64,000 nt of DNA. It comes from Candidatus Nitrospira neomarina (GTDB lineage: Bacteria > Nitrospirota > Nitrospiria > Nitrospirales > UBA8639). Made by a program: the position numbers and the translations under genes. The notes beneath the pieces are model-generated. The model saw only the letters and a program-made list of their open reading frames with translations, was not told the DNA's origin and ran no database searches. The DNA is taken from contig NZ_CP116968.1 of the NCBI RefSeq assembly GCF_032051675.1, positions 4,395,001 to 4,459,000 on the forward strand. Reading direction: 5' to 3'. This document shows, piece after piece, positions 1 to 64,000 of the stretch. The number at the start of each line of letters is the position of its first letter. Position 1 is the first letter of the stretch.

Positions 1-120
1 GAAGAAGGGCTGTCGGTGGATGTCATGGCGTTGGAAAACACGGTTCCGGCGTTGGTCGATGCCATGATCATTCACGCCCAGCAAAATCCCAAGGATACGC
101 GATTGGTATCGTCTTCATAA
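1..120 (+). CDS. hemD: uroporphyrinogen-III synthase, C-terminal end (partial)
   Basis: Only the last 39 codons lie in the window, in frame from base 1 to the TAA at 118-120. The tail reads EEGLSVDVMALENTVPALVD, which resembles the C-terminus of HemD proteins, where a 'GL.VDV.. ..TIPALV.A' segment closes the second lobe. HemD cyclises hydroxymethylbilane to uroporphyrinogen III in haem and sirohaem synthesis. The presence of hemB two genes downstream on the same strand supports this reading, since hem genes often cluster. The match rests on a short segment, so another fold cannot be excluded. Confidence 0.6.
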   Translation, partial: EEGLSVDVMALENTVPALVDAMIIHAQQNPKDTRLVSSS

Positions 121-187
121 ATATTCTATGGTGGAGAAGGTTCTGAACACCACGTTTTGTTAACCGATAGATGGGAGGAGTAGCGTC

Positions 188-580
188 ATGGTTCCTGTAA
201 AATCTTGTATGGTCCCGGTAGACAAAATTGTCAAAGTTGACCGGGATATTTTAGTCAAGACCGCTGCAGAAATGATGCGGGATAATGGAATCGGGAGTGT
301 GATTGTGACCAGTGGAGAGGAAATTATCGGCATTTTAACTGATACGGATTTGGTTCGAAGGGTGGTCGCTGCGGGTGCGGACCCGATGCGGACGACGGTC
401 GAAAAAATTATGTCCGCTCCGATTGTCAGTATCGAGGCCGATCGAACCCTGTTGGATGCAAATGATTTAATGGCTAAAGAACATATTCGGCACCTGGGAG
501 TTACCCAGGCTGGAACCATGGTGGGGATGATTTCTGTTCGGGATCTCGTGGTCTTTTTAACAAATCTTCCTCGAAAATAA
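188..580 (+). CDS. CBS-domain pair protein
   Basis: A 130-residue cytoplasmic protein made of two CBS motifs (roughly residues 8-65 and 75-128) and nothing else. Typical CBS strands are visible, such as [20 protein letters not shown] in the first repeat and [10 protein letters not shown] in the second. Stand-alone CBS pairs bind adenine nucleotides or S-adenosylmethionine and act as regulators of partner proteins; the ligand cannot be told from sequence. The ATG at 188 follows a strong GGGAGGAG ribosome site at about 173-180. The gene lies between hemD and hemB with short gaps (67 and 8 bases), so it is probably co-transcribed with haem genes. A regulatory role in that pathway is only a guess. 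Confidence 0.85.
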
Positions 581-588
581 GGACGAGT

Positions 589-1572
589 ATGGGATTTCCG
601 GTTCATCGTTTACGTCGTTTGCGGCAACATGAATCCCTTCGCCGCATGGTCAGGGAGACGCACCTGAGTCCGGCTGATTTCATCTTTCCCTTGTTTGTGA
701 CCTTTGGGGAGAATAAGCAAGAACCGATCGCTTCGATGCCTGGTCAATGGCGGTGGTCTGTGGATCGGGTCGTTCAGGAAGCCAAAGATGCCTGGGAATT
801 AGGGATTCCGGCCGTCATCTTATTTGGGATTCCTGAACACAAAGACGAGCGTGGATCTTCCGCCTATGAAAAGGATGGGATTGTTCAGCGTGCAGTTCGG
901 GCGCTTAAAGACCATTTGCCCGATTTAATGGTGATCACCGATGTGTGTATTGATGAATATACTTCGCATGGTCATTGCGGAATTGTTCGAGACGGACGGA
1001 TTCTCAATGATGAAACGCTGGAGTGCCTTCAGGCAATGGCGCTGAGTCATGTGGAAGCGGGGGTGGATATGGTTGCTCCTTCCGATATGATGGATGGCCG
1101 GGTTGCCGCGATTCGACAGGCATTGGACCAACAGGGATTTTCTGAAATGCCCATCATGGCCTATTCTGCCAAGTATGCTTCGGCGTTGTATGCTCCGTTT
1201 CGTGATGCGGCCTTTTCGAGCCCATCTTTTGGGGACCGACGGTCCTACCAAATGGATGCAGCCAATGCGAGGGAAGCGTTGCGTGAGGTGGAACTGGACA
1301 TTCAGGAGGGGGCCGATATCGTGATGGTGAAGCCAGCCTTGTTTTATTTGGATATTCTGCGACGAGTTCGCGAACTTGTGGCCGTTCCCGTGGCGGCGTA
1401 TCAAGTGAGTGGGGAATACAGCATGATCAAGGCCGGTGCGCAGTTAGGCTGGGTCAATGAAGCTTCGGTGATGATGGAAAGTTTACTCGCGATTAAACGC
1501 GCAGGGGCGGATTTGATCCTCACATATTTTGCCAAAGAGGCTGCATGTCTCCTCACCCGTGACGGTGTATGA
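589..1572 (+). CDS. hemB: delta-aminolevulinic acid dehydratase (porphobilinogen synthase)
   Basis: At 327 residues this has the usual family length. It condenses two 5-aminolevulinate molecules to porphobilinogen in the cytoplasm, the first common step of tetrapyrrole synthesis. The two Schiff-base lysines are present: K195 in [12 protein letters not shown] and K248 in IVMVKPALF. The metal loop at residues 118-131 reads [14 protein letters not shown]: the first and third cysteines of the zinc triad (C120, C130 in E. coli numbering) are kept, but the middle one is Asp122. The site is therefore intermediate between the zinc and the magnesium types. The ATG follows AAGGACG; the stop overlaps the ribF start by ATGA, so the two are translationally coupled. 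Confidence 0.96.
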
Positions 1573-2540
1573 AAATTTCTCGAGGATTACCGACGGTTCG
1601 TCCCGCTCCCTGTCCTGTTCTCACCATTGGCAATTTTGATGGCCAGCATTTGGGACACCGTGCTCTTGTACAGGCTGTCGTAGATTGTGCCCGGCAGATC
1701 AATGGATATCCTATGGTGTTGTCCTTTGCTCCGCATCCTGTCGAGGTGTTGCGTCCCGGCTCTGTCCATAAATTTTTATCTGATGACCATGAAAAGATTG
1801 CGTTCTTTGAACGTCTAGGAGTCGGGGAGCTGGTGATTCTCCCTTTCACCAAGGAATTAGCCGGTCTTCGGCCGGATGAGTTTGTTCGTCAGGTTCTCCA
1901 TGACGGGCTTGGAATCCGAAAGCTGTTTGTTGGAGAAAATTTTGTATTCGGTAAGGAACGAAGTGGAGGAGTGAAGGATCTGATTGCATTGGGGACACAA
2001 GCAGATTTTTCGGTTGAGCCAATGGCGCCCGTCATTGTGGGACAGAAGGTGGTGAGTTCGACGCGCATTCGCCAATGCCTGACCGTTGGAGACGTGGGGC
2101 AGGGTGCACAATGTTTGGGGCGCCCTTATATGCTAGAGGGTATTGTGATTTCCGGGGAGAAGCGAGGGAAACAGTTTGGATGGCCGACGGCCAATCTTCG
2201 ACTCCCCGGGCATCGTGTTCTTCCTGCGGATGGTGTGTATGCCACCCTGACAGTGTTGAAAGGGGAATGTCTGGATTCCATTGCCTATATCGGCACGCGG
2301 CCAACGTTTTCTGAAGAGGAACGTTTATTGGAAGTGCATATGTTTGATAAGACTCTTCAGCTATATGGGGAAGATATTTCAGTGCATTTTATTGAAAGAG
2401 TGCGAGGGGATATGGTGTTTGCCAATTCCCAGGATCTCGTGAGTCAAATGGACCAGGATGGCCGGCGAGCCAGGGAGATCTTGCGGAACTATTCAGGAGG
2501 ACCACGAATTCCTGCGGTCGTTCAGGGGGAAAGTGTATAG
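1569..2540 (+). CDS. ribF: bifunctional riboflavin kinase / FMN adenylyltransferase
   Basis: A 323-residue RibF. Residues 1-185 form the FAD synthetase nucleotidyltransferase domain, with the [13 protein letters not shown] dinucleotide-binding start and the SSTRIRQCL segment near residue 160. Residues 190-310 form the flavokinase domain, with [13 protein letters not shown], in which the PTAN motif binds substrate and metal. The enzyme phosphorylates riboflavin to FMN and then adenylates it to FAD. The start codon overlaps the hemB stop (ATGA) and the tilS ATG follows the stop directly, so hemB-ribF-tilS looks like one transcript. All key motifs are present and nothing is truncated. Confidence 0.96.
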
Positions 2541-3968
2541 ATGAATCGTTTAAGTCCCGTGGTTGGAATGGAAGGAAAAGTTGATCGGGCTATTCGAGCT
2601 AAGGGATTATTGGCGTCTGGAGATCGGATCGTGGCGGCGGTTTCCGGCGGCCCTGATTCTGTAGCCCTTTTTAGGTGTTTGGTGGAGTTGCGCACCCGGT
2701 GGCATTGGGACATCAGTATTGGACATGTGGACCATGGATTTCGCGGAGCTGAAAGTGAAGGGGATGCGAAGTTCGTGCAGGATTTAGGTGAAAGATTTGG
2801 AGTGCCCGTTATGGTTCGCCGGCTCCATCTGAATAAAGATGACGCAAAATTGAAGAAGGAGTCACTCCAGGAATATGCCAGAAGAGCGCGGTACCGGGCA
2901 TTAGAGCAAATGGTCCTTGACCGAAAGGCAACAAAGTTAGTGCTTGGTCATACGGCAGACGATCAAGCCGAGACGGTTCTTATGTGGATGCTACGTGGGT
3001 GTGGAACCGGTGGATTAGGCGGCATCCCTCCCAAACGAGGAATGTATGTCGTTCGTCCCTTGCTTGATATCCATCGAAGTGAGATTGTGGCGTATCTGAA
3101 GGAGAGGGAGGAGGAATCCAGATTGGATTCCTCCAATGTTCAACCGGTGTATCTCCGGAATCGCATTCGTCAGCACCTGATTCCTCAATTGAAACAGTAC
3201 TCGCCAGGGATTGTGAACGTGTTGACCCGGCAGGCACATATACTACGGGATGATCATGCATACCTGGAGACATTAGCGGATGAAGCGTTCCAGCGCACGT
3301 GTATGTCAGACGTCATGGGAGAACGGCAATTTGACCGTATGGCGCTTTTAAACGTACCGTTACCTATTCGTCGGAGGGTGGTCCGCCAGAGTCTTCAGAT
3401 CATTGCGGGACACCAGCAGAGTCCGAGGTTCGACTTTGTGGAACGGGTATTAGATCGGTTAGAGCATGGGCAGTCGGGTTGGACGATGGAATTTAATGGC
3501 ATGCGGGTTGGACAGGAATATGATCGTCTGGTGATGTGCTCCTGTGAGGAAATGCATCAACCTGATAAGGATTATTCCAAGGTAAGCGTGATGCCTTTAT
3601 CCATCCCTGGTGAGGTGGTTTGGCTCCCCACGGGGCACCATTTTTCAGTTTCCAGAAAATTATCTCCAGTAATGAATGGCCAGGCGACCCACTCAGAGAT
3701 TTATCTTGATCCGGCGAAATTTACTCCTGAATTAATGTTACGACGTTGGATGCCTGGAGATATTTTTTGTCCCAAGGGACTTGGTGGCCGACAAAAAAAA
3801 ATCCAGGATTTTTTTTCGGATCTTAAATTGCCCCGTTCCCAGCGGAACAAGGTGCCTTTATTGGTTGCCCCTGAGGGAATTGTTTGGGTTGCTGGATTAC
3901 GAGCAGATGAACGTTTCCAGGTTTCATCATCTACGACCTCGGTCGTCGTGGCCAGGATGATCATGTAA
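2541..3968 (+). CDS. tilS: tRNA(Ile)-lysidine synthetase
   Basis: A 475-residue protein of full family length. The PP-loop ATP pyrophosphatase motif SGGPDS lies at residues 35-40, after an N-terminal helix. The middle shows the typical GHTADDQAETVLMWMLRGCG and the RN(R)IR segment LRNRIRQHLIPQL. The C-terminal domain contains RRWMPGDIFCPKGLGG and the KKIQDFFSDLKLPRSQR stretch that contacts tRNA. TilS attaches lysine to C34 of the CAU anticodon isoleucine tRNA, changing its decoding from AUG to AUA, and is essential. The ATG begins on the base after the ribF stop. hpt follows two bases after its own stop; tilS-hpt-ftsH is a widely conserved order. Confidence 0.95.
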   Translation: MNRLSPVVGMEGKVDRAIRAKGLLASGDRIVAAVSGGPDSVALFRCLVELRTRWHWDISIGHVDHGFRGAESEGDAKFVQDLGERFGVPVMVRRLHLNKDDAKLKKESLQEYARRARYRALEQMVLDRKATKLVLGHTADDQAETVLMWMLRGCGTGGLGGIPPKRGMYVVRPLLDIHRSEIVAYLKEREEESRLDSSNVQPVYLRNRIRQHLIPQLKQYSPGIVNVLTRQAHILRDDHAYLETLADEAFQRTCMSDVMGERQFDRMALLNVPLPIRRRVVRQSLQIIAGHQQSPRFDFVERVLDRLEHGQSGWTMEFNGMRVGQEYDRLVMCSCEEMHQPDKDYSKVSVMPLSIPGEVVWLPTGHHFSVSRKLSPVMNGQATHSEIYLDPAKFTPELMLRRWMPGDIFCPKGLGGRQKKIQDFFSDLKLPRSQRNKVPLLVAPEGIVWVAGLRADERFQVSSSTTSVVVARMIM

Positions 3969-3969
3969 T

Positions 3970-4533
3970 ATGGAAGTCTCTATGGATCAAATATTTGGAA
4001 AACCCCTGGTGACGCAAGAAGCCATGAGGGCGCGCATTAAGGATCTGGGCAAGCAAATTTCTCAGGATTATCAAGATAAGGATCTTTTGGTTGTCGGGGT
4101 GCTCAAAGGGGCCTATGTGTTTTTTGCCGATCTGGTTCGAGTCATCCGATTGCCTATTCAGATTGATTTTCTGATTGCCAAAAGTCACAAAACCATCGGT
4201 AGTTCGGCCAAAAAGGTGAAAGTGTGGTCAGAGTTGACAGAAAAGATTCATAATCGCCATGTGTTGCTGGTAGAAGATATCGTGGACTCTGGAGTAACTG
4301 CTCAGTTTTTAGTCAAAACGTTGATGAGGAAGAAGCCAGCCTCTGTGGCTGTCTGCGCGTTGATTAGTAAGCCTGCCAATCGGAAGGTGGAGGTTGATTT
4401 GCGGTATGTGGGGTTTGAAGTGCCTTCGACCTATGTTGTGGGATATGGGCTGGATTTTAAGCAAAAATATCGAAATCTTCCTTACCTAGCTAAACTCGAC
4501 CCAAAGTTGGTTCGAGAAGACTCGCAGGCTTAA
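3970..4533 (+). CDS. hpt: hypoxanthine phosphoribosyltransferase
   Basis: A 187-residue type I phosphoribosyltransferase of purine salvage. The PRPP-binding motif VLLVEDIVDSGVTAQFL lies near residues 98-114, with the acidic pair followed by a Ser/Gly-Thr loop. The pyrophosphate-binding turn is in VVGVLKGAYVFFADL, and the C-terminal VVGYGLDFKQKYRNLPYLA is typical of bacterial Hpt. It forms IMP (and usually GMP) from hypoxanthine or guanine and PRPP. The ATG at 3970 has no good ribosome site, and a second in-frame ATG lies at 3982; translation probably depends on coupling to tilS. Placement between tilS and ftsH matches many bacterial genomes. Confidence 0.94.
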   Translation: MEVSMDQIFGKPLVTQEAMRARIKDLGKQISQDYQDKDLLVVGVLKGAYVFFADLVRVIRLPIQIDFLIAKSHKTIGSSAKKVKVWSELTEKIHNRHVLLVEDIVDSGVTAQFLVKTLMRKKPASVAVCALISKPANRKVEVDLRYVGFEVPSTYVVGYGLDFKQKYRNLPYLAKLDPKLVREDSQA

Positions 4534-4641
4534 TGCGGTTGTCAGTTCTAAAAAGTGCGTGATAGAATCAATTGGTTAAGCTAATGGCTGGACGTTACGG
4601 CTCTTTATGACATTTGAATTGCTAAGGGGGTTACCCTCGGT

Positions 4642-6459
4642 ATGAATTCTCGGGTGAAAAACTTACTGTTTTGGGTGTTTGTCTGTTTGTTCATGATTTT
4701 GTTGTTCAATCTCTTTACGGTGCCCAATCAGCATCCTGAAGATCCCGTCATCTTTAGTGACTTTATGGCTCACTTGGAAAAAGGGGATGTTGAACGAGTT
4801 ATCATCAAGAACAATAATATCAGTGCGATTTTGAAAGATGGTACCCGGATCCAAACCTATTCGGTTGAGTATCCAGACCTGGTTAAGGTTTTGCAGGAAA
4901 AATCCGTACAAATTGAAGCCAAACCACCTGAAGATAATCCCTGGTACATCACCTTCCTGCTCTCCTGGGGACCATTTGTACTCTTTTTGGGATTGTGGTT
5001 TTTCCTGATGCGTCAAATGCAGATGGGCGGCAACCGGGCTCTGTCCTTTGGGAAAAGCCGTGCCCGCCTTCTGACCGAGGAGAAGAAAAAAATTACGTTT
5101 GCGGATGTCGCGGGGGTGGATGAGGCAAAAGAGGAAGTGGTGGAAATCATTGATTTTCTGAAAGACCCCGCAAAATTCCAAAAATTAGGGGGGCGTATTC
5201 CTAAGGGAGTCTTGATTGTTGGGCCTCCAGGTACGGGAAAAACCCTGTTAGCCAAAGCGATTGCTGGCGAGGCTGGTGTGCCGTTTTTCAGCATTAGTGG
5301 ATCGGATTTTGTAGAAATGTTTGTCGGAGTTGGGGCTTCCCGGGTTCGAGATCTCTTTGAGCAGGGGAAAAAGCATGCGCCATGTATCATTTTTATTGAT
5401 GAAATCGATGCGGTAGGCCGATTGCGTGGCGCCGGTCTTGGGGGAGGGCATGATGAACGGGAGCAAACACTCAATCAATTATTAGTTGAAATGGATGGGT
5501 TTGATACCACGGAAGGCGTGATCCTGATTGCGGCGACCAATAGGCCTGATGTGCTGGACCCTGCCTTGTTAAGACCAGGCCGGTTTGATCGGCAAGTTGT
5601 CGTGAATCGTCCTGACGTTCGTGGGAGAGGGGAAATTCTCAAGGTTCATACTAAAAAAGTCCCTGTCTCGTCAGATGTGGATTTGGAACAAATTGCCAGA
5701 GGGACTCCAGGTTTCTCCGGGGCTGATTTGGAAAATCTGGTTAACGAAGCCGCCTTGTGGGCTGCTCGCCTGGATAAAAAAACTGTTGACCAAATCGACT
5801 TTGAAAACGCCAAAGATAAGGTCTTAATGGGGGTCGAACGCAAGAGCATGGTTCTGACTGAGGAAGAAAAGCGCACGACGGCGTTTCATGAGGCTGGTCA
5901 TGCTTTGATGGCGAAACTCTTACCAGGAACGGATCCTGTTCATAAGGTCACCATTATCCCTCGGGGGCGGGCTTTGGGCATGACGATGCAACTGCCCATC
6001 GATGACCGACATAGTTACTCGAAGGACTTTTTGTACAACACACTCTCCATTCTGTTTGGGGGACGCGTGGCTGAAGAATTAATATTTAAAAGCGTGACGA
6101 CTGGGGCTGGAAACGATATTGAGCGGGCCACTGATTTGGCGAGAAAAATGGTTTGCGAATGGGGTATGAGTGAAAAATTAGGTCCGTTGACATTTGGGAA
6201 AAAAGACGAAGAAGTTTTCCTTGGACGTGATTTTGGTTCTCGTCGAGATTTTAGTGATCAAGTGGCTTTAGAAATCGACAAGGAAGTGAAACGGCTTGTA
6301 GTTGAATCTTATGAACGAACAACCAGGATGCTAACCGAACACATTCATACATTACGGGCCATCGCTGAAGCGTTGTTGGAAAAAGAGGTGTTAGACGGCA
6401 TCGAAATTGAAAAAATTGTTCAACAGTCATCTTCGCTTGAGCAAGCTGCAGCAGTGTAA
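4642..6459 (+). CDS. ftsH: ATP-dependent zinc metalloprotease FtsH
   Basis: A 605-residue inner-membrane AAA+ protease. Two membrane segments flank a periplasmic domain: residues about 8-25 ([18 protein letters not shown]) and about 107-125 ([20 protein letters not shown]). The AAA domain has Walker A GPPGTGKT near residue 194, Walker B IIFIDEID near 251 and the second region of homology RPGRFDRQ. The protease domain has the zinc-binding HEAGH near residue 416. FtsH degrades short-lived cytoplasmic and membrane proteins and controls membrane quality. AAGGGGG precedes the ATG by about a dozen bases. The gene is separated from hpt by 108 bases, which could hold its own promoter. Confidence 0.97.
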
Positions 6460-6803
6460 CGAGATTTCCCAATTTTTCATCAATTGATAGCCAGGGAATT
6501 TTCGTCTCCAGCTGAGCTGGTTTATTTCCATACACCCCCTTATGAAAAAATCAAATGTTGGAACCCCTTGTTTCCATTGAGATCATGTTTCTTTATCCAC
6601 CGTGGGTATAGAGCATGTTAATTGGGCCCATCACTATTGTGAGGGCTTCCCCCCTAAGAGTTTTTCTACCAAACATACCCCCACTTTTCTTTGTCCATTC
6701 GCGGCTTTTCTACTCGTTCAATTTGTTGAAATGTATAGAGCAGCAAGTCCTATTTAATAGTTACAACCCATCATGACAATGAGTTGGTTAACCGCATAAG
6801 CAC
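6460..6803. other. intergenic stretch ftsH-folP
   Basis: 344 bases without a convincing gene on either strand. A short inverted repeat CCAGCTGAGCTGG lies around 6509-6521 and is followed by TTTATTT; it could be a weak terminator for ftsH. The rest is AT-rich and probably carries the folP promoter, but I see no clear -35/-10 pair. Confidence 0.4.
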
Positions 6804-7679
6804 ATGAAACCCGCAGCTGTCGCTGGTTCCACTTTTTCTGCAATCCGATGCCGGGAAAAGACAATACCCATTGGGTCAAAGGTCTTAATTATGGGTATTT
6901 TGAATATGACCCCGGATTCTTTTTCTGAGGATGGACATTTCCTCAACCCTGAGGCAGCCATTGAACGAGCACAACAGATGATTGCCGAGGGAGCGGACGT
7001 AATTGATATCGGGGGAGAATCGACGAGGCCTGGAGCGTTATATGTGGACAAGGATGAGGAAATAAATCGCATTGCTCCCATTCTGACCGTGTTGAGAAAA
7101 CTCACCAATATCCCGATTTCTATTGATACCCGCAAAGCTGCTGTGGCTCGAACCGCATTGGATCTAGGAGCCGATATCATCAATGATGTGAGCGCACTTC
7201 AAGATGATCCTCGAATGGCTCAATTAATTCAAGAAACCGGAGCGGGGTTGGTCCTTATGCACCGGCAAGGGCATAGTATAAATATGCAGCATGCCCCGCA
7301 ATATAATGATGTCATAGTTGAAATTAAAGACTTTTTATCTGAACGGGTCTCCATGGCTCGATCGATGGGGATTCCGGCCGATCATATTATGATTGATCCG
7401 GGAATCGGGTTTGGAAAAACCCTTGATCATAATTTAAAAATTCTTGGTAACATTGGGGAATTTCTTCCATTGGGACACCCTATTTTAATTGGGGTGTCAC
7501 GGAAAGCCTTTATTGGCACATTAACGGGAAAGCCGGTTGGAAAACGGGAATTCGGGAATGCTGTTGCGGTGGCCGCTGCTGTCTGGCAGGGAGCACATAT
7601 GGTACGGGTACATGAGGTGGGGGCCATGCACGATGCTATTAAGGTGGCTCAAGCTTTACAAAATTTGTGCGACAAGTAA
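6804..7679 (+). CDS. folP: dihydropteroate synthase
   Basis: A 291-residue TIM-barrel enzyme that joins p-aminobenzoate to 6-hydroxymethyl-7,8-dihydropterin pyrophosphate in folate synthesis. Both family signatures are present: MGILNMTPDSFSEDGHF near residue 30 and DVIDIGGESTRPGA near residue 66. The pterin-site asparagine is in DIINDVSALQDD, and the sulfonamide-region LIGVSRKAFIG lies near residue 228. The ATG at 6804 gives the usual short N-terminal extension. In many bacteria folP or ftsH is followed by cdaA and glmM; here cdaA and ybbR are missing and glmM comes next. Confidence 0.96.
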   Translation: MKPAAVAGSTFSAIRCREKTIPIGSKVLIMGILNMTPDSFSEDGHFLNPEAAIERAQQMIAEGADVIDIGGESTRPGALYVDKDEEINRIAPILTVLRKLTNIPISIDTRKAAVARTALDLGADIINDVSALQDDPRMAQLIQETGAGLVLMHRQGHSINMQHAPQYNDVIVEIKDFLSERVSMARSMGIPADHIMIDPGIGFGKTLDHNLKILGNIGEFLPLGHPILIGVSRKAFIGTLTGKPVGKREFGNAVAVAAAVWQGAHMVRVHEVGAMHDAIKVAQALQNLCDK

Positions 7680-7746
7680 TAGGGTCGGTGGTAAGATCTC
7701 TCCCCGCGGCGTTTTCATCGCTTCGTCCGGCTTACGACAATTGCTT

Positions 7747-7778
7747 GGCCTGGATTGTTTGAATTGTCTTTCCAGGCC
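7747..7778 (+). terminator. possible folP terminator hairpin
   Basis: GGCCTGGA at 7747-7754 pairs perfectly with TCCAGGCC at 7771-7778 across a 16-base loop, and a T-rich stretch follows. The loop is long and the T run is interrupted, so termination is only plausible. Confidence 0.35.
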
Positions 7779-7871
7779 TTTGATGCGCTTTTGAGTGGTG
7801 CGACAACATATATTTTCCCTCATTCATTTTGTTTTATGGTCTGAGTTCATTACTAAAAAAAAGGGAATCAA

Positions 7872-9221
7872 ATGGGGAAACTATTCGGTACGGATGGGGT
7901 GCGTGGGGTCGCGAACCTGGATCCGATGACTAGCGAAATGGCCATGAAATTAGGACGGGCGGCAGCCCATGTTTTTCGTAAACGTGATGGACGACATAAA
8001 ATCATCATTGGAAAAGATACTCGTGTGTCCGGGTATATGCTGGAGTCTGCCTTAACTGCCGGACTGTGCTCTATGGGTGTGGATGTCTTATTAGTCGGAC
8101 CCTTGCCGACCCCGGCAATTGCGTTCATGACCCGTAGTTTGAGAGCCGATGCCGGGGTGATGATTTCTGCTTCTCACAATCCCTATCAGGATAATGGCAT
8201 AAAGTTTTTCTCGAATGACGGGATGAAATTGCCGGATGAACTGGAACATCGTATCGAAAATCTTATTCTTTCCAATGAAATAGAGCATATTCGACCGACC
8301 GCTGACGCCATCGGGAAAGCCTATCGCATTGATGATGCTGAAGGACGATATATTGAGTTCGTCAAGCGTTCGCTTCCCCGTGAAATGGATTTTCAGAATA
8401 TGCGAATTGTCTTGGATTGTGCTCATGGAGCAGCGTATCACGTTTTTCCAAAGGTCATTCATGAACTAGGCGCGAAAGTCTGGGTGATGGGCAATGAACC
8501 TGACGGTCTCAATATAAATGACGGGTGTGGCGCAGTGCACCCGGAACGATTACAGCAGATGGTTCGAGACCGGAAGGCCGACATCGGTATTGCCCTCGAC
8601 GGAGATGCGGATCGGGCTTTGTTTGTCTGTGAGAAGGGACAGGTGGTGGATGGAGATCATGCCTTGGCGGCTTTTGCTCTTGACCTTAAACGGCTAGGCC
8701 GGTTACGACACAATACCGTGGTCGGAACGGTAATGAGTAATTTTGGGTTTGAGGTCTGTATGCGAGAGGCTGGTATCAATTTGGTACGAACGGCTGTTGG
8801 GGATCGATATATCTTGGAGCGAATGGTGGCTGAAGATTTTAATCTGGGTGGAGAGCAATCCGGCCATATGATCTTTTTGGATTATCATACGAGTGGTGAT
8901 GGAATGATCTCCGGCTTGCAAATGCTGAAGCTGATGAAGCGAGCTCAAAAACCATTGTCGGAAATTGCCATGTGTATGCATTCTACCCCTCAAGTGTTGG
9001 TGGGGGTCACCGTTCCCCACAAGCCTGACCTGCAGAGCCTTCCACAGTTACAGCAGGCTATTCAAGACAAAGAGCGGGCGATGAATGGAACCGGACGGAT
9101 TCTTGTACGCTATTCCGGTACGGAACCGTTGCTGCGAGTGATGGTTGAAGGTCAAGATAACCAGGTCATTCAGGAGATTGCAGAAGATTTAATCACAGTT
9201 GTGAAGTCCTGCATTCAGTAA
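7872..9221 (+). CDS. glmM: phosphoglucosamine mutase
   Basis: A 449-residue alpha-D-phosphohexomutase. It starts MGKLFGTDGVRGVAN, the family hallmark. The phosphoserine loop VMISASHNPYQDNGIKFF is near residues 98-115, the metal-binding DGDADR is near residue 243, the sugar-specificity segment GGEQSGHMIF is near 327, and the phosphate-binding RYSGTEPLLRVMVEG closes the protein. The enzyme interconverts glucosamine-6-phosphate and glucosamine-1-phosphate, supplying UDP-GlcNAc for peptidoglycan and lipopolysaccharide. The ATG follows AAAGGGA by a few bases. The gene is complete and looks functional. Confidence 0.97.
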   Translation: MGKLFGTDGVRGVANLDPMTSEMAMKLGRAAAHVFRKRDGRHKIIIGKDTRVSGYMLESALTAGLCSMGVDVLLVGPLPTPAIAFMTRSLRADAGVMISASHNPYQDNGIKFFSNDGMKLPDELEHRIENLILSNEIEHIRPTADAIGKAYRIDDAEGRYIEFVKRSLPREMDFQNMRIVLDCAHGAAYHVFPKVIHELGAKVWVMGNEPDGLNINDGCGAVHPERLQQMVRDRKADIGIALDGDADRALFVCEKGQVVDGDHALAAFALDLKRLGRLRHNTVVGTVMSNFGFEVCMREAGINLVRTAVGDRYILERMVAEDFNLGGEQSGHMIFLDYHTSGDGMISGLQMLKLMKRAQKPLSEIAMCMHSTPQVLVGVTVPHKPDLQSLPQLQQAIQDKERAMNGTGRILVRYSGTEPLLRVMVEGQDNQVIQEIAEDLITVVKSCIQ

Positions 9222-9273
9222 AGATCAGGCCGCTGTCGCCGGTCTTGCTAAAGAGTTTCATTAACCCTATGCA

Positions 9274-11844
9274 TTGTCCTATGTGATACTCCATGGAGTA
9301 GTGTCCTACCTCACCGGGCTGTGGTTGGGCCCGTTTCTAACCTTCTTCCCCCTATCCCTTTTGGGGGCTCTTTTTATTTTTGGGTGCATTCTCACCTGGT
9401 TTGAACAACACCGACGCCTAACTCGAAAGACCGGATTCATCCTGTTTGCCCTTGTGGTGGGAGGAATCGGCCATGCTTATTGGGCAGCAACCACGCAATG
9501 GGATTCGAATCTAGTTATCGAGGCGGATGCACAGCCCATCTTCCTTGAAGGAACTATTGTCGCACCGGTCAGGCAGACCCCGGATGGACTGATTTTGCTG
9601 GTGGAGGCGACCCATATGGTGAAACAGGGAGAAGAGCAGATGGCTCGTGGGCGAATCCGTCTCACTTGGCGGGAACCAGGTGCTTCTACATTAATTTACG
9701 GTGATCATGTCGCCTTTATGGCCCGAGTACGCGAACCCTATGGAACCATGAACCCTGGCGGATTTCATTATGGACGATATCTAAAACGCCAAGGAATTCA
9801 TGCTGTCGCGTCCGTGCAAGGCCCGGAAGGCATCCGGATTCAGGGCTCCCCAGAGCCGACCACCCGTGGGTTTATATTGGGTGTGGTCGATCGCTGGCGC
9901 CAATCGATTCATCATGCGGCGGTCTCCAGTCTCACAAATCCTGCATTGGGATTGTTCCTAGGGATGGTATTGGGAGAGCAAAGTTATATTGAGTCGGATA
10001 TTCGGGACGCTTTTATGGCCAGCGGAACCGTGCATATTCTCTCGATCTCCGGGTCTCATTTAGGGTTATTGGCCTTGTTGATTTTTGCCGGAGCACGATG
10101 GAGCCTGCGCCAGTTACCGACGGTTTGGCTGGAACAACTCTCGTTACGACTCACCGCTACACGGTTTGCGGTCCTAATCACATTGCCGGCCGTCTCGTTT
10201 TATACCTTGCTGGCGGGAGCGGAAATGGCAACGGTCCGCTCATGGATCATGATCGTGGTATGTTGTGCCGGCATATGGTTGGGAAGGGAACGCAATCTGG
10301 TGACGGCGTTAGCGCTAGCCGCGCTTCTTATGGTATTGCCGCATCCGGAGGCGATTCGGGATATTTCTTTCCAGTTATCATATCTCTCAGTTGCTGCAAT
10401 TGCCCTCGTGGTTCAGGCCCGGAAAGAAAAAGAATCCAATCTATCCGGATTAGATGCAGCCTTCCCAACAGAAAAACCGACATGGCTCTTGGGTTTCTGG
10501 CAAAAGGTCGTGCTAGCCTGGCTGATGACCCTCGCAGTCAGCTTGACCACCTTGCCTTTGGTCGCCCATGACTTTCATCAAATACCGTGGCTGGGGTTAT
10601 TGGCAAATATGGTGATTGTGCCCTTCGTCGGCACGATAATGATTCCTCTGGGTTTGTTGTCAGGGATGATGGTCTTAGTGGGGGGAGGAGGAATTCTTCC
10701 TTTGGCCAGTCTGAATCAATGGGCCTTCGACTGGCTCGCGCAGGTGGTGATGATACTCTCACATGTTCCCGGAGCGGCCTGGTATGTTGCATCGCCGAGC
10801 TTGAGTTCGATGATCGTCTTTTGGGGACTGTTGGCCGTGGTTGTGGCTATGTGGCATCGGCAGCTGATCCGATGGGGGTGTGGCACAATCCTGCTCGCGA
10901 TCCTTCTGTGGTGGGGATGGTCCCCGCGCACAGGGTGGGATCCAGGAACCGTACGAGTCACGTTCCTGGATGTGGGACAAGGTGATGCCACCCTCATTGA
11001 ATTACCCGACGGTCAAACCGTTTTGATCGATGGTGGACCTTCCTACCGACGCTTGGATATGGGACGGGCGGTCATCGGACCGTATCTCTGGAATCGGGGT
11101 ATCCGAAGGCTGGATCATGTGGTTGCAACGCATCCGCAATGGGATCATGTGGGTGGCCTGCCGTGGGTGTTGGATACGTTCGAGGTGGGACAATATTGGG
11201 ATAATGGCATCTCTCGCCCTGAACGGTTTTTTTCTCGTCTCCACCTGGCGGTGAAATCTGCCGGACTTCAGGAACAGACAAGCACAGCAGGAACTGTCAT
11301 TGTCAGCCCAGGACCTTGCTCGCTGATTGTGCTGAATCCTTCCCCTCGCCAAGGGACGGAGCAAAATGTTTCCTGGACAGTGTCTAGTGGAAAAGATCTT
11401 AATAATCGATCGCTCGTCACCAGACTCGAATGCGGGCTGCATTCATTTTTGTTCACGGCCGATGCGGAACAGCAATCTCTGAATGAATTGCTGCAGGTTT
11501 CTAGTGGTCTTTCTGCCCGCATCGTGAAAGTACCGCATCATGGAGCGAAAAGTTCTCTGCATCGTGAATGGGTGAATCGCCTTCAAGCTGAGGCGATGGT
11601 TGTTTCGGTGGGCGTCCATAACCGGTATGGACATCCAGCTCCTGAGGTGTTGGATGCCTATAAACAGCGAGGCCTTCCTGTATACCGAACTGATCGCGAT
11701 GGAGCGGTCTGGTTCATCGCACATCTCGGATCAGACGACATGATCGTGCGAACAGCGAGGGAGGGGAGTCTGCTCCAGGTTCAAGCCGGCCCGCGTATGT
11801 GGGAAGAGGAATGGGGCAATTGGACTCGAGTATGGAATCGATAA
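9274..11844 (+). CDS. comEC: ComEC/Rec2-type DNA uptake channel
   Basis: An 856-residue polytopic membrane protein. The N-terminus has several hydrophobic helices followed by a DUF4131-like soluble region. The competence domain has the motif SGSHLGLLALLIFAGARW near residue 260 and a long series of membrane spans to about residue 550. The C-terminus (from about 565) is a metallo-beta-lactamase fold with DVGQGDATLIELPDGQTVLI and the metal motif THPQWDHVGGL near residue 618. ComEC moves single-stranded DNA across the inner membrane during natural transformation. The best start is a TTG at 9274; no in-frame ATG lies near. The complete length suggests natural competence is possible. Confidence 0.92.
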   Translation: MSYVILHGVVSYLTGLWLGPFLTFFPLSLLGALFIFGCILTWFEQHRRLTRKTGFILFALVVGGIGHAYWAATTQWDSNLVIEADAQPIFLEGTIVAPVRQTPDGLILLVEATHMVKQGEEQMARGRIRLTWREPGASTLIYGDHVAFMARVREPYGTMNPGGFHYGRYLKRQGIHAVASVQGPEGIRIQGSPEPTTRGFILGVVDRWRQSIHHAAVSSLTNPALGLFLGMVLGEQSYIESDIRDAFMASGTVHILSISGSHLGLLALLIFAGARWSLRQLPTVWLEQLSLRLTATRFAVLITLPAVSFYTLLAGAEMATVRSWIMIVVCCAGIWLGRERNLVTALALAALLMVLPHPEAIRDISFQLSYLSVAAIALVVQARKEKESNLSGLDAAFPTEKPTWLLGFWQKVVLAWLMTLAVSLTTLPLVAHDFHQIPWLGLLANMVIVPFVGTIMIPLGLLSGMMVLVGGGGILPLASLNQWAFDWLAQVVMILSHVPGAAWYVASPSLSSMIVFWGLLAVVVAMWHRQLIRWGCGTILLAILLWWGWSPRTGWDPGTVRVTFLDVGQGDATLIELPDGQTVLIDGGPSYRRLDMGRAVIGPYLWNRGIRRLDHVVATHPQWDHVGGLPWVLDTFEVGQYWDNGISRPERFFSRLHLAVKSAGLQEQTSTAGTVIVSPGPCSLIVLNPSPRQGTEQNVSWTVSSGKDLNNRSLVTRLECGLHSFLFTADAEQQSLNELLQVSSGLSARIVKVPHHGAKSSLHREWVNRLQAEAMVVSVGVHNRYGHPAPEVLDAYKQRGLPVYRTDRDGAVWFIAHLGSDDMIVRTAREGSLLQVQAGPRMWEEEWGNWTRVWNR

Positions 11845-12108
11845 AAAGGGTTTTTCCTATAACCTGCCATGTGGACCTCGGGGTCTTCCTTCCCATTGGC
11901 CTTTTCGCCACATTGCGAATCTGTCGTGGACATTTTACGATAAAGTTGCCGTATTCGATAACTGGTGCAGGGGATGGTCTATTCCCACATATGAGGAAGA
12001 GTGTTGTGTCAAATTTTGTATCAACGTTGTCAGCCACTGTCGGGGACAGATGTGTCAGCCACAGATAAAATATTTATCAAGATCGGTTATTGTCAGTAAA
12101 GGAGTCTC

Positions 12109-12837
12109 ATGGCGAATCAAGAGCAATTGAAGCTCATCAAGGCGGGGGTAAATGTCTGGAATGCATGGAGAAAAGCCAATCCTTCCATTCGCATAGATTT
12201 GAGTGGGGGAAACTTTTCCAGACTGGAATTGTCCTGTGTCGATTTGGCCGGTGCCAACTTGCAAGATGTCAATTTCAATCACGCGGATCTTTCAGGTGCC
12301 ATATTGTCCGGGGCTAATTTGACTGAGTCCAGTTTGTTGGAAACAAATTTGACCGGCGCGAACTTGGAAAATGCGAATGTGAGTGACGCGGATCTTCTTC
12401 GGGCCATACTCATACGGGCGAATCTTGAGCGGGCACATCTCGCCAAAACGGATTTAACAGGGGCAGATCTCACCGAAGCGAATCTGACTGAAGCGAATCT
12501 TCTCTTGGCCAATTTGCAAGGCGCAAAACTCATTGAAGCCAATTTGGAGGGATGTAAGCTGCGAGAGGCAAACCTGAGCCAGGCGAATCTTGCTAGCGCC
12601 AATATTGGTCGTGCTGATTTGGCGCAGGCTAATCTCAAGCAAGCGAATTTAGGGGGTGCGAATGTTGAGCAGGCTTCACTGATTCAGGTGAATTTGCAGG
12701 AAGCTAATCTTCAGGACCTGTACAACATGACTCTCCTACAATTGTCAAAAGCCAGATCGTTGCGGCAGGCTCGACTTGACCCGTCAATCTATGCACAGCT
12801 TTTAAGGGAGTATCCTCATGTATGTGGGGAGGATTAG
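12109..12837 (+). CDS. pentapeptide-repeat protein
   Basis: A 242-residue protein. After about 45 residues it is an almost unbroken run of pentapeptide repeats of the form A(N/D)LXX up to about residue 210, predicted to fold as a right-handed quadrilateral beta-helix. The ATG at 12109 follows a perfect AAAGGAG ribosome site. There is no signal peptide, so it is probably cytoplasmic. Pentapeptide proteins range from DNA-gyrase mimics (Qnr, MfpA) to scaffolds; the regularity here does not point to one role. The repetitive minus-strand ORFs over this gene are shadows. The gene is isolated, with about 260 non-coding bases upstream. Confidence 0.88.
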   Translation: MANQEQLKLIKAGVNVWNAWRKANPSIRIDLSGGNFSRLELSCVDLAGANLQDVNFNHADLSGAILSGANLTESSLLETNLTGANLENANVSDADLLRAILIRANLERAHLAKTDLTGADLTEANLTEANLLLANLQGAKLIEANLEGCKLREANLSQANLASANIGRADLAQANLKQANLGGANVEQASLIQVNLQEANLQDLYNMTLLQLSKARSLRQARLDPSIYAQLLREYPHVCGED

Positions 12838-13072
12838 TTAAGAAACTTTGTGAAATGGTAAGAAATTTTCAATTGTGAGGGAGAATTTCGGATGGAGGCG
12901 AGAAAGATCATGCCAATATCGGAAAACGGGAATTGTTATCCTAATCTAAGAAGAAGAGACTCGCTCTTTCTTGTGTAAAAAGAAAGAGGGTAATTGTTCA
13001 GGAGGACGTGCAGCGAACTCTTGGCCGCCCTAAATTTCCGGGAGTCCTAGAATTCAGCCTGTTATCGCCTTC

Positions 13073-13834
13073 TTATGTGCGGATGCCGCTGACGATCTGC
13101 AGAAACATGGCCGTGAGGAACATGAGACTGATACCGGTGAAGACCCCATAGGCCGACTGGACCCGGCGGGTGGCGGTATAGAAGATCGTAGTAAGAGAAA
13201 AGATTACGTATAACAGCGAGCCCGCGGCTAACGCAAAAAACATGATGGTAAAATAGTGAGACACCGCGAATCCGCTGATTAAAGTTCCCAGACAAGTTGG
13301 CAGACCTGCCAGCAATCCCATCAAAATGATATCTTTGAAGCTCGGCCTTGATTTTCCAGCCGAGCCGATGATGGCAAATCCTTCTGTCCCATTGTGAAGA
13401 GCGAAGCCCATAATGAGGACCCCGCTTAAAACCCATTCGCCCTGCATGTAGGCAGCGCCGATCGCCAGGCCTTCACCCAAATTATGTAGGCCCATTCCGA
13501 GTGCAATCATGTAGGGGAGGAATAGCTTGGATGGCTCTGTCCGGTTCCGACCCTGCTGGCGCTGCTCAATGAGGACCAATCCCACAAACCCGATCAACAG
13601 GCTTCCGAGAAAGGCGACCCACGAAAGGACGTCAGTCGCGCCCGTGAATTCCACGGCCTCGTGCATGAGGTCAAAAAAGAGATACACCAGTACGCCGGTG
13701 GCGATTCCTGTTAAATAGCCTTCCCAAGTCCTGCTCAAGGCCTTTGCAACTATTAAGGCCAATGCGATGCCAAGATAAATCGGGAAAACCCCTGCAATGG
13801 CACCTAGACCGATTAATGATCCGATTGTTTCCAT
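13073..13834 (-). CDS. ZIP-family divalent metal transporter (GufA type)
   Basis: A 253-residue polytopic membrane protein with about eight hydrophobic segments. The ZIP metal-transport signature is present as HNLGEGLAIGAAY in membrane helix 4 and HNGTEGFAI in helix 5, with a charged cytoplasmic loop RQQGRNRTEPSK before helix 4. ZIP proteins import zinc, iron or manganese; GufA-like members are about this length. The gene stands alone on the minus strand. A perfect 19-bp palindrome 38 bases upstream of the start codon suggests control by a dimeric, perhaps metal-sensing, repressor. Substrate cannot be assigned from sequence. Confidence 0.88.
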   Translation of the reverse strand: METIGSLIGLGAIAGVFPIYLGIALALIVAKALSRTWEGYLTGIATGVLVYLFFDLMHEAVEFTGATDVLSWVAFLGSLLIGFVGLVLIEQRQQGRNRTEPSKLFLPYMIALGMGLHNLGEGLAIGAAYMQGEWVLSGVLIMGFALHNGTEGFAIIGSAGKSRPSFKDIILMGLLAGLPTCLGTLISGFAVSHYFTIMFFALAAGSLLYVIFSLTTIFYTATRRVQSAYGVFTGISLMFLTAMFLQIVSGIRT

Positions 13835-13871
13835 AAGATAAACCTATCAAATATTATAGTTTGTTGGCAAT

Positions 13872-13890
13872 AATGAAACTTGGTTTCATT
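13872..13890. promoter_or_regulatory. perfect palindrome upstream of the ZIP transporter
   Basis: AATGAAAC and GTTTCATT are perfect inverted arms of eight bases around a three-base centre (TTG). It sits 38 bases upstream of the ZIP start codon and is flanked by AT-rich DNA suited to a promoter. It looks like an operator for a homodimeric regulator, but does not match the Fur, Zur or MntR consensus I know. Confidence 0.5.
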
Positions 13891-13924
13891 TTCAAATTAT
13901 AAATAATTAATATGGCATGACGTA

Positions 13925-16900
13925 TCAGGGAACCTCGGATGTATGGATAGTTTCAAATAGTGTTCGGGGTTGAGAGAGCACTTCCCATTTCAGAATGGAT
14001 AGTGAGTCATCCACATAAACAGGATGTCGCATGCCGTTGAGCACACAGGTTACACCTGGGATACTGGCAACCGCCCAGAGGGCTATACGGGCAAAGGGTT
14101 CTTCCCTTTTGGATTCTGGTATGAGGGGGTCAATGAGCTTTCGAATTTCAGAGAGTTTCTTGGCACTTTTTTGTGCGGCCTCCATGCGCATGACCTTAAG
14201 GAGGGAGACGAGTTCAGGGACATAGCGATCGCGCCACGATTCCCATATTTGTTCCTCTTCCTGTTTGCCGGCGAAATGTCGGGTAAGCAGTTGGAAGACC
14301 TGATTGGCATGTGGGGCAATCGTTTGAGATTCAATTTGGTCCCAGTGCTCAAGATTTTGGATAGAGAGACGAATTCGTTTCAGTTCTTCGGCCCAGTTGA
14401 AATAGTCCAGCGGAGCAGCTCCTTTTTCGGGTTTAGGGACCTGGGGTGCTAACACCTGCTTGTAGTCGTGTTCCAGCGCGGCGACTTTTGGTTGTTGGGC
14501 ATCAAAGTTTGTATTGGAAATTTCGATCTGAGGGTCTGCGAGTCGGATCATCCCTCCGCCTTTTCCAGGAATGGCATTCAAAGGCCGGTTCACCAGGACA
14601 GCAATGTTGGCTTCCTGGGCAAATGCCAAGACCGTTTGCGTCTGTTCGGGGCCGGTATTGGGCGTGAGCAGAGCTCCCGATTCAAACACATTCATCGGGA
14701 GTTGCAGTATTCGAAAATGATGGTGCGGAATGCCGGCGTGCTTCGCGGCAGCCTCAGCGGCCTTGAGCATGCGAGAGAGTGAGGTGGCTTCGGGATTATC
14801 GGGTTTGGCCGTGCAGGTGTTGGAGGAGACTCCATAGTATTGCAACCTGCCTGCAGCGATTTGTGTCTCCAGATAAGAAAATGCCTGTTGCAGGCGGCGA
14901 TAAAACTCCTGCCGGAGATCTTCAAGTCTGATGGGATCAATCGACAAATTCCTGTTCTTGGCATCGGATAGAAAATATTCTGGATTGTGCAGGAGGCAGA
15001 TATCCAGGGTTTCCAGTCCCAAGCGATCAAGGGACAGAATGAGTTGTTCTTCTAGAAACGAAGGATGGAGGCAATGCCAGATGCCTTCGCCATATTTGAC
15101 CATCTCGGGAAATGGTTTGCCGGCTTGTTCTCTGGTCTCAGCGCGCGTAAGATTATTTCCCTGCACATAGCCGATTTTCGAAACCACGATGACTTCATCA
15201 CGGGAGACAACCTCTTTCGCGATGAGATCCTTGAGTACAACACCCACCAAGCGTTCGCTTCCACCGTCGGCATAATTGGTGGACGTATCGATCAGGTTGC
15301 ACCCGCCCTGTAAAGACTTTTCAAGAGCCTTTCGGTGGTCTTCCACTCCAAGGTTGATCCGGTAACCACCAAAGCCTATGCGAGAGGTGGTCAATCCGGT
15401 TGAACCCAAAGACGTATATCCATGAGAGGAAGGGCCAGAATCCTGGGGGCTGGCCAGGATTCTGGCCACGTACTGCCCCGTCCCTTGAGGAGTGGCATGT
15501 CCGGAAAGCCCCTGGCTGGTCAGTGCTTGCAAGGGTGGGTCTGGTGAGGTGATGGTTCCCTGAGGATAGGTCAATACGTCAATTGCCTCTTGAGGATCGG
15601 TAATCGGAGCCTGGCAGGCAAAGTTTTTACAGACGTAGAGCGCGGCTTGCCCATTGACCAGGGTTTTCCCAGTTAACAGAGGATGAGGGGTTTCAGCCTC
15701 CAGCTCTTGCCGATAGGCCAAAATGCGATACGGTACGAAACACGCATTGACCGCCGTGCGGAGTTGGCCATATCCCTTGTCTGCGGGAGATCCCACGAGA
15801 GCCAATTCCACCGGGCCTCGTAATAAAAGATCGACAACCATAAGACTTTTGGGAAATCCCCGTGGCACCTGACCGATTTGCTGTCCATAGGCACGAATAG
15901 CATTGGTCGCGGCTTTCCGAAAGTCTTCGCGATCACCGTGAAAGGATAAGCGGGCTAACGCCGATGCGGCTACCGCATTTCCACTGGGAGTTGCGCCATC
16001 CGCGCCTTCCCGCCCCCGGATAATTAAGGCCTCATGATCGGCGGCTGTGGTAAAGAATCCTCCATGGTCTCGATCTTCAAAGTCTTCAATGAGGCGTTCC
16101 GCTAATGAGACTCCTTCATGGAGATACCGTTCAAGCCCCGTCGCTTCATAGACATCGATCATCGCCTCGGCCGCATAGGCATAATCCTCCAAGCAGGCAT
16201 TGAGGTGAGCGTGCCCCGCCCGATAGGTACGCCAGAGCCGGCTTTCAGGCCGTGAAAGCGTGGTCAGCAGGAAATCGGCGGCCCGGATGGCACCATCCAG
16301 ATACGGTTCATGGTTGAAAACTCGACCGGCTTCCGCCATCGTCCCGATCATCATGCCATTCCAGGCGGTAATGATTTTGTCATCGAGTCCCGGTGGTACA
16401 CGTTTCAGACGAGCCTGGTATACGATTGGTTTTGCACGCATGATGGTCTCGCGTAAGTCTTCAGGGGAACAGCCCAATTCCTCCGCTACCGATTTTAGTG
16501 ATTTTTTTGTGCGTGGGATGTTGGTGTGTTCCCAATTGCCTTCATCCGTGATGTCGTAATATGCGCAGAAGCGGGTGGCGTCTTGTTCGTTTGTCAGAAT
16601 TTCACGTATCTGGTCCGGCGTCCACACGAAAAACTTGCCTTCTACTCCTTCGCTGTCCGCATCGGTGGCTGAATAAAAACCACCTTCCGGTGCGGTCATT
16701 TCACGCAAAATGTAATCTAAGGTCTCTGTGGCGACCTGGCGGTATCGATTCTCCCCTGTGACTTGAAACGCTTCAACGTATGTCCGTGCAAGGAGGGCGT
16801 TGTCATACAGCATTTTTTCAAAATGCGGGGCTAACCATTCGTCATCGGTGGAGTAGCGAGCAAATCCTCCACCGATATGATCATACAGTCCGCCTTCGGC

Positions 16901-17635
16901 CATCCCATCCAGGGTTTTGGTGACCATGGAGAGTATTTTCTTCTCTCGACTCCAGTGATATTGGCGCAGGAGAAAGGAGAGGCCGGTGGCAGGTGGAAAT
17001 TTGGGTGCACGTCCAAATCCCCCGTAACGTGCGTCAAAATCACGGGCATATTGCTTGACGGCATCTTCAATTTCGGCTGCACCAACGGCAAGGGGAGATG
17101 CGGGTTCCAGGGCGTTTCGCAGGCGTGAGGTGAATCGACTGGCTTGTTGGGTGATGTTGGCTTGATCTTTCTTCCACCCCTCTCCAATGTTTGTCAGAAT
17201 TGATCCGAATCCCGGACGACCATAGCGGTCGGTGGGAGGAAAATAGGTTCCCGCAAAAATGGGTTCCTGATCAGGGGTGAGAAATACGGTCATGGGCCAT
17301 CCGCCGTGCCCCTGGTTCATGGCAGTCGTGGCCTGCATATAGATTTCATCCAAATCCGGACGTTCTTCCCTGTCCACTTTAATATTCACAAAGTAGCGGT
17401 TCATCAGATCCGCGATGGCCTGATTTTCAAAGGATTCCCGCTCCATTACGTGGCACCAATGGCAGGCTGAATAGCCTATGGAGAGCAAGATAGGCTTATT
17501 TTCTTTTTTTGCTAGATTCAGCGCCTCTTCTCCCCAGGGGAACCAATCTACCGGGTTGTAGGCATGTTGAAGAAGATAAGGGCTGGTTTCGTGACTCAGA
17601 CGATTGGGTTGGCGTTCTGCTGTGGATTCAGACAT
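13925..17635 (-). CDS. DUF255 (thioredoxin-like YyaL) - aldo/keto reductase fusion
   Basis: A 1,236-residue protein with two parts. Residues 1 to about 680 match the YyaL/spermatogenesis-associated-protein-20 family: [19 protein letters not shown] at the N-terminus, a thioredoxin-like domain with a CHWC active site at residues 58-61, then an alpha/alpha-barrel resembling N-acylglucosamine epimerases. From about residue 738 the protein becomes an aldo/keto reductase. That part starts [18 protein letters not shown] and keeps the whole catalytic tetrad: Asp and Tyr in [12 protein letters not shown], Lys in VIVVSKIGY, His in CLLHNPEYF. Usually these are separate proteins of about 680 and 300-450 residues. 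The linker, near residues 700-738, is Ser/Gly/Thr-rich. There is no signal peptide. The substrate is unknown; the fusion implies linked redox steps. Confidence 0.88.
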
Positions 17636-17724
17636 AAAGGCTTTTCACTCACCATGATGTAGGATAATAAATAATAATAGAGGCGTTGTATTTTGAAATA
17701 ATTCTGACGTTTGGGGAAAAAGCA

Positions 17725-18231
17725 TTATGGTTGTTGTTCTCCCAGACTTCGTTCATACAGCAACACCTTCCATCCATCTTCCTCCGAAATGAAACCCTTG
17801 GGCTGGACAACCGGAAGCATTCCCGTTCCAGGGACCCGGCCTGTCTGTCCCATGCTTCCGTTTTTGAGGACCCACATCATTTCACCCGGTGTTCGATAGG
17901 TGTTAAACTTCGGGTTGGTAAAATTTCTCGGTTGAATGGGAAGGTTTTTTGCGGCGGGCCCATTTCCTTTTCCTTCGGCCCCATGACAACTAATACAGCC
18001 TCCACGTCCCAGAAAGATTTCCTTTCCTTCGGCAAGGATTTCCGAAGTGGGCTCAATGGGAGGTTTTGCCGATTTGGCTTTGGCTATCTCATTCGAAGGG
18101 ACCCTGGAGATTTTGATGTTGAATTCACCACCTGCGCTGCCATAGCCGGCAGGGTTGACTGACCAGGCTGTTGGCGTAAGGATGATGGAGAGAAGAAAGC
18201 TACTTCCCAAAATAAGCAGGTAGTGATTCAT
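17725..18231 (-). CDS. periplasmic one-haem c-type cytochrome
   Basis: A 168-residue protein with a Sec signal peptide (LLILGSSFLLSIILTPTAWS, cleavage probably after AWS near residue 24). A single haem-binding motif CISCH lies near residue 79, followed by GAEGKGNGP, as in class I cytochromes c. A later methionine in GSMGQTG or GTGMLP could be the sixth haem ligand. It is likely a periplasmic electron carrier or an oxidase partner. It is transcribed divergently from the J-domain gene, and lies just upstream of the DUF255 fusion on the same strand with a 90-base gap. A stand-alone cytochrome of this type fits a respiratory lifestyle. Confidence 0.87.
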   Translation of the reverse strand: MNHYLLILGSSFLLSIILTPTAWSVNPAGYGSAGGEFNIKISRVPSNEIAKAKSAKPPIEPTSEILAEGKEIFLGRGGCISCHGAEGKGNGPAAKNLPIQPRNFTNPKFNTYRTPGEMMWVLKNGSMGQTGRVPGTGMLPVVQPKGFISEEDGWKVLLYERSLGEQQP

Positions 18232-18486
18232 GAAACCCTCCTTCCATAAGACTTGGGAAACTGAAAAAAGTTAAATACTTGGGAGATAACTCGTGTTCCT
18301 TATATCTTAAGCTTTTCAAGGGTTCACAAAGGTCATCAGGATACCAATCATCAAGCTGGGGGGCAAACTCAGCTATTTATTAACTATTTTCAATTGGGGG
18401 CCTCCCTTTTAAGTCATATCAAACATCCTTCCATGGTGGCCAGTTGTGGTACAATTAGCCCCAAATTTTTCTTGAGCATTGGCTTT

Positions 18487-19107
18487 ATGGCGTTAAATGA
18501 ACACAATCGTCGGAAATTTGTGGCTGGCATGAGTCGGCGGATTGCTAAGCTTCGTGATCAATCTGAGCAAAGCTTGGACTTCGCTATTGAAACGATGTTT
18601 CAAGAACGGACAGAGGCCTATTTGCATGTTGAGCAGGGGTTGATCGAGGTTGATCGGATGTTGGGGCTGGTTGAGGGGGAGTTGGAGGAGATTACCGAAT
18701 TGACTACGGCCCAGCGCTTGGAATCGCGCTTGGAATTTATTGAGGACCGGTTTGAAGAGTTTGAAAGTGAGATCAGACAGCGTCCTCGCCGTCGAAGGCA
18801 CAAAATCAATCTTTTTAATTTTTTCAAGGCTGCTGGCGGCGGCGGCGGAGAGGGAGAGCCCACTTCGGTTCGTGGAGAAATTCGTTCGTCTGTCCAAGCC
18901 TATGAAGTGCTTGGTGTTGAATTTGGAAGTCCTTTGCCAGTGGTGACTCGAGCCTTTCGAGAGCGGGCGAAGAAGATCCATCCTGATATTCGGCAAGGCG
19001 ACCGCAGTTCCGAGCCGGAACTGCGGCGTATTATCGAAGCCTATCAGTTTCTCAAAACCGACTATTTTGGCAGTACGGCCTCAGATTCTATCCAGCGGCC
19101 ATTTTGA
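18487..19107 (+). CDS. J-domain (DnaJ-like) protein
   Basis: A protein of 206 residues when started at the ATG at 18487 (MALNEHNRRKF); an upstream TTG at 18394 would add 31 residues of non-conserved sequence. Residues 1-115 are highly charged and helical, probably coiled coil (LGLVEGELEEITELTTAQRL). A glycine-rich hinge (AAGGGGGEGEP) near residue 120 leads to a C-terminal J domain that starts YEVLGVEFGSPLPVVTRAFR and contains the HPD motif (KIHPDIRQGD), which stimulates DnaK-type ATPases. The J domain at the C-terminus, rather than the N-terminus, marks it as a specialised Hsp70 co-chaperone rather than DnaJ. No client is suggested by its neighbours. Confidence 0.78.
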   Translation: MALNEHNRRKFVAGMSRRIAKLRDQSEQSLDFAIETMFQERTEAYLHVEQGLIEVDRMLGLVEGELEEITELTTAQRLESRLEFIEDRFEEFESEIRQRPRRRRHKINLFNFFKAAGGGGGEGEPTSVRGEIRSSVQAYEVLGVEFGSPLPVVTRAFRERAKKIHPDIRQGDRSSEPELRRIIEAYQFLKTDYFGSTASDSIQRPF

Positions 19108-19135
19108 CCAATGGCCCGCCTCTTACAGAAAGAGC

Positions 19136-19489
19136 TTAATTAAGAATTTTGGAGACGGTTTCCGGAGGGCGGGCGAGGATTACTTGGTCCCCTTTTTGGA
19201 CCAGAGGACGCTGGATGAGATCCGGATGTTTGATGAGGATATCTAATAATTCATCATCGGTGAATTCTGAGTCTTGTAAGTTCAGCTTTTTGTAGATCTC
19301 TTCCTTTTTACGGATGATTTCCGACGATTTAATCCCTGCTTTTTTGAGTAGCCCTTTGAGCGTGGATTTAGAAAAAGTTTTTTCGTAATAGTTAATGGTC
19401 GTAAAGGGTTGCCCGCTTTCCTCCACTAATTTGATGACCTGTCGGCAGGTGGAACAGGTTGGTTTGTGATAAATGAGGATGTCAGCCAT
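19136..19489 (-). CDS. ArsC/Spx-family thioredoxin-fold protein
   Basis: A 117-residue protein of the glutaredoxin-like arsenate reductase/Spx family. It starts with a beta strand and the active site HKPTCSTCRQVIKL (CSTC at about residues 12-15), followed by the typical KAGIKSSEIIRKKEEIYKKL and IKHPDLIQRPLV, which forms the C-terminal helix and cis-proline loop region. Classical ArsC (E. coli plasmid type) has one catalytic Cys and a basic triad; YffB and Spx relatives vary. The HPDLIQRPLV segment is shared by ArsC and YffB. No ars genes are nearby, so a role in thiol redox control is as likely as arsenate reduction. Confidence 0.75.
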   Translation of the reverse strand: MADILIYHKPTCSTCRQVIKLVEESGQPFTTINYYEKTFSKSTLKGLLKKAGIKSSEIIRKKEEIYKKLNLQDSEFTDDELLDILIKHPDLIQRPLVQKGDQVILARPPETVSKILN

Positions 19490-19625
19490 ACATACGCCTC
19501 CTTTGTGATTGGTCTGTCAATTCCATCTGCCTTGACCTCCTTTTTGGGGCCATGCTACAAGCTGGTCCAGCTATTAGCGGAAGGATCAGTCTGATGTATA
19601 CATATGACAGAGGGATTTTGCCAGA

Positions 19626-19988
19626 ATGAGCGAGCCAAACCCAGCTCAAGACTTTTTTTGTGCATCTGAGACCGAGCGAACCTTAAAGGATCTTCGGATT
19701 AAACGTAAAGGTCAGCCTGTGTATGTGATGGGTCATGAAGATCGGTATAAGGGCAAGGAAGGAGTATTTGAATTTTTTAATGTTCGCCTTGCAGTGGTCA
19801 AGTTTCCCGATGAAAAATCCCTAGGATTCGATCCCATTGATTTATTGTTGCCGTGCGAGATCAACGAGGAAGGCGTGCCTTTTTTTGAAATTCGCTATTG
19901 CGAAACGTGCGATCAAGTTTTTCCTCTCACCGCATCTGAATTTTATGCCCCTGTGGAGCGGAAAGAATGTCCCGAGTGTGCACCATAA
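19626..19988 (+). CDS. conserved small protein with paired CxxC (zinc-ribbon-like)
   Basis: A 120-residue protein I do not recognise. Residues 1-80 are mixed alpha/beta with a basic segment (LKDLRIKRKGQPVYVMGHED). The C-terminus carries two CxxC pairs about 27 residues apart, RYCETCDQVF and KECPECAP, at positions suited to four-cysteine zinc binding. There is no signal peptide. The coding quality is good: an ATG after a purine-rich site and stable codon use. It diverges from the ArsC-like gene by 136 bases, so a shared control region is possible. A role in nucleic-acid or metal binding would be a guess from the zinc-ribbon pattern alone. Confidence 0.65.
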   Translation: MSEPNPAQDFFCASETERTLKDLRIKRKGQPVYVMGHEDRYKGKEGVFEFFNVRLAVVKFPDEKSLGFDPIDLLLPCEINEEGVPFFEIRYCETCDQVFPLTASEFYAPVERKECPECAP

Positions 19989-20209
19989 GTTTCTATTGAA
20001 ATTAGAGGCTTCCCTGCAGATTGGTTGACTAACCGTTTTCCGTTTTTTTTCCTTTGTTTTATCCAATCGTCTATTTTTGTTTGATTAAGTACGGGCAGAC
20101 TGTCCTGATGAATACATGAAATGAAATTTCAGATTAGCCAGGCTAAAAAGCTAATGGGATAGTCAATAAAATTAGTCGTGTTGGTTGTAGAGAATGTTGA
20201 AGGCCGGAT

Positions 20210-21064
20210 TCACCCATCCCCCCACTTTAATTTTGTACGTAATACCTCAAAGTAGCTTCGCTCTGGAAAACGAATAAGATGCGTGCGGTGGTCTGAGGCT
20301 CGCACTTGCACAAGATCACCAGTTAACATTTCCACTCCCACTTGACCATCTATGGTCGCCATGGCTGGTTCCTGACTTCTCAGTTCAATGGTAATCGGCA
20401 CATCACCAGGGGCGAGGAAGGGACGGTGGGAAAAGGTGTGCGGGCAAATTGGATTGATCAGCAATACTTCCAGCCGTGGATCTAAAATTGGACCTTTTGC
20501 CGAAAGGGAATAAGCGGTCGATCCCGTCGGGGTAGCGATGATCAGTCCATCACCACGCAAGTTTGTCATAAATGCGTGGTTTACCCATATTTTAGTGGCG
20601 ATCATTCTCGCTAAATGGCCTTTACTTATTACCACGTCGTTTAAGGCTGAGTAGGTGCAGAGAATTTGGTCACCGCGTTGTAGCTGGACTTTTAGCATCA
20701 AGCGTTTATCCAGTTGCCATTCCCCTGCGAATACTTTTTCTAAGGCGGTGGGGAGATCGTCGAAATTAATTTCAGTGAGGAAACCCAGACCTCCCATATT
20801 GACTCCCAGGATGGGAATCCCTCGTTGTTCAACAAGCCGTGCTCCGCTTAACATCGTGCCATCGCCACCCAATACAATAAGGAGGTCGGCTTTCCGGGCA
20901 ATCTGAATACGTGTGGGACTATCCGAAGTAGGAAATCCTTGAGTAGAATCAATAATGACGGTTTTGTGATGTGCCACCAACCAATCACGGAGATAGGAAA
21001 TCTCCTTCAGAATGTTAGGGGCGTTAGGTTTGGTAATGATCCCAATGGTCTGAAAGGTAGACAT
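20210..21064 (-). CDS. nadK: NAD kinase
   Basis: Taking the ATG at 21064 gives a 284-residue protein that starts MSTFQTIGIITKPN, the usual NadK N-terminus; a TTG at 21130 would add 22 unsupported residues. The GGDGT motif is in LLIVLGGDGTMLSGARLV, followed by GVNMGGLGFLTEI, and the substrate loop shows LRGDGLIIATPTGSTAYSLS. NadK phosphorylates NAD to NADP with ATP or polyphosphate in the cytoplasm. The gene is divergent from clpC; the 326 bases between hold a direct repeat at 21323-21344. Confidence 0.95.
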   Translation of the reverse strand: MSTFQTIGIITKPNAPNILKEISYLRDWLVAHHKTVIIDSTQGFPTSDSPTRIQIARKADLLIVLGGDGTMLSGARLVEQRGIPILGVNMGGLGFLTEINFDDLPTALEKVFAGEWQLDKRLMLKVQLQRGDQILCTYSALNDVVISKGHLARMIATKIWVNHAFMTNLRGDGLIIATPTGSTAYSLSAKGPILDPRLEVLLINPICPHTFSHRPFLAPGDVPITIELRSQEPAMATIDGQVGVEMLTGDLVQVRASDHRTHLIRFPERSYFEVLRTKLKWGDG

Positions 21065-21322
21065 GAGCTTAGATAGGGCGTGGTGTTGCCAGGCGTCAGG
21101 ATGGTAGTGTCTTCGTGGATCTGATAGCAAGAGAGGAGTTTTTTGATAATTGGGTCGGCCATTTCATCCATGTGTGACAGGAGGCTTTTCTTAGCATGTT
21201 TTGATTGGTAGACTAATTCATTATTCCTATGGCTGGGGTCTCTCATCTCTAGCTTCTGACTTGACAGTTTTGAGGGATCACGGATAGACTGAAATTGTGA
21301 ATTTTTATCGAATTTCTTTGTG

Positions 21323-21344
21323 GATAATAGACGATAATAGACGA
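21323..21344. repeat. tandem decamer in the nadK-clpC control region
   Basis: GATAATAGAC occurs twice in direct succession (21323-21332, 21333-21342), followed by GA. It lies about 50 bases upstream of the clpC start. It does not match the CtsR or HrcA operators known from Firmicutes. It could bind a regulator or be chance. Confidence 0.3.
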
Positions 21345-21390
21345 ATGTGTGAGCGAAAAGTTTCGCGAATAATCGGCTAGAGGAGGTCCA

Positions 21391-23820
21391 ATGTTCGAAC
21401 GATTCACGGATCGTGGTAGAAAAATCATCATCCTTGCCAGAGAAGAAGCGGAACGGCACCAAAACGATTATCTGGGTACCGAGCATTTGGTTCTCGCAAT
21501 TCTTCGAGAGTCAGACGGCATAGCCTTGATGATCATCAAAAAAATGGGCCTCTCGCCCGAACAAATCCGCCTCGAAATAGAACGGAATTTGCCTGGAGGT
21601 GGGACAACGGTCACCTTCGGTGAAATCCCATTCAGTCCCAGAGTCAAAAAAGTTATTGAGTATGGTGTTGAAGAGGCCAGACTGCTGGGTCATAACCATA
21701 TTGGAAGTGAACATCTACTCCTTGGCCTCCTCCGTGAGGAAGAAGGCATAGGCGGGAAAGTCCTTCGTAGTTTAGGGGCCAATCTTTTAACGGCCCGTCA
21801 ATTGACCGTTACATTTCTTCGAAAATCAGGAACAAGAGAGCGAGATAAAAAAAGTAGCACACCTGCGTTGGATGAATTTGGTAGGGATTTGACGCAATTG
21901 GCTCAGGAGGGAACGCTGGACCCTGTTATTGGACGATCAGATGAGATTCAAAGGGTTCTTCAAATTCTCAGCCGACGAACGAAAAATAACCCGGCGTTAA
22001 TCGGTGAGTCCGGAGTGGGGAAAACAGCAATTGTGGAAGGTCTGGCTCAGCGGATCATTGGCCTGGATGTTCCAGACAATTTATTGAATCGTAGGGTCAT
22101 TGCCTTGGATCTTGGCTCCTTGGTGGCAGGTACCAAATATCGGGGCCAATTTGAGGAACGTCTCAAAGTGGTGATGAAAGAAATTTCCCAAGCCGGGAAT
22201 ATCATTCTCTTTATTGATGAACTTCACACGCTAGTCGGTGCAGGTGCTGCTGAAGGGTCCATTGATGCTGCGAATATGTTAAAGCCGGCTTTGTCTCGTG
22301 GGGAAATTCAATGCATTGGTGCAACGACCCTGGATGAATATCGAAAACATATTGAAAAAGATGGGGCACTTAAGCGGCGGTTTCAGCCCATTTATGTTCA
22401 GCCTCCTTCAGTAGAAGAGACTGTACAAATCATTCAGGGGCTTCGTGATCGATACGAAGAACATCATGGAGTTGAAATTACGGATGAGGCGGTTGAAGAG
22501 GCGGTGAAGCTGAGTGAACGGTATATCACCGACAGATTTTTGCCTGATAAGGCTATTGATCTAATTGATGAAACCGGTTCGCGAGCAAAGTTACTAACGT
22601 ATGCCCTCCCTCCTGAGTTGAAGTCCCTGGAACAGGAACTCAAACGAGTCGCTCGGGAAAAAGAAGTGGCAATCGGGCTCCAGAATTTTGAAGAAGCCGT
22701 GAAATTTCGAGAAGAGGAAGAACGATTCCGAAAATTATTAGATGATTCCAAGCGTGATTGGAAGAAAAAGCAAGAAAAAAACAAACCGGTTATCTCCGGT
22801 GAGGATGTCGCCTACGTCATTTCAAAAATGACAGGTATTCCCCTGTTTAAACTTGAAGAAGAAGAATCTGAAAAACTGCTGCATATGGAGGATTATCTTC
22901 ACAAGCGTATTATCGGACAGGAAGAAGCTATTTCTGCGGTCTGTCGGTCCATTCGTCGGTCGCGTGCTGGTTTGAAAGATGCTAAAAAACCCATTGGGTC
23001 ATTTATTTTCCTTGGACCGACTGGGGTTGGTAAGACGGAGTTGGCTCGTGCATTAGCAGAATTCTTGTTCAATACTGACGATGCGTTAATCCGAGTAGAC
23101 ATGTCAGAGTACCAGGAGAAATTTACCAGTTCACGGCTGTTTGGAGCCCCTCCTGGCTATGTGGGGTATGAGGAAGGTGGGCAATTGACGGAGAAAGTTA
23201 GGCGTCGTCCTTATTCAGTAGTATTATTTGATGAAATTGAAAAGGCCCATCCGGATATTTTTAATGTGTTGTTGCAGGTACTTGATGATGGAGTATTGAC
23301 GGATAGTTTGGGTCGGAAGGTGGACTTTAAAAATACCATTTTGGTGATGACCTCAAATTTGGGGACTCGATTCATTCAGAAGGGTGTATCCCTTGGGTTC
23401 CAGCGTGATGTAGAGGCTGAGCATTCTTCACGTATGCGAGGTGAAGTCCTTGCCGAGTTAAAGCGTCATTTCAGTCCTGAATTCTTAAATCGTATCGATG
23501 AATTAGTTGTCTTCCACCAACTCACGAAAGAACACTTGGTGAGTATCGTTGATATTCTTATTGGAGAACTTAATGGTCGTCTTGTGGAAAGAGGAGTATA
23601 TTTAGATGTAACGGACGAGGTGAAGCAGTGGTTGATTGACGAAGGGTTTGAACAACAATACGGTGCCCGTCCCCTTCGCCGAACTATTCAACGACGACTG
23701 GGAGATCCTCTTTCTGAAGAACTGATTAAGGGGCGGTTCAAGGATGCCAAAAAGATTAAGGTTGTCCTGACCGATCAGACTCCTAATTTCATTGAAGAAG
23801 AGGTGTTAGCGAGTGTTTGA
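21391..23820 (+). CDS. clpC: ClpC-type AAA+ unfoldase subunit
   Basis: An 809-residue Hsp100 protein. Residues 1-140 are the paired Clp N repeats (MFERFTDRGRKIIILAREEA, then a second VEEARLLGHNHIGSEHLL). AAA1 has Walker A GESGVGKT near residue 206. A UVR-type coiled segment, NFEEAVKFREEEERFRKLL, near residues 432-450 separates the two ATPase domains and marks ClpC rather than ClpA or ClpB. AAA2 has Walker A GPTGVGKT near residue 543. ClpC feeds unfolded proteins to ClpP. The start has an excellent GAGGAGG site five bases upstream. A strong terminator follows the stop. The protein is complete. Confidence 0.97.
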   Translation: MFERFTDRGRKIIILAREEAERHQNDYLGTEHLVLAILRESDGIALMIIKKMGLSPEQIRLEIERNLPGGGTTVTFGEIPFSPRVKKVIEYGVEEARLLGHNHIGSEHLLLGLLREEEGIGGKVLRSLGANLLTARQLTVTFLRKSGTRERDKKSSTPALDEFGRDLTQLAQEGTLDPVIGRSDEIQRVLQILSRRTKNNPALIGESGVGKTAIVEGLAQRIIGLDVPDNLLNRRVIALDLGSLVAGTKYRGQFEERLKVVMKEISQAGNIILFIDELHTLVGAGAAEGSIDAANMLKPALSRGEIQCIGATTLDEYRKHIEKDGALKRRFQPIYVQPPSVEETVQIIQGLRDRYEEHHGVEITDEAVEEAVKLSERYITDRFLPDKAIDLIDETGSRAKLLTYALPPELKSLEQELKRVAREKEVAIGLQNFEEAVKFREEEERFRKLLDDSKRDWKKKQEKNKPVISGEDVAYVISKMTGIPLFKLEEEESEKLLHMEDYLHKRIIGQEEAISAVCRSIRRSRAGLKDAKKPIGSFIFLGPTGVGKTELARALAEFLFNTDDALIRVDMSEYQEKFTSSRLFGAPPGYVGYEEGGQLTEKVRRRPYSVVLFDEIEKAHPDIFNVLLQVLDDGVLTDSLGRKVDFKNTILVMTSNLGTRFIQKGVSLGFQRDVEAEHSSRMRGEVLAELKRHFSPEFLNRIDELVVFHQLTKEHLVSIVDILIGELNGRLVERGVYLDVTDEVKQWLIDEGFEQQYGARPLRRTIQRRLGDPLSEELIKGRFKDAKKIKVVLTDQTPNFIEEEVLASV

Positions 23821-23850
23821 TTGGATATAGGGATGGTCAAATCCTAGATG

Positions 23851-23890
23851 AAACCCTCAGGACCGCCCGTCCTGGGGGTTTTGTTGTTTT
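23851..23890 (+). terminator. intrinsic terminator of clpC
   Basis: AACCCTCAGGAC and GTCCTGGGGGTT pair around a CGCCC loop, with one G-U type mismatch region, and are followed by TTTTGTTGTTTTTT. GC-rich stem plus T tract 30 bases after the clpC stop is a textbook Rho-independent terminator. Confidence 0.85.
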
Positions 23891-23927
23891 TTGCCAAATG
23901 AATTTTGGTGCTGAAAAGGACTCTTAA

Positions 23928-24968
23928 GTGATTTTAGGAATTGAAACTTCATGTGATGAAACGGCCGTGGCTGTGTTGGATGGCGAAGGTCACATCCTTT
24001 CAAATATTTTGGATTCTCAGGTTGAGGTGCATGCCCGTTACGGCGGAGTTGTCCCGGAATTGGCTTCGCGTCGTCATATGGAGTGTCTGGAACTTCTGAC
24101 ACGGGAAGCCTTGGGTCTGGCTAATGTTTCTCTTTCCCAATTAACGGGAATAGCGGTCACCAATCGTCCAGGATTGGTAGGGGCCTTACTCGTTGGAGTA
24201 AATTTTGCCAAAGCTCTGGCGTTTGCCACCAAAATTCCCTTGGTGACAGTGAATCATTTGGAGGGGCATTTGGCGTCCGCATGGTTATCGAATCCAAATT
24301 TCCCAACTCCGGCCATGGTCTTGATTGCATCCGGTGGGCACACGCATTTGGCATTGGTTCCTCATCGTGGAGAATATCAATTCATTGGATGGACGATGGA
24401 TGATGCAGCGGGAGAAGCGTTCGATAAAGGCGCCAAAATGCTAGGGCTTCCTTATCCGGGTGGTCCGGCAATAGACCGGCTTGCCCAACAGGGGAATGCA
24501 CAATATGTATCATTCCCCAGACCAACTCTTCAAAGCCACAACTTCAATTTCAGTTTCAGTGGGCTGAAAACTGCACTTCGATATTTTGTTCGGGATGAAC
24601 AACAAAAGGGGAACTCTCCATTGCCCGTTGCTGATATCGCGGCCAGTTACCAGGAAGCGATTGTGGATGTGTTGGTGGAGAAACTTTGTCGCGCTGCCCG
24701 TCAATATGATGTGAAAGCGATCTCTGTTGTGGGAGGAGTGGCTGCAAACTCCCGTCTTCGCCTGAGGCTCGAGGAGCGAGCTCGCACCTTGGGGCTGCAT
24801 GTGACTCTACCTCCACGCGCGCTCTGCACAGACAATGGTGCCATGATTGCAGCTGCGGGGTTGGAAAAACTCAAGCGCAAGGAGAGGGCCACATGGGATG
24901 TGGATGCGATTTCTACGTTGCAATGTAAATACGATGAGTCTGCCATGGCTGGACTTCCTTCTCAATGA
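23928..24968 (+). CDS. tsaD: tRNA N6-threonylcarbamoyladenosine transferase
   Basis: A 346-residue ASKHA-fold protein of full length. It begins ILGIETSCDETAVAVL, the family signature. The metal-binding HLEGHLAS is near residue 108, LIASGGHTHLALV near 130, and the phosphate loop GGVAANSRLR near residue 266. With TsaB, TsaE and TsaC it makes t6A at A37 of tRNAs that read ANN codons. The start is a GTG at 23928 preceded by AAAGGA. The gene follows the clpC terminator, so it likely has its own promoter, and hflX starts 30 bases after it. Confidence 0.96.
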   Translation: MILGIETSCDETAVAVLDGEGHILSNILDSQVEVHARYGGVVPELASRRHMECLELLTREALGLANVSLSQLTGIAVTNRPGLVGALLVGVNFAKALAFATKIPLVTVNHLEGHLASAWLSNPNFPTPAMVLIASGGHTHLALVPHRGEYQFIGWTMDDAAGEAFDKGAKMLGLPYPGGPAIDRLAQQGNAQYVSFPRPTLQSHNFNFSFSGLKTALRYFVRDEQQKGNSPLPVADIAASYQEAIVDVLVEKLCRAARQYDVKAISVVGGVAANSRLRLRLEERARTLGLHVTLPPRALCTDNGAMIAAAGLEKLKRKERATWDVDAISTLQCKYDESAMAGLPSQ

Positions 24969-24998
24969 CTCAGATGATATCGCTAAAGGAGAAGAATC

Positions 24999-26702
24999 AT
25001 TCCTGTTGTTCTCGGTAATCTTCATGGGTTAAAGGCTAATCACATTAGCCGAATGGAGCGTCTCTATCGTCGACGGATCCCTCCAGAAAAAGTCGTAACC
25101 TCGGAGGTGGCTCGGGAATGTGCCGAACTCACCTATGAGACGAGACGGCAAATCGGGCTTTTGGTCAATCGACAAGGCCAAATTGAATCGGTTTTAATCG
25201 GTGACCATCACGAATTGGTTATTCCCCATCTTTCGCGGACCCGGTCAGGCCTTCGGTTATTGCGAGGGGTTCGTTTGGTCCATACCCACCTCAATAATCA
25301 ACCTCTGACCCAGGATGATCTGACCGATCTGGCTCTTCTTCGATTGGATTTAATTATGGCGCTGGGTGTGGGAAAAGATGGGACCCTTCGGGATGTTTAT
25401 GTGGCGCACATTCTTTCGAACCCCATCAAGGGACGAACCACGGTGGAGTTACCGCCTTGTGCCTTTCACGCGTTTCAGTTGGATTGTCAGCAATTTATTC
25501 AATCATTGGAGCAAGAAATTGTTCGCTCGAATCCAGGGTTACGAGAAGGTGTTCGGGAGGGCAGGGCGCTCCTGGTTAGTGTCAGCACAGGGAATGCCGC
25601 TTCGGAAGAAGGTCGTCTCCAGGAATTACAAGAATTGGTACGTGCCCAGAACGTGGAAGTTTTAGGGTGTATCACTCAACGGTTGGGAGCGATCCATCCA
25701 AAGTTTGTCGTGGGTTCGGGAAAGATGAAAGAGTTGGCGATTCGAGCGCTCCAATCCGGTGCCGATACCTTGATTTTTGACCAAGATTTAACCCCGGCTC
25801 AGGTACGGGGAATTTCGGAAATCACGGATCTGCGGGTCTTGGACCGATCACAAGTGATTCTCGATATTTTTGCACAGCGGGCCCATTCCTCCATTGGAAA
25901 AATTCAAGTTGAACTCGCTCAGCTGCGGTATCTGCTACCACGACTTGCCCAATCCAGTACGGCTCTTTCCCGGTTAGCGGGGGGAATTGGCACGCGAGGG
26001 CCTGGAGAAACCAAGTTGGAAACGGATCGACGTCGAGCCCGCGAGCGCATTCAACGATTGGAGCGCGACTTGGAGTCAATGGCACATGGTCGTCAGGAAC
26101 AACGAAAAATGCGCATGAAGCGAGGACTTCCGATCATTTCCATTATTGGCTATACCAATGTGGGGAAATCGACTTTGTTAAATGCGTTGACAAAGAGCCA
26201 AGTCTCTGTAAAGGATCGTGTATTTGAGACACTTGATACGGTCAATCGCCGCTGGTATTTACCTGGACTAGGCGACGTCATTCTGACTGATACCGTAGGA
26301 TTCATCCGGGATCTGCCAAAAGACCTCATGGCGGCATTTCAGACCACCTTGCTGGAATTACAAGAGGCCGATGTGTTGCTCCACGTGATAGATGCCCATG
26401 TTCTCGATCCTGGGCAGCACATTATTGCGGTAGACAATATATTGAAGGAATTGGGGCTTGAAAACATTCCATGCCTGCGTTTTTTTAATAAAGCCGATCT
26501 GATGGCGGAAGAGGATGTGCAACTCCTCTGTCAGCGATATGGAGGAATGGGGGGATCGGCGTTACAAGAGGCGTCCCTTCTTATGATTCAGGAGGAACTC
26601 ACTTCCCTGCTTCGTGGCCTTCAGGCAGAAGATGGCAGGACGGGGAAGTGTCAGGAGATGCCCCTCTATACCCTTCCGGCTCCAGCCGAGACCTTTCCCT
26701 GA
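24999..26702 (+). CDS. hflX: ribosome-associated GTPase HflX (apparent AUU start)
   Basis: The HflX GTPase. The G domain has G1 GYTNVGKSTLLNAL, G3 DTVGFIRDLP and G4 FNKADL; before it lie the HflX domain with QRLGAIHPKFVVGSGKMKEL and the glycine-rich loop RLAGGIGTRGPGETKLETDR. HflX splits stalled ribosomes. The first in-frame ATG (25053) gives 549 residues, but the reading frame continues upstream with PVVLGNLHGLKANHISRMER, which matches the 'GN..GLK..' start of long HflX proteins. No ATG, GTG or TTG lies between there and the stop codon at 24984. An ideal AAAGGAG at 24985-24991 sits seven bases before an ATT at 24999. I therefore place the start at this ATT (567 residues). Confidence 0.85.
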   Translation: MPVVLGNLHGLKANHISRMERLYRRRIPPEKVVTSEVARECAELTYETRRQIGLLVNRQGQIESVLIGDHHELVIPHLSRTRSGLRLLRGVRLVHTHLNNQPLTQDDLTDLALLRLDLIMALGVGKDGTLRDVYVAHILSNPIKGRTTVELPPCAFHAFQLDCQQFIQSLEQEIVRSNPGLREGVREGRALLVSVSTGNAASEEGRLQELQELVRAQNVEVLGCITQRLGAIHPKFVVGSGKMKELAIRALQSGADTLIFDQDLTPAQVRGISEITDLRVLDRSQVILDIFAQRAHSSIGKIQVELAQLRYLLPRLAQSSTALSRLAGGIGTRGPGETKLETDRRRARERIQRLERDLESMAHGRQEQRKMRMKRGLPIISIIGYTNVGKSTLLNALTKSQVSVKDRVFETLDTVNRRWYLPGLGDVILTDTVGFIRDLPKDLMAAFQTTLLELQEADVLLHVIDAHVLDPGQHIIAVDNILKELGLENIPCLRFFNKADLMAEEDVQLLCQRYGGMGGSALQEASLLMIQEELTSLLRGLQAEDGRTGKCQEMPLYTLPAPAETFP

Positions 26703-26719
26703 GGGGTCTTGCGTCACCG

Positions 26720-27403
26720 ATGAGTCGTCTCAGAACAGCAAGATCTCCGATAGAATCGCCTGTAGAAGCGAAGAAGCGGGTACGTCGGATCCTTGCCGCC
26801 TTGGATCAATCCGTTCCTGACGTGAGAGTAGAGTTAGATTCCTCCAACCGACTTGAGTTGTTAGTGGCCACAATTCTTTCGGCCCAATGCACAGACCAGA
26901 GAGTCAACCAGGTGACCCCAATCCTGTTTGCCCGCTTTCGCACGGCACAGGATTATGCCAGTGCGGATCCAGCCGAATTGGAAGCGCTCATTCGGACAAC
27001 GGGATTTTATAAAAATAAAGCGCGTCATCTCATTGGGTGTGGCCAAACTCTGGTGCAGCGTTTTCACGGAATGGTGCCTGGAACGATGAAGGACTTAACA
27101 TCCCTGCCCGGCGTTGGACGAAAAACAGCCAATGTTATTTTGGGGAGTTCTGTGGGAGAGCCTGCCATTGTGGTAGATACTCATGTAAAGCGGGTGGCCA
27201 ATCGCCTCGGATTGACGAGAAGCCAGGACCCGGCCAAAATTGAAGAGGATCTTCAACGCCTCTTACCCAAATCCAAATGGACGAACGGGGCTCAACGCCT
27301 CCTGCTTCATGGGCGATATGTGTGTTTGGCCAGAACGCCAAAGTGTGCTCATTGTGTGCTTGATTCAGACTGTGGATGGGAAGGAAAACGAAAGCCAACA
27401 TGA
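26720..27403 (+). CDS. nth: endonuclease III
   Basis: A 227-residue base-excision-repair enzyme when started at the ATG at 26720 (MSRLRTARSP). The helix-hairpin-helix LPGVGRKTANVILG carries the catalytic lysine, and the catalytic aspartate is in VVDTHVKRVANRLG. The C-terminal 4Fe-4S cluster motif is complete with spacing Cys-X6-Cys-X2-Cys-X5-Cys (CLARTPKCAHCVLDSDC). It removes oxidised pyrimidines and cleaves the abasic site. It starts 18 bases after hflX and its stop overlaps the yicC ATG (ATGA). Confidence 0.95.
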   Translation: MSRLRTARSPIESPVEAKKRVRRILAALDQSVPDVRVELDSSNRLELLVATILSAQCTDQRVNQVTPILFARFRTAQDYASADPAELEALIRTTGFYKNKARHLIGCGQTLVQRFHGMVPGTMKDLTSLPGVGRKTANVILGSSVGEPAIVVDTHVKRVANRLGLTRSQDPAKIEEDLQRLLPKSKWTNGAQRLLLHGRYVCLARTPKCAHCVLDSDCGWEGKRKPT

Positions 27404-28278
27404 AAAGTATGACCGGTTTTGGAAAACGAGAATCCCTATATCAGGGAACCATGGTGGGGGTAGAAGTGCGATCTGTGAATCATCGGTTTTGCGAGCTGAT
27501 GGTGCGTCTGCCCAAGTCTCTGTCTCATATGGAGTTGGAACTGAAAGAGCAAGTCAAGCGTACCTGCGAACGTGGTCGCATTGAATTGACCGTGACTATG
27601 AATGGTGGAGGGTCTGGAGCTACGAAGATTGTCCGGTTAGATCGCGCCATGGCGAAGCGGTATATTCAAGGGTTGCGGGAATTGCAACGGGAATTCAAGC
27701 TGAGTGGAACGGTGGATGTGAATGTGGTGGCAGGGTTTCGGGATCTATTTTCCACCAGTGAGGAGCCCCTGGTGATCAAGGATGTCCCGAAGGTCGTTGA
27801 GGGGTTAGTCCAGCGTGCCTTGACCGATTTAGAGAAAATGCGCAAGCAAGAAGGTTCCGCCTTACAAAAAGATCTTTTGCAGCGTGTTCAGGCTGTCGAG
27901 GACCGGCTTCATGTGGTTCAGCAACGTATTCCTATGGCACTGCAGGTGTCCGCGGATCGTTTGAAAGCTCGTGTCGCCAAGTTATTAGAGGGGGAGCGGG
28001 TAAACGATGATCGAATTGCTCAAGAAATAGCCATGTTGGCGGAACGATCAGATGTGACGGAAGAATTAACACGGTTGCAAAGCCATGTGACACAATTTCG
28101 TTCCACACTCAAATCCAAAGGCCCGGTGGGCAAGCGGCTTGATTTTCTTCTCCAAGAAATGGGAAGGGAAGTCAATACCATTGGATCAAAGGCGAGCGAC
28201 TCCGAGATCTCCGGGCAGGTTGTGGAGTTAAAGAGTGAATTAGAAAAAATCCGTGAACAGGTCCAAAATATTGAATGA
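27400..28278 (+). CDS. yicC: YicC-family endoribonuclease
   Basis: A 292-residue YicC protein starting MKSMTGFGKRE, the family's invariant N-terminus. The ATG overlaps the nth stop codon. The N-terminal half has VEVRSVNHRFCELMVRLPK; the C-terminal DUF1732 region ends KRLDFLLQEMGREVNTIGSK, the most conserved motif of the family. YicC proteins have been shown to be endoribonucleases that act on certain small RNAs in enteric bacteria. Here the gene is directly before gmk and rpoZ, an order conserved in many phyla, with an ATGA overlap into gmk. Confidence 0.92.
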   Translation: MKSMTGFGKRESLYQGTMVGVEVRSVNHRFCELMVRLPKSLSHMELELKEQVKRTCERGRIELTVTMNGGGSGATKIVRLDRAMAKRYIQGLRELQREFKLSGTVDVNVVAGFRDLFSTSEEPLVIKDVPKVVEGLVQRALTDLEKMRKQEGSALQKDLLQRVQAVEDRLHVVQQRIPMALQVSADRLKARVAKLLEGERVNDDRIAQEIAMLAERSDVTEELTRLQSHVTQFRSTLKSKGPVGKRLDFLLQEMGREVNTIGSKASDSEISGQVVELKSELEKIREQVQNIE

Positions 28279-28913
28279 TCAATCTATGTCATAACGTCGG
28301 AGGAGCGGTGGGAGTCACGGGAAAAAAATTGTTATTTGTCGTATCAGGTCCTTCTGGAGTGGGGAAGTCAACGCTCTGCCGGCATATTTTGAAGACGATT
28401 CCCGACATTCGCCTTTCGGTTTCGTACACCACGCGGAAGCCACGGTCAGGCGAGACGGATGGCAAGGAGTACAAGTTTATTTCAGAAACGGAGTTTCACA
28501 CAAAAATTTCCGAGCACGCGTTTGCTGAATATGCTGAAGTCTATGGACGATTATACGGAACACCATGGAAGGAGTTGGAGCAGGAGTCTGGATCGAACAC
28601 GGATATCTTGTTGGATATCGATGTCCAGGGTGCGCGGCAGGTTATGAAAACGCTTCAAAAAGCCGTGACCGTGTTTATCCTGCCTCCCTCATTAGAGGTG
28701 CTTCGGACCCGTCTGGTCGAACGAGCGACGGATACAACGGACGAGCAGGAGCGGCGGTTTCAGAAATCCCAGGATGAGATGCGGAGCTATTCGGAATACC
28801 AATATACGATTCGTAATGAAACCTTGGAACAGGCCATCGAGGAACTCCAATCCGTCATTATGGCTGAACGTGTCCGAACCACCCATATCGATGCCGCGCA
28901 TGTGTTCCGGTAA
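28275..28913 (+). CDS. gmk: guanylate kinase
   Basis: A 212-residue P-loop kinase that phosphorylates GMP to GDP. The Walker A is SGPSGVGKSTLCRH and the GMP-binding region is SVSYTTRKPRSGETDGKEYKF, with the lid and LDIDVQGARQV further on. The ATG at 28275 overlaps the yicC stop. A GTG at 28308, which follows GGAGGAG closely, would give the more typical short N-terminus (MGVTGKKLLFVVSG), so the true start may be either. It lies in the yicC-gmk-rpoZ-coaBC group. Confidence 0.95.
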   Translation: MINLCHNVGGAVGVTGKKLLFVVSGPSGVGKSTLCRHILKTIPDIRLSVSYTTRKPRSGETDGKEYKFISETEFHTKISEHAFAEYAEVYGRLYGTPWKELEQESGSNTDILLDIDVQGARQVMKTLQKAVTVFILPPSLEVLRTRLVERATDTTDEQERRFQKSQDEMRSYSEYQYTIRNETLEQAIEELQSVIMAERVRTTHIDAAHVFR

Positions 28914-28991
28914 TTGCTGCATTGATGGGATGGATTTGTGTAGAATTCACCAGGTACGTGTGTTTTTCACAGAAAGGAAAGAGGATATTCA

Positions 28992-29360
28992 ATGGAAGCA
29001 TTATCGTTACTACCCCAACATCACCAAAAAGAATTTGATTCGCGGTATCGGATTGTGCTGATTGCCGCCCAACGGGCCAAACAATTGGTTCGGGGTGGAG
29101 AGCCGTATGGAGCCAGTAAATTTTCGAAAGACACCTCAAGAGCCCTGGAAGAAGTGCTCAACGGGCAGGTTCCGTATTTAATTGGCCAGGACGCTAAAGA
29201 GGCCATTAAAAATGCCAAACGCGCGAATGAACGTCCCATTGATCCGGCTCTTTACGCACAGCCGGATGAAAACGCGCAAGAGATCAAAAAAGAATTGAGT
29301 GTGTATATTGATGACACGGCTCAACATCTTGGCACGGTGGTCGAACCTGAAGAAGGATAG
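28992..29360 (+). CDS. rpoZ: RNA polymerase omega subunit
   Basis: A 122-residue protein. The core is the omega fold: DSRYRIVLIAAQRAKQLVRG near residues 16-35, followed by helices with a KEAIKNAKRANERPIDP segment. It is a little longer than E. coli omega (91 residues), with an acidic C-terminal tail typical of several phyla. Omega helps assemble RNA polymerase by chaperoning the beta' subunit. GAAAGAGG precedes the ATG. Its place directly after gmk and before coaBC is the conserved arrangement and supports the call. Confidence 0.88.
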   Translation: MEALSLLPQHHQKEFDSRYRIVLIAAQRAKQLVRGGEPYGASKFSKDTSRALEEVLNGQVPYLIGQDAKEAIKNAKRANERPIDPALYAQPDENAQEIKKELSVYIDDTAQHLGTVVEPEEG

Positions 29361-29381
29361 TTAAAAGCATTTGGCGAAAGA

Positions 29382-30629
29382 ATGCAGAAGATGAGTACCG
29401 GGTTAGCAGGCAAGCGGATTATTCTGGGAGTGACGGGAAGTATTGCGGCCTATAAGGCGGTCGGACTCCTACGTCTGTTGACGCAAGCCGGTGCCAGCGT
29501 GCATGTGGTCATGACGGATTCAGCCATCCGGTTTATTGCCCCCCTGACATTTGAAGTGCTGTCACAGAATCCGGTGGCAAGTGATGTTTTTGCGGGCCAT
29601 CAGGACATGAAGCACCTGTCCTTAACGGAACAAGCCGATTTGTTGGTCGTGGCTCCCTGTACTGCGAACACGTTAGCCAAATTGGCTCTGGGCTTAGCCG
29701 ACAATTTGCTTGGAACCCTTTCGCTCACCGTTCAATGTCCGGTGATGATTTGTCCGGCGATGGATGGAGAAATGTGGGCCCATCCGGCGGTCCAAGCCCA
29801 TGCTCAGACCCTCCGTCATCGAGGGGTCGTCCTGGTGGAGCCGGAAGTCGGGGCCTTGGCCTCCGGAGAATGGGGACAGGGGCGTTTAGCTGCGGAGGAA
29901 AGCATCATGTCGACTGCGGTTGACCTGTTGCGTCGCCGAACTGATTGGCAAGCGGAGCGTGTCTTGATATCGGCAGGACCTACCCAGGAACCCATTGACC
30001 CCGTGCGATTTATCAGTAACGGGTCATCAGGCAAAATGGGGTTTGCCTTGGCCGAGGCAGCCGTTGCACGTGGGGCCCAGGTCGTCTTAGTGACGGGTCC
30101 CACCCAGTTAATGGCTCCGAAGAACGTAACCGTGATTCCGGTAGTCACCGCAGAAGACATGTTACAGGCGCTCACGGCCCGATTTGAATGGGCAACCACG
30201 CTCTTGATGACCGCTGCCGTGGGAGATTTTCGCCCCAAACAGGCGCAGGTACAGAAGGTAAAAAAAGACCAATGGCAGGGCGAAGGATTGGATTTGGAAC
30301 GGACCCCGGATATTTTAATGGCACTCTCCGCCCAGCGTACACATCAACGCCTGATTGGCTTTGCGGCTGAAACCGATCATCTAATTGACCATGGGCAGAC
30401 CAAGCTTACCGGCAAACATCTGGATATGCTGATTGTCAATCACGTCGGTGGCGAGCAGTCTGCTTTTGGAAACGATACCAATGAGGTGTATGTGCTCACA
30501 CCGGCTGCCGCCCCGCATCACATCCCGCGAATGCCAAAACGACAGCTTGCGGATTTACTCCTAGATCGTATCGTATCCCTTCCGGTTCAGCCTTTCAGGC
30601 AGAAGACCCTGTCTTCACCGACGTCATAG
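29382..30629 (+). CDS. coaBC: bifunctional phosphopantothenoylcysteine decarboxylase / phosphopantothenate-cysteine ligase
   Basis: A 415-residue CoaBC. The N-terminal flavoprotein decarboxylase (CoaC) has GVTGSIAAYKAVGLLRL, the catalytic histidine region, and the PAMDGEMW substrate motif near residue 125. The C-terminal ligase (CoaB) begins near residue 190 with RVLISAGPTQEPIDPVRFIS and NGSSGKMGFALAEA, and has the TAAVGDFRPK motif. The enzyme carries out two consecutive steps of coenzyme A synthesis. An alternative ATG lies at 29391. It closes the yicC-gmk-rpoZ-coaBC run. Confidence 0.95.
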   Translation: MQKMSTGLAGKRIILGVTGSIAAYKAVGLLRLLTQAGASVHVVMTDSAIRFIAPLTFEVLSQNPVASDVFAGHQDMKHLSLTEQADLLVVAPCTANTLAKLALGLADNLLGTLSLTVQCPVMICPAMDGEMWAHPAVQAHAQTLRHRGVVLVEPEVGALASGEWGQGRLAAEESIMSTAVDLLRRRTDWQAERVLISAGPTQEPIDPVRFISNGSSGKMGFALAEAAVARGAQVVLVTGPTQLMAPKNVTVIPVVTAEDMLQALTARFEWATTLLMTAAVGDFRPKQAQVQKVKKDQWQGEGLDLERTPDILMALSAQRTHQRLIGFAAETDHLIDHGQTKLTGKHLDMLIVNHVGGEQSAFGNDTNEVYVLTPAAAPHHIPRMPKRQLADLLLDRIVSLPVQPFRQKTLSSPTS

Positions 30630-30645
30630 TTTGTGCTCACCTGAT

Positions 30646-30666
30646 GGGGTGTCTCCTCACCCTTTT
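30646..30666 (+). terminator. weak terminator after coaBC
   Basis: GGGTG at 30647-30651 pairs with CACCC at 30658-30662 around a six-base loop, followed by TTTT. The stem is short, but its position 17 bases after the coaBC stop fits termination. Confidence 0.35.
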
Positions 30667-30842
30667 CCATTGAGATGGAACAACGTCTCCAAATCCAAAG
30701 GACTCGTGCTTGTGTGGTGAATGGTCAAAGGTCCTAATGGATTTTATGGCTAAAATTGGGAGAGTGAGTGAAAAATGAAACAGGAATCTCAGAGAACAAG
30801 AAAAAACTTAACTTTAGGAGCTGATCAGCCGATAAAAATAGG

Positions 30843-30920
30843 ATGGAAGGATTTTTCATTAATATCGTCTTTTTCGCCTGGCTTATTGCCATGATTCTTC
30901 TGGCTATCCGAAGAATCTAG
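30843..30920 (+). CDS. possible 25-residue membrane miniprotein
   Basis: An ATG at 30843 opens 25 codons ending in TAG at 30918. The peptide is one hydrophobic helix (FFINIVFFAWLIAMILLAIR) with a positive C-terminus (RRI), the pattern of a single-span membrane miniprotein. A TAGGAG sequence lies upstream but too far for an ideal site. It sits in the otherwise gene-free 425 bases between coaBC and pyk. A weak hairpin with an A run at 30945-30972 next to it could be the minus-strand pyk terminator. Chance hydrophobic ORFs of this size are common, so this is uncertain. Confidence 0.25.
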   Translation: MEGFFINIVFFAWLIAMILLAIRRI

Positions 30921-31054
30921 CTCATTTCCCCCGGCCCGGTTCAGAAAAAAGTATCGGCTTTTCTTTGAAGCCTTCCCAACAGGAAAATGTCAGGGAAGGG
31001 CCCCATCTGAATCGAAATTCCTGACGGGTGGCTGGGCTGAGTAAATGGCCTGCT

Positions 31055-32455
31055 TTAGGGAATGGCTCGGATTTGAATCCCATCGACCCGCTCTTGAGCC
31101 AACACGTCTGAGATAATCACGACTTTGTCTCCTATTTGAAAATGTTCACGGGTTTTTAATATCCGAAATGCGGTTTGTAACGTTTTCTCCGGGTCTGAAC
31201 TAAAGTCGATCCGAAAGGGATAGACCCCTCGATTGAGCGTCATCGTTCGACGGGATTGACTCCCGTTTGTGAAAGCATAAATGTTTGTGGAAAATGGACG
31301 ACAATTCGAGACCAGATCCGCCATGATACCTCGTCGGGTGATCACGACAATCCCTTTGGCGCGTAGTCCTTCTGCGAGCTGGACGGCAGCGGTGGCGAGT
31401 TGTTGTTTGTCGGTCGTCAGCTTTAACTGTTTCGCAAACTGCAAACCTGGAATGGCTTCGGTTTTGAGGGAGATTTTTCGCAGATACTCGATGCATTTCA
31501 GCGGATATTTTCCGACCGTGGTTTCTCCCGATAACATCACCCCGTCGACCTCCTCATAAATGGCATTCGCCACGTCAGTGACCTCGGCACGCGTAGGGAT
31601 GGGATTATGGATCATCGATTCCAGGAGATGGGTTGCCACAATCACGCGCTTGCCGGATTCCGCGCAGAGTCGCACAATTCTGCGCTGCACATTCGGCAGA
31701 TCCTCCAGGTTGATTTCTGCCCCTAAATCTCCGCGAGCCACCATGATGCCATCCGATTCCCGGATAATATCCTCCAGATTACGAACCCCTTCCTGATCTT
31801 CAATCTTGGCAATAATTTTCACCCTCCCCACTTTGGGCCCCATCAACTGTTTCAATTGTTGGATATCCTTCGCTTCCCGAACAAAGGACAGCGCAATGTA
31901 ATCCACATCGGCGGCTAAACCAAAGGCAATATCCTTTTCGTCCTTTTGCGTAATCGCCGGGAGATTGACCCGGATTCCCGGTAAATTGACATGGCGTTTG
32001 CTTTTTAAAACCCCCCCATCAATGACCCGGCACTGCATGAGGCGATCCTGTTTTTCAAGGACCTCAAAATTGATCAACCCATTATCCACGGTAATCTTAT
32101 CGCCGACATTCACGGACTCCATTAAATCGGCATAGTTGATGTGAATGGAGCTTTCTTCCACATCCATCGGCCCCCGTGCAGAAATCGAGACGATCGTGCC
32201 TTCCTGGAGATTGAGATCAATCGATAAATCTCCTGTCCGGATTTCAGGGCCTTGGGTATCCAGAAGAATCGGAATAGGAAAGGGAACCTTGGTATTGAGG
32301 GTCTTAATGTGTTTGATCACTTTGGCATGGGATTCGTGGGTCCCATGGGACATATTCAATCGCACGATGTTCATGCCGGCGTCATACATTTTGCGTAACA
32401 TCTCGTACGATTCGGTCACCGGTCCGATCGTGCAGATAATTTTGGTCTTTTGCAT
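31055..32455 (-). CDS. pyk: pyruvate kinase
   Basis: A 466-residue glycolytic enzyme that makes pyruvate and ATP from phosphoenolpyruvate and ADP. It starts KTKIICTIGPVTES, with NIVRLNMSHGTHESH next, and LLDTQGPEIRTG. The catalytic region IIAKIEDQEGVRNLEDII includes the active-site lysine, followed by MVARGDLGAEI and VMLSGETTVGKYPLKCI. The C-terminal regulatory domain is present to GIQIRAIP. The start has AGGGAA nine bases upstream. It is a single gene, convergent with coaBC and about 700 bases from the phosphofructokinase-like fusion, so two glycolysis-related genes lie back to back. Confidence 0.96.
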   Translation of the reverse strand: MQKTKIICTIGPVTESYEMLRKMYDAGMNIVRLNMSHGTHESHAKVIKHIKTLNTKVPFPIPILLDTQGPEIRTGDLSIDLNLQEGTIVSISARGPMDVEESSIHINYADLMESVNVGDKITVDNGLINFEVLEKQDRLMQCRVIDGGVLKSKRHVNLPGIRVNLPAITQKDEKDIAFGLAADVDYIALSFVREAKDIQQLKQLMGPKVGRVKIIAKIEDQEGVRNLEDIIRESDGIMVARGDLGAEINLEDLPNVQRRIVRLCAESGKRVIVATHLLESMIHNPIPTRAEVTDVANAIYEEVDGVMLSGETTVGKYPLKCIEYLRKISLKTEAIPGLQFAKQLKLTTDKQQLATAAVQLAEGLRAKGIVVITRRGIMADLVSNCRPFSTNIYAFTNGSQSRRTMTLNRGVYPFRIDFSSDPEKTLQTAFRILKTREHFQIGDKVVIISDVLAQERVDGIQIRAIP

Positions 32456-32900
32456 GAATGGTTCCCTATCAGTTTTTAATACGCGTCAATTGTGCAAACG
32501 ATCTCATCACCTTCCAATATTCGTCAGCCACATTCTATGGCACTTCTGCCTACTGTGAGCGCGGCATCAGACGCAGGCGTCCAAGGAGATGGGGAGGCAC
32601 CCAACTCCTGTTTGAGATTCATAGGATTGAGGGTATGCGTGTTGCTGGAATGCTGTTTTGGCGCAGACGATATCCCACCTCCCTGTGGGTTCTCATGAAG
32701 TGTAGCCCACTTTAGCGTCAAACTCTAGCAGGGTCGAGCACTGACCAGGGTCGGTCGGGGTGGGTTCTCCTTACCTGGTGAGTGACGCAAGGGGGCCTTT
32801 TCCACCAACCGTGAGAACCGATATGCATAGAGGGAGTGTTGAATAATAAAGATGTTCACGGGCAAATTTGCCCAGGATTAGATTACTCATTAAAGGCTCC
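32456..32900. other. intergenic stretch between pyk and the foldback element
   Basis: No supportable gene. A small hairpin with arms CCCAC and GTGGG lies around 32677-32692. The region must hold the pyk promoter on the minus strand, but I cannot point to convincing elements. Confidence 0.3.
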
Positions 32901-33023
32901 GGGTCGGTTCAAAAAAGTCCGTCCAGCAAGGCCGCAGCCGTTTTATGCGCGCGGAGCGTACTCGTGGTACGTGAGCACGGAAAAATGGCGAGAACGCCGC
33001 TGGCGGCTTTTTTCAACAGACCC
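32901..33023. repeat. 123-bp foldback element, copy A
   Basis: The ends are imperfect inverted repeats: GGGTCGGTTCAAAAAAGTCC at the left, and the reverse complement of the right end reads GGGTCTGTTGAAAAAAGCCG. The centre contains GCGGAGCGTAC and GTACGTGAGCAC, a second inverted pair. A closely related copy lies at 51032-51148. The whole element can fold into one long hairpin, like a REP or miniature inverted-repeat element. It has no coding capacity. Confidence 0.75.
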
Positions 33024-33163
33024 ATAGAATGATCGTATCGGCAGGTGACATCAGACGGTTATGTCGAGGACTTGTGTTGTCGATCAGGTGGGATATTATT
33101 ATGATGATGGGACAAGATGAATATGAAATCAAGAATAGCTGAAGGATTGGAAGAGGTGCATAG

Positions 33164-35479
33164 ATGAAAACGGAAGCCGAGACTCTGGAATTTGTCACAA
33201 TTAATGGGCTGCTCATCTATGGTGAGGTCATTGCGAGGCGACCGCCGGTAGAGGGAGCAGGGCCTCATCCCCCGTTACCTCCCATGGAAGATCGTCCGCA
33301 ACGGGTGTTAGAGGCCATGGCCGCCCTACGACTGTTTGTCCGGGATGCCCAAAAAGGGTTTGCCAATGCGGCGGCCTACAGAGGGGCAAGACAGGCGCTA
33401 ATTCAGCAGGCCTGCGGTGGAGATGAGTTGATGTTTTTCGCGGCCTGGAATCAACTGCTCGCTCAGGGCGAGCTTTCTCCGTTATTTCGGGCCCCTATCG
33501 GGGCCACGAATAAACCCATACGACGTCGACCCGTGGCGATCGTTCCGCGCGAGCATATGACGCCCAATCTGGCTGAGGGTCGGATTGTCCTTGATATCGG
33601 GGATGACCGCTATTGGTTGATGCCGAGAGATTTAAGTGCCCGCACACTGTTTTTCACGATGCGGCACGGCGTCTCTCAGATGGATAGTAAAAAGTTTCGT
33701 GTGGGGCGACGGTTGAAGAATGTTCTTGATGCCGAGCGGGGAATTCCCAAGGCTGATGCCATCGGAACCGCCCTGGTCCGGACCTTGGGCCTGGTCGGAA
33801 AGCAACTGGATTTCCTTCAGCTCGATAACTACCTGGATGCGAAATCATTTGTCCATATGGTGAGTCAAAGCCCCAATACCCGACAGCTTTTTGAACGGGT
33901 CGTCTCCGTCCTGTCTCCCGAGACAGCCGGGACCACCGAGCCCATCACGGAATGGGCATTGGAATCACAAGACTTTGGATGGGCTACCGGTATTGAGAAA
34001 ACGATTGAAATTGAAGAAGCCGCCAAGGCCTTTGGGGTCGACACGAAAACGGCCCAGCGTCTGATTAAGCATCCGCTGTACAGTTATCCGGGAGGCCACT
34101 CCTTCTTTGAACTGTATGTGGAGTTGGTCGATGGGTTCCATCAATTAGGCCAGAGTCATCAGGGAAAAGTGTTGTGTTTATATACGCACAGCTCAACGCT
34201 ACGGGCGCTCTTAATATTTCTCGATCCACGGCCGTTCAGTGAAGCCTTTTCCGAATTTGGAGCCTATAAGGAAGGACAGGACAACGTCGTCCTCCTCACC
34301 TATGAGCATGGGCAATTGTCGGGCTACTCCACGGCCGTGGGTCTTTCAGAACGGGAAAAGGCCGTCCGCGAGGCCTGGATGACCGTGGAACAGAGCCGCC
34401 GGGAGAAGGTGGCGCTCAAGCCACGGCAAATTCGGCGAATTGTCGCACTGGTCTCAGGTGGAGATTTTGCCGGAGCCGGTGCGGCATTGAAGGAACTCCG
34501 TGTGACCGGGAATCGATTAGGTCTGGAAGTCTATTTCGTTCAACACGGATTTCTGGGGTTGGCCAATAATTGGATTGAGTTGGTGACGGAACAGGACACA
34601 CGTGGCATGAGCAACCATGCCAGCAGCCCGATTGGCAGCAGCCGGTTTGAAGATTTTAAAGATGAGGAGGTCCAACTGGCCGCCATTCATCATCTCAAGC
34701 CATATATGAAGGATGGGGCGCTCATCGTGATGGGAGGGGACGGAAGTATGCGTGGGGCTCGCGCCATCTATGAACGGTTCGGCATCCAGGTCGTGGGGAT
34801 TCCCGGTTCGATCGACGACAATATCGCCGGGACCACCTCACTGGGTGTCCAATCGGCTGTCGCCTTGGCCAACCAATCCATCGAGTCGCTGAAAGCAACC
34901 AGCGCGGCCATGGGCAGTGTGTTTTTTGTGGAGGTCATGGGGGCAGGATCCGGGCACCTGGCGCTTATGTGTGCCTACCAGGCACGAGCTGAAGGCTTGT
35001 TGGTCAATGAACATCCTGATCCGAATGCCTATATCGAGGAGGTGGTTCTGGGCACACTGAAACAGACGTTGGGCGTCCGGAATAAAAGCCATATTATTAT
35101 CGTGGCCGAACGCACCCCGCACCAGTATCATCCTGAAGGCGGGGTCCATGGCCTGGTGGATTATTTCGGCAGTAGGATTTCTCAATGGACGCATCTGCAA
35201 ACCCGGTCCGGCCACTACCCCCTGTCGGTGGCGACCAAGGCCACCATTCTTGGCCATACCCTGCGAGGAGCTTTTCCCACTCCCGTGGACAAAACCATGG
35301 CCCAACTTTTTGCCTATGAGGCCATCCGGCGGTTGATCGAACAACCGGATCAGGTCATCGGCTGCATGTTAGCCTACCGCGATCCCGGAACCATTCAGCC
35401 CATTCCTCTGCATGCCGTGGCACCCAAGCCCTTTGATTGGGAACTGTTCGCCCGCATGCACGGAACTGAATTGGTGTAG
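33164..35479 (+). CDS. histidine phosphatase - 6-phosphofructokinase fusion
   Basis: A 771-residue protein joining two catalytic folds. Residues about 160-395 are a histidine phosphatase (phosphoglycerate mutase-like) domain: the phospho-accepting motif is FTMRHGVSQMDSKKF (R167-H168-G169), the second histidine is H342 in YTHSSTLRALL, and the region PGGHSFFELYVEL has His where relatives usually have the acid Glu. Residues about 425-771 resemble ATP-dependent phosphofructokinase-1: SGGDFAG, ATP loop GGDGSMRGA (524-532), substrate loop GIPGSIDDNIAGT with catalytic D551, VEVMGAGSGHLAL and ATILGHTLRGAFPTPVDK. IDDN replaces the usual IDND and MGA replaces MGR. GAAGAGGTG precedes the ATG. The layout is reminiscent of animal PFK-2/FBPase-2, but the kinase fold is of the PFK-1 type. 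Residues 1-155 are unassigned. Confidence 0.85.
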   Translation: MKTEAETLEFVTINGLLIYGEVIARRPPVEGAGPHPPLPPMEDRPQRVLEAMAALRLFVRDAQKGFANAAAYRGARQALIQQACGGDELMFFAAWNQLLAQGELSPLFRAPIGATNKPIRRRPVAIVPREHMTPNLAEGRIVLDIGDDRYWLMPRDLSARTLFFTMRHGVSQMDSKKFRVGRRLKNVLDAERGIPKADAIGTALVRTLGLVGKQLDFLQLDNYLDAKSFVHMVSQSPNTRQLFERVVSVLSPETAGTTEPITEWALESQDFGWATGIEKTIEIEEAAKAFGVDTKTAQRLIKHPLYSYPGGHSFFELYVELVDGFHQLGQSHQGKVLCLYTHSSTLRALLIFLDPRPFSEAFSEFGAYKEGQDNVVLLTYEHGQLSGYSTAVGLSEREKAVREAWMTVEQSRREKVALKPRQIRRIVALVSGGDFAGAGAALKELRVTGNRLGLEVYFVQHGFLGLANNWIELVTEQDTRGMSNHASSPIGSSRFEDFKDEEVQLAAIHHLKPYMKDGALIVMGGDGSMRGARAIYERFGIQVVGIPGSIDDNIAGTTSLGVQSAVALANQSIESLKATSAAMGSVFFVEVMGAGSGHLALMCAYQARAEGLLVNEHPDPNAYIEEVVLGTLKQTLGVRNKSHIIIVAERTPHQYHPEGGVHGLVDYFGSRISQWTHLQTRSGHYPLSVATKATILGHTLRGAFPTPVDKTMAQLFAYEAIRRLIEQPDQVIGCMLAYRDPGTIQPIPLHAVAPKPFDWELFARMHGTELV

Positions 35480-35688
35480 CGAAAGGGATTGTTCTGTCTG
35501 AGAATTCGTCTTTGGGATGTGAAAGCTCGTTTCGACGGAAGTTGATATCACCAATGGCCTGGAGCTCGTCTGATGTACCGGTGCGGACGACCACCGATTA
35601 TGGAGCGCTCCTACTGCCATTGATGAAAGGATCAACTTCATGGCGAGTGTGCTGACTCTGTTATTCTACGCTGGAAGGCGGCAGGCAC

Positions 35689-37215
35689 CTAGGCGAGTAT
35701 GTCCGACGCAACGGTGCCCTGCATGGACTCGGGAACCATCTGGCCCATCAGGCGCAGACAGGTCGGTGCGACATCAAGCACGGACAACTTGAGAACCCGT
35801 CCCTGGGGGGAAATGCCTGGTCCAGCGGCTGCGAAAAATCCACAGAGGTTGTGTCGCGTGTCCCTATTAAAAAACATGTCTTTCTGTTCAAGGATCGCGC
35901 GTGGATGCTCGATGCGCCGTTTGGGGTAGGGTGTGGGTGCCCAGTCGAAGAAAATATCCGGCAGGGATTCATGCGGCGCGGTATTGTAGTGATCGACTGT
36001 GCGGGCAATATACCCGATTGCAGGCCTGCCGGTTTCCGGATCGATCAGACGCTTCAGGTCCGCTTCGATTCGCTCCAACAGTTGTCGATACTCCGGGCCA
36101 GGCTCGACAACGCCCTGCGGCTCCCGACCGCGAAGATTGACGCGCAGGAATCCGAGAAAATAAGCCGGGATCGGGAACACAGTCGTTGCTGACCAGTCAG
36201 TACCCCCGAGCCATTCCCGGGACAGCATTCGGCCATGAAAGGCGTCCGGCAGCATGGAGCTGATGGCTTGTTGCCAGGATTGCGGTATTAGGCGCCGGGC
36301 GAGTCGAGGAATTGCGGGCCAGGAGTTCGAATGCTGCTGCATCCGGTGGTAGCCGAGTTGGCGGCAGAAAGCCTGCGTCAATTCAAGGTTGGGGTAGTCC
36401 TCCTGTAACCCCATGTTCGACACGACGACAGCCGTGCTATTCTTGGGCAATTGTTCAAGCAGGGCACCGAATACCCTGTCGATTGCTTGATAGACATCGC
36501 GCGTGGCATGCGTCAGCCGACCTCCACTGTTCACAGGCATGCTGGATCGATCGGAATACTTCCAGAATTGATGACCGGCAATGTGTGATTCGTGAAACCC
36601 GAGGACAACCAGATCCAATCGATCGCGGGACAGCAGATGATGACAGATAGCCGCTTTCTGTTCGATCTGCTTCAACAGGCCCTTGTAGATCTGTACATCC
36701 TCATCGAACGTGCTTCCGACTTGTTCTTCCACACCGAGGGGCGATCCGAATCTGGTCTTCAGATCAGCGAACAGCGATGCCGGGACCGAATACCCCGCAA
36801 AGCGTGCGTTGTGTGGTGCCCAGTTGGCGACCTGTACGCCCGGCACTCCTGCTGTACAATGCGTTTCGGGCACATCGACGACGGCAACCCGCATTGCGGT
36901 ATGGCGCAAGTGTCCCCAGAAAGGCACAGCGCTGTCGACCCGCTGGTTGGAGAGTTCCAGCTCATAGGTGCCCGGTTTGAGCGGACGCCAATAGTAGTAT
37001 CCGTGTTGGGCCCGCGACAGGCCGGAAAACAAGGAGACCCAGATCCCGTTTTCACTGACAAGCTCGGGGCCAGTGAGTCGGCTTTGCACCCCACGGTCAA
37101 GCAATCCCTTAATAGTTGGCAAATGTCCCTCATCAGCCCATTGCTCGATCAAGGCGGCATCGCCGGCGTCCAATGCGAGGACGACGAGTGGTCCGTGTGC
37201 ACGTTGCTGGTTCAT
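35689..37215 (-). CDS. alkaline-phosphatase-superfamily phosphodiesterase / nucleotide pyrophosphatase-like protein
   Basis: A 508-residue protein when started at the ATG at 37215 (MNQQRAHGPLVVLALDAGD); a further upstream start would add 17 residues. The N-terminal VLALDAGDAALIEQW has the first metal-ligand aspartate of the type I phosphodiesterase fold, and ENGIWVSLFSGLSRAQHG lies where the Thr/Ser nucleophile and nearby loop are expected. VLGFHESHIAGHQFWKYSD carries later His/Asp metal ligands. There is no signal peptide, so it is probably cytoplasmic. Substrate is unknown; related proteins cleave phosphodiesters or transfer phosphate groups in envelope and glycan synthesis. It is divergent from the Gfo/Idh gene next door and may belong with it and the glycosyltransferase. 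Confidence 0.78.
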   Translation of the reverse strand: MNQQRAHGPLVVLALDAGDAALIEQWADEGHLPTIKGLLDRGVQSRLTGPELVSENGIWVSLFSGLSRAQHGYYYWRPLKPGTYELELSNQRVDSAVPFWGHLRHTAMRVAVVDVPETHCTAGVPGVQVANWAPHNARFAGYSVPASLFADLKTRFGSPLGVEEQVGSTFDEDVQIYKGLLKQIEQKAAICHHLLSRDRLDLVVLGFHESHIAGHQFWKYSDRSSMPVNSGGRLTHATRDVYQAIDRVFGALLEQLPKNSTAVVVSNMGLQEDYPNLELTQAFCRQLGYHRMQQHSNSWPAIPRLARRLIPQSWQQAISSMLPDAFHGRMLSREWLGGTDWSATTVFPIPAYFLGFLRVNLRGREPQGVVEPGPEYRQLLERIEADLKRLIDPETGRPAIGYIARTVDHYNTAPHESLPDIFFDWAPTPYPKRRIEHPRAILEQKDMFFNRDTRHNLCGFFAAAGPGISPQGRVLKLSVLDVAPTCLRLMGQMVPESMQGTVASDILA

Positions 37216-37360
37216 GCGTAACGCCCCATAGATCCCAAGAGGGATAGAATAATCATATTGAAGCAATCACTGATGATAACAGCAGCAATCCCAAAAATAC
37301 TAACGCGAGGGTCGTCAGTCGAGGATTGAGAATAACGGACGATCTCGACAGGAAAGTATA

Positions 37361-38461
37361 ATGTCTATCGGGATAGGTATGATCGGGTACTCTGGAGTTG
37401 CGTCACGGCTTCACCTTCCCGCACTGAGAGGTCTGCCGGAGGCCCGGGTGACCGCTATCGCCGGCACAACGCGCGAAGCCCTTACTGCAGTCGCCGATCG
37501 TTACGCCATTCCCGCCCGATACCACGATTACCGGGATCTATTACACGATCCAACTGTCGATGCGGTGGCCATCTGCGTTCCACCGGAACTGCACGAAGTC
37601 ATCGGGCTGGCAGCCATGGCAGCCAACAAGCACGTGTTCATGGAGAAGCCGATGGCCCTCTCGCTGGAGCAATGCGCCCGTTTGGTGCAAGCGGCTGAAT
37701 CCTCGCCCGTCATGACCTCGGTCGGGTTTCACCTTCGTTGGCATCGACTGGTTCGTGAGGCGCATAAGTGGATCGCCGATGGCCGGCTTGGCACGGTCGA
37801 ATTGCTCCGCACGGTGTTTACCAGTGGTATTCGCTGGCGTGCGAAGCTGCCAGTCTGGCGTACACGCAGACAGGCAGGCGGTGGCGTTCTCATCGAATCG
37901 GGCGTTCACTACTATGACCTCTGGCGTTTCCTTACCGGGAGTGAGGTTGATGAGGTACACGTCATGAGCCGCTCCGCCGAACACGATGATGTCACCGCGG
38001 TGGTGACCGCGCGACTGCGGAATGGCATTGTGGCGACTGCGGGTTTTTGCCAGGGCACGGTTGATAATCTGGAGATTGACATCTATGGGTCCGCCGGCCG
38101 GTTGCGGATCTCTGGATATGCCCGAGACGGGCTGGTCTTTGATCCGACGGGATACAAGGGGCTAAAAAAAATATGGCCGAAAGCCCGGTCGGTACCTGGT
38201 CGATTGCTCCGTGCGGCACGTGCGATTCCTCTGGGGGGGTATTATGCTCACGCGTACCGCGATCAGTGGATTGGCTTTCTGAACGCTATTGAAAACGGAA
38301 AGCCGGCAGGTGCAAGTTTTGCCGATGGTCGGGAGGCAACCCGGGTGGCCCTTGCGGTGACACAGTCGGCCAGTGGACGCCGTCCGGTTTGCATTGCCGA
38401 TTGTGCCGATGCGATTGCACCAGTCCTGGAGAACGGAAACGGGAACGTCATCAAATATTAA
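37361..38461 (+). CDS. Gfo/Idh/MocA-family oxidoreductase
   Basis: A 366-residue NAD(P)-dependent oxidoreductase. The Rossmann start IGMIGYSGVASRLHLPAL is followed by VDAVAICVPPELHEVIGLAA and the family motif HVFMEKPMALSLEQCARLV (residues about 91-110), in which EKP is the catalytic-lysine signature. The C-terminal domain has SGVHYYDLWRFLTG. Substrates in this family are usually sugars or sugar nucleotides. The AGGAAAG site precedes the ATG. The gene converges with and overlaps the glycosyltransferase by four bases; together they suggest glycan or nucleotide-sugar metabolism. Confidence 0.9.
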   Translation: MSIGIGMIGYSGVASRLHLPALRGLPEARVTAIAGTTREALTAVADRYAIPARYHDYRDLLHDPTVDAVAICVPPELHEVIGLAAMAANKHVFMEKPMALSLEQCARLVQAAESSPVMTSVGFHLRWHRLVREAHKWIADGRLGTVELLRTVFTSGIRWRAKLPVWRTRRQAGGGVLIESGVHYYDLWRFLTGSEVDEVHVMSRSAEHDDVTAVVTARLRNGIVATAGFCQGTVDNLEIDIYGSAGRLRISGYARDGLVFDPTGYKGLKKIWPKARSVPGRLLRAARAIPLGGYYAHAYRDQWIGFLNAIENGKPAGASFADGREATRVALAVTQSASGRRPVCIADCADAIAPVLENGNGNVIKY

Positions 38462-39663
38462 TGGCGGGGACTGGTTTTCGATGTTGTGAGGCGGTTCCTG
38501 GTCAGCTGTTCATAGATGGCCACGAAACGATCGAGAAATATGCTCTGGTCGAATGCCTTGAGCGCGAAGCGACGGGCGGCGAGTCCGAGAGATTCGGCGT
38601 AATCCCGATTGCTGACAATTTTTAGTAGCGCCATGCCGAGGGTTGCAGGGTCCTCGGGAGGCACGAGGAGTCCTGTCTGTTCATGCTTCACATACTCAGT
38701 GAAGCCGCCGCTTCCGCTTACGACGACCGCTGTGCCTCGCATCATCGCTTCAGCCGCTGCGTTTCCGAAGGCCTCCGCGCCGCGCGAGGGTACGACTTGT
38801 ACCCAGGCGGCATCGAAACGGCGTTCGATTGTCTCGCGTGGCTGGTGTCCGAGAAAGTCGATTTTCGCGTCAAGCTGTTTTGCGATCTCCCGCAATCGCC
38901 CACTCTCCGGTCCCTCCCCGGCAATGAGGAGCTGCGTCTGTGGCAGAGACTGAATGACGAGCTTGAACGCATCGAGCAGGATATCGACTCCCTTCTCGTG
39001 CGCCAAGCGACCCGAGAACACGATGGTCGGCGGATCCTCTAACGGAGGGCGCCGTTTACGTGCCACTACGCCGTTGTGGATCACCTCAACGGGGGTGGTG
39101 CCGGATATTTCCAGCCATCTGGCGACTGATCGGCTGTTCGCCACGACCACATCAAATACGCCTTGCCAGTAGCGCCACAGGCGAAGTTGTGTCATCAGGA
39201 GCGGCCAGGCAACGAGGGGCACACAACCGTTTTGATAGCAGACGTAGCCGGCAGGTTCATTGCATCCCTTCCCATCGGGCAAGACCCTTGATCCAATCGG
39301 ACAAACGGTTCGGTACCACCCGTCGTGATAGATGGCAGGAATGTCGCGCAACAACGGCAGAATTAATGGCGACAATTGAGAAAGAAATAATCGCACATGC
39401 ACAACGTCGGGTTTAAATTCTGCCAATGCGCGACGCAGACTGAAGTAGGCAGATGGGTTGCCGCACCAAAGCGCCGCGCGCAAGGAAGAGGCGGTCCCAA
39501 AACAGTGGTAGTTGGGCAGATCGCTGCCTCCATTGATATGCGCGCGGCTAGAAAATAGGCGTGCGTCGTGGCCACGTGCCCGCAAACCGTCTCGCAGTGC
39601 CAGCGTGACGATTTCGTTCCCGCCTCTCGGTACGCTGTAATCGCTAATCAACAGAATCTTCAT
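38458..39663 (-). CDS. glycosyltransferase, GT4 type
   Basis: A 401-residue GT-B glycosyltransferase. It starts KILLISDYSVPRGGNEIVTL, the acceptor-domain Gly-rich turn. The donor domain begins near residue 205 with TIVFSGRLAHEKGVDILLDA, where the basic residues bind the nucleotide-sugar phosphates, and continues GEGPESGRLREIA and the E-x7-E motif region SRGAEAFGNAAAEAMMRGTA. These are the GT4 hallmarks. It is predicted to be cytoplasmic and to transfer a sugar during polysaccharide or glycoconjugate synthesis. The 3' end overlaps the convergent Gfo/Idh gene. Confidence 0.92.
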   Translation of the reverse strand: MKILLISDYSVPRGGNEIVTLALRDGLRARGHDARLFSSRAHINGGSDLPNYHCFGTASSLRAALWCGNPSAYFSLRRALAEFKPDVVHVRLFLSQLSPLILPLLRDIPAIYHDGWYRTVCPIGSRVLPDGKGCNEPAGYVCYQNGCVPLVAWPLLMTQLRLWRYWQGVFDVVVANSRSVARWLEISGTTPVEVIHNGVVARKRRPPLEDPPTIVFSGRLAHEKGVDILLDAFKLVIQSLPQTQLLIAGEGPESGRLREIAKQLDAKIDFLGHQPRETIERRFDAAWVQVVPSRGAEAFGNAAAEAMMRGTAVVVSGSGGFTEYVKHEQTGLLVPPEDPATLGMALLKIVSNRDYAESLGLAARRFALKAFDQSIFLDRFVAIYEQLTRNRLTTSKTSPRH

Positions 39664-39830
39664 ATCCTGAGTGAGAACCTATTCTCTGTGGATAATCAAA
39701 TTCTATGAGAGGCCGGCAGCCCGGCTACCACCACTATCGCGCACAAAGCTTCAGGACACCGCCGGCGAATCCAAAGAGCCCGTGTGGGAATTGGAAATAG
39801 CAGGTGTCTTGCGTTTTGGATTCTCGTTTC

Positions 39831-40014
39831 CATTCGTGTCTATCAAGGAAATTCCTCGTACGGGTCAGGATGGCATGGGAAACCCCGAGGCGATGGCACC
39901 AGAAGTTCTTGATCTACTCAGACCCTTCCGTTGACCGACTTCCTTCTGGTATGAGCAAGTGAGGTGCATCTTCACCATACAATATTCAGTACTCATGGAT
40001 GGTTCAATAGTCAG
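39831..40014 (+). pseudogene. relic of a third alpha/beta hydrolase gene
   Basis: Bases 39833-39934 align without gaps (constant offset 2228) to 42061-42162, the 3' end of the second hydrolase gene, in the same reading frame: FVSIKEIPRTGQDGMGNPEA against FVSIKEIPRAGHDCMENPDA. The catalytic His (GHD) has become Gln. Similarity continues past the stop codon to a shared CATGGATGGTTCAATAG at about 39997-40014. The 5' part of the gene is gone. The remaining 39664-39830 and 40015-40313 hold nothing I recognise. Confidence 0.75.
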
Positions 40015-40313
40015 CTTACTGGCCGGCGCTGGAAAGTCAACTCAAATTGACTCTTGAACCCACTCGGCCTCTCGGTCTCCTCAACTCGGGCCTATGCGAA
40101 CAAATTCTACAACAGGGTTTTTCCTACAAGTGGTGTTTGGGAATGGAGCCACAACGTCAGTTTCCGTCCACCCTTCAATCCTCAACCAATCCGTTACTGT
40201 GATTCCAGAAAAAGTCCCATTTGGCTTTTTTATTGAAGTCATGGCCAGGGAATTCAGGTTTTGGTAACGTGAAATCCCATAGACTCGGCCATCGCAGTAT
40301 TAAGGGGTGAAAC

Positions 40314-41219
40314 ATGAAGGTCGATAGTTGGTCTGGAACCATCATTTCCATTCCTTTCCAAAACCACAACATTGATGGGCTGTATTATCATCTTGTCACA
40401 CACGATGAACATGTCCGGAACAAGCCTGTCCTGCTGAGACTCCATGGACTCTTAGGGAATCTCCTGGATGAAACCGAGCATGATCTTCCTTACATTCTGG
40501 CGAAGTGTGGGTATTCCTCCATTACCATAAATACCATCATGGCCAACCTGGGCCTATTTTTTGGATTTGGTATTTTCGACGATGCGATGCCTCAAATCCA
40601 TGCTGCGTGTACCTATCTTCGACAGATGGGCTTTCAGAAAATTATTATTGCAGGACATGGATTGGGAGGAGCCATGGCGATTCGCTATGGCGCGTTGCAA
40701 CAGCAACAATTCCCGTCTCCTGACATTCAAGGAATTATCGCCATTGCCACAGCGTATTCTTTGCCCGACACGATCCGGAAACGATGGACACGATTTGGCA
40801 GTCAACCTTCCTACCGGGAAGTCTATGAAAAGGCGAAAACACTCTATGATCCACAGCCCGGGCACGATCGATCCGATGATGAAACCATTGTCGTTAAACG
40901 GGCGCATGGTCCGACACGCCGACCGGAGCATTCAGAAATCTATACGTTGAAAACCTGGTGGGCCTTAGCAGGACCTGAAGCCGATGGTCCCAAAGCCTAC
41001 CAACATATAGGGAATATCAAGGTACCAATCCTGTTAGTTCACGGAAAATATGATGAAATGATCGACTCACAGGAGTGTGACGCACTGGGAAATGTGGCCA
41101 GAACAGCAGGCAACCCGGATGTGACCATGCTCCAGCTTGAAGCCGGGCACGACCTTTCTGGAAAGCACGAGGACCTCGGGCAAGGAGTGGTGAAATGGAT
41201 TCAGGAACGATTTGAATAA
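40314..41219 (+). CDS. alpha/beta hydrolase lacking the nucleophilic serine
   Basis: A 301-residue alpha/beta-hydrolase fold protein. LLRLHGLLGNLLDET has the HG oxyanion loop. The nucleophile elbow reads IIAGHGLGGAMAIRYG: where the family has G-x-S-x-G there is Gly, so the nucleophile is missing. The acid (HGKYDEMID) and histidine (LEAGHDLSG) are kept. A good AAGGGGTG site precedes the ATG. The next gene is a paralogue with the same order of motifs and an intact serine. This copy may be inactive, a binding or regulatory partner, or use another mechanism. No signal peptide is seen. Confidence 0.82.
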   Translation: MKVDSWSGTIISIPFQNHNIDGLYYHLVTHDEHVRNKPVLLRLHGLLGNLLDETEHDLPYILAKCGYSSITINTIMANLGLFFGFGIFDDAMPQIHAACTYLRQMGFQKIIIAGHGLGGAMAIRYGALQQQQFPSPDIQGIIAIATAYSLPDTIRKRWTRFGSQPSYREVYEKAKTLYDPQPGHDRSDDETIVVKRAHGPTRRPEHSEIYTLKTWWALAGPEADGPKAYQHIGNIKVPILLVHGKYDEMIDSQECDALGNVARTAGNPDVTMLQLEAGHDLSGKHEDLGQGVVKWIQERFE

Positions 41220-41268
41220 TGCGTGCCTTCTACGGGACTGTCCGAAAATCTCACAACCAAAGAATCCG

Positions 41269-42162
41269 ATGATTCACCCCCACCAAAAACTGTTCCGACT
41301 TCGAACACGCGATGGCTTTATGATGAATGGGCATCTGGTCATCAAAGAAGATGATCTTGATACGAACATCCTCGAAACCCCAATTATCATTGAGGTGCAT
41401 GGTTTGTTAGGGAACTTCCTGGCACGAGGAACTCCTCGCCTTCTTCCTCAGGCACTCCGGGAGCGGGATATTTCGTCGTTTTCCATTAACACCAGGCTGG
41501 CATTCGCCGGGCAAATAAATGGAAGAGGAATTTTCGATGAGACGATCCATGATATAGATGCCGCAGTGGACTTCCTGACTCAAGAAGGTTTTCATCATAT
41601 TTTCATCTTAGGCTATAGCCTCGGTGCCAGTATGGTCCTGCACTGGGCCGGGCAGCGCCAGGTTCCCAATGTCAAAGGGCTCATTCTTGAGGGGACCCAT
41701 TATGCCATCCCCGATACACAGAGAAAGCGATTGGACAAATGGGAAAGTATTCCCAGCTATGAGGAATTGTATGCCCAGGCCAAGTCCATTCTAGGCGAGG
41801 ATCCTTCTCACAGTGAGCATGACGAAATGATGGTGATCTACCGAGCCCGAGGGCCAAGCCGGAGCCCATTGCACGATGAAATCTTTACCTATAAAACGTG
41901 GTGGCACATGATGGGACCGGAGGCGTATTCTGCCATGGCCTACAAACAGATAAGCCGGGTCACATTGCCCATGCTGCTGCTCCGTGGGGAACATGATCCT
42001 CTCATCGAGGCGTGGGAAGCCGAAGCATTACAACGCATTGCACAAGAGGCAGGTAATACCTTCGTGTCTATCAAGGAAATTCCCCGCGCGGGCCATGATT
42101 GCATGGAAAACCCGGATGCGATGCTACAAGAAATCCTTCATCTACTCAGACCCTCCCGTTGA
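41269..42162 (+). CDS. alpha/beta hydrolase
   Basis: A 297-residue paralogue of the preceding gene. I start it at the ATG at 41269 (MIHPHQKLFRLR); a TTG at 41212 inside the previous gene is less likely. The triad is complete: nucleophile elbow FILGYSLGASMVLHW, acid in LLRGEHDPLIE and His in PRAGHDCMEN. The VHGLLGNFLARGTPRLLPQA loop carries the oxyanion hole. The family includes esterases and amide hydrolases; substrate cannot be inferred. Its 3' end was the template for, or shares origin with, the relic at 39831-40014, so this locus has undergone repeated duplication. Confidence 0.85.
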   Translation: MIHPHQKLFRLRTRDGFMMNGHLVIKEDDLDTNILETPIIIEVHGLLGNFLARGTPRLLPQALRERDISSFSINTRLAFAGQINGRGIFDETIHDIDAAVDFLTQEGFHHIFILGYSLGASMVLHWAGQRQVPNVKGLILEGTHYAIPDTQRKRLDKWESIPSYEELYAQAKSILGEDPSHSEHDEMMVIYRARGPSRSPLHDEIFTYKTWWHMMGPEAYSAMAYKQISRVTLPMLLLRGEHDPLIEAWEAEALQRIAQEAGNTFVSIKEIPRAGHDCMENPDAMLQEILHLLRPSR

Positions 42163-42370
42163 GTGACTTCCTTCCCGTATGGGCAAGTTAAGGGCATCTG
42201 CACAAATAGTAAGCCATACAAGATTCAGCACTCATGGATGGTTCAATAGCACTTCCCTGGAGAGATCCTGGGAAGGTTACCCCTGTTCTGGCTCACAAGT
42301 GGCGAAACGGCTGGCTGGAAAGGGAACGAAGGACTCATTATGCTGGCGAAAGAAAGCCCAAAGCTCTGAT

Positions 42371-42631
42371 TGCTGTTAAAGTAGGTGACAGCAACGACAG
42401 CAGGATGACCTGAAAAAACGGCGTCATGAAACCTGTTATCCCGCCACGTTCAAAAATCCAGAACGTCGATCCGGTACAACCAAAATATACAAAATTAGAA
42501 ATTGGATGAAAGGCATGTTCGGTATTCGCCAGCACAGCCGCCGTATTGCCGCATGCTATGACGGGACCTTCGCTTTCTTCTTTGCCTTTCGGTACCCGGC
42601 TGGTATAGCGATTTGGACAAATTATTTATAG
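42371..42631 (+). pseudogene. IS5-type transposase relic
   Basis: The C-terminal end of an IS5-family (DDE) transposase is still readable in two frames. One frame gives GVMKPVIPPRSK near 42420-42453; after a frameshift the other gives YKIRNWMKGMFGIRQHSRRI and AACYDGTFAFFFAFRYPAG, ending at TAG 42629-42631. This corresponds to the family's 'IPPRSNR...YK.RH.VE..F..LK..RRIATRYD' region. There is an in-frame stop in the first part and no N-terminal domain. I found no clear inverted repeats. The rest of 42163-42683 shows nothing else. Confidence 0.65.
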
Positions 42632-42683
42632 AGTAAGGTTCGAAGGATTCTTCCGATTTTAGCGGGAGGCTGATAAGAAGCAC

Positions 42684-44102
42684 ATGGAAAAAAACCGAAA
42701 GCTGGTGCTGTTATTTTTCATAATTTTCCTGGAAGGCTATGTCGTTCTGTCCGCCGAACTTCTTGCCATTCGTCAGACCCTGCCTTTTGTTGGCAGCGGC
42801 ACGGATACAGTGTCCATTATTATTGCGGCCATCCTGATGCCGCTGGCTTTCGGGTACTATGCGGGTGGGCAGTACCGGGGAAGAATACGTCACAAGCTTG
42901 TTTGCAATCTGCTGATTGCCGGGGCGTTTTTGACAATCGGGCTTTCTTATCTTGTCTTGACGTCGTTTTTCGGCGCGCTGACCGAAGGGCTTGAATGGAA
43001 AAATCGGCTCCTGCTGACAACGTTTTACGGGCTGTTATTTATCATCACGCCGGTCTATCTGCTTGGGCAAACCGTGCCGCTCGTCAGCAATTATTTCCGC
43101 CGGGCGCATTTGCCGCACGCTGCCGGGAAAATTCTGTTCTACTCGACGATTGGCTCGTTTCTGGGAGCTATTTTGACCACCCTTTTCCTGATGAATACGA
43201 TCGGCGTATCGGGCACGGTCACCGTAACCATCACCTGCATTGCTGTTCTAATTATCCTGCTGTCAAAGCTGAGGATCTGTCTTAGCGCTGCTGCTGCCGT
43301 TTTCCTGGTCCTAATCGCTGCCGCCCTTAACAGCCCTCAGGCGCTTGAATCGGTCGGGGTCATTTCAAATAACGCGTATAATACGGCGCAGATGGAAGCT
43401 GACGGCGATACCCTTTACCTGCGTCTGAACAGATCGTATGCCTCGGCTATTTATCCGGATAAACCGGAATACCCTGTTTATGAATATGTCCGTTATATAG
43501 AGAGTCAGTATATCCGGTATTTCAGGCACACGAATATGAAGGGAAAAATTCTCGTCCTTGGCGCGGGCGGCTTTACCATCGGTCTGGGCGACACCTGGAA
43601 CGATTATATTTTTGTTGATATAGACTCTGATCTGAAGGAGCTTGCGGAAAAACAATTTCTCAAAAGACCACTGGATAAAAACAAGATTTTTGAGGCCGTA
43701 CCGGCGCGGGGATATCTCAACCAGACCAAAGAGCATTTCCATCTGATTGTCGTCGATGTGTTTCACGGGCTGAACAATGCGCCGGAGCATCTGCTTACAA
43801 GGGAATTTTTTCTGCAGGTGAGGAACAGACTGACGCCGCGCGGTATTGTTATCGTCAATCAACTGGGCTCCCCGCTCGGCGAGGACGATTATGCGCGCGG
43901 GATCGACAACACCATCCGGAGCATCTTCCCCCATGCCAACCGTATCCCACTTTACAATTTCAATCCATGGCGGACTGTCCCGTCTGATGATAAGAACGTC
44001 CTCTACATCGCACAGAATTTTGCGCCCGGCGGCCACGAAAATATTTACACCGATAATTTGAACAGGGCAGCCTTCGACAAAAAGCAAGAAGTGCCCTATT
44101 AA
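42684..44102 (+). CDS. membrane-anchored spermidine-synthase-like protein
   Basis: A 472-residue protein. Residues 1-225 contain about seven membrane segments (first LVLLFFIIFLEGYVVLSAEL), and residues about 285-460 form a class I methyltransferase-like domain close to spermidine synthase: GKILVLGAGGFTIGLGD is the nucleotide-binding loop, FVDIDSDLKEL the acidic strand, and HFHLIVVDVFHGLNNAP the active-site strand. Soluble spermidine synthases transfer aminopropyl groups; membrane fusions of this kind are common but their products are mostly unknown. Base composition and flanking transposase relic suggest acquisition by transfer. The ATG has only a modest purine-rich site. Confidence 0.85.
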   Translation: MEKNRKLVLLFFIIFLEGYVVLSAELLAIRQTLPFVGSGTDTVSIIIAAILMPLAFGYYAGGQYRGRIRHKLVCNLLIAGAFLTIGLSYLVLTSFFGALTEGLEWKNRLLLTTFYGLLFIITPVYLLGQTVPLVSNYFRRAHLPHAAGKILFYSTIGSFLGAILTTLFLMNTIGVSGTVTVTITCIAVLIILLSKLRICLSAAAAVFLVLIAAALNSPQALESVGVISNNAYNTAQMEADGDTLYLRLNRSYASAIYPDKPEYPVYEYVRYIESQYIRYFRHTNMKGKILVLGAGGFTIGLGDTWNDYIFVDIDSDLKELAEKQFLKRPLDKNKIFEAVPARGYLNQTKEHFHLIVVDVFHGLNNAPEHLLTREFFLQVRNRLTPRGIVIVNQLGSPLGEDDYARGIDNTIRSIFPHANRIPLYNFNPWRTVPSDDKNVLYIAQNFAPGGHENIYTDNLNRAAFDKKQEVPY

Positions 44103-44138
44103 CTGCCGTTTCGGCATCGGAATGTAGAATCGTCCAAC

Positions 44139-44162
44139 CCGGTCCGGCGGATGCCGGGCCGG
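44139..44162 (+). terminator. GC-rich hairpin after the spermidine-synthase-like gene
   Basis: CCGGTCCGGC and GCCGGGCCGG pair over ten positions (one G-T wobble) around a GGAT loop, 36 bases after the stop. No strong T run follows, so termination may be Rho-assisted. Confidence 0.4.
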
Positions 44163-44306
44163 ATTGTTGCGGCAATTGTCAATTCACGCACAATTCTTCT
44201 CGTTTGCGGGGTAGTTGATTTTTAAGACGGAAAGAGTAGAGTAGCGCAATCTCCCGGTCCGAAAATGGGAGGCGTGCGGACTTCACCCACCACAAAGAGA
44301 GTCATC

Positions 44307-44918
44307 ATGGCACCGAAAAAACCATCCAAGAAACCTGCGAAGCCGACCGAGCCTGAACCATTCAACAAACGCAAGGTGAACCCCGCCAAATTTCCCTCAG
44401 ACCTACCGTTGAAGAATCTCAAAGACCTATTCGAACCGGTCAGTGGCTGGCGCAATGTCGGCCTGTTTATATTTCCGATAGAGACATTGAGCCCGGCCAA
44501 GACCGTAGGGCGTGGCCGCACCAATCTGACGCTCATCAGACCGACCATCGTCCAGGTGGATGCGACCACGCCGTATGCCGGATTCGACCGTCGGGAGTCG
44601 CCCAATCGGGATCCCGCCGTGTCCATGCACTTTGAGCCGAAAGCCTATGGGATTACGGCCGTCTCGACATACGTCATGGTCTTCTCGATTGAGATCTTTG
44701 GACAGGCATCCACGTTCAACCTATCCGGGTTCGCCGGGGGTGGCACGGTCGCCAACAGTGGCTCACGCACATTGAGTGGCCAGACAACGGTGTCGCTGGT
44801 GCTCAGGAACGTGCCACCCTCGGCACAGGTCTGGGGAGCCATCACGCAGACGGCGGGTGGGCAATGGAACTGGTACACCGTGCAGGCTCGCTATCCGGCG
44901 CTGGTCGTGAAAGCGTAG
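44307..44918 (+). CDS. uncharacterised 203-residue protein
   Basis: I do not recognise this protein. I start it at the ATG at 44307 (MAPKKPSKKPAKPTEPEPFN), after AGAGAG; a start at 44265 would add 14 residues. Residues 1-35 are Lys/Pro-rich and probably disordered. From about residue 45 the sequence is rich in predicted beta strands (NVGLFIFPIETLSP, TYVMVFSIEIFG, TVSLVLRNVPPSAQVWGAI) and in Gly/Ser/Thr, like a secreted or surface beta-sandwich, but there is no signal peptide. The codon pattern looks real and no other ORF competes well. The gene is isolated. From 44919 to 45308 I see no gene. Confidence 0.6.
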   Translation: MAPKKPSKKPAKPTEPEPFNKRKVNPAKFPSDLPLKNLKDLFEPVSGWRNVGLFIFPIETLSPAKTVGRGRTNLTLIRPTIVQVDATTPYAGFDRRESPNRDPAVSMHFEPKAYGITAVSTYVMVFSIEIFGQASTFNLSGFAGGGTVANSGSRTLSGQTTVSLVLRNVPPSAQVWGAITQTAGGQWNWYTVQARYPALVVKA

Positions 44919-45308
44919 ATGCTTGCAGTCCCGGTGAGTAGAGGTTTCACGAGCTGGGCACGACGCTCCACGGAATTTCCTGGACTGTGGAAGGCTTGAA
45001 TGGATATTTCCAAGCGATAGCTATGGAATGATCGTTACGATCGCGGGTCTTGGAAATCAAGAGGTGCGGAGGATGTCGAGGTGTGTTGTGAATTGCCCTT
45101 ATACTGACTCGGCCTCTCGCATTCCAGGAACCAGGGATAAATTTCCGGATTTTGCTCCAACGGAATGGATGGGAAGCGTCCTTAACACGACCCGGAGTTG
45201 ATAACAGGCTCTTTTTGTTTCTGTAGGAAGGGATGTCAAATCGTGCGGCCAACCCGTGGTTTCAGGGAATGGGCTGGCCATATTGAGCGGAAGAATATGG
45301 CTGGATGT

Positions 45309-45407
45309 TCACATCCAGCCACTGCCCCCCATCACGATTGCCGCGAGGTACACATAACCGGCCGTGATGCCAAGGCTGACAGTCAACGCCAAAATAAATG
45401 TGCTCAT
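45309..45407 (-). CDS. 32-residue single-span membrane protein
   Basis: ATG at 45407 (minus strand) opens 32 codons to a TGA at 45309-45311. The product is one hydrophobic helix (ILALTVSLGITAGYVYLAAI) with almost no charge. The site AAGAAAGGA sits seven bases upstream of the ATG, which is ideal. A perfect ten-base inverted repeat GGCTGGATGT/ACATCCAGCC (45302-45323 region) overlaps the stop codon and may end the transcript or protect its 3' end. It lies 107 bases downstream of another small membrane ORF on the same strand. No function can be given. Confidence 0.5.
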   Translation of the reverse strand: MSTFILALTVSLGITAGYVYLAAIVMGGSGWM

Positions 45408-45513
45408 TGATCATTCCTTTCTTCTGGTTCTCATCCACGCTGGTATGTCTCAAACTTCAAGGTCTTTGATGACAACCATGGTGTTGATTCCGACGAGGGG
45501 GAGGTGCAAATCA

Positions 45514-45654
45514 TCAAACATTCCCAAGGTATCTGTCTGACCTACGAAGTTTTGCCCGGATCGGTGAAGAAGGGTACTGAGGACGCTTTCCCTTCAGCAT
45601 CACGATCATGCCAATAATCCCCAAAATAATAGAAGGTATTCCGAAGAGTTCCAT
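45514..45654 (-). CDS. 46-residue small membrane protein
   Basis: ATG at 45654 (minus strand) opens 46 codons to a TGA at 45514-45516. The N-terminal half is a membrane helix (FGIPSIILGIIGMIVML), followed by a basic tail (KGKRPQYPSSPIRAKLRRSD), so the tail should face the cytoplasm. The ribosome site AAGGAGGAGG five bases upstream is near perfect, strong support for translation. It precedes the 32-residue membrane ORF on the same strand. TTGACC lies a little further upstream and could be a -35 box. From 45655 to 46008 I see nothing else. Confidence 0.55.
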   Translation of the reverse strand: MELFGIPSIILGIIGMIVMLKGKRPQYPSSPIRAKLRRSDRYLGNV

Positions 45655-46008
45655 GACCTCCTCCTTGTTCTATGTTTACCTGCTAAGGTCAACGGATTTG
45701 CCCTGCAAGGGCTATATTTCGTTTACGATTACAAGATATCCGGTGGGAGAAAGGGGAGGGTCAGGTTTGTCGAAGATTTTGGAAAGTAAAAATCCAAAAA
45801 CCTAAAGTTGAGATAAGGGCCGTGGTGTGACTGACTAATATTGAGCCGTCTGCGTTGACGACCATTCAGCTCACGAATATTGATTGACTCGCATATGTAT
45901 CGATCAAACCATCCTATAAACATCGGCCTTCTGCCCAGGTATTGTCCTTCCTTGTCACAGGAGTGCTAATATAAGGCTTCTTCGAGTTGTCCTTAACCGG
46001 AACTGAAG

Positions 46009-46383
46009 ATGAAGCTTTTCTCTTCTCTCGCCCTCATTATCCTTGCGGTCGTGTTTCCTACTCCGATGTTCGCCGAACCGTATTCGCCATCCTGTGAGAT
46101 CGTGTTAGACAGGGTTGAAACAGCCCGGAAAGCTCTCCTTCCATTTCGTCGGACCATGGAATTGTTCAGAGCCCATCAATCCGGCGCATATGGTGAAGCG
46201 GAAGCCTGTGTTGCCGGGAGTCGGCGTGGTGGGGACAAATCCGTCTCTTGTTCTCAGTCGCAATGGCACAGCCCGAAACCCGACACGTTCGCCTTGGCGG
46301 CCATAGACCAATACCGGCAGGAGAGAAAAACGTTTGAGGAATCGTTTCAACAAGCCAGGCAGATCTGTCTGTATGAGCCATAA
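46009..46383 (+). CDS. secreted four-cysteine protein, copy 1
   Basis: A 124-residue protein with a Sec signal peptide (MKLFSSLALIILAVVFPTPM, cleavage after MFA near residue 22). The mature part begins EPYSPSCEIVLDRVETARKA and is mostly helical and charged. It has four cysteines (SPSC, EACVAG, SVSCSQSQW, QICLYEP) that line up with the four in the next gene, so two disulphides are likely in the periplasm. I do not recognise the family. It is followed after 44 bases by its paralogue. Confidence 0.65.
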   Translation: MKLFSSLALIILAVVFPTPMFAEPYSPSCEIVLDRVETARKALLPFRRTMELFRAHQSGAYGEAEACVAGSRRGGDKSVSCSQSQWHSPKPDTFALAAIDQYRQERKTFEESFQQARQICLYEP

Positions 46384-46427
46384 TCACGCACGAGTGTCGT
46401 GAAGGTTCTATCGGGAATCAACGTGTG

Positions 46428-46808
46428 ATGGTCAAATCCTTGTATGGTATCGGTCTCACTCTTCTACTTCTTTTCGCATGGACGTGTCCTGCCAGCAGCG
46501 AACCGTATTCTCCTTCCTGTGGCCTTGCAGTAGAAAAAGTGATCAAAGCTCGAAAGAATCTCAGTGTCTATCAACGGACAGTACAATCAGCCAGGAGCCG
46601 GGAGCGCTTAGCCTATGCAGACTTAGCGGTGTGTGCACGAGGTGGAATCTTTAGCGTGAGTCGAGCCGTGGCCTGCAACCAGGCCTCTTGGAAGGCCCCG
46701 GCGCGAACGAAGGAATTAATTGAAGCCGAAGAAGACTATCGACAGGCAAAACATGAATTTGAGAAGTCCTTTGAATATGCTGAGAACTCCTGCCTCTTGT
46801 CCCCGTGA
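46428..46808 (+). CDS. secreted four-cysteine protein, copy 2
   Basis: A 126-residue paralogue of the previous gene, starting at the ATG at 46428 (a GTG lies one codon earlier). The signal peptide runs to about residue 24 (LTLLLLFAWTCPASS) and the mature start EPYSPSCGLAVEKVIKARKN matches copy 1. The four mature cysteines fall in SPSC, AVCARGG, AVACNQASW and NSCLLSP. Apart from these anchors and the helical heptad-like pattern the two copies have diverged strongly, suggesting an old tandem duplication under selection for fold. Function unknown; periplasmic. Confidence 0.65.
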   Translation: MVKSLYGIGLTLLLLFAWTCPASSEPYSPSCGLAVEKVIKARKNLSVYQRTVQSARSRERLAYADLAVCARGGIFSVSRAVACNQASWKAPARTKELIEAEEDYRQAKHEFEKSFEYAENSCLLSP

Positions 46809-47244
46809 TTTTTCACCGGTCTCTCCTCCTTTCTTCTTTCATCTGTAGAACAATCACGCTGTGCGGTATTTTTCCCTGTCGGAATTCCCGTGAGCTGTTT
46901 TTATGTCAGATGCGCAGCGTGTGTTCCACGCCGGAGATTCCGTCGTCATACTCGACTGATGCCGGGATGAATCCGCCGTAAGCCAAGGGTGATGGCTCGT
47001 AGACTGACCTTGTCCTTTAAAAGATGCGAGTATGTTTGTTGTTATCGAAATTTCGTCAACACGTTTCCATCCATCACGTCCTAAAGAATTTGCATGCGGC
47101 TGTGCACCGCGTTTGTGAATGTGCGATCGATGTTTTGTTTCACTGATATTCTTGCCGTTTATATGCAAAAGTTGTAAGGTTTCAAAACTGCTACTGTTCT
47201 TTTCAATGTTTTGGGCATGAACCAACCAACACAAGGAGGTATTT
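46809..47244. other. 436-base non-coding leader region
   Basis: No credible ORF on either strand; a 126-codon minus-strand frame has no ribosome site and atypical composition. The stretch probably carries the promoter of the 102-residue gene. A possible pair TTGCCG and TAAGGT spaced by 17 bases ends near 47181, about 65 bases upstream of the start. Confidence 0.35.
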
Positions 47245-47553
47245 ATGGCTGTTTCAAGAAAACGCCCGTCTGCAAAGGTAAAGTTGGCAGGACGTGGTTC
47301 TGCAAAATTAAGTCAGGCAGCGGGAACGATTAAGAAAAAATTACGGGGTGTCAAAATCATTGATTGGCATGAAGTTGGCCAACCGGGGCCCGATGTGATT
47401 TTTGGCACCGTCCAGGCGAACATCGGCAACTTCAGGTCTCATGTGGCCACGTTGACGAAATTGAAAGAGTTGCGCGATCTGAACATTCTCATTCACGGTC
47501 AACCACCTCGGCCTGAGGTCGTCCAGGTGAATTTTACACTCGGACGAGGATAG
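47245..47553 (+). CDS. basic 102-residue protein coupled to a radical SAM enzyme
   Basis: I do not recognise this protein. The ATG has a near-perfect AAGGAGG site. Residues 1-35 are strongly basic and low in complexity (SRKRPSAKVKLAGRGSAKLS, then GTIKKKLRGV); residues 36-100 look like an ordered small domain with strands (KIIDWHEVGQ, DVIFGTVQANIG, VVQVNFTLG). It has no cysteine and no signal peptide. The radical SAM gene begins eight bases after its stop, so they should be co-translated. That arrangement resembles precursor-maturase pairs of ribosomally made, modified peptides, and this protein could be a substrate or partner of the enzyme. The length is long for a typical precursor. Confidence 0.6.
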   Translation: MAVSRKRPSAKVKLAGRGSAKLSQAAGTIKKKLRGVKIIDWHEVGQPGPDVIFGTVQANIGNFRSHVATLTKLKELRDLNILIHGQPPRPEVVQVNFTLGRG

Positions 47554-47560
47554 ATGATTC

Positions 47561-48670
47561 ATGCAGGGACCGGCTGGTAAATATCCCGCATTGCAGGTCC
47601 ACCCCGGCAGACGCTGTAACCTGCAGTGTCTGCATTGTTATTCGGATTCCGGGCCGGACGTCTCCGAACAATTGGATATTGATGCGCTGCGAACAGTCGT
47701 GGTTGATGCAGCAAGTCTCGGGTACGCGGTCATGTCGGTGTCAGGCGGGGAACCCCTGTTGTATTCGGCGCTAGGGGAACTGCTTCGCGTATCGCATGAG
47801 GCGGGATTGGCCACCACGGTCACCACGAACGGCATGTTACTCGATCAACGCCATCTGGACATCTTACAGGCTGATTGCGATCTCATCGCAATCAGCCTTG
47901 ATGGCGTACCCGAATCGCATAACCTCATGCGAAATTCTCCCCGGGCGTTCGACGACATGTGCGCAAAACTTGAGGGCTTGCGGGCATCCGGCATCCGATT
48001 CGGGTTCATTTTTACGCTCACGTTTCACAACGTCAATGAGTTGGAGTGGGTCGCAGAATTTGCGGTTGAACAAGGCGCCAAATTGTTGCAACTCCATCCG
48101 CTCGAACCCGTCGGCCGGGCCGCGTATACGCTTGACGGTTCCTTGCCTGATGCCGAAGAAAATGCGGCAGCCGTGGTCGAAGCCGTTCGGATCCGGGAAC
48201 AATACAAAGATGTCATCGATGTCCAGATCGATCTCGCCACGATCCCCGCACTGCTCGAGCATCCGACTCGTGTCTTTGTGCGGGAAGCGGAGGTGTGTGG
48301 CGAGCAGACTGTTGCAGACATCATCGCCCCGTTGGTCATTGAAACAAGTGGAGTGGTCTCACCCCTCCAGTACGGTTTCCCGCGCGCCTGGTCGTGGGGC
48401 AATATTAGAAATGCGCGACTGCCGGAATTGGCTGCGTCGTGGCTGTCTCGCGATTACGCCGCGTTCCTCACCCTATGCAAGCTGGTGTACGAACAGGCGG
48501 TGACCAATGACGATGAACCGGTCCTGAACTGGTATCAACATATCCAAGCCGCGGCCTCACGTTTTTCGCCGCTGCAAATTCGCGACATCATGAGCCAGGC
48601 AGATGATACCGGGACTTGTAACCGGCTGCGAACAATGGCCTCAGCTCCTGTCGGTCATGCCCCTCTTTGA
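47561..48670 (+). CDS. radical SAM enzyme with degenerate SPASM-like C-terminus
   Basis: A 369-residue radical SAM protein. The iron-sulphur motif CNLQCLHC (Cys-X3-Cys-X2-Cys) lies near residues 20-27, and the SAM-binding GGEP is in VMSVSGGEPLLYS. The barrel continues TVTTNGMLLD and LIAISLDGVPESHNLMR. The C-terminus has a SPASM-like layout, with a lone VCGEQ, then PLVIETSGVVSPLQYG and WSWGNIRNARL, but the cysteines that would bind extra clusters are mostly missing (the usual 'V.PC' is SPLQ). Related enzymes modify peptides (thioether, C-C links) or cofactors. Together with the 102-residue protein just upstream it may form a two-gene modification system. No transporter or protease gene lies nearby. 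Confidence 0.85.
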   Translation: MQGPAGKYPALQVHPGRRCNLQCLHCYSDSGPDVSEQLDIDALRTVVVDAASLGYAVMSVSGGEPLLYSALGELLRVSHEAGLATTVTTNGMLLDQRHLDILQADCDLIAISLDGVPESHNLMRNSPRAFDDMCAKLEGLRASGIRFGFIFTLTFHNVNELEWVAEFAVEQGAKLLQLHPLEPVGRAAYTLDGSLPDAEENAAAVVEAVRIREQYKDVIDVQIDLATIPALLEHPTRVFVREAEVCGEQTVADIIAPLVIETSGVVSPLQYGFPRAWSWGNIRNARLPELAASWLSRDYAAFLTLCKLVYEQAVTNDDEPVLNWYQHIQAAASRFSPLQIRDIMSQADDTGTCNRLRTMASAPVGHAPL

Positions 48671-49291
48671 AGGGCGCACCTGGTTCCACGACATTCCGCC
48701 GCCCTCGGGCCATTGCTTCATCCTGCCCCAAAGCATCGTCAATATCTGACGAATCCATTCCGAAGGATCACAGCGTCTCCGGCTTGCCTGAAAAGCTGTC
48801 CGCGCAAAATTAGAGGTCAACTCTGGCCAGTACCGTCCGCCGATGCGCCTGCTTCAGACGGCGACTCACCATTGCCGTATTCAGCCCCAATGTCCTGATA
48901 AAGGCCCTGGAGAATTTGAGCAGTAGCAGACGAAACTGGAGCCTGACCATTGCTGTATCCGCACTCAACCCGAGTTCAAGAAAGGGTCATGTATGGAACT
49001 GAAGGGTGAGTACAAAATTTTCATTAAGTTGAATATTTTTTCCCTCTAGGCCGGTAATTTTATCCATCCCCTTTCTGTATTGATCTTGATATTGATGTAC
49101 TGAAGGAAAAGGAGGGAGAAGTTCTCAAACAGGCAGAACTACTCCAGGCATCTTTAAAACACAATCCAACAAACAAAGGAGATGACGGCCGGCACCCTCG
49201 TCCGATTGACGCCAGAGGTGGGAGTTCGGGTTTTTTGGCAGGAATTTCTTTAATTTTATGTTAACGGGTTGTGACACCCAAGGAGTACACT
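48671..49291. other. 621-base stretch without a supported gene
   Basis: No good ORF. Two partly similar segments, CACCATTGCCGTATTCAGCC at about 48868 and GACCATTGCTGTATCCGCAC at about 48946, may be remains of a short duplication. Purine-rich sites near 49109-49120 and 49178 are not followed by usable frames. Confidence 0.3.
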
Positions 49292-50776
49292 ATGAGGACC
49301 TGGAAACGAGGCATTGCATTACTACCCTGTCTATTCGTCGCGGTCGCATGTAGTCATACGATACCGCCATACACGGCCAAACCGGTTCCGCCACAGCAAT
49401 TTACCCCTCCGACCCCCGGTGCGATTGAGGTGCCCGTGGTCCAACTTCCTGATTCAGCGCTTCCTGTGACGCTTGTCTTTGATTTAACTCCTTTGGAGGA
49501 GACTTTGCAGGCATCCATGCCGGAACACTTCAGTGAAGCATCCCATCCGCTAAGGAACGACTACCGGTGGGATTTCGTTCGGGAAGCCGAGCCGCAAGTC
49601 ACCATTCAGGATGGCATGGTCACCGTTCACTCCACATACAGAGGGGACGTGGAGGCTAAGACCGCTTCCCGAGGCTGTCGTTTAGATCCCATCTTTCCCA
49701 TTCTCCATACCACAGGGCAGCTCGAAATGGGACAAGAGGGCGAGGCGCTTGTTCTGAATCTTAAAAATCCTCAAATGGACATCGACCTGAAACCGGAGAG
49801 CGAGAATAAGTGCAACATGTTCAATATCCCGGTTAAAGATCAACTGGCGGAGCTTCTGAATACTCCAAAGCTCGTCGAGAAGATGACACAGGCCGTCGAG
49901 GAAGCCGGGTATCAGATTCCTTTGGATCAGGTCTGGACGCAACTACAAACACCCGTGGCCGTAAATGTAGCGAAGTTCAACACGCAGGCCTGCATCTATG
50001 GGAAACCGACAGAAATGGCGATTGGAAATTTAAAGGGCGACGTGCAGCGGACGACCATCCCGATCGTCGTCAATGAAAGACCGACGGCGACGTTTGAAAA
50101 TTCTTGCGGGAAGCCAACGGCCGAAGTCATGAAAATCACTTCAGGAGCCGGCCTCCTTGAGGGGAAACCGTATAAGGTTCTGGCCTCCGTGACCGTCCCT
50201 TACTCCGAGGTGAACCAAGCGCTACAGGAAAGGCTTGGGCACCAGCCGATGAAAGACGCCAACCTCGAAATGGTTATTAACAAGGTTACGGCTTCAGATT
50301 CTTCGGGACATGTGCTGTTCACTGTCAACACGACTGGAGATCTCAATGGCACGATTTATTATTGGGCAACACCGCTTTTGGAAGGTGAGGGATCTGTGCT
50401 GACGATGTCTGATCTTCAGATGGCCAGCGAGTCGAAAACAATGTTGAATGATATCAAGGCGAACTATTGGCAGATTGTCGATAAGCAATTACGAGATAAA
50501 TTACAAACAGCCACACGGGTGGATTTGTCCGACCGAATCGACAAGATGAAATCTGCGATCACAGGTACACACCCGAGTGGCGGCGTGACCACGGAAATGG
50601 CAATCGTCCAACAGCAACCGCAGCGCGCCTATTCCATTCCTGAGGCGCTGGTGGCTGATATTCTGCTAGAAGGCACAGCCAACGTGACCGCGCCAGTGGC
50701 CATGAAAACCCGCAGCATGCCGGGAAAAACGCCAGCTAAGGTTTCTATTTTGTCTCCGCCGTCTACCCAACGGTAA
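49292..50776 (+). CDS. DUF4403-like lipoprotein
   Basis: A 494-residue protein starting at the ATG at 49292 after AAGGAG. The N-terminus is a lipoprotein signal (GIALLPCLFVAVACSHTIPP) with Cys near residue 20 as lipid site; the residue at -3 is Ala, less usual than Leu. The mature protein begins with a Pro/Thr-rich linker and then two repeats of a lipid-binding-like fold resembling DUF4403 (for example SALPVTLVFDLTPLEETLQA and VTVPYSEVNQALQERLG). Such proteins sit in the outer membrane or periplasm; their role is unknown. The family assignment is from general pattern, not a strong motif. Confidence 0.65.
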   Translation: MRTWKRGIALLPCLFVAVACSHTIPPYTAKPVPPQQFTPPTPGAIEVPVVQLPDSALPVTLVFDLTPLEETLQASMPEHFSEASHPLRNDYRWDFVREAEPQVTIQDGMVTVHSTYRGDVEAKTASRGCRLDPIFPILHTTGQLEMGQEGEALVLNLKNPQMDIDLKPESENKCNMFNIPVKDQLAELLNTPKLVEKMTQAVEEAGYQIPLDQVWTQLQTPVAVNVAKFNTQACIYGKPTEMAIGNLKGDVQRTTIPIVVNERPTATFENSCGKPTAEVMKITSGAGLLEGKPYKVLASVTVPYSEVNQALQERLGHQPMKDANLEMVINKVTASDSSGHVLFTVNTTGDLNGTIYYWATPLLEGEGSVLTMSDLQMASESKTMLNDIKANYWQIVDKQLRDKLQTATRVDLSDRIDKMKSAITGTHPSGGVTTEMAIVQQQPQRAYSIPEALVADILLEGTANVTAPVAMKTRSMPGKTPAKVSILSPPSTQR

Positions 50777-50795
50777 GCGCGCCTCCCATAGCCTT

Positions 50796-50834
50796 TGCGC
50801 CAGCCGAATGCGTATTGATATTTCGGCTGGCGCA
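50796..50834 (+). terminator. perfect 13-base stem after the lipoprotein gene
   Basis: TGCGCCAGCCGAA (50796-50808) pairs perfectly with TTCGGCTGGCGCA (50822-50834) around a 13-base loop, 19 bases after the stop codon. There is no T run, so it may act as a Rho-independent-like block or an mRNA 3'-end stabiliser. The rest of 50777-51031 shows no gene. Confidence 0.45.
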
Positions 50835-51031
50835 CGCCCGCGTTCTTGGGTCTGCTAATCAATCGGGCGGAAACCAGGTCTCGCAATCTCAAATCACCCG
50901 ATTCCTCTATCTGTCAATTCCTTCCTCTCTTTCTCTTTCGACTGTTTATTTTCTGGGACTGTTGAATATTGGAAAATTTCGCCGCTTCATCAGCTTAGGA
51001 GTCAACGAGGATCACCAGAGAAAAATACTGG

Positions 51032-51148
51032 AGTATTCAAAAAGGTCCGTCCAGCAAGGCCGCAGTCGCTTGGACGAGCGGAGCGTACGAATGAGTACGT
51101 GAGCACGGCCAAGGGGCGAGAACGCCGCTGGCGGCCTTTTTCAACACT
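51032..51148. repeat. 117-bp foldback element, copy B
   Basis: Closely related to copy A at 32901-33023. The left end has TTCAAAAAGGTCCGTCCAGC and the right end, reversed, TTGAAAAAGGCCGCCAGCGG. The internal GCGGAGCGTAC and GTACGTGAGCAC arms are also shared; the middle differs more. The right end overlaps the stop codon of the osmC-like gene by two bases, so the element supplies the 3' end of that transcript. Confidence 0.75.
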
Positions 51149-51704
51149 ACTTCCTCTCGATATTCACCTGGACATTGGTGCCATGAGAGGTCATGTCGAA
51201 CACCGGTGAGAGTTTACTTAACGCCTTGAGCTTCTCAATGTTCTCCGCATCGGTTTTGACCTTAAAGTTGACGCGAATATTCTCGAACCCGCTCCTGACC
51301 GTATTCGAGAGGCCAAGGAATCCCCTGATATCCAAGTCGCCCTCAAGTTCCGATTCCAATGCGTCAATCTTAATGCCCCGTACGGCAGCATGGTACACCA
51401 AGGTTGTCGTTAGACAGCCGGCCAGCGCATGTAAGAGGTGTTCGACGGGATTCGCGCCGGTATCATGCCCGGCCAGAATAGGAGGTTCATCAGCATTCAG
51501 GGTGAAGGGGTCGTCGTGAGGGATTTCCTGTTTTGCCGCATAAAAGCTTGAGACCTTCGACTGGTTTTGGCCACACGTACTCCAGGTATTTTTGATGTGA
51601 AACCTGCATTCACCCAGTTTGGGATCACTCTCGACGTTTTTCACCAGCTCGTTTACCGCTGCGACATTGACACCATTAATGACTTGCGCTTCAGCCATGG
51701 CCAT
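51147..51704 (-). CDS. OsmC-family protein
   Basis: A 185-residue OsmC/Ohr-superfamily protein. The second catalytic cysteine is in HLLHALAGCLTTTLVYHAAV near residues 110-125, preceded by GANPVEHLL; an earlier cysteine in NTWSTCGQN could be its partner. The C-terminal half has the alpha/beta pattern ending FDMTSHGTNVQVNIER. Members reduce organic hydroperoxides or related compounds. Two ATG codons (51704, 51698) follow GGAGGTGA; the second is better spaced. Upstream lies a series of perfect hairpins at 51791-51974, in what would be its 5' leader. Confidence 0.85.
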   Translation of the reverse strand: MAMAEAQVINGVNVAAVNELVKNVESDPKLGECRFHIKNTWSTCGQNQSKVSSFYAAKQEIPHDDPFTLNADEPPILAGHDTGANPVEHLLHALAGCLTTTLVYHAAVRGIKIDALESELEGDLDIRGFLGLSNTVRSGFENIRVNFKVKTDAENIEKLKALSKLSPVFDMTSHGTNVQVNIERK

Positions 51705-51790
51705 TCACCTCCATAAATTAGTCAGAACTGTGATGAATAATTGGTATGTATGTGCCCAACTGGAAATAGACCGCCCACATGCCGTGATAT

Positions 51791-51974
51791 CTTCACTCAA
51801 TAGTGAAGAGGAAATTCTATGCTTTTTTATTTAAAAAGGGTATAGCCCCCAAAGAGGTTAGCTATACACCTCGGCACCGTGAAGGAAGCATCATGGGTCA
51901 TTTCCCCAAAAAAAAGTCTTTCGAAGGAATAACCCGCGAAAGACTCTGCACCCGGGCATTCTCGTTGGAATGCC
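51791..51974. ncRNA. run of four perfect hairpins, possible structured leader or small RNA
   Basis: Four consecutive inverted repeats with perfect stems: CTTCACT/AGTGAAG (51791-51808), GTATAGC/GCTATAC (51840-51867), AGTCTTTCG/CGAAAGACT (51915-51945) and GGCATTC/GAATGCC (51955-51974). A fifth, AT-only, CTTTTT/AAAAAG, lies at about 51823-51838. GAGGT (51854-51858) can instead pair with ACCTC (51868-51872), which would compete with the second stem. No ORF fits. The set lies 87-270 bases upstream of the osmC-like start on its coding strand. It does not match a riboswitch class I know. The strand is not certain. From 51975 to 52395 I see nothing. Confidence 0.35.
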
Positions 51975-52395
51975 AATGCCTCGAATTGGTAGTGAATTTT
52001 TGGATGGGACTATCTACCCCTCGGAAAAAGAAGTCAAGCCGTCACTCACCGGTTGCCGGGCAGGGTTAGCAGGTGGGTGCGGTCAAAATTATGACTGACG
52101 ACTTTCTGGTGAGCATGGTCCCGAAAGGTGGCATGAAATTCGGCCCCGGAGAATTCAAGGCGCAGCGAACTAGCCAAGGTGCGAGGGTGGAGGGGGGCTC
52201 AGGTGTGATGATAAGGCTTGGCCACCATTTTGCTCACTTTAGGGTGGAGAGCTATGGGGTCGTAAATTCTGGTTCTCCGCAGGTACGAGCGAAAATGACC
52301 GCAGATCAATTTTTCAAGAAACGGGTGGAACCCTTCATTCGTCAACCAAAGTTTTGCTCCCTATTTTTTTCTTTTCGACCCATTCTACGTTCCCG

Positions 52396-53466
52396 TTAAA
52401 AATCGTAGAGGTGGTCGAGTTGCACAGCCGCTTGTTCCAGGGTCGGCAGGGTTTCATGCAGCTGTTTTATCGGGACGAAGAGTGCCACGCGCTTCCGGTC
52501 CGGCTGCGTCAGGATGGGCCATTCGCAGACTTTGCGGCCGATATGATGCCGGTCCTGCCAGTCATGCGGTGCGATGATGGTTATGAGGATCTGCTCATTG
52601 CCAGCCACTTCAATCAGCCTGACATCATGATCGATCAAGGTTTTCACCGCTTGCTTGAAAGGTTCGTAGCGCGGGATCGCCATTAAATAGGAACGGTCAC
52701 CGAGTTGGTCGAGCACGCGAATAGAGGGATCGAGTGCTGCGATATCTTTCGACCCCTGTTTCACCCAAGCCTGGATCTCGAGCGCTTCGGGGTCATAACC
52801 TGCGCCAGTCCCTTGCTTAATTGCCCAGCCCCAGGCGGTTTTGAATAAGAGCTCCATTGTGAATTCAAAACGCCGTTCCCATCGTCGCATGGCACTGCCT
52901 TCCGCCTCTCCCGGCAGACTCCAAAACTCCTTGAGCTTGGCTGAGAACGGATACTCATACCAGGGGGTGGCGTGGATGAAGGCGGAATAATCTTGTGCCA
53001 CGTGCTGAATGAATCGATCTTCTCTGGTTGTTGCCTGCCAGGGTCCAGCTGTTGACGCCCAGGCGGTGATGGCTCCGACCGTCGTCTCGTAGAGGCCTTT
53101 GAAGAGGTACTCCGCCGTAAAGCTTGCTCCGATGACACCGATCATCACGTGATAGCCCCAGTTGAATGAGGGCGTGCTCCATGCTTCGTAAAGGATCTGC
53201 CCGTAGAGACTCCAGAACTGACTGATGCTGCGGAAGTAAGGAAAGTCGCTCGGCGGGTGAGATTGAACAAAGGCGCCGAACTCGTCAGCGCTGTATACGA
53301 TGTACCACTCCGGCAGCGTGAGAAATGTCTGGTCTTCGCTACGGGCGTAGTGCGTCAGGGCCTGGAGTTTTTTTTTACATCCTGCCGGCTGGTGGACGTT
53401 GCAGTCGGAGTGAGAGTCGCTGTCGATATAGGAGTCGTGGCTGGAGGTTGGTAGTACCGGTCCCAA
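52396..53466 (-). CDS. uncharacterised protein, probably the frameshifted C-terminal part of the upstream FAD oxidase gene product
   Basis: I do not recognise the family. The open frame allows a TTG at 53466, but the first ~35 residues from there lie inside the upstream gene and are low complexity. The conserved-looking part starts TFLTLPEWYIVYSADEFGAF near residue 48 and runs for about 300 residues, rich in Trp/Tyr/Phe, with a possible membrane helix in YHVMIGVIGASFTAEYLF. No ATG, GTG or better TTG precedes it. A run of nine A residues (coding strand, about 53368-53376) can shift the ribosome or polymerase by -1 from the FAD-oxidase frame into this one (GTA AAA AAA, then AAA CTC). It may thus be made as a fusion, or the two genes may be an old fusion broken by an indel. 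Confidence 0.6.
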   Translation of the reverse strand: MGPVLPTSSHDSYIDSDSHSDCNVHQPAGCKKKLQALTHYARSEDQTFLTLPEWYIVYSADEFGAFVQSHPPSDFPYFRSISQFWSLYGQILYEAWSTPSFNWGYHVMIGVIGASFTAEYLFKGLYETTVGAITAWASTAGPWQATTREDRFIQHVAQDYSAFIHATPWYEYPFSAKLKEFWSLPGEAEGSAMRRWERRFEFTMELLFKTAWGWAIKQGTGAGYDPEALEIQAWVKQGSKDIAALDPSIRVLDQLGDRSYLMAIPRYEPFKQAVKTLIDHDVRLIEVAGNEQILITIIAPHDWQDRHHIGRKVCEWPILTQPDRKRVALFVPIKQLHETLPTLEQAAVQLDHLYDF

Positions 53467-54851
53467 AGCTTGTTACGGAAGCGATTATCGGGGTCGAGCC
53501 GCTGTTTAAGCGCAAACCATTCCTTCGCGCGGGGGTACGCCCGCTGAAATTGCTCGTCAGTGGCATGGATCTGGTAGGGCAGGTAATAGGTACCGCCTAC
53601 GGACAGGATCACGTTAATCATCTCGCGCGTCCAGACGCCGACAGTGGTTTTCTCATGCTGAGCTGTGCCTTGCTTGTAATAGACCACGAAGGCAAACACC
53701 TCTTCTCGTGCCCAGGCCAAGAGCGAGCCCTGATCGGGATTCGCATGACGGATCGATACGTTCATGATGTTGACATCGTATCGGGTGAAGATCTCGGCCA
53801 TCTTTGGTAGGAATTCATCAAAACGTCCCACCGGAATAAAATATTCCTGAAGGACATAGGTTGAGGTTTCGCGGGAGCGTGGTTCGAGTTGACGGACATC
53901 ATAACTGGCTTCATAGTTCCGCCACACAATTTCATTGCCACGAAATCGGAGTGGATCGAAAATGGATTGGCGAAACCATTTTCCGAGCGGCAACTCGGAG
54001 AGCCAGTAGTAGGTGAGCTGGTCGAACCAGTAATGGCGCTGGATCGGCGGCAAGCGTTCTCCCACGGTCACCGGCTTGTCCGTCGCTGACCAGGTAATGC
54101 TCAACACTTCGTCATAGGCGGGCGGATAAATATCGCCGTTGTGGAAGATCGCGGTCGTTGAAGGTTTAATAGTGCGGAAAAAGAAGTCTTTGTATTGGTT
54201 CACCGGCATAGTCTGGACACTCCGCTCGACCTTCTGGTTCTCGGCCAGTTCGAGCGTCGCTTCGACGATAACGCCGAGACCTCCATACCCGCCGATGCAC
54301 CCAAAGAAGATTTCCGATCGTTGCGTCGGTGTGGCTTCGACCAGCTGTCCGTCGGCCAGCACGACTTTGATCCCCTTCACCGAGCCGATCAGGGGGCCCT
54401 GGCCCACGTAGCGCCCGTGCACGTTGACACTCAGCGAGCCGCCAACGGTGAAATTGGCGTAGGACTGCATGATCTTGACTGCCAGGTTGTCGTGATCGAC
54501 CGTTTCCTGAATGGCGCGCCAGGTGATGCCTGCTTCTACGGTGATGGTCTTCGTCGCCGGTGAATAGGCTACGATACGATTCAGCCCCCGCATATCCAGG
54601 TGCAGGGTATGTTCCGAGGCAGTCTGCCCGCCCATGCTGAAGTGCCCTCCGCCGATCGAGATGGGGCCTCGGTGGGTGAGGACGAACTCACGAACCTCTT
54701 CCACCGTCCTCGGTATCACAATCTCATCGACCGAAATCGGATTAATCAGCGTGACGTCGTTGACAGTCGCCGGAGCGGCTGTGGCGGGGAAAACCCACGC
54801 ACCCTGAAGGACGAGAGCGAGAATCGAAGCGGCACAGTGACGTATTAGCAT
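53355..54851 (-). CDS. exported FAD-linked oxidase (aldonolactone oxidase-like)
   Basis: A 498-residue protein. A Sec-type signal peptide (AASILALVLQGAWVFPATAA) is followed by an FAD-binding PCMH domain: VIPRTVEEVREFVLTHRGPI, SIGGGHFSMGG and VEAGITWRAIQETVD are its typical strands, with the flavin loop SLSVNVHGRYVG. The C-terminal cap ends LDPDNRFRNKLWDRYY, as in D-arabinono-1,4-lactone oxidases. It then has a Thr/Pro linker that ends in the A9 tract. Such enzymes oxidise sugar lactones, using oxygen or cytochrome. Export of a flavoprotein by Sec is unusual. It starts ten bases after the methyltransferase-like gene, in one operon. Confidence 0.85.
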   Translation of the reverse strand: MLIRHCAASILALVLQGAWVFPATAAPATVNDVTLINPISVDEIVIPRTVEEVREFVLTHRGPISIGGGHFSMGGQTASEHTLHLDMRGLNRIVAYSPATKTITVEAGITWRAIQETVDHDNLAVKIMQSYANFTVGGSLSVNVHGRYVGQGPLIGSVKGIKVVLADGQLVEATPTQRSEIFFGCIGGYGGLGVIVEATLELAENQKVERSVQTMPVNQYKDFFFRTIKPSTTAIFHNGDIYPPAYDEVLSITWSATDKPVTVGERLPPIQRHYWFDQLTYYWLSELPLGKWFRQSIFDPLRFRGNEIVWRNYEASYDVRQLEPRSRETSTYVLQEYFIPVGRFDEFLPKMAEIFTRYDVNIMNVSIRHANPDQGSLLAWAREEVFAFVVYYKQGTAQHEKTTVGVWTREMINVILSVGGTYYLPYQIHATDEQFQRAYPRAKEWFALKQRLDPDNRFRNKLWDRYYQPPATTPISTATLTPTATSTSRQDVKKNSRP

Positions 54852-54860
54852 GGCAAGATA

Positions 54861-55937
54861 CTATCGGGCGCGCACGGTTGGTTTCACGAAGACCATCAAG
54901 GTATTGATGGTCGGGTCATGGGCCTGAAGTTGTCTGCTGTTGGTCTTTTCAAACCCTGCTGCACTGAGCACCTCTTCCAGTTGTGGCACCGAGGTAAAGT
55001 TTCTGACCTGTCCGGCATTTTCTTCCCAGGGGATGCCGAGCCCGGCGTTGAACACGTCATGAGCCAAGGCGACAAACGCGTCCGTCTCTGGGCTATCGAC
55101 ATCATGATCACGAACCACGAGCCGGCCGCCTGGCCTCAGCACTTCCCACACCGATTGGACGAACCGCGCGCGCTTGTCCGCCGGCGCATGGTGGAAGCCG
55201 ATGAAGTTGATTACTAGGTCGACACTTTCATCGGGAATCGAATTCCCGTTAAACGGTTCATAATTACCCATAGCCACGTATTCGCCAAGCTTGGTCAGTT
55301 GTCCACGTTCAACGATATCGTTCGGTGAATAGCTCGGTTCCAGGTCGTTGACAAAATACATCGGTCCATGGATCGGTATTTTGGCCCGAATCCCGTTGGC
55401 GTAACGTCCGGTGGTGCCGATTTCCACGTAGCCGGACCATGCCTTTGTGGACCCCAGCAGCGCGGCGGTTTCGCTAGCCATCTCCGCCTTTTGTTTTCGG
55501 AGAGCCGGAAGGCCATAGGTTGCTTCCGATAAGAATGGTTTGATGCTCGAAAGGCGTTTCTGCAGATTCACATAGATCTCTTGATCAGAGGAGAATTCGG
55601 AAGTCAGATCGATGATCAGCTGATGGAATCGACTTTCAGGATAGAGATGATAAATGTTCTGTAGAAAAAGATAGAAGCGGTCACGGGCCTGCAGATCATC
55701 GTAAACAGCGTGAAAATTAGAACGGGGTATTGCGGCTTTCTGCCCGGGTGGGGAGGCGGCAGTCGATAGCGCCGGGGTCGTGCTCGCGTTGGCAAGATCG
55801 GCGAGCTGCCATAATGGCGAGAGGAAGGAAGATCTGCGCAACTCCCAGCCCAATGATGAAGAACCGGCCATGGCCGCAAGAGCAGCAAGGAGGTACTTGA
55901 TCGCCGTGCGGCGTGAGATGGGGGCCTGGATGGACAT
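54861..55937 (-). CDS. SAM-dependent methyltransferase-like protein with a twin-arginine N-terminus
   Basis: A 358-residue protein. The N-terminus SRRTAIKYLLAALAAMAGSS fits a Tat (twin-arginine) signal or an anchor. A mixed linker follows to residue about 75, then a helical region. Residues about 200-320 look like a Methyltransf_11 domain, with LVINFIGFHHAPADKRARFV and VWEVLRPGGRLVVRDHDVD as the post-motif region. The glycine-rich SAM loop is not typical (YVEIGTTGRYANGI). If exported, it would lack SAM in the periplasm, so it may face the cytoplasm or have lost activity. It is the first gene of the operon with the FAD oxidase. Confidence 0.75.
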   Translation of the reverse strand: MSIQAPISRRTAIKYLLAALAAMAGSSSLGWELRRSSFLSPLWQLADLANASTTPALSTAASPPGQKAAIPRSNFHAVYDDLQARDRFYLFLQNIYHLYPESRFHQLIIDLTSEFSSDQEIYVNLQKRLSSIKPFLSEATYGLPALRKQKAEMASETAALLGSTKAWSGYVEIGTTGRYANGIRAKIPIHGPMYFVNDLEPSYSPNDIVERGQLTKLGEYVAMGNYEPFNGNSIPDESVDLVINFIGFHHAPADKRARFVQSVWEVLRPGGRLVVRDHDVDSPETDAFVALAHDVFNAGLGIPWEENAGQVRNFTSVPQLEEVLSAAGFEKTNSRQLQAHDPTINTLMVFVKPTVRAR

Positions 55938-55971
55938 GCCTCCATTTTTTCGGCTCGTCAGGTGATGTACT

Positions 55972-56211
55972 TTAGGTGAGTCGTTTTCCCCATTTCAAGC
56001 GGCGACGCACCGTCGTCGTTTGCACGCCAAAATGATCGGCGATATCGGTCAGCCAATATCCAAACGATCGATACACCACGTGAATCTGTTGCGACTGCTC
56101 GCCGGACTGGTGGAACAAGAAAGTTAAACGCCGCGGCCGCAAATACTTTACGTCCATTGGCGGGCATTCGTCACACGGGACGTGCGGGAGAAATTGAGGA
56201 TCACGGAGCAC
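55972..56211 (-). pseudogene. helix-turn-helix remnant resembling the C-terminus of REP-associated transposases
   Basis: A 79-codon frame whose end reads IHVVYRSFGYWLTDIADHFG and VQTTTVRRRLKWGKRLT. This resembles the 'GY.L.EIA.HLGVHYTTVSR' helix-turn-helix found at the end of Y1-type (REP-associated) transposases. The N-terminal catalytic domain is absent, and the upstream part (PHVPCDECPPMDVKYLRPRR) looks decayed. The identification rests on one motif. If right, it would be the remains of a protein able to move short foldback elements such as those at 32901 and 51032, but that link is a guess. Confidence 0.35.
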
Positions 56212-56673
56212 CAGAGTTCGAGCAGAGTTCGAGATGAAGCGCCTCTTTCCTCATTTTACCCCGTAATTTCTCCCTGTTCTCTCGCCCAACATTTGGCCTG
56301 ACTTTCCTAATCTTGGGGATTGAAATATGAAAATTAGACCCACAGCAAAGTGATATGGCCCATGCCATGGGGAAAACCCGTTCCTTCTTCACGCCGGTCC
56401 GTTAGAGAAGCGTTCCACCACATTTCCCAAACTAGCGTCAGGTCTTGCCATCGCCGATCGGCCGACTCCATCTGACCACAAGTTTGATTTGGTTGAAGAA
56501 TGAGGGGTCGGTTGTTATGGTACCTGGTAAACCAATTGCCATGCGCGACACCTGTTCCGAACGGTCAATTGATTGCAGAATAAGCAGCAATACCGATGCT
56601 CGATCTCCCAATGAAGAAGGAAAAGAATAGCGTGCAATCTGAGTCGTCTCGTGCAGGGCGCTTGGGAGGACAA
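56212..56673. other. 462-base stretch without a supported gene
   Basis: No clear ORF, repeat or RNA gene. GGGAGGA at 56664-56670 is the ribosome site of the next gene. The rest holds only short out-of-context frames. Confidence 0.3.
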
Positions 56674-57033
56674 ATGAAATGCCTTTTACCGGTCGCCGCG
56701 TTCATACTCCTTGCCGGATGTGCCACCCTGAATGAGGAAGGCTACGGCTTTATTTTTCTTTCCAGTGATTTCGGCAATCCGTGTACACAGAATCAAGGGG
56801 ATATCCCACGGGTATACGATAACGGGTCTAGCAACCCGATCGATGTTAGCGTGCAAGTCATTAACACCGCCAACGTCAATCTCTTCATCGATGGTACCGG
56901 CTTTGTTATCCCACCCACCGGGCCACAAGACCGACCGCGTGCCATGCGCCGTACCCTTCAGCCAGGCGAATCATTTGGTATCAAGGCTCAAGGACCTGAT
57001 TGCGGGTGGATTGCAGTAGTGCATCCACATTAA
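56674..57033 (+). CDS. small uncharacterised lipoprotein
   Basis: A 119-residue protein starting at the ATG at 56674, eight bases after the strong GGGAGGA site. It starts MKCLLPVAAFILLAGCATLN, a classical lipoprotein signal with lipobox LAGC and Cys16 as lipid site. The mature part has a beta pattern with strands such as IDVSVQVINTANVNLFIDG, plus two cysteines (NPCTQN and PDCGW) that could form a disulphide. I do not recognise a family. It is probably anchored in the outer membrane, since the residues after Cys (ATLN) give no inner-membrane signal. It is alone; no operon partner is evident. Confidence 0.7.
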   Translation: MKCLLPVAAFILLAGCATLNEEGYGFIFLSSDFGNPCTQNQGDIPRVYDNGSSNPIDVSVQVINTANVNLFIDGTGFVIPPTGPQDRPRAMRRTLQPGESFGIKAQGPDCGWIAVVHPH

Positions 57034-57225
57034 CCGTAATAGAGGATTGTTAACCTAGCAGCTTGCGAAGAAAATGAGGCGTATTCACAGAGTCGGAATC
57101 TTATCCTGTAAGCGCTGAAACACCTGAGACCGAAAAAAACAGTATTATCCCATGGAACAAACGTAGCTGCGCGTTTGGGTATCCAACACACCAGCCCGTC
57201 AACTTCCCATAACCTTGACAGAACC

Positions 57226-57327
57226 GTGCCGCGTGTAAGGCTACACGATATCCGGGAAATCTCCGGAGTGGCGGGTGATGCTCGATCTATTCTTTCATCC
57301 TCTCGAAAGGCAGACCTTACAGCGTGA
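57226..57327 (+). pseudogene. possible LacI-family helix-turn-helix relic
   Basis: A GTG at 57226 opens 33 codons, PRVRLHDIREISGVAGDARS and a short tail. It resembles the LacI-family N-terminus 'VTLKDIA..AGVS.ATVS', with the DI and GV positions in register. The expected rest of a LacI protein is missing. It lies upstream of a sugar ABC importer, where a LacI repressor is often found. The match is short and could be chance. Confidence 0.25.
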
Positions 57328-57491
57328 CAACAGGGCGGAAAAAGTAGGATCATTCAGAATGTATGGCTTTGGCCTTACAGCTTGACGATTTGTATCGGAA
57401 ATTCATCTTGGTTTACTAATTAGAACGCGCTCTGATGAGAACGCATCGCACTGGTGACTCAACCTCTCGTGTCGAAATGATTTTCTGGGAT

Positions 57492-57757
57492 GCCGGGTTT
57501 CGCCCCGGCGGTCGAGCCACTTTTGTTTCGGCAAAAGTGGCCAAAACCATTGACGCCCCGTCTGGCCTCATAAGAGGGGAGTGACGCAAACTTACGGAGG
57601 GCGGCCCAACTCGCCGGGCTCAAACAAGGTCCGCCAGGGGATGAGAGCGTCCCTCCCTTGGGCCAGCCGGCAGGCGTCCCCGCAGGGGCGAGGAAGGCAC
57701 ACAGATAACGATGGCTTTGGAAATTCATTGGAATCACTATAGGAAAAACGAGTTGTG
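57492..57757. repeat. dispersed repeat, copy R1
   Basis: Starts GCCGGGTTTCGCCCCGGC, then a perfect ten-base hairpin GCCACTTTTG/CAAAAGTGGC around TTTCGG, then blocks such as TTGACGCCCCGTCTGGCCTC and GGGCGGCCCAACTCGCCGGG. It ends near CTTTGGAAATTCATTGGAAT. R3 matches it nearly throughout; R2 is more divergent. Similarity with R3 goes on to about 57856, ending at the binding-protein start codon. The part 57034-57491 holds only the possible LacI relic. Confidence 0.8.
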
Positions 57758-57856
57758 ATTGGAAGCTCTCTTCTTGGGACAGACGGCAGGCGTCGGACTA
57801 TGGGAGACGAAACTTTTAGGAATGCACAGGAAAGAGTGAGGACGCCTATATTCTGT

Positions 57857-59167
57857 ATGAGCCAAAAAATATTGTGTAAAAAAACAGCGGGGATGTTTGT
57901 AGTTGCCTTCATTGTGCTGGGTGCATTGTTTGCCGGATGCACGGGCGGGAGCGGTGAGGATGACATTCTGGAAATTAAGTTCTGGGCGATGGGCCGTGAA
58001 GGGGAGATTGTGCCTGAGGTGCTTAAGGAGTTTGAACGCGAGAATCCGGGGGTTCATGTCGTAGTCCAGCAGATTCCCTGGACCTCGGCTCATGAAAAAC
58101 TGTTGACGGCATTTGCCGGAGACGCTTTGCCTGATGTTGCCCAGATTGGCAATACCTGGATCGCGGAGTTTGCGGCGCTTGATGCCGTTGCCGGGCTGGA
58201 CGAGATGGCAGGTGCTTCTTCCGTGATTAAGGAAGAGGATTATTTCCCGGGGATCTGGGCGACGAACGTCGTCGGCGATTCACTGTACGGGGTGCCCTGG
58301 TATGTGGATACGCGGCTGCTCTTTTTCCGGCAGGATATTCTCAGGGCCGCCGGTATTGTTCGCCCTCCACGTGACTGGGCTGAATGGATGCATGCCGCGA
58401 CAGCCGTGAAGCAACACGTTGGAAAAGACAACTTTGCCTTTTACGTGCCACTGAATGAATATGAGATGCAGGTGTCCCTTGCTCTTCAACAAGGGGTGCC
58501 GTTGCTGCGGGACGGAAATCGGTATGGCAATTTTTCCAGTCCTGAGCTGGTGGCCGCTTTTGATTTTTATCTCGACTTTTTTCGAAAGGGGCTGGCACCA
58601 CCTTCCAGTGAAACTGACATTGCCAATGTGTGGGATGAGTTTGCACGCGGTCACTTTACCTTCTATCTCACCGGGCCGTGGAATATTGGAGAATTCCGCC
58701 GCCGGTTGCCTGCCGATTTGCAGGATGACTGGATGACGTCCATTCTGCCGGGGCCTTCGGGTCCGGGTGCCTCGACAGCGGGCGGTTCCAGCCTGGTGGT
58801 GTTTAAACATTCAGAACATAAAGATGCAGCATTCCGGCTGGTGGAATTTCTGTCCCGTCCCGAAATCCAGCAGCAGTTTTATGAGATCAGCGGCAATCTG
58901 CCGCCCAGGCGGTCAAGCTGGCGCGGAGACCGGCTTGAATCAGATCCGTATCTCGTGGCGTTCAGGGAGCAGCTTGAGCGCGCGCTGCCGGCACCGAAAA
59001 TTCCTGAGTGGGAACGCATCGTGCAGGAATTGCGCACGGTGACGGAGCGTGCGGTGCATGAAAAATGGACGGCGGCCGAGGCGGCGCGTGAACTGGATAG
59101 CCGGATCGATCGCATTTTGGAGAAACGTCGTTGGATGCTGGCGCGGGATGGGGGAGAAGGGGCGTGA
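57857..59167 (+). CDS. carbohydrate ABC transporter, substrate-binding lipoprotein
   Basis: A 436-residue protein starting at the ATG at 57857 (MSQKILCKKTAGMF). The signal is a lipoprotein type (VVAFIVLGALFAGCTGGSGE; lipobox LFAGC). The mature protein is a family 1 solute-binding protein, like MalE or UgpB: LEIKFWAMGREGEIVPEVLK, PDVAQIGNTWIAEFAALDAV, and YGVPWYVDTRLLFFRQDIL. It should capture a sugar or oligosaccharide in the periplasm and pass it to the two permeases downstream. Its last codons overlap a truncated copy of the first permease's 5' end, as GTGA. Confidence 0.92.
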   Translation: MSQKILCKKTAGMFVVAFIVLGALFAGCTGGSGEDDILEIKFWAMGREGEIVPEVLKEFERENPGVHVVVQQIPWTSAHEKLLTAFAGDALPDVAQIGNTWIAEFAALDAVAGLDEMAGASSVIKEEDYFPGIWATNVVGDSLYGVPWYVDTRLLFFRQDILRAAGIVRPPRDWAEWMHAATAVKQHVGKDNFAFYVPLNEYEMQVSLALQQGVPLLRDGNRYGNFSSPELVAAFDFYLDFFRKGLAPPSSETDIANVWDEFARGHFTFYLTGPWNIGEFRRRLPADLQDDWMTSILPGPSGPGASTAGGSSLVVFKHSEHKDAAFRLVEFLSRPEIQQQFYEISGNLPPRRSSWRGDRLESDPYLVAFREQLERALPAPKIPEWERIVQELRTVTERAVHEKWTAAEAARELDSRIDRILEKRRWMLARDGGEGA

Positions 59168-59199
59168 AGTTGTCTGTGGCAGGTTGGTTGTTTGCCGGG
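59164..59199 (+). pseudogene. truncated duplicate of the permease 1 start
   Basis: Twelve codons from GTG at 59164 read VKLSVAGWLFAG, and 32 of 36 bases match 60014-60049, the start of the intact permease gene (VKSSVAGWLFAG). The GTG overlaps the binding-protein stop (GTGA), the coupling expected of an intact operon. Similarity also extends some bases upstream. Repeat R2 takes over at GCCGGG, cutting the frame. Confidence 0.75.
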
Positions 59200-59440
59200 T
59201 TTCGCCCCGGCAGGCGAGCCACTTTTGTTTCGGCAAAAGTAGCCAAAACCAGTGACGCCCCGTCCGGTTTCATCAGATGGGACGGACGCGAGCCTGAGGA
59301 GGGCGGCCTAACTCGCTGCGCTCAAACAAAGTCCGCCAGTTCATGAGGGCGTCCGACCCAAGGACCGGCCGGCAGGCGTCAGTCAACGGGGAGACGGCAC
59401 ACAAACAAAGAAGACTTTGAAAATTAATTGGAGTTATTCT
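59194..59440. repeat. dispersed repeat, copy R2
   Basis: Same order of blocks as R1 and R3: GCCGGGTTTCGCCCCGGC, the ten-base hairpin (one arm changed, AAAGTAGCC), a TGACGCCCCGTC block, GGGCGGCC, GCCGGCAGGCGTC and a final CTTTGAAAATTAATTGGAGT. It begins in the permease-start duplicate. It is the most divergent of the three copies. The rest up to 59512 shows no gene. Confidence 0.75.
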
Positions 59441-59512
59441 AGCTGCATCCCTTCGCGAATGATTGTCCAGGACCGATTGTTGGTTTACAATGATGGAAAG
59501 CAAAAATAACTT

Positions 59513-59743
59513 ATGAAATTTACACGAATCACCGTCAATCCTCGCCAAATGGATGGAGTGCCATGTATTCGGGGCCTTCGGATTCCCGTGGCCACTATTA
59601 TGGCGATGATGGCAGACGGTATGGGCACAGAAGAGATCTTGAAGGCCTATCCTCATCTGGGCTCGGGGGATGTCCGCGAAGCCTTGAAATATGCGGGTGA
59701 GGCGGTCCGAGAGCAAGAGTTGTCGCTTCCTTCGAGGGCTTGA
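59513..59743 (+). CDS. DUF433 antitoxin-like protein
   Basis: A 76-residue DUF433 protein: ITVNPRQMDGVPCIRGLRIP, then VATIMAMMADGMGTEEILKA and YPHLGSGDVREALKYA, the full helix-turn-helix-like domain. DUF433 proteins usually act as antitoxins paired with a downstream PIN-like DUF5615 toxin. No intact toxin follows; a short frame at 59765-59842 starting VDMNFRTLLA faintly recalls a DUF5615 N-terminus. It lies between a repeat and permease 1, interrupting the transporter operon. The rest of 59744-60013 has no other gene. Confidence 0.82.
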   Translation: MKFTRITVNPRQMDGVPCIRGLRIPVATIMAMMADGMGTEEILKAYPHLGSGDVREALKYAGEAVREQELSLPSRA

Positions 59744-60013
59744 TTCTTCTTTGATGTAATTTCGGTGGACATGAACTTTAGGACATTGCTGGCCTCGTCA
59801 CGAAAAAATACTTTAAGGAGTGGTCGCGGTTTTTGAGGAGTCACACACTCGTGTGCGTCGATTGTTCATTGCTCTTGCAATAGAATTGACTGAAGCTTGA
59901 GTTCTATTCTTCCCCCGATAGTCCTCTGAATTTCCAGACATCATTTTCCATTCAATATTTTGGCAAATAGTGGAATCCTCTCTCTACAGAGCGTGGGAAG
60001 GAAGAGCAGGGGC

Positions 60014-60895
60014 GTGAAATCGTCTGTGGCAGGCTGGCTGTTTGCCGGGCCGGCGCTGGCGATCATTGCCGTCTTTTTCTTTCTGCCGGTGCTGGCGGCC
60101 TTTGCTCTCAGTCTGACGGATTTTGATATTTATGCCCTGGCCGACCTTTCCAACCTGCGATTTGTGGGATTCCAAAATTATATTGAGCTGTTGCAACGGC
60201 CGCTGTTCTGGCAGGCCCTGGGTAATACGCTGTATTTCGTGCTGGTCGGTGCGCCTCTCTCTGTTTTGGTGTCACTGTCGGGGGCCCTGTTGCTGAACGG
60301 GCAGATGGTACGGTTCAAAGGATTCTTCAGGACGGCCCTGTTTGCGCCGGTGGTGACGACGATTGTGGCGGTGGCAGTGATCTGGCGCTATCTTCTGCAT
60401 ACCCGTTATGGCTTGATCAATTATTCCCTCGATTGGTTGGGTCTTCCCGTTGTGGACTGGCTGGGGGATCCGCATTTTTCCATGCCATCCATCATTCTTT
60501 TCGCTGTCTGGAAAAACTTCGGCTACAATATGATCATTCTTCTGGCGGGCCTCCAGGCGATACCCGGCGATTTGTATGAGGCTGCACGGATTGACGGGGC
60601 CAATGCCCTTCAGCGTTTTTTTCATGTCACCTTGCCTTCCCTCGTTCCTTCACTGTTTCTCGTCGGAGTACTGACCATGGCCGGATACTTCCAGCTTTTT
60701 GCCGAACCTTATGTGATGACACAGGGCGGACCCGTCCAGAGTACGCTCAGCATTATTTATCTGATGTATGAAGAAGGTTTTAAATGGTGGAGCCTTGGTT
60801 CGGCATCTGCCGTGGCCTTTATTCTTTTTGTGTTTATGATTGTGGCAGCAATTGGCCAGCTTGTGGTGATGCGACGGTATGGGAGTGGAGTGTGA
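60014..60895 (+). CDS. carbohydrate ABC transporter permease 1 (MalF/UgpA type)
   Basis: A 293-residue inner-membrane permease. I choose the GTG at 60014 (VKSSVAGWLFAGPALAII), because its duplicate at 59164 overlaps the binding-protein stop; an upstream start at 59960 is less likely. About six membrane helices are visible, from AGPALAIIAVFFFLPVLAAF on. The EAA loop that contacts the ATPase is YEAARIDGANALQRFFHVTL near residue 192. With permease 2 it forms the channel. No ATPase gene is in the window, so a shared MsmK/UgpC-like ATPase encoded elsewhere is likely. Confidence 0.9.
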   Translation: MKSSVAGWLFAGPALAIIAVFFFLPVLAAFALSLTDFDIYALADLSNLRFVGFQNYIELLQRPLFWQALGNTLYFVLVGAPLSVLVSLSGALLLNGQMVRFKGFFRTALFAPVVTTIVAVAVIWRYLLHTRYGLINYSLDWLGLPVVDWLGDPHFSMPSIILFAVWKNFGYNMIILLAGLQAIPGDLYEAARIDGANALQRFFHVTLPSLVPSLFLVGVLTMAGYFQLFAEPYVMTQGGPVQSTLSIIYLMYEEGFKWWSLGSASAVAFILFVFMIVAAIGQLVVMRRYGSGV

Positions 60896-61066
60896 GCTGA
60901 CGTTCATACGGAGAGAATGATTTGGTCTTAGAGGTTTACTGATGTATATCGGGAGTCCATCTTGGATTTACTATTGGCATTCCCATAAATGACCTATTGG
61001 TTCGGAGCGAAAGGCATCAAAATTTCACGTACGCACAACCTGGAATTTTTAAAGTTCATGATAATT

Positions 61067-61334
61067 GCCGGGTCTCGGCCCGGCAGCCGAGCCACTTTTG
61101 TTTCGGCAAAAGTGGCCAAAACCATTGACGCCCCGTCTGGCCTCATCAGAGGGGAGGGTCGCAAATTTTGGGAGGGCGGCCCAACTCGCCGGGCTCAAAC
61201 AAGGTCCGCCAGGGATAAGAGCGTCCCTCCCTTGGGCCAGCCGGCAGGCGTCCACGGAGCGGCCAGGGGACACACGGATTAAAGATGGCTTTGGAGATTG
61301 ATTGGAATCACTATAGGGAAATCGTGTTGTGATG
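61067..61334. repeat. dispersed repeat, copy R3
   Basis: Nearly the same as R1: GCCGGGTCTCGGCCCGGC, perfect hairpin GCCACTTTTG/CAAAAGTGGC, TTGACGCCCCGTCTGGCCTC, GGGCGGCCCAACTCGCCGGG, and CTTTGGAGATTGATTGGAAT. As with R1, similarity continues downstream to the next start codon (61429). The preceding 60896-61066 shows a short match to the sequence before R1 (TCCATCTTGG plus TTTACTA). Confidence 0.8.
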
Positions 61335-61428
61335 AGAACGTCCTCCTTGGGCCAGCCGGCAGGCGTCGGACCATGAGAGAGATATTTTTCGGATATGCAC
61401 CTGAAGAGTGTGGAGGCATAAGTTCTGA

Positions 61429-62265
61429 ATGTTCGGTAAGTCGGTGAGACATCTGTGGAGAGGGTCAGGGGTGAATGTCGGCTTGTCGGTTCTGGCCGCG
61501 TTTGCCCTGATCCCGTTGCTGTGGATGCTGAGTGTGTCCTTTATGGCTCCGGGAGAGGCCAGCAATTTTCCGCCGCCGCTGGTACCGGAGCATCCGACGC
61601 TTGCCAACTATATCAAGCTTTTTGAATATTCGAGTATGGGCAGGAACTTCATGAATTCCCTGTTTGTCGCGACGGCGGCCACCCTGTTGTCACTGACGTT
61701 TAATGTAGCTGCCGGATATGCGTTTGCCAAACTGGAGTTTAAGGGGCGTCATCTGCTGTTCCGAGGGCTGTTGAGTGCTCTGGTCATTCCGGCCCAGGTG
61801 TCCATGATTCCCCTGTTCTTAATGTTGAAAGGGATGGGGCTGGTGAATAGTTGGATCGGTGTGCTGATCCCCTTTGTGGCCAGCATATTTGGTATATTTC
61901 TAGTACGGCAGTATGCCTTGTCCATTCCGACGGAACTGATCGAGTCGGCCCGGCTTGAAGGGGCCAGTGAATTACGCATATTCCGGTCGGTCGTGGTGCC
62001 GTTACTGACACCCATTCTGATTACACTGGGGCTGTTTACCTTTATGGCAGCATGGAATGATTTTCTGTGGCCGCTGATCGTCCTCACCGACAGTGAAAAG
62101 TATACTCTGCCGATTGCGCTGGCCTCTTTGTCACGGGAGCATGTGCAGGATGTCGAACTGATGATGGCCGGTGCGGTGATCACGGTGACCCCGGTCCTGA
62201 TTCTTTTTCTGATGCTTCAGCGTTTTTATATGAGTGGAAATCTTGCGGGAAGTGTTAAAGGATGA
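61429..62265 (+). CDS. carbohydrate ABC transporter permease 2 (MalG/UgpE type)
   Basis: A 278-residue permease with about six membrane helices. The N-terminus has LSVLAAFALIPLLWMLSVSF and the periplasmic PPPLVPEHPTLANYIKLFE, both typical of MalG-like subunits. The EAA loop is IESARLEGASELRIFRSVVV, and the last helices include LGLFTFMAAWNDFLWPLIVL. It is the partner of permease 1. It follows repeat R3 and overlaps the discoidin-like gene by ATGA, so that junction of the operon is still intact. Confidence 0.92.
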   Translation: MFGKSVRHLWRGSGVNVGLSVLAAFALIPLLWMLSVSFMAPGEASNFPPPLVPEHPTLANYIKLFEYSSMGRNFMNSLFVATAATLLSLTFNVAAGYAFAKLEFKGRHLLFRGLLSALVIPAQVSMIPLFLMLKGMGLVNSWIGVLIPFVASIFGIFLVRQYALSIPTELIESARLEGASELRIFRSVVVPLLTPILITLGLFTFMAAWNDFLWPLIVLTDSEKYTLPIALASLSREHVQDVELMMAGAVITVTPVLILFLMLQRFYMSGNLAGSVKG

Positions 62266-64000
62266 GAGGTGTGTGGTGTGCAGCCGGCTTCCTCTTGGTG
62301 GGCCTAGCCTGGTTGTTAGTGCCGGTGTGCGCGTTTGGGGAGAATCCCGCCGTCAATGATTTTCGGTTGGTTGACGGTTTTGAACGTGTCGGAGAATGGC
62401 AGACTGTCGCCACGGAATACAGTGAGGCCTCGCTCAGGATGACAGAAGGCGTGAAGGGCAATGCGCTTCAACTGTCCTATGAACTCCGAACCGCCGGGAC
62501 CGCCAATGTCCATCGGGGCCTTCAGCTTGATCTGTCAAACAATTTCGAGATCGCATTCACGCTTCGGGGGCATGCCCCACAGTCTACTTTTGAGATCCGG
62601 CTGGTTGATGACAGTGGAGCGAATGTCTGGTGGAAGCAGTTTCATGATTATGAATTTCCTGATGACTGGACAACCGTTCGTATTCGGCGAAGCGATATCC
62701 ATTTTGCCTGGGGGCCGATCAAGGACCATCATCTGAACACGATCGCCAAATTTGAGTTTGTGATTCTTGGCGAAACCGGTGACAAGGGGACAGTCGAATT
62801 CGATACCCTCCGGATGCGGCCACTTCCTGAACCGCCCGCCGTGATTCCGCCGGTCGTGGCAATGGCCGGCGACATCCCTGCCCCTGCCGTCGTGGACGGT
62901 AATCTTGAAACCACCTGGACGGCCGACACATCCACGGAACTTATATTTGATCTGGGCTATTTGCGCGATCTTGGCGGACTGACCTTGCGATGGGCCGAGG
63001 GTCAGATGCCGGAGGCGATGGACATGGCCCTTTCCGAAGACGGAACAGACTGGACCACGCCGCACTGGGAATTAGGTACCGGGCCTTCCTCGCTGGGGAC
63101 CATCGGGTATGTGCGAACGGCAGAGGCGTTCGGGCGTTATGTTCGTCTTACACTGACCCCGGCATCGGGCGAACGGATTGGCTTGCTGGAGGCTCGGATT
63201 GAACCACCGGAATTCGGGCAGGATGACAATCGGTTTCTCCTGTCCTTAGCCAGGGAAGCCAACAAGGGATTCTATCCACGCAGTTTCCTGGGGGAGCAGA
63301 TTTACTGGACTATCGTTGGCCCTCCTCAGGGTGGCCGGGCGGCCATGCTGTCTGAGGATGGCGCCATGGAACCGGGCCCCGGCGCGTTCTCGATTGAGCC
63401 GTTTTTTCTTGAGAATGGGTCGGTGCTGAGCTGGGCCGACGGCGAACATCACCACAGTCTGCTGGATGATTATCTGCCCTTGCCGCGCGTGCGCCGGACC
63501 CATGAGGGCCTATCATTGGAGATCAGTGCCCATCGTCCGCCTGTTCCCGCAGGAAGAGAAGGGGGAACGGACGGACATGCCCGGGATGTGGTGACCAGAT
63601 ATCGTGTGGTCAATACCGGCACGATTCCTCGAACACTCACACTGGCTCTTGCCATCCGCCCCATGCAGGTCGATCCGCCTACGCAGATTTTGAACCTTGT
63701 GGGTGGTGTCAGCAACATTGATCGGATCGGCTGGGATGGTGCTGTGTTTCAGGTGAATGGTGACTGGTCCGTGTATCCTGAGCTAAAGCCGGACCATGTC
63801 TCGCTCGCGGAATTTGAACGGGCCGGGTTCCCGCATGTGCAGGATGCCGGGGCAAGCACGGTTTCGCAAAGCCTCGTGGCGCCGGGAGGTTTCGGTTCCG
63901 GCGTCATGTATTTCCATGTTGATCTGAAGCCGGGTGAGGTTCGCGAAGTTTCTGTCGTCACGGTGCTCCATTCTGAAAGCGGGCGTCCGCCTGACCTGGA
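62262..64000 (+). CDS. secreted discoidin (F5/8 type C)-like protein, 3' end outside window
   Basis: An open frame of at least 579 codons that runs off the window. It begins with a Sec signal (AAGFLLVGLAWLLVPVCAFG). Residues about 27-185 look like a carbohydrate-binding-type beta-sandwich (VNDFRLVDGFERVGEWQ, FEIRLVDDSGANVWWKQF). Residues about 200-310 fit a discoidin domain: VVDGNLETTWTADTSTELIF, then DLGYLRDLGGLTLRW and MALSEDGTDWTTP. The rest to the end resembles the N-terminal region of glycan-acting enzymes but cannot be assigned. It overlaps permease 2 by ATGA, so it probably binds or cuts the polymer whose products are imported. Confidence 0.75.
   Translation, partial: MRGVWCAAGFLLVGLAWLLVPVCAFGENPAVNDFRLVDGFERVGEWQTVATEYSEASLRMTEGVKGNALQLSYELRTAGTANVHRGLQLDLSNNFEIAFTLRGHAPQSTFEIRLVDDSGANVWWKQFHDYEFPDDWTTVRIRRSDIHFAWGPIKDHHLNTIAKFEFVILGETGDKGTVEFDTLRMRPLPEPPAVIPPVVAMAGDIPAPAVVDGNLETTWTADTSTELIFDLGYLRDLGGLTLRWAEGQMPEAMDMALSEDGTDWTTPHWELGTGPSSLGTIGYVRTAEAFGRYVRLTLTPASGERIGLLEARIEPPEFGQDDNRFLLSLAREANKGFYPRSFLGEQIYWTIVGPPQGGRAAMLSEDGAMEPGPGAFSIEPFFLENGSVLSWADGEHHHSLLDDYLPLPRVRRTHEGLSLEISAHRPPVPAGREGGTDGHARDVVTRYRVVNTGTIPRTLTLALAIRPMQVDPPTQILNLVGGVSNIDRIGWDGAVFQVNGDWSVYPELKPDHVSLAEFERAGFPHVQDAGASTVSQSLVAPGGFGSGVMYFHVDLKPGEVREVSVVTVLHSESGRPPDL

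Follow-up and report, generated by a model that had tools for sequence, protein, structure and literature searches.

The described proteins that most resemble the one reported here are bacterial PfkA phosphofructokinase (PF00365), branch 1 of the histidine phosphatase superfamily (phosphoglycerate mutase, PhoE, phosphoserine phosphatase and FBPase-2), animal PFK-2/FBPase-2 (PFKFB) and the PFK-1 enzymes of yeast and mammals. PFK-2/FBPase-2 carries a sugar-kinase-type domain and a histidine-phosphatase-fold domain in one chain. Fructose 2,6-bisphosphate is not known to act as a regulator in bacteria. In yeast and mammalian PFK-1, domains added to the PFK core or degenerate halves of it serve regulation, and yeast PFKs bear an extra N-terminal glyoxalase-like domain (PMC12203962).

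The window, a stretch of 64,000 nucleotides from Candidatus Nitrospira neomarina, encodes a 771-amino-acid protein (33164..35479, + strand) in which a helical N-terminal domain is followed by a histidine-phosphatase-fold domain and then by a phosphofructokinase domain. With PfkA it shares the PF00365 domain, the GGDGS donor motif, Asp127, Glu222, His249 and Arg252, but Asp129, Arg162, Arg171 and Arg243 are replaced, as are the effector-site residues Arg25, Arg54 and Lys213, and a 415-residue N-terminal extension precedes the domain. With branch 1 phosphatases it shares the fold (residues 150-392), the RHG motif and the second His, but it is without the Glu/Asp acid and has a kinase attached, and its relatives vary at the presumed place of the second Arg. 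It shares a PFK core with added sequence with the eukaryotic PFK-1 enzymes, whereas those enzymes have gained another PFK half or a glyoxalase-like domain and not a phosphatase fold (PMC12203962). No phosphatase is mentioned in the text of a 2025 review covering the PFK superfamily (PMC12203962), and literature searches of openly accessible papers found no described phosphatase-PFK fusion. The protein seems to be a previously undescribed device that controls sugar metabolism.

The gene is a single, uninterrupted frame. A Shine-Dalgarno-like sequence, GGAAGAGG (33149..33156, +), lies 7 nt upstream of its ATG and is predicted to be a good ribosome-binding site. The codon-position GC pattern is uniform over the gene, without a break at the domain junction. 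A search for the same domain order across genomes recovered 113 distinct full-length relatives joined in the same way, confirming the earlier proposal that both domains belong to one chain. Two genes joined by a frameshift or misassembly, which the first-pass annotation had named as a way for its reading to be wrong, can be set aside with near certainty: the 113 fusions come from genomes independent of one another, many of which are complete or consist of few contigs, and no evidence in favour of such an artefact was found. The fusion looks broken in one genome (G027, locus L021), where stops fall within the frame, and it appears fragmentary in another (G024), with pieces at contig ends. Elsewhere in the window, a 1236-aa ORF (13925-17635, -) has a DUF255/thioredoxin-type (YyaL-like) protein fused with an aldo/keto reductase domain, and two ORFs, of 356 aa (52396-53466, -) and 217 aa (44265-44918, +), have no Pfam match.

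All 113 relatives belong to the class Nitrospiria and are 59-98% identical to the window copy. Carriers in a scan of named genomes include Candidatus Nitrospira defluvii, many Nitrospira MAGs and one Candidatus Manganitrophaceae MAG, and a search among 59 relatives found the fusion full-length in most carriers. The N-terminal half is present in 101 of 395 genomes of the phylum, nearly always within an open frame of ~765-890 aa, and no fusion was found outside the one class in this sample. A scan of 84,980 species genomes, queried with two specific peptides that remote relatives may escape, gave 80 best loci that are all from Nitrospirota or from records with seemingly misassigned names, and another 34 loci were confirmed beyond these 80. 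No relatives were found on viral contigs. Conservation is highest in the PFK part, lower in the phosphatase part and lowest in the N-terminal 125 residues. The fusion protein is old and strongly conserved in Nitrospira-type bacteria. A recent duplication of the class's own ATP-PFK is an unlikely origin, as those enzymes score far higher against E. coli PfkA than against the fusion.

The N-terminal half has a well-predicted structure. A model of residues 1-415, built from an alignment of 55 relatives, reached a pLDDT of 86 and a pTM of 0.87. About 155 N-terminal residues had been left unassigned by the first-pass annotation; the model now predicts, with confidence, a helical domain at residues 13-109, followed by strands that lead into the phosphatase domain, and the poorly conserved region 1-125 (33164..33538, +) still matches no Pfam family. 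Residues 150-392 (33611..34339, +) adopt a histidine-phosphatase fold in the model and align with Trichomonas phosphoglycerate mutase (Z 16.6, rmsd 3.0 over 203 residues), PhoE (Z 16.3, rmsd 2.5) and Hydrogenobacter phosphoserine phosphatase (Z 16.1). The Pfam family His_Phos_1 is below threshold in the window copy (E 0.03) and reaches E 7e-6 in the best relative. The fold and the RHG motif at residues 167-169 bear out the phosphatase domain proposed earlier, and the alternative that the N-terminal part has another fold is not what the model gives. Top Foldseek rows are a mixture of PFKFB3, phosphoglycerate mutases and TIGAR, so the resemblance is to the superfamily as a whole and does not single out FBPase-2. 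A low-confidence linker helix (residues 396-414; 34349..34405, +) ends the modelled half. An initial full-length model was poor (pLDDT 69, pTM 0.51, with an unreliable PFK half), and we therefore draw no inference on domain packing.

The phosphatase site is only partly conserved. Arg167, His168 and Gly169 of the RHG motif (33662..33670, +), with His168 at the nucleophile position, are invariant in those of the 113 relatives that cover them, and the second catalytic-site histidine, His342 (34187..34189, +), is invariant as well. An alignment with PFKFB2, which also served to assign His342, puts His312 of the PGGHS motif (residues 309-313; 34088..34102, +) at the place of the FBPase-2 acid Glu. 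This substitution had been noted in the window copy and turns out to be family-wide: His occupies the position in 77 of the 113 relatives, Asn in the other 36 and Glu or Asp in none. The place of the second phosphate-binding Arg, assigned by motif alignment, is taken in the window copy by Arg240 (SPNTR; 33881..33883, +) and holds Arg in 68 of 113, with Glu, Thr, Lys, Ser, His or Gln in the other 45. On the tree, 3 changes fall in the acid column and 15 in the second-Arg column. With a fixed RHG motif and second His, a missing acid and a variable second Arg, the pocket is kept, but the usual RHG chemistry has probably been weakened or changed. The window's genome encodes further histidine phosphatases besides the fusion.

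These residues bear on whether the protein is bifunctional, with the kinase making a phosphorylated sugar and the phosphatase removing a phosphate, so that one chain would determine how much of a sugar bisphosphate is present, much as PFK-2/FBPase-2 does. The invariant RHG motif and second His, together with the invariant ATP site and catalytic base of the kinase half, fit such a cycle, and His312 could serve as the acid where it is present. Against it, 36 of the 113 relatives would have to work with Asn at the acid place, none has Glu or Asp, and the second Arg is often replaced; we regard a bifunctional enzyme as unlikely, although worth weighing. The resemblance to PFK-2/FBPase-2 that the first-pass annotation had pointed out holds for the architecture and for its remark that the kinase folds are unrelated. 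It weakens beyond that, because the order is reversed (there a P-loop kinase precedes the phosphatase, here a PF00365 kinase follows it), the fold match is superfamily-wide and the phosphatase acid is missing. The parallel is architectural only.

The C-terminal half is a PfkA-type phosphofructokinase domain (residues 425-722; 34436..35329, +), as had been proposed, with a PF00365 match at E 1.8e-58 (198.6 bits against a cut-off of 30.9). Among NCBIfam models those of bacterial ATP-dependent PFKs rank first, with none over its own cut-off. Residues are numbered here as in E. coli PfkA without Met (sequence from NC_000913), and counts are from 55 non-redundant fusions. Gly11, Arg72, Asp103, Gly104, Asp127, Met169, Glu222, His249 and Arg252 are invariant. 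The donor signature is of the ATP type (GGDGS, residues 524-528; 34733..34747, +), with Gly104 and with Gly, not Lys, ahead of the TIDND place. The catalytic base Asp127 is retained as Asp551 in the SIDDN motif (residues 549-553; 34808..34822, +), in which Asn553 stands for Asp129, a residue that takes part in binding the metal cofactor (PMC10339645). Ala594 of the MGA motif (residues 592-594; 34937..34945, +) stands for Arg171. Both replacements, which had been noted in the window copy, occur in 55 of 55 fusions; the IDDN form is the rarer (14/55) and IDNN the commoner, and a divergent member (L183) has IDND and thus retains Asp129. In the stretch that binds the phosphate of the sugar (35237..35266, +), Lys692 replaces Arg243 in all 55, and His698 (His249) and Arg701 (Arg252) are kept. 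The place of Arg162 is Ser, Thr or Asn, and this residue is likewise replaced in active PPi-PFKs (PMC10339645). With Arg243 always Lys and His249 and Arg252 invariant, three of the four sugar-phosphate ligands are still basic. Effector-site residues are mixed.

This combination of kept and replaced residues can be read in more than one way. The kinase half could be dead or nearly so, in which case the protein would sense ATP and a sugar phosphate and regulate pyruvate kinase or another partner. Fixed or nearly fixed changes of Asp129 to Asn, Arg171 to Ala and Arg162 to Ser would fit a sensor, and alignments show that the half of eukaryotic PFK that has lost activity (PMC12203962) is also altered at the places of Asp129 and Arg171. 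That dead half, however, has lost the general base that the fusions hold invariant as Asp127, and we consider a pure sensor improbable, if not to be dismissed. Alternatively, both halves may act on new substrates, with the kinase using something other than fructose 6-phosphate and the phosphatase acting on a compound with a good leaving group, such as phosphohistidine, for which no strong acid is needed. In support of this, the sugar-site substitutions are themselves invariant (Ala594, Lys692, Asn553 and Arg530), suggesting a fixed new use and not decay. The neighbourhood points to no substrate beyond pyruvate kinase, and we find new substrates for both halves quite unlikely.

A pyruvate kinase gene (31055..32455, -) is the divergent neighbour of the fusion. 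Twelve further distinct fusions have too little flanking sequence, leaving 101 informative loci; pyruvate kinase lies within 1.2 kb of the fusion in 74 of these and is not found there in the other 27. It is upstream and divergent in 51, downstream on the same strand in 18 and downstream on the opposite strand in 5. The arrangement needs 9 changes on the tree, losses counted, with the convergent form seen in two distinct clades. Because the adjacency has been retained through rearrangement, it suggests a functional link between the two proteins; it would also suit a sensor that acts on pyruvate kinase. In the basal families of the class, pyruvate kinase does not adjoin the fusion. Many Nitrospira genomes have two pyruvate kinases, often one next to the fusion and one elsewhere. 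In Ca. Nitrospira defluvii (L127:8573-9595, +), genes for a barnase-type ribonuclease and barstar lie directly downstream of the fusion, and these recur in relatives.

Among 185 genomes that are at least 90% complete, pyruvate kinase is present in 114 of 117 with the fusion and in 38 of 68 without it, a co-occurrence for which shared ancestry, and the loss of glycolysis that some genera have in common, partly account. All sampled genomes of one genus of the same family with small genomes (g4) are without the fusion, any other PF00365 protein and pyruvate kinase. Streamlined Nitrospira forms without PFK have been described, and the fusion is not named in the part of that account considered here (PMC9239080). 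The fusion occurs with another PFK in 94 of the 185 genomes and alone in 23, with another PFK alone in 30 and neither in 38 (odds ratio 5.2, p 8e-7, with the genomes treated as unrelated). A separate PFK is thus usually present, as a sensor would allow, but the 23 genomes in which the fusion is the sole PF00365 protein, some of them complete and including the single-contig assemblies G229 and G155, speak against a dead kinase half. The existence of such genomes means that the fusion is not simply spare, yet it is not required wherever PFK occurs. The window's genome encodes another PFK (423 aa), which carries the motifs GGDDT and PKTIDND and is of the PPi type, and one FBPase of the PF00316 family; no GlpX was found in it. 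Fructose 6-phosphate and fructose 1,6-bisphosphate are thus covered by other enzymes, as the new-substrate reading would have it. The basal families of the class have ordinary PfkA or mixed-type enzymes alongside the fusion.

We tentatively favour, at somewhat less than an even chance, an ATP-binding sugar-phosphate kinase of the PfkA family with a phosphatase-derived regulatory domain that works with pyruvate kinase. The N-terminal module, comprising the helical and histidine-phosphatase-fold domains, would govern the activity of the kinase half. The acid-less pocket is most likely a regulatory site that binds phosphometabolites and perhaps becomes self-phosphorylated, and not a fast phosphatase. 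Together with pyruvate kinase, the fusion could form a control point of glycolysis in Nitrospiria, distinct from the reversible PPi-type phosphofructokinase and FBPase. A regulated kinase is consistent with the invariant ATP site, Asp127, Glu222, His249 and Arg252, the constant Lys at Arg243 and the best family match being to bacterial ATP-PFKs. It also agrees with a phosphatase pocket in which the RHG motif and second His are fixed while the acid is never present, and with the frequent adjacency and co-occurrence of pyruvate kinase, which is found in 22 of the 23 genomes with the fusion as the only PF00365 protein. Eukaryotic PFKs in which a dead half has turned into an effector site offer a precedent (PMC12203962). 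Conversely, the replacements at Asp129, Arg171 and Arg162 may reflect a kinase that is dead or that uses a different substrate, and the association with pyruvate kinase is in part common ancestry and loss and does not extend to next-door genes in the basal families.

A bolder proposal, which we hold to be rather doubtful, is that a bacterial lineage independently assembled a one-chain switch from a PFK-1-type kinase and a phosphatase-fold domain. Such a switch would either determine how much of a regulatory sugar phosphate is present or respond to phosphometabolites, and would in this way control pyruvate kinase and the flow of carbon in autotrophs that oxidise nitrite or manganese.

Nitrospira-type bacteria drive nitrite oxidation and complete ammonia oxidation. 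To our knowledge, little is known about how they regulate the use of storage sugar versus growth by the reductive TCA cycle. Nitrospira has been reported to possess complete glycolysis and gluconeogenesis as well as glycogen storage, in an account that does not name the fusion in the part considered here (PMC8115632). Genome annotation should be cautious about treating a fusion with an altered sugar site as a functional phosphofructokinase of glycolysis. As a conserved, undescribed PFK variant paired with pyruvate kinase, it is a concrete target for studying the regulation of storage-sugar use in these bacteria.
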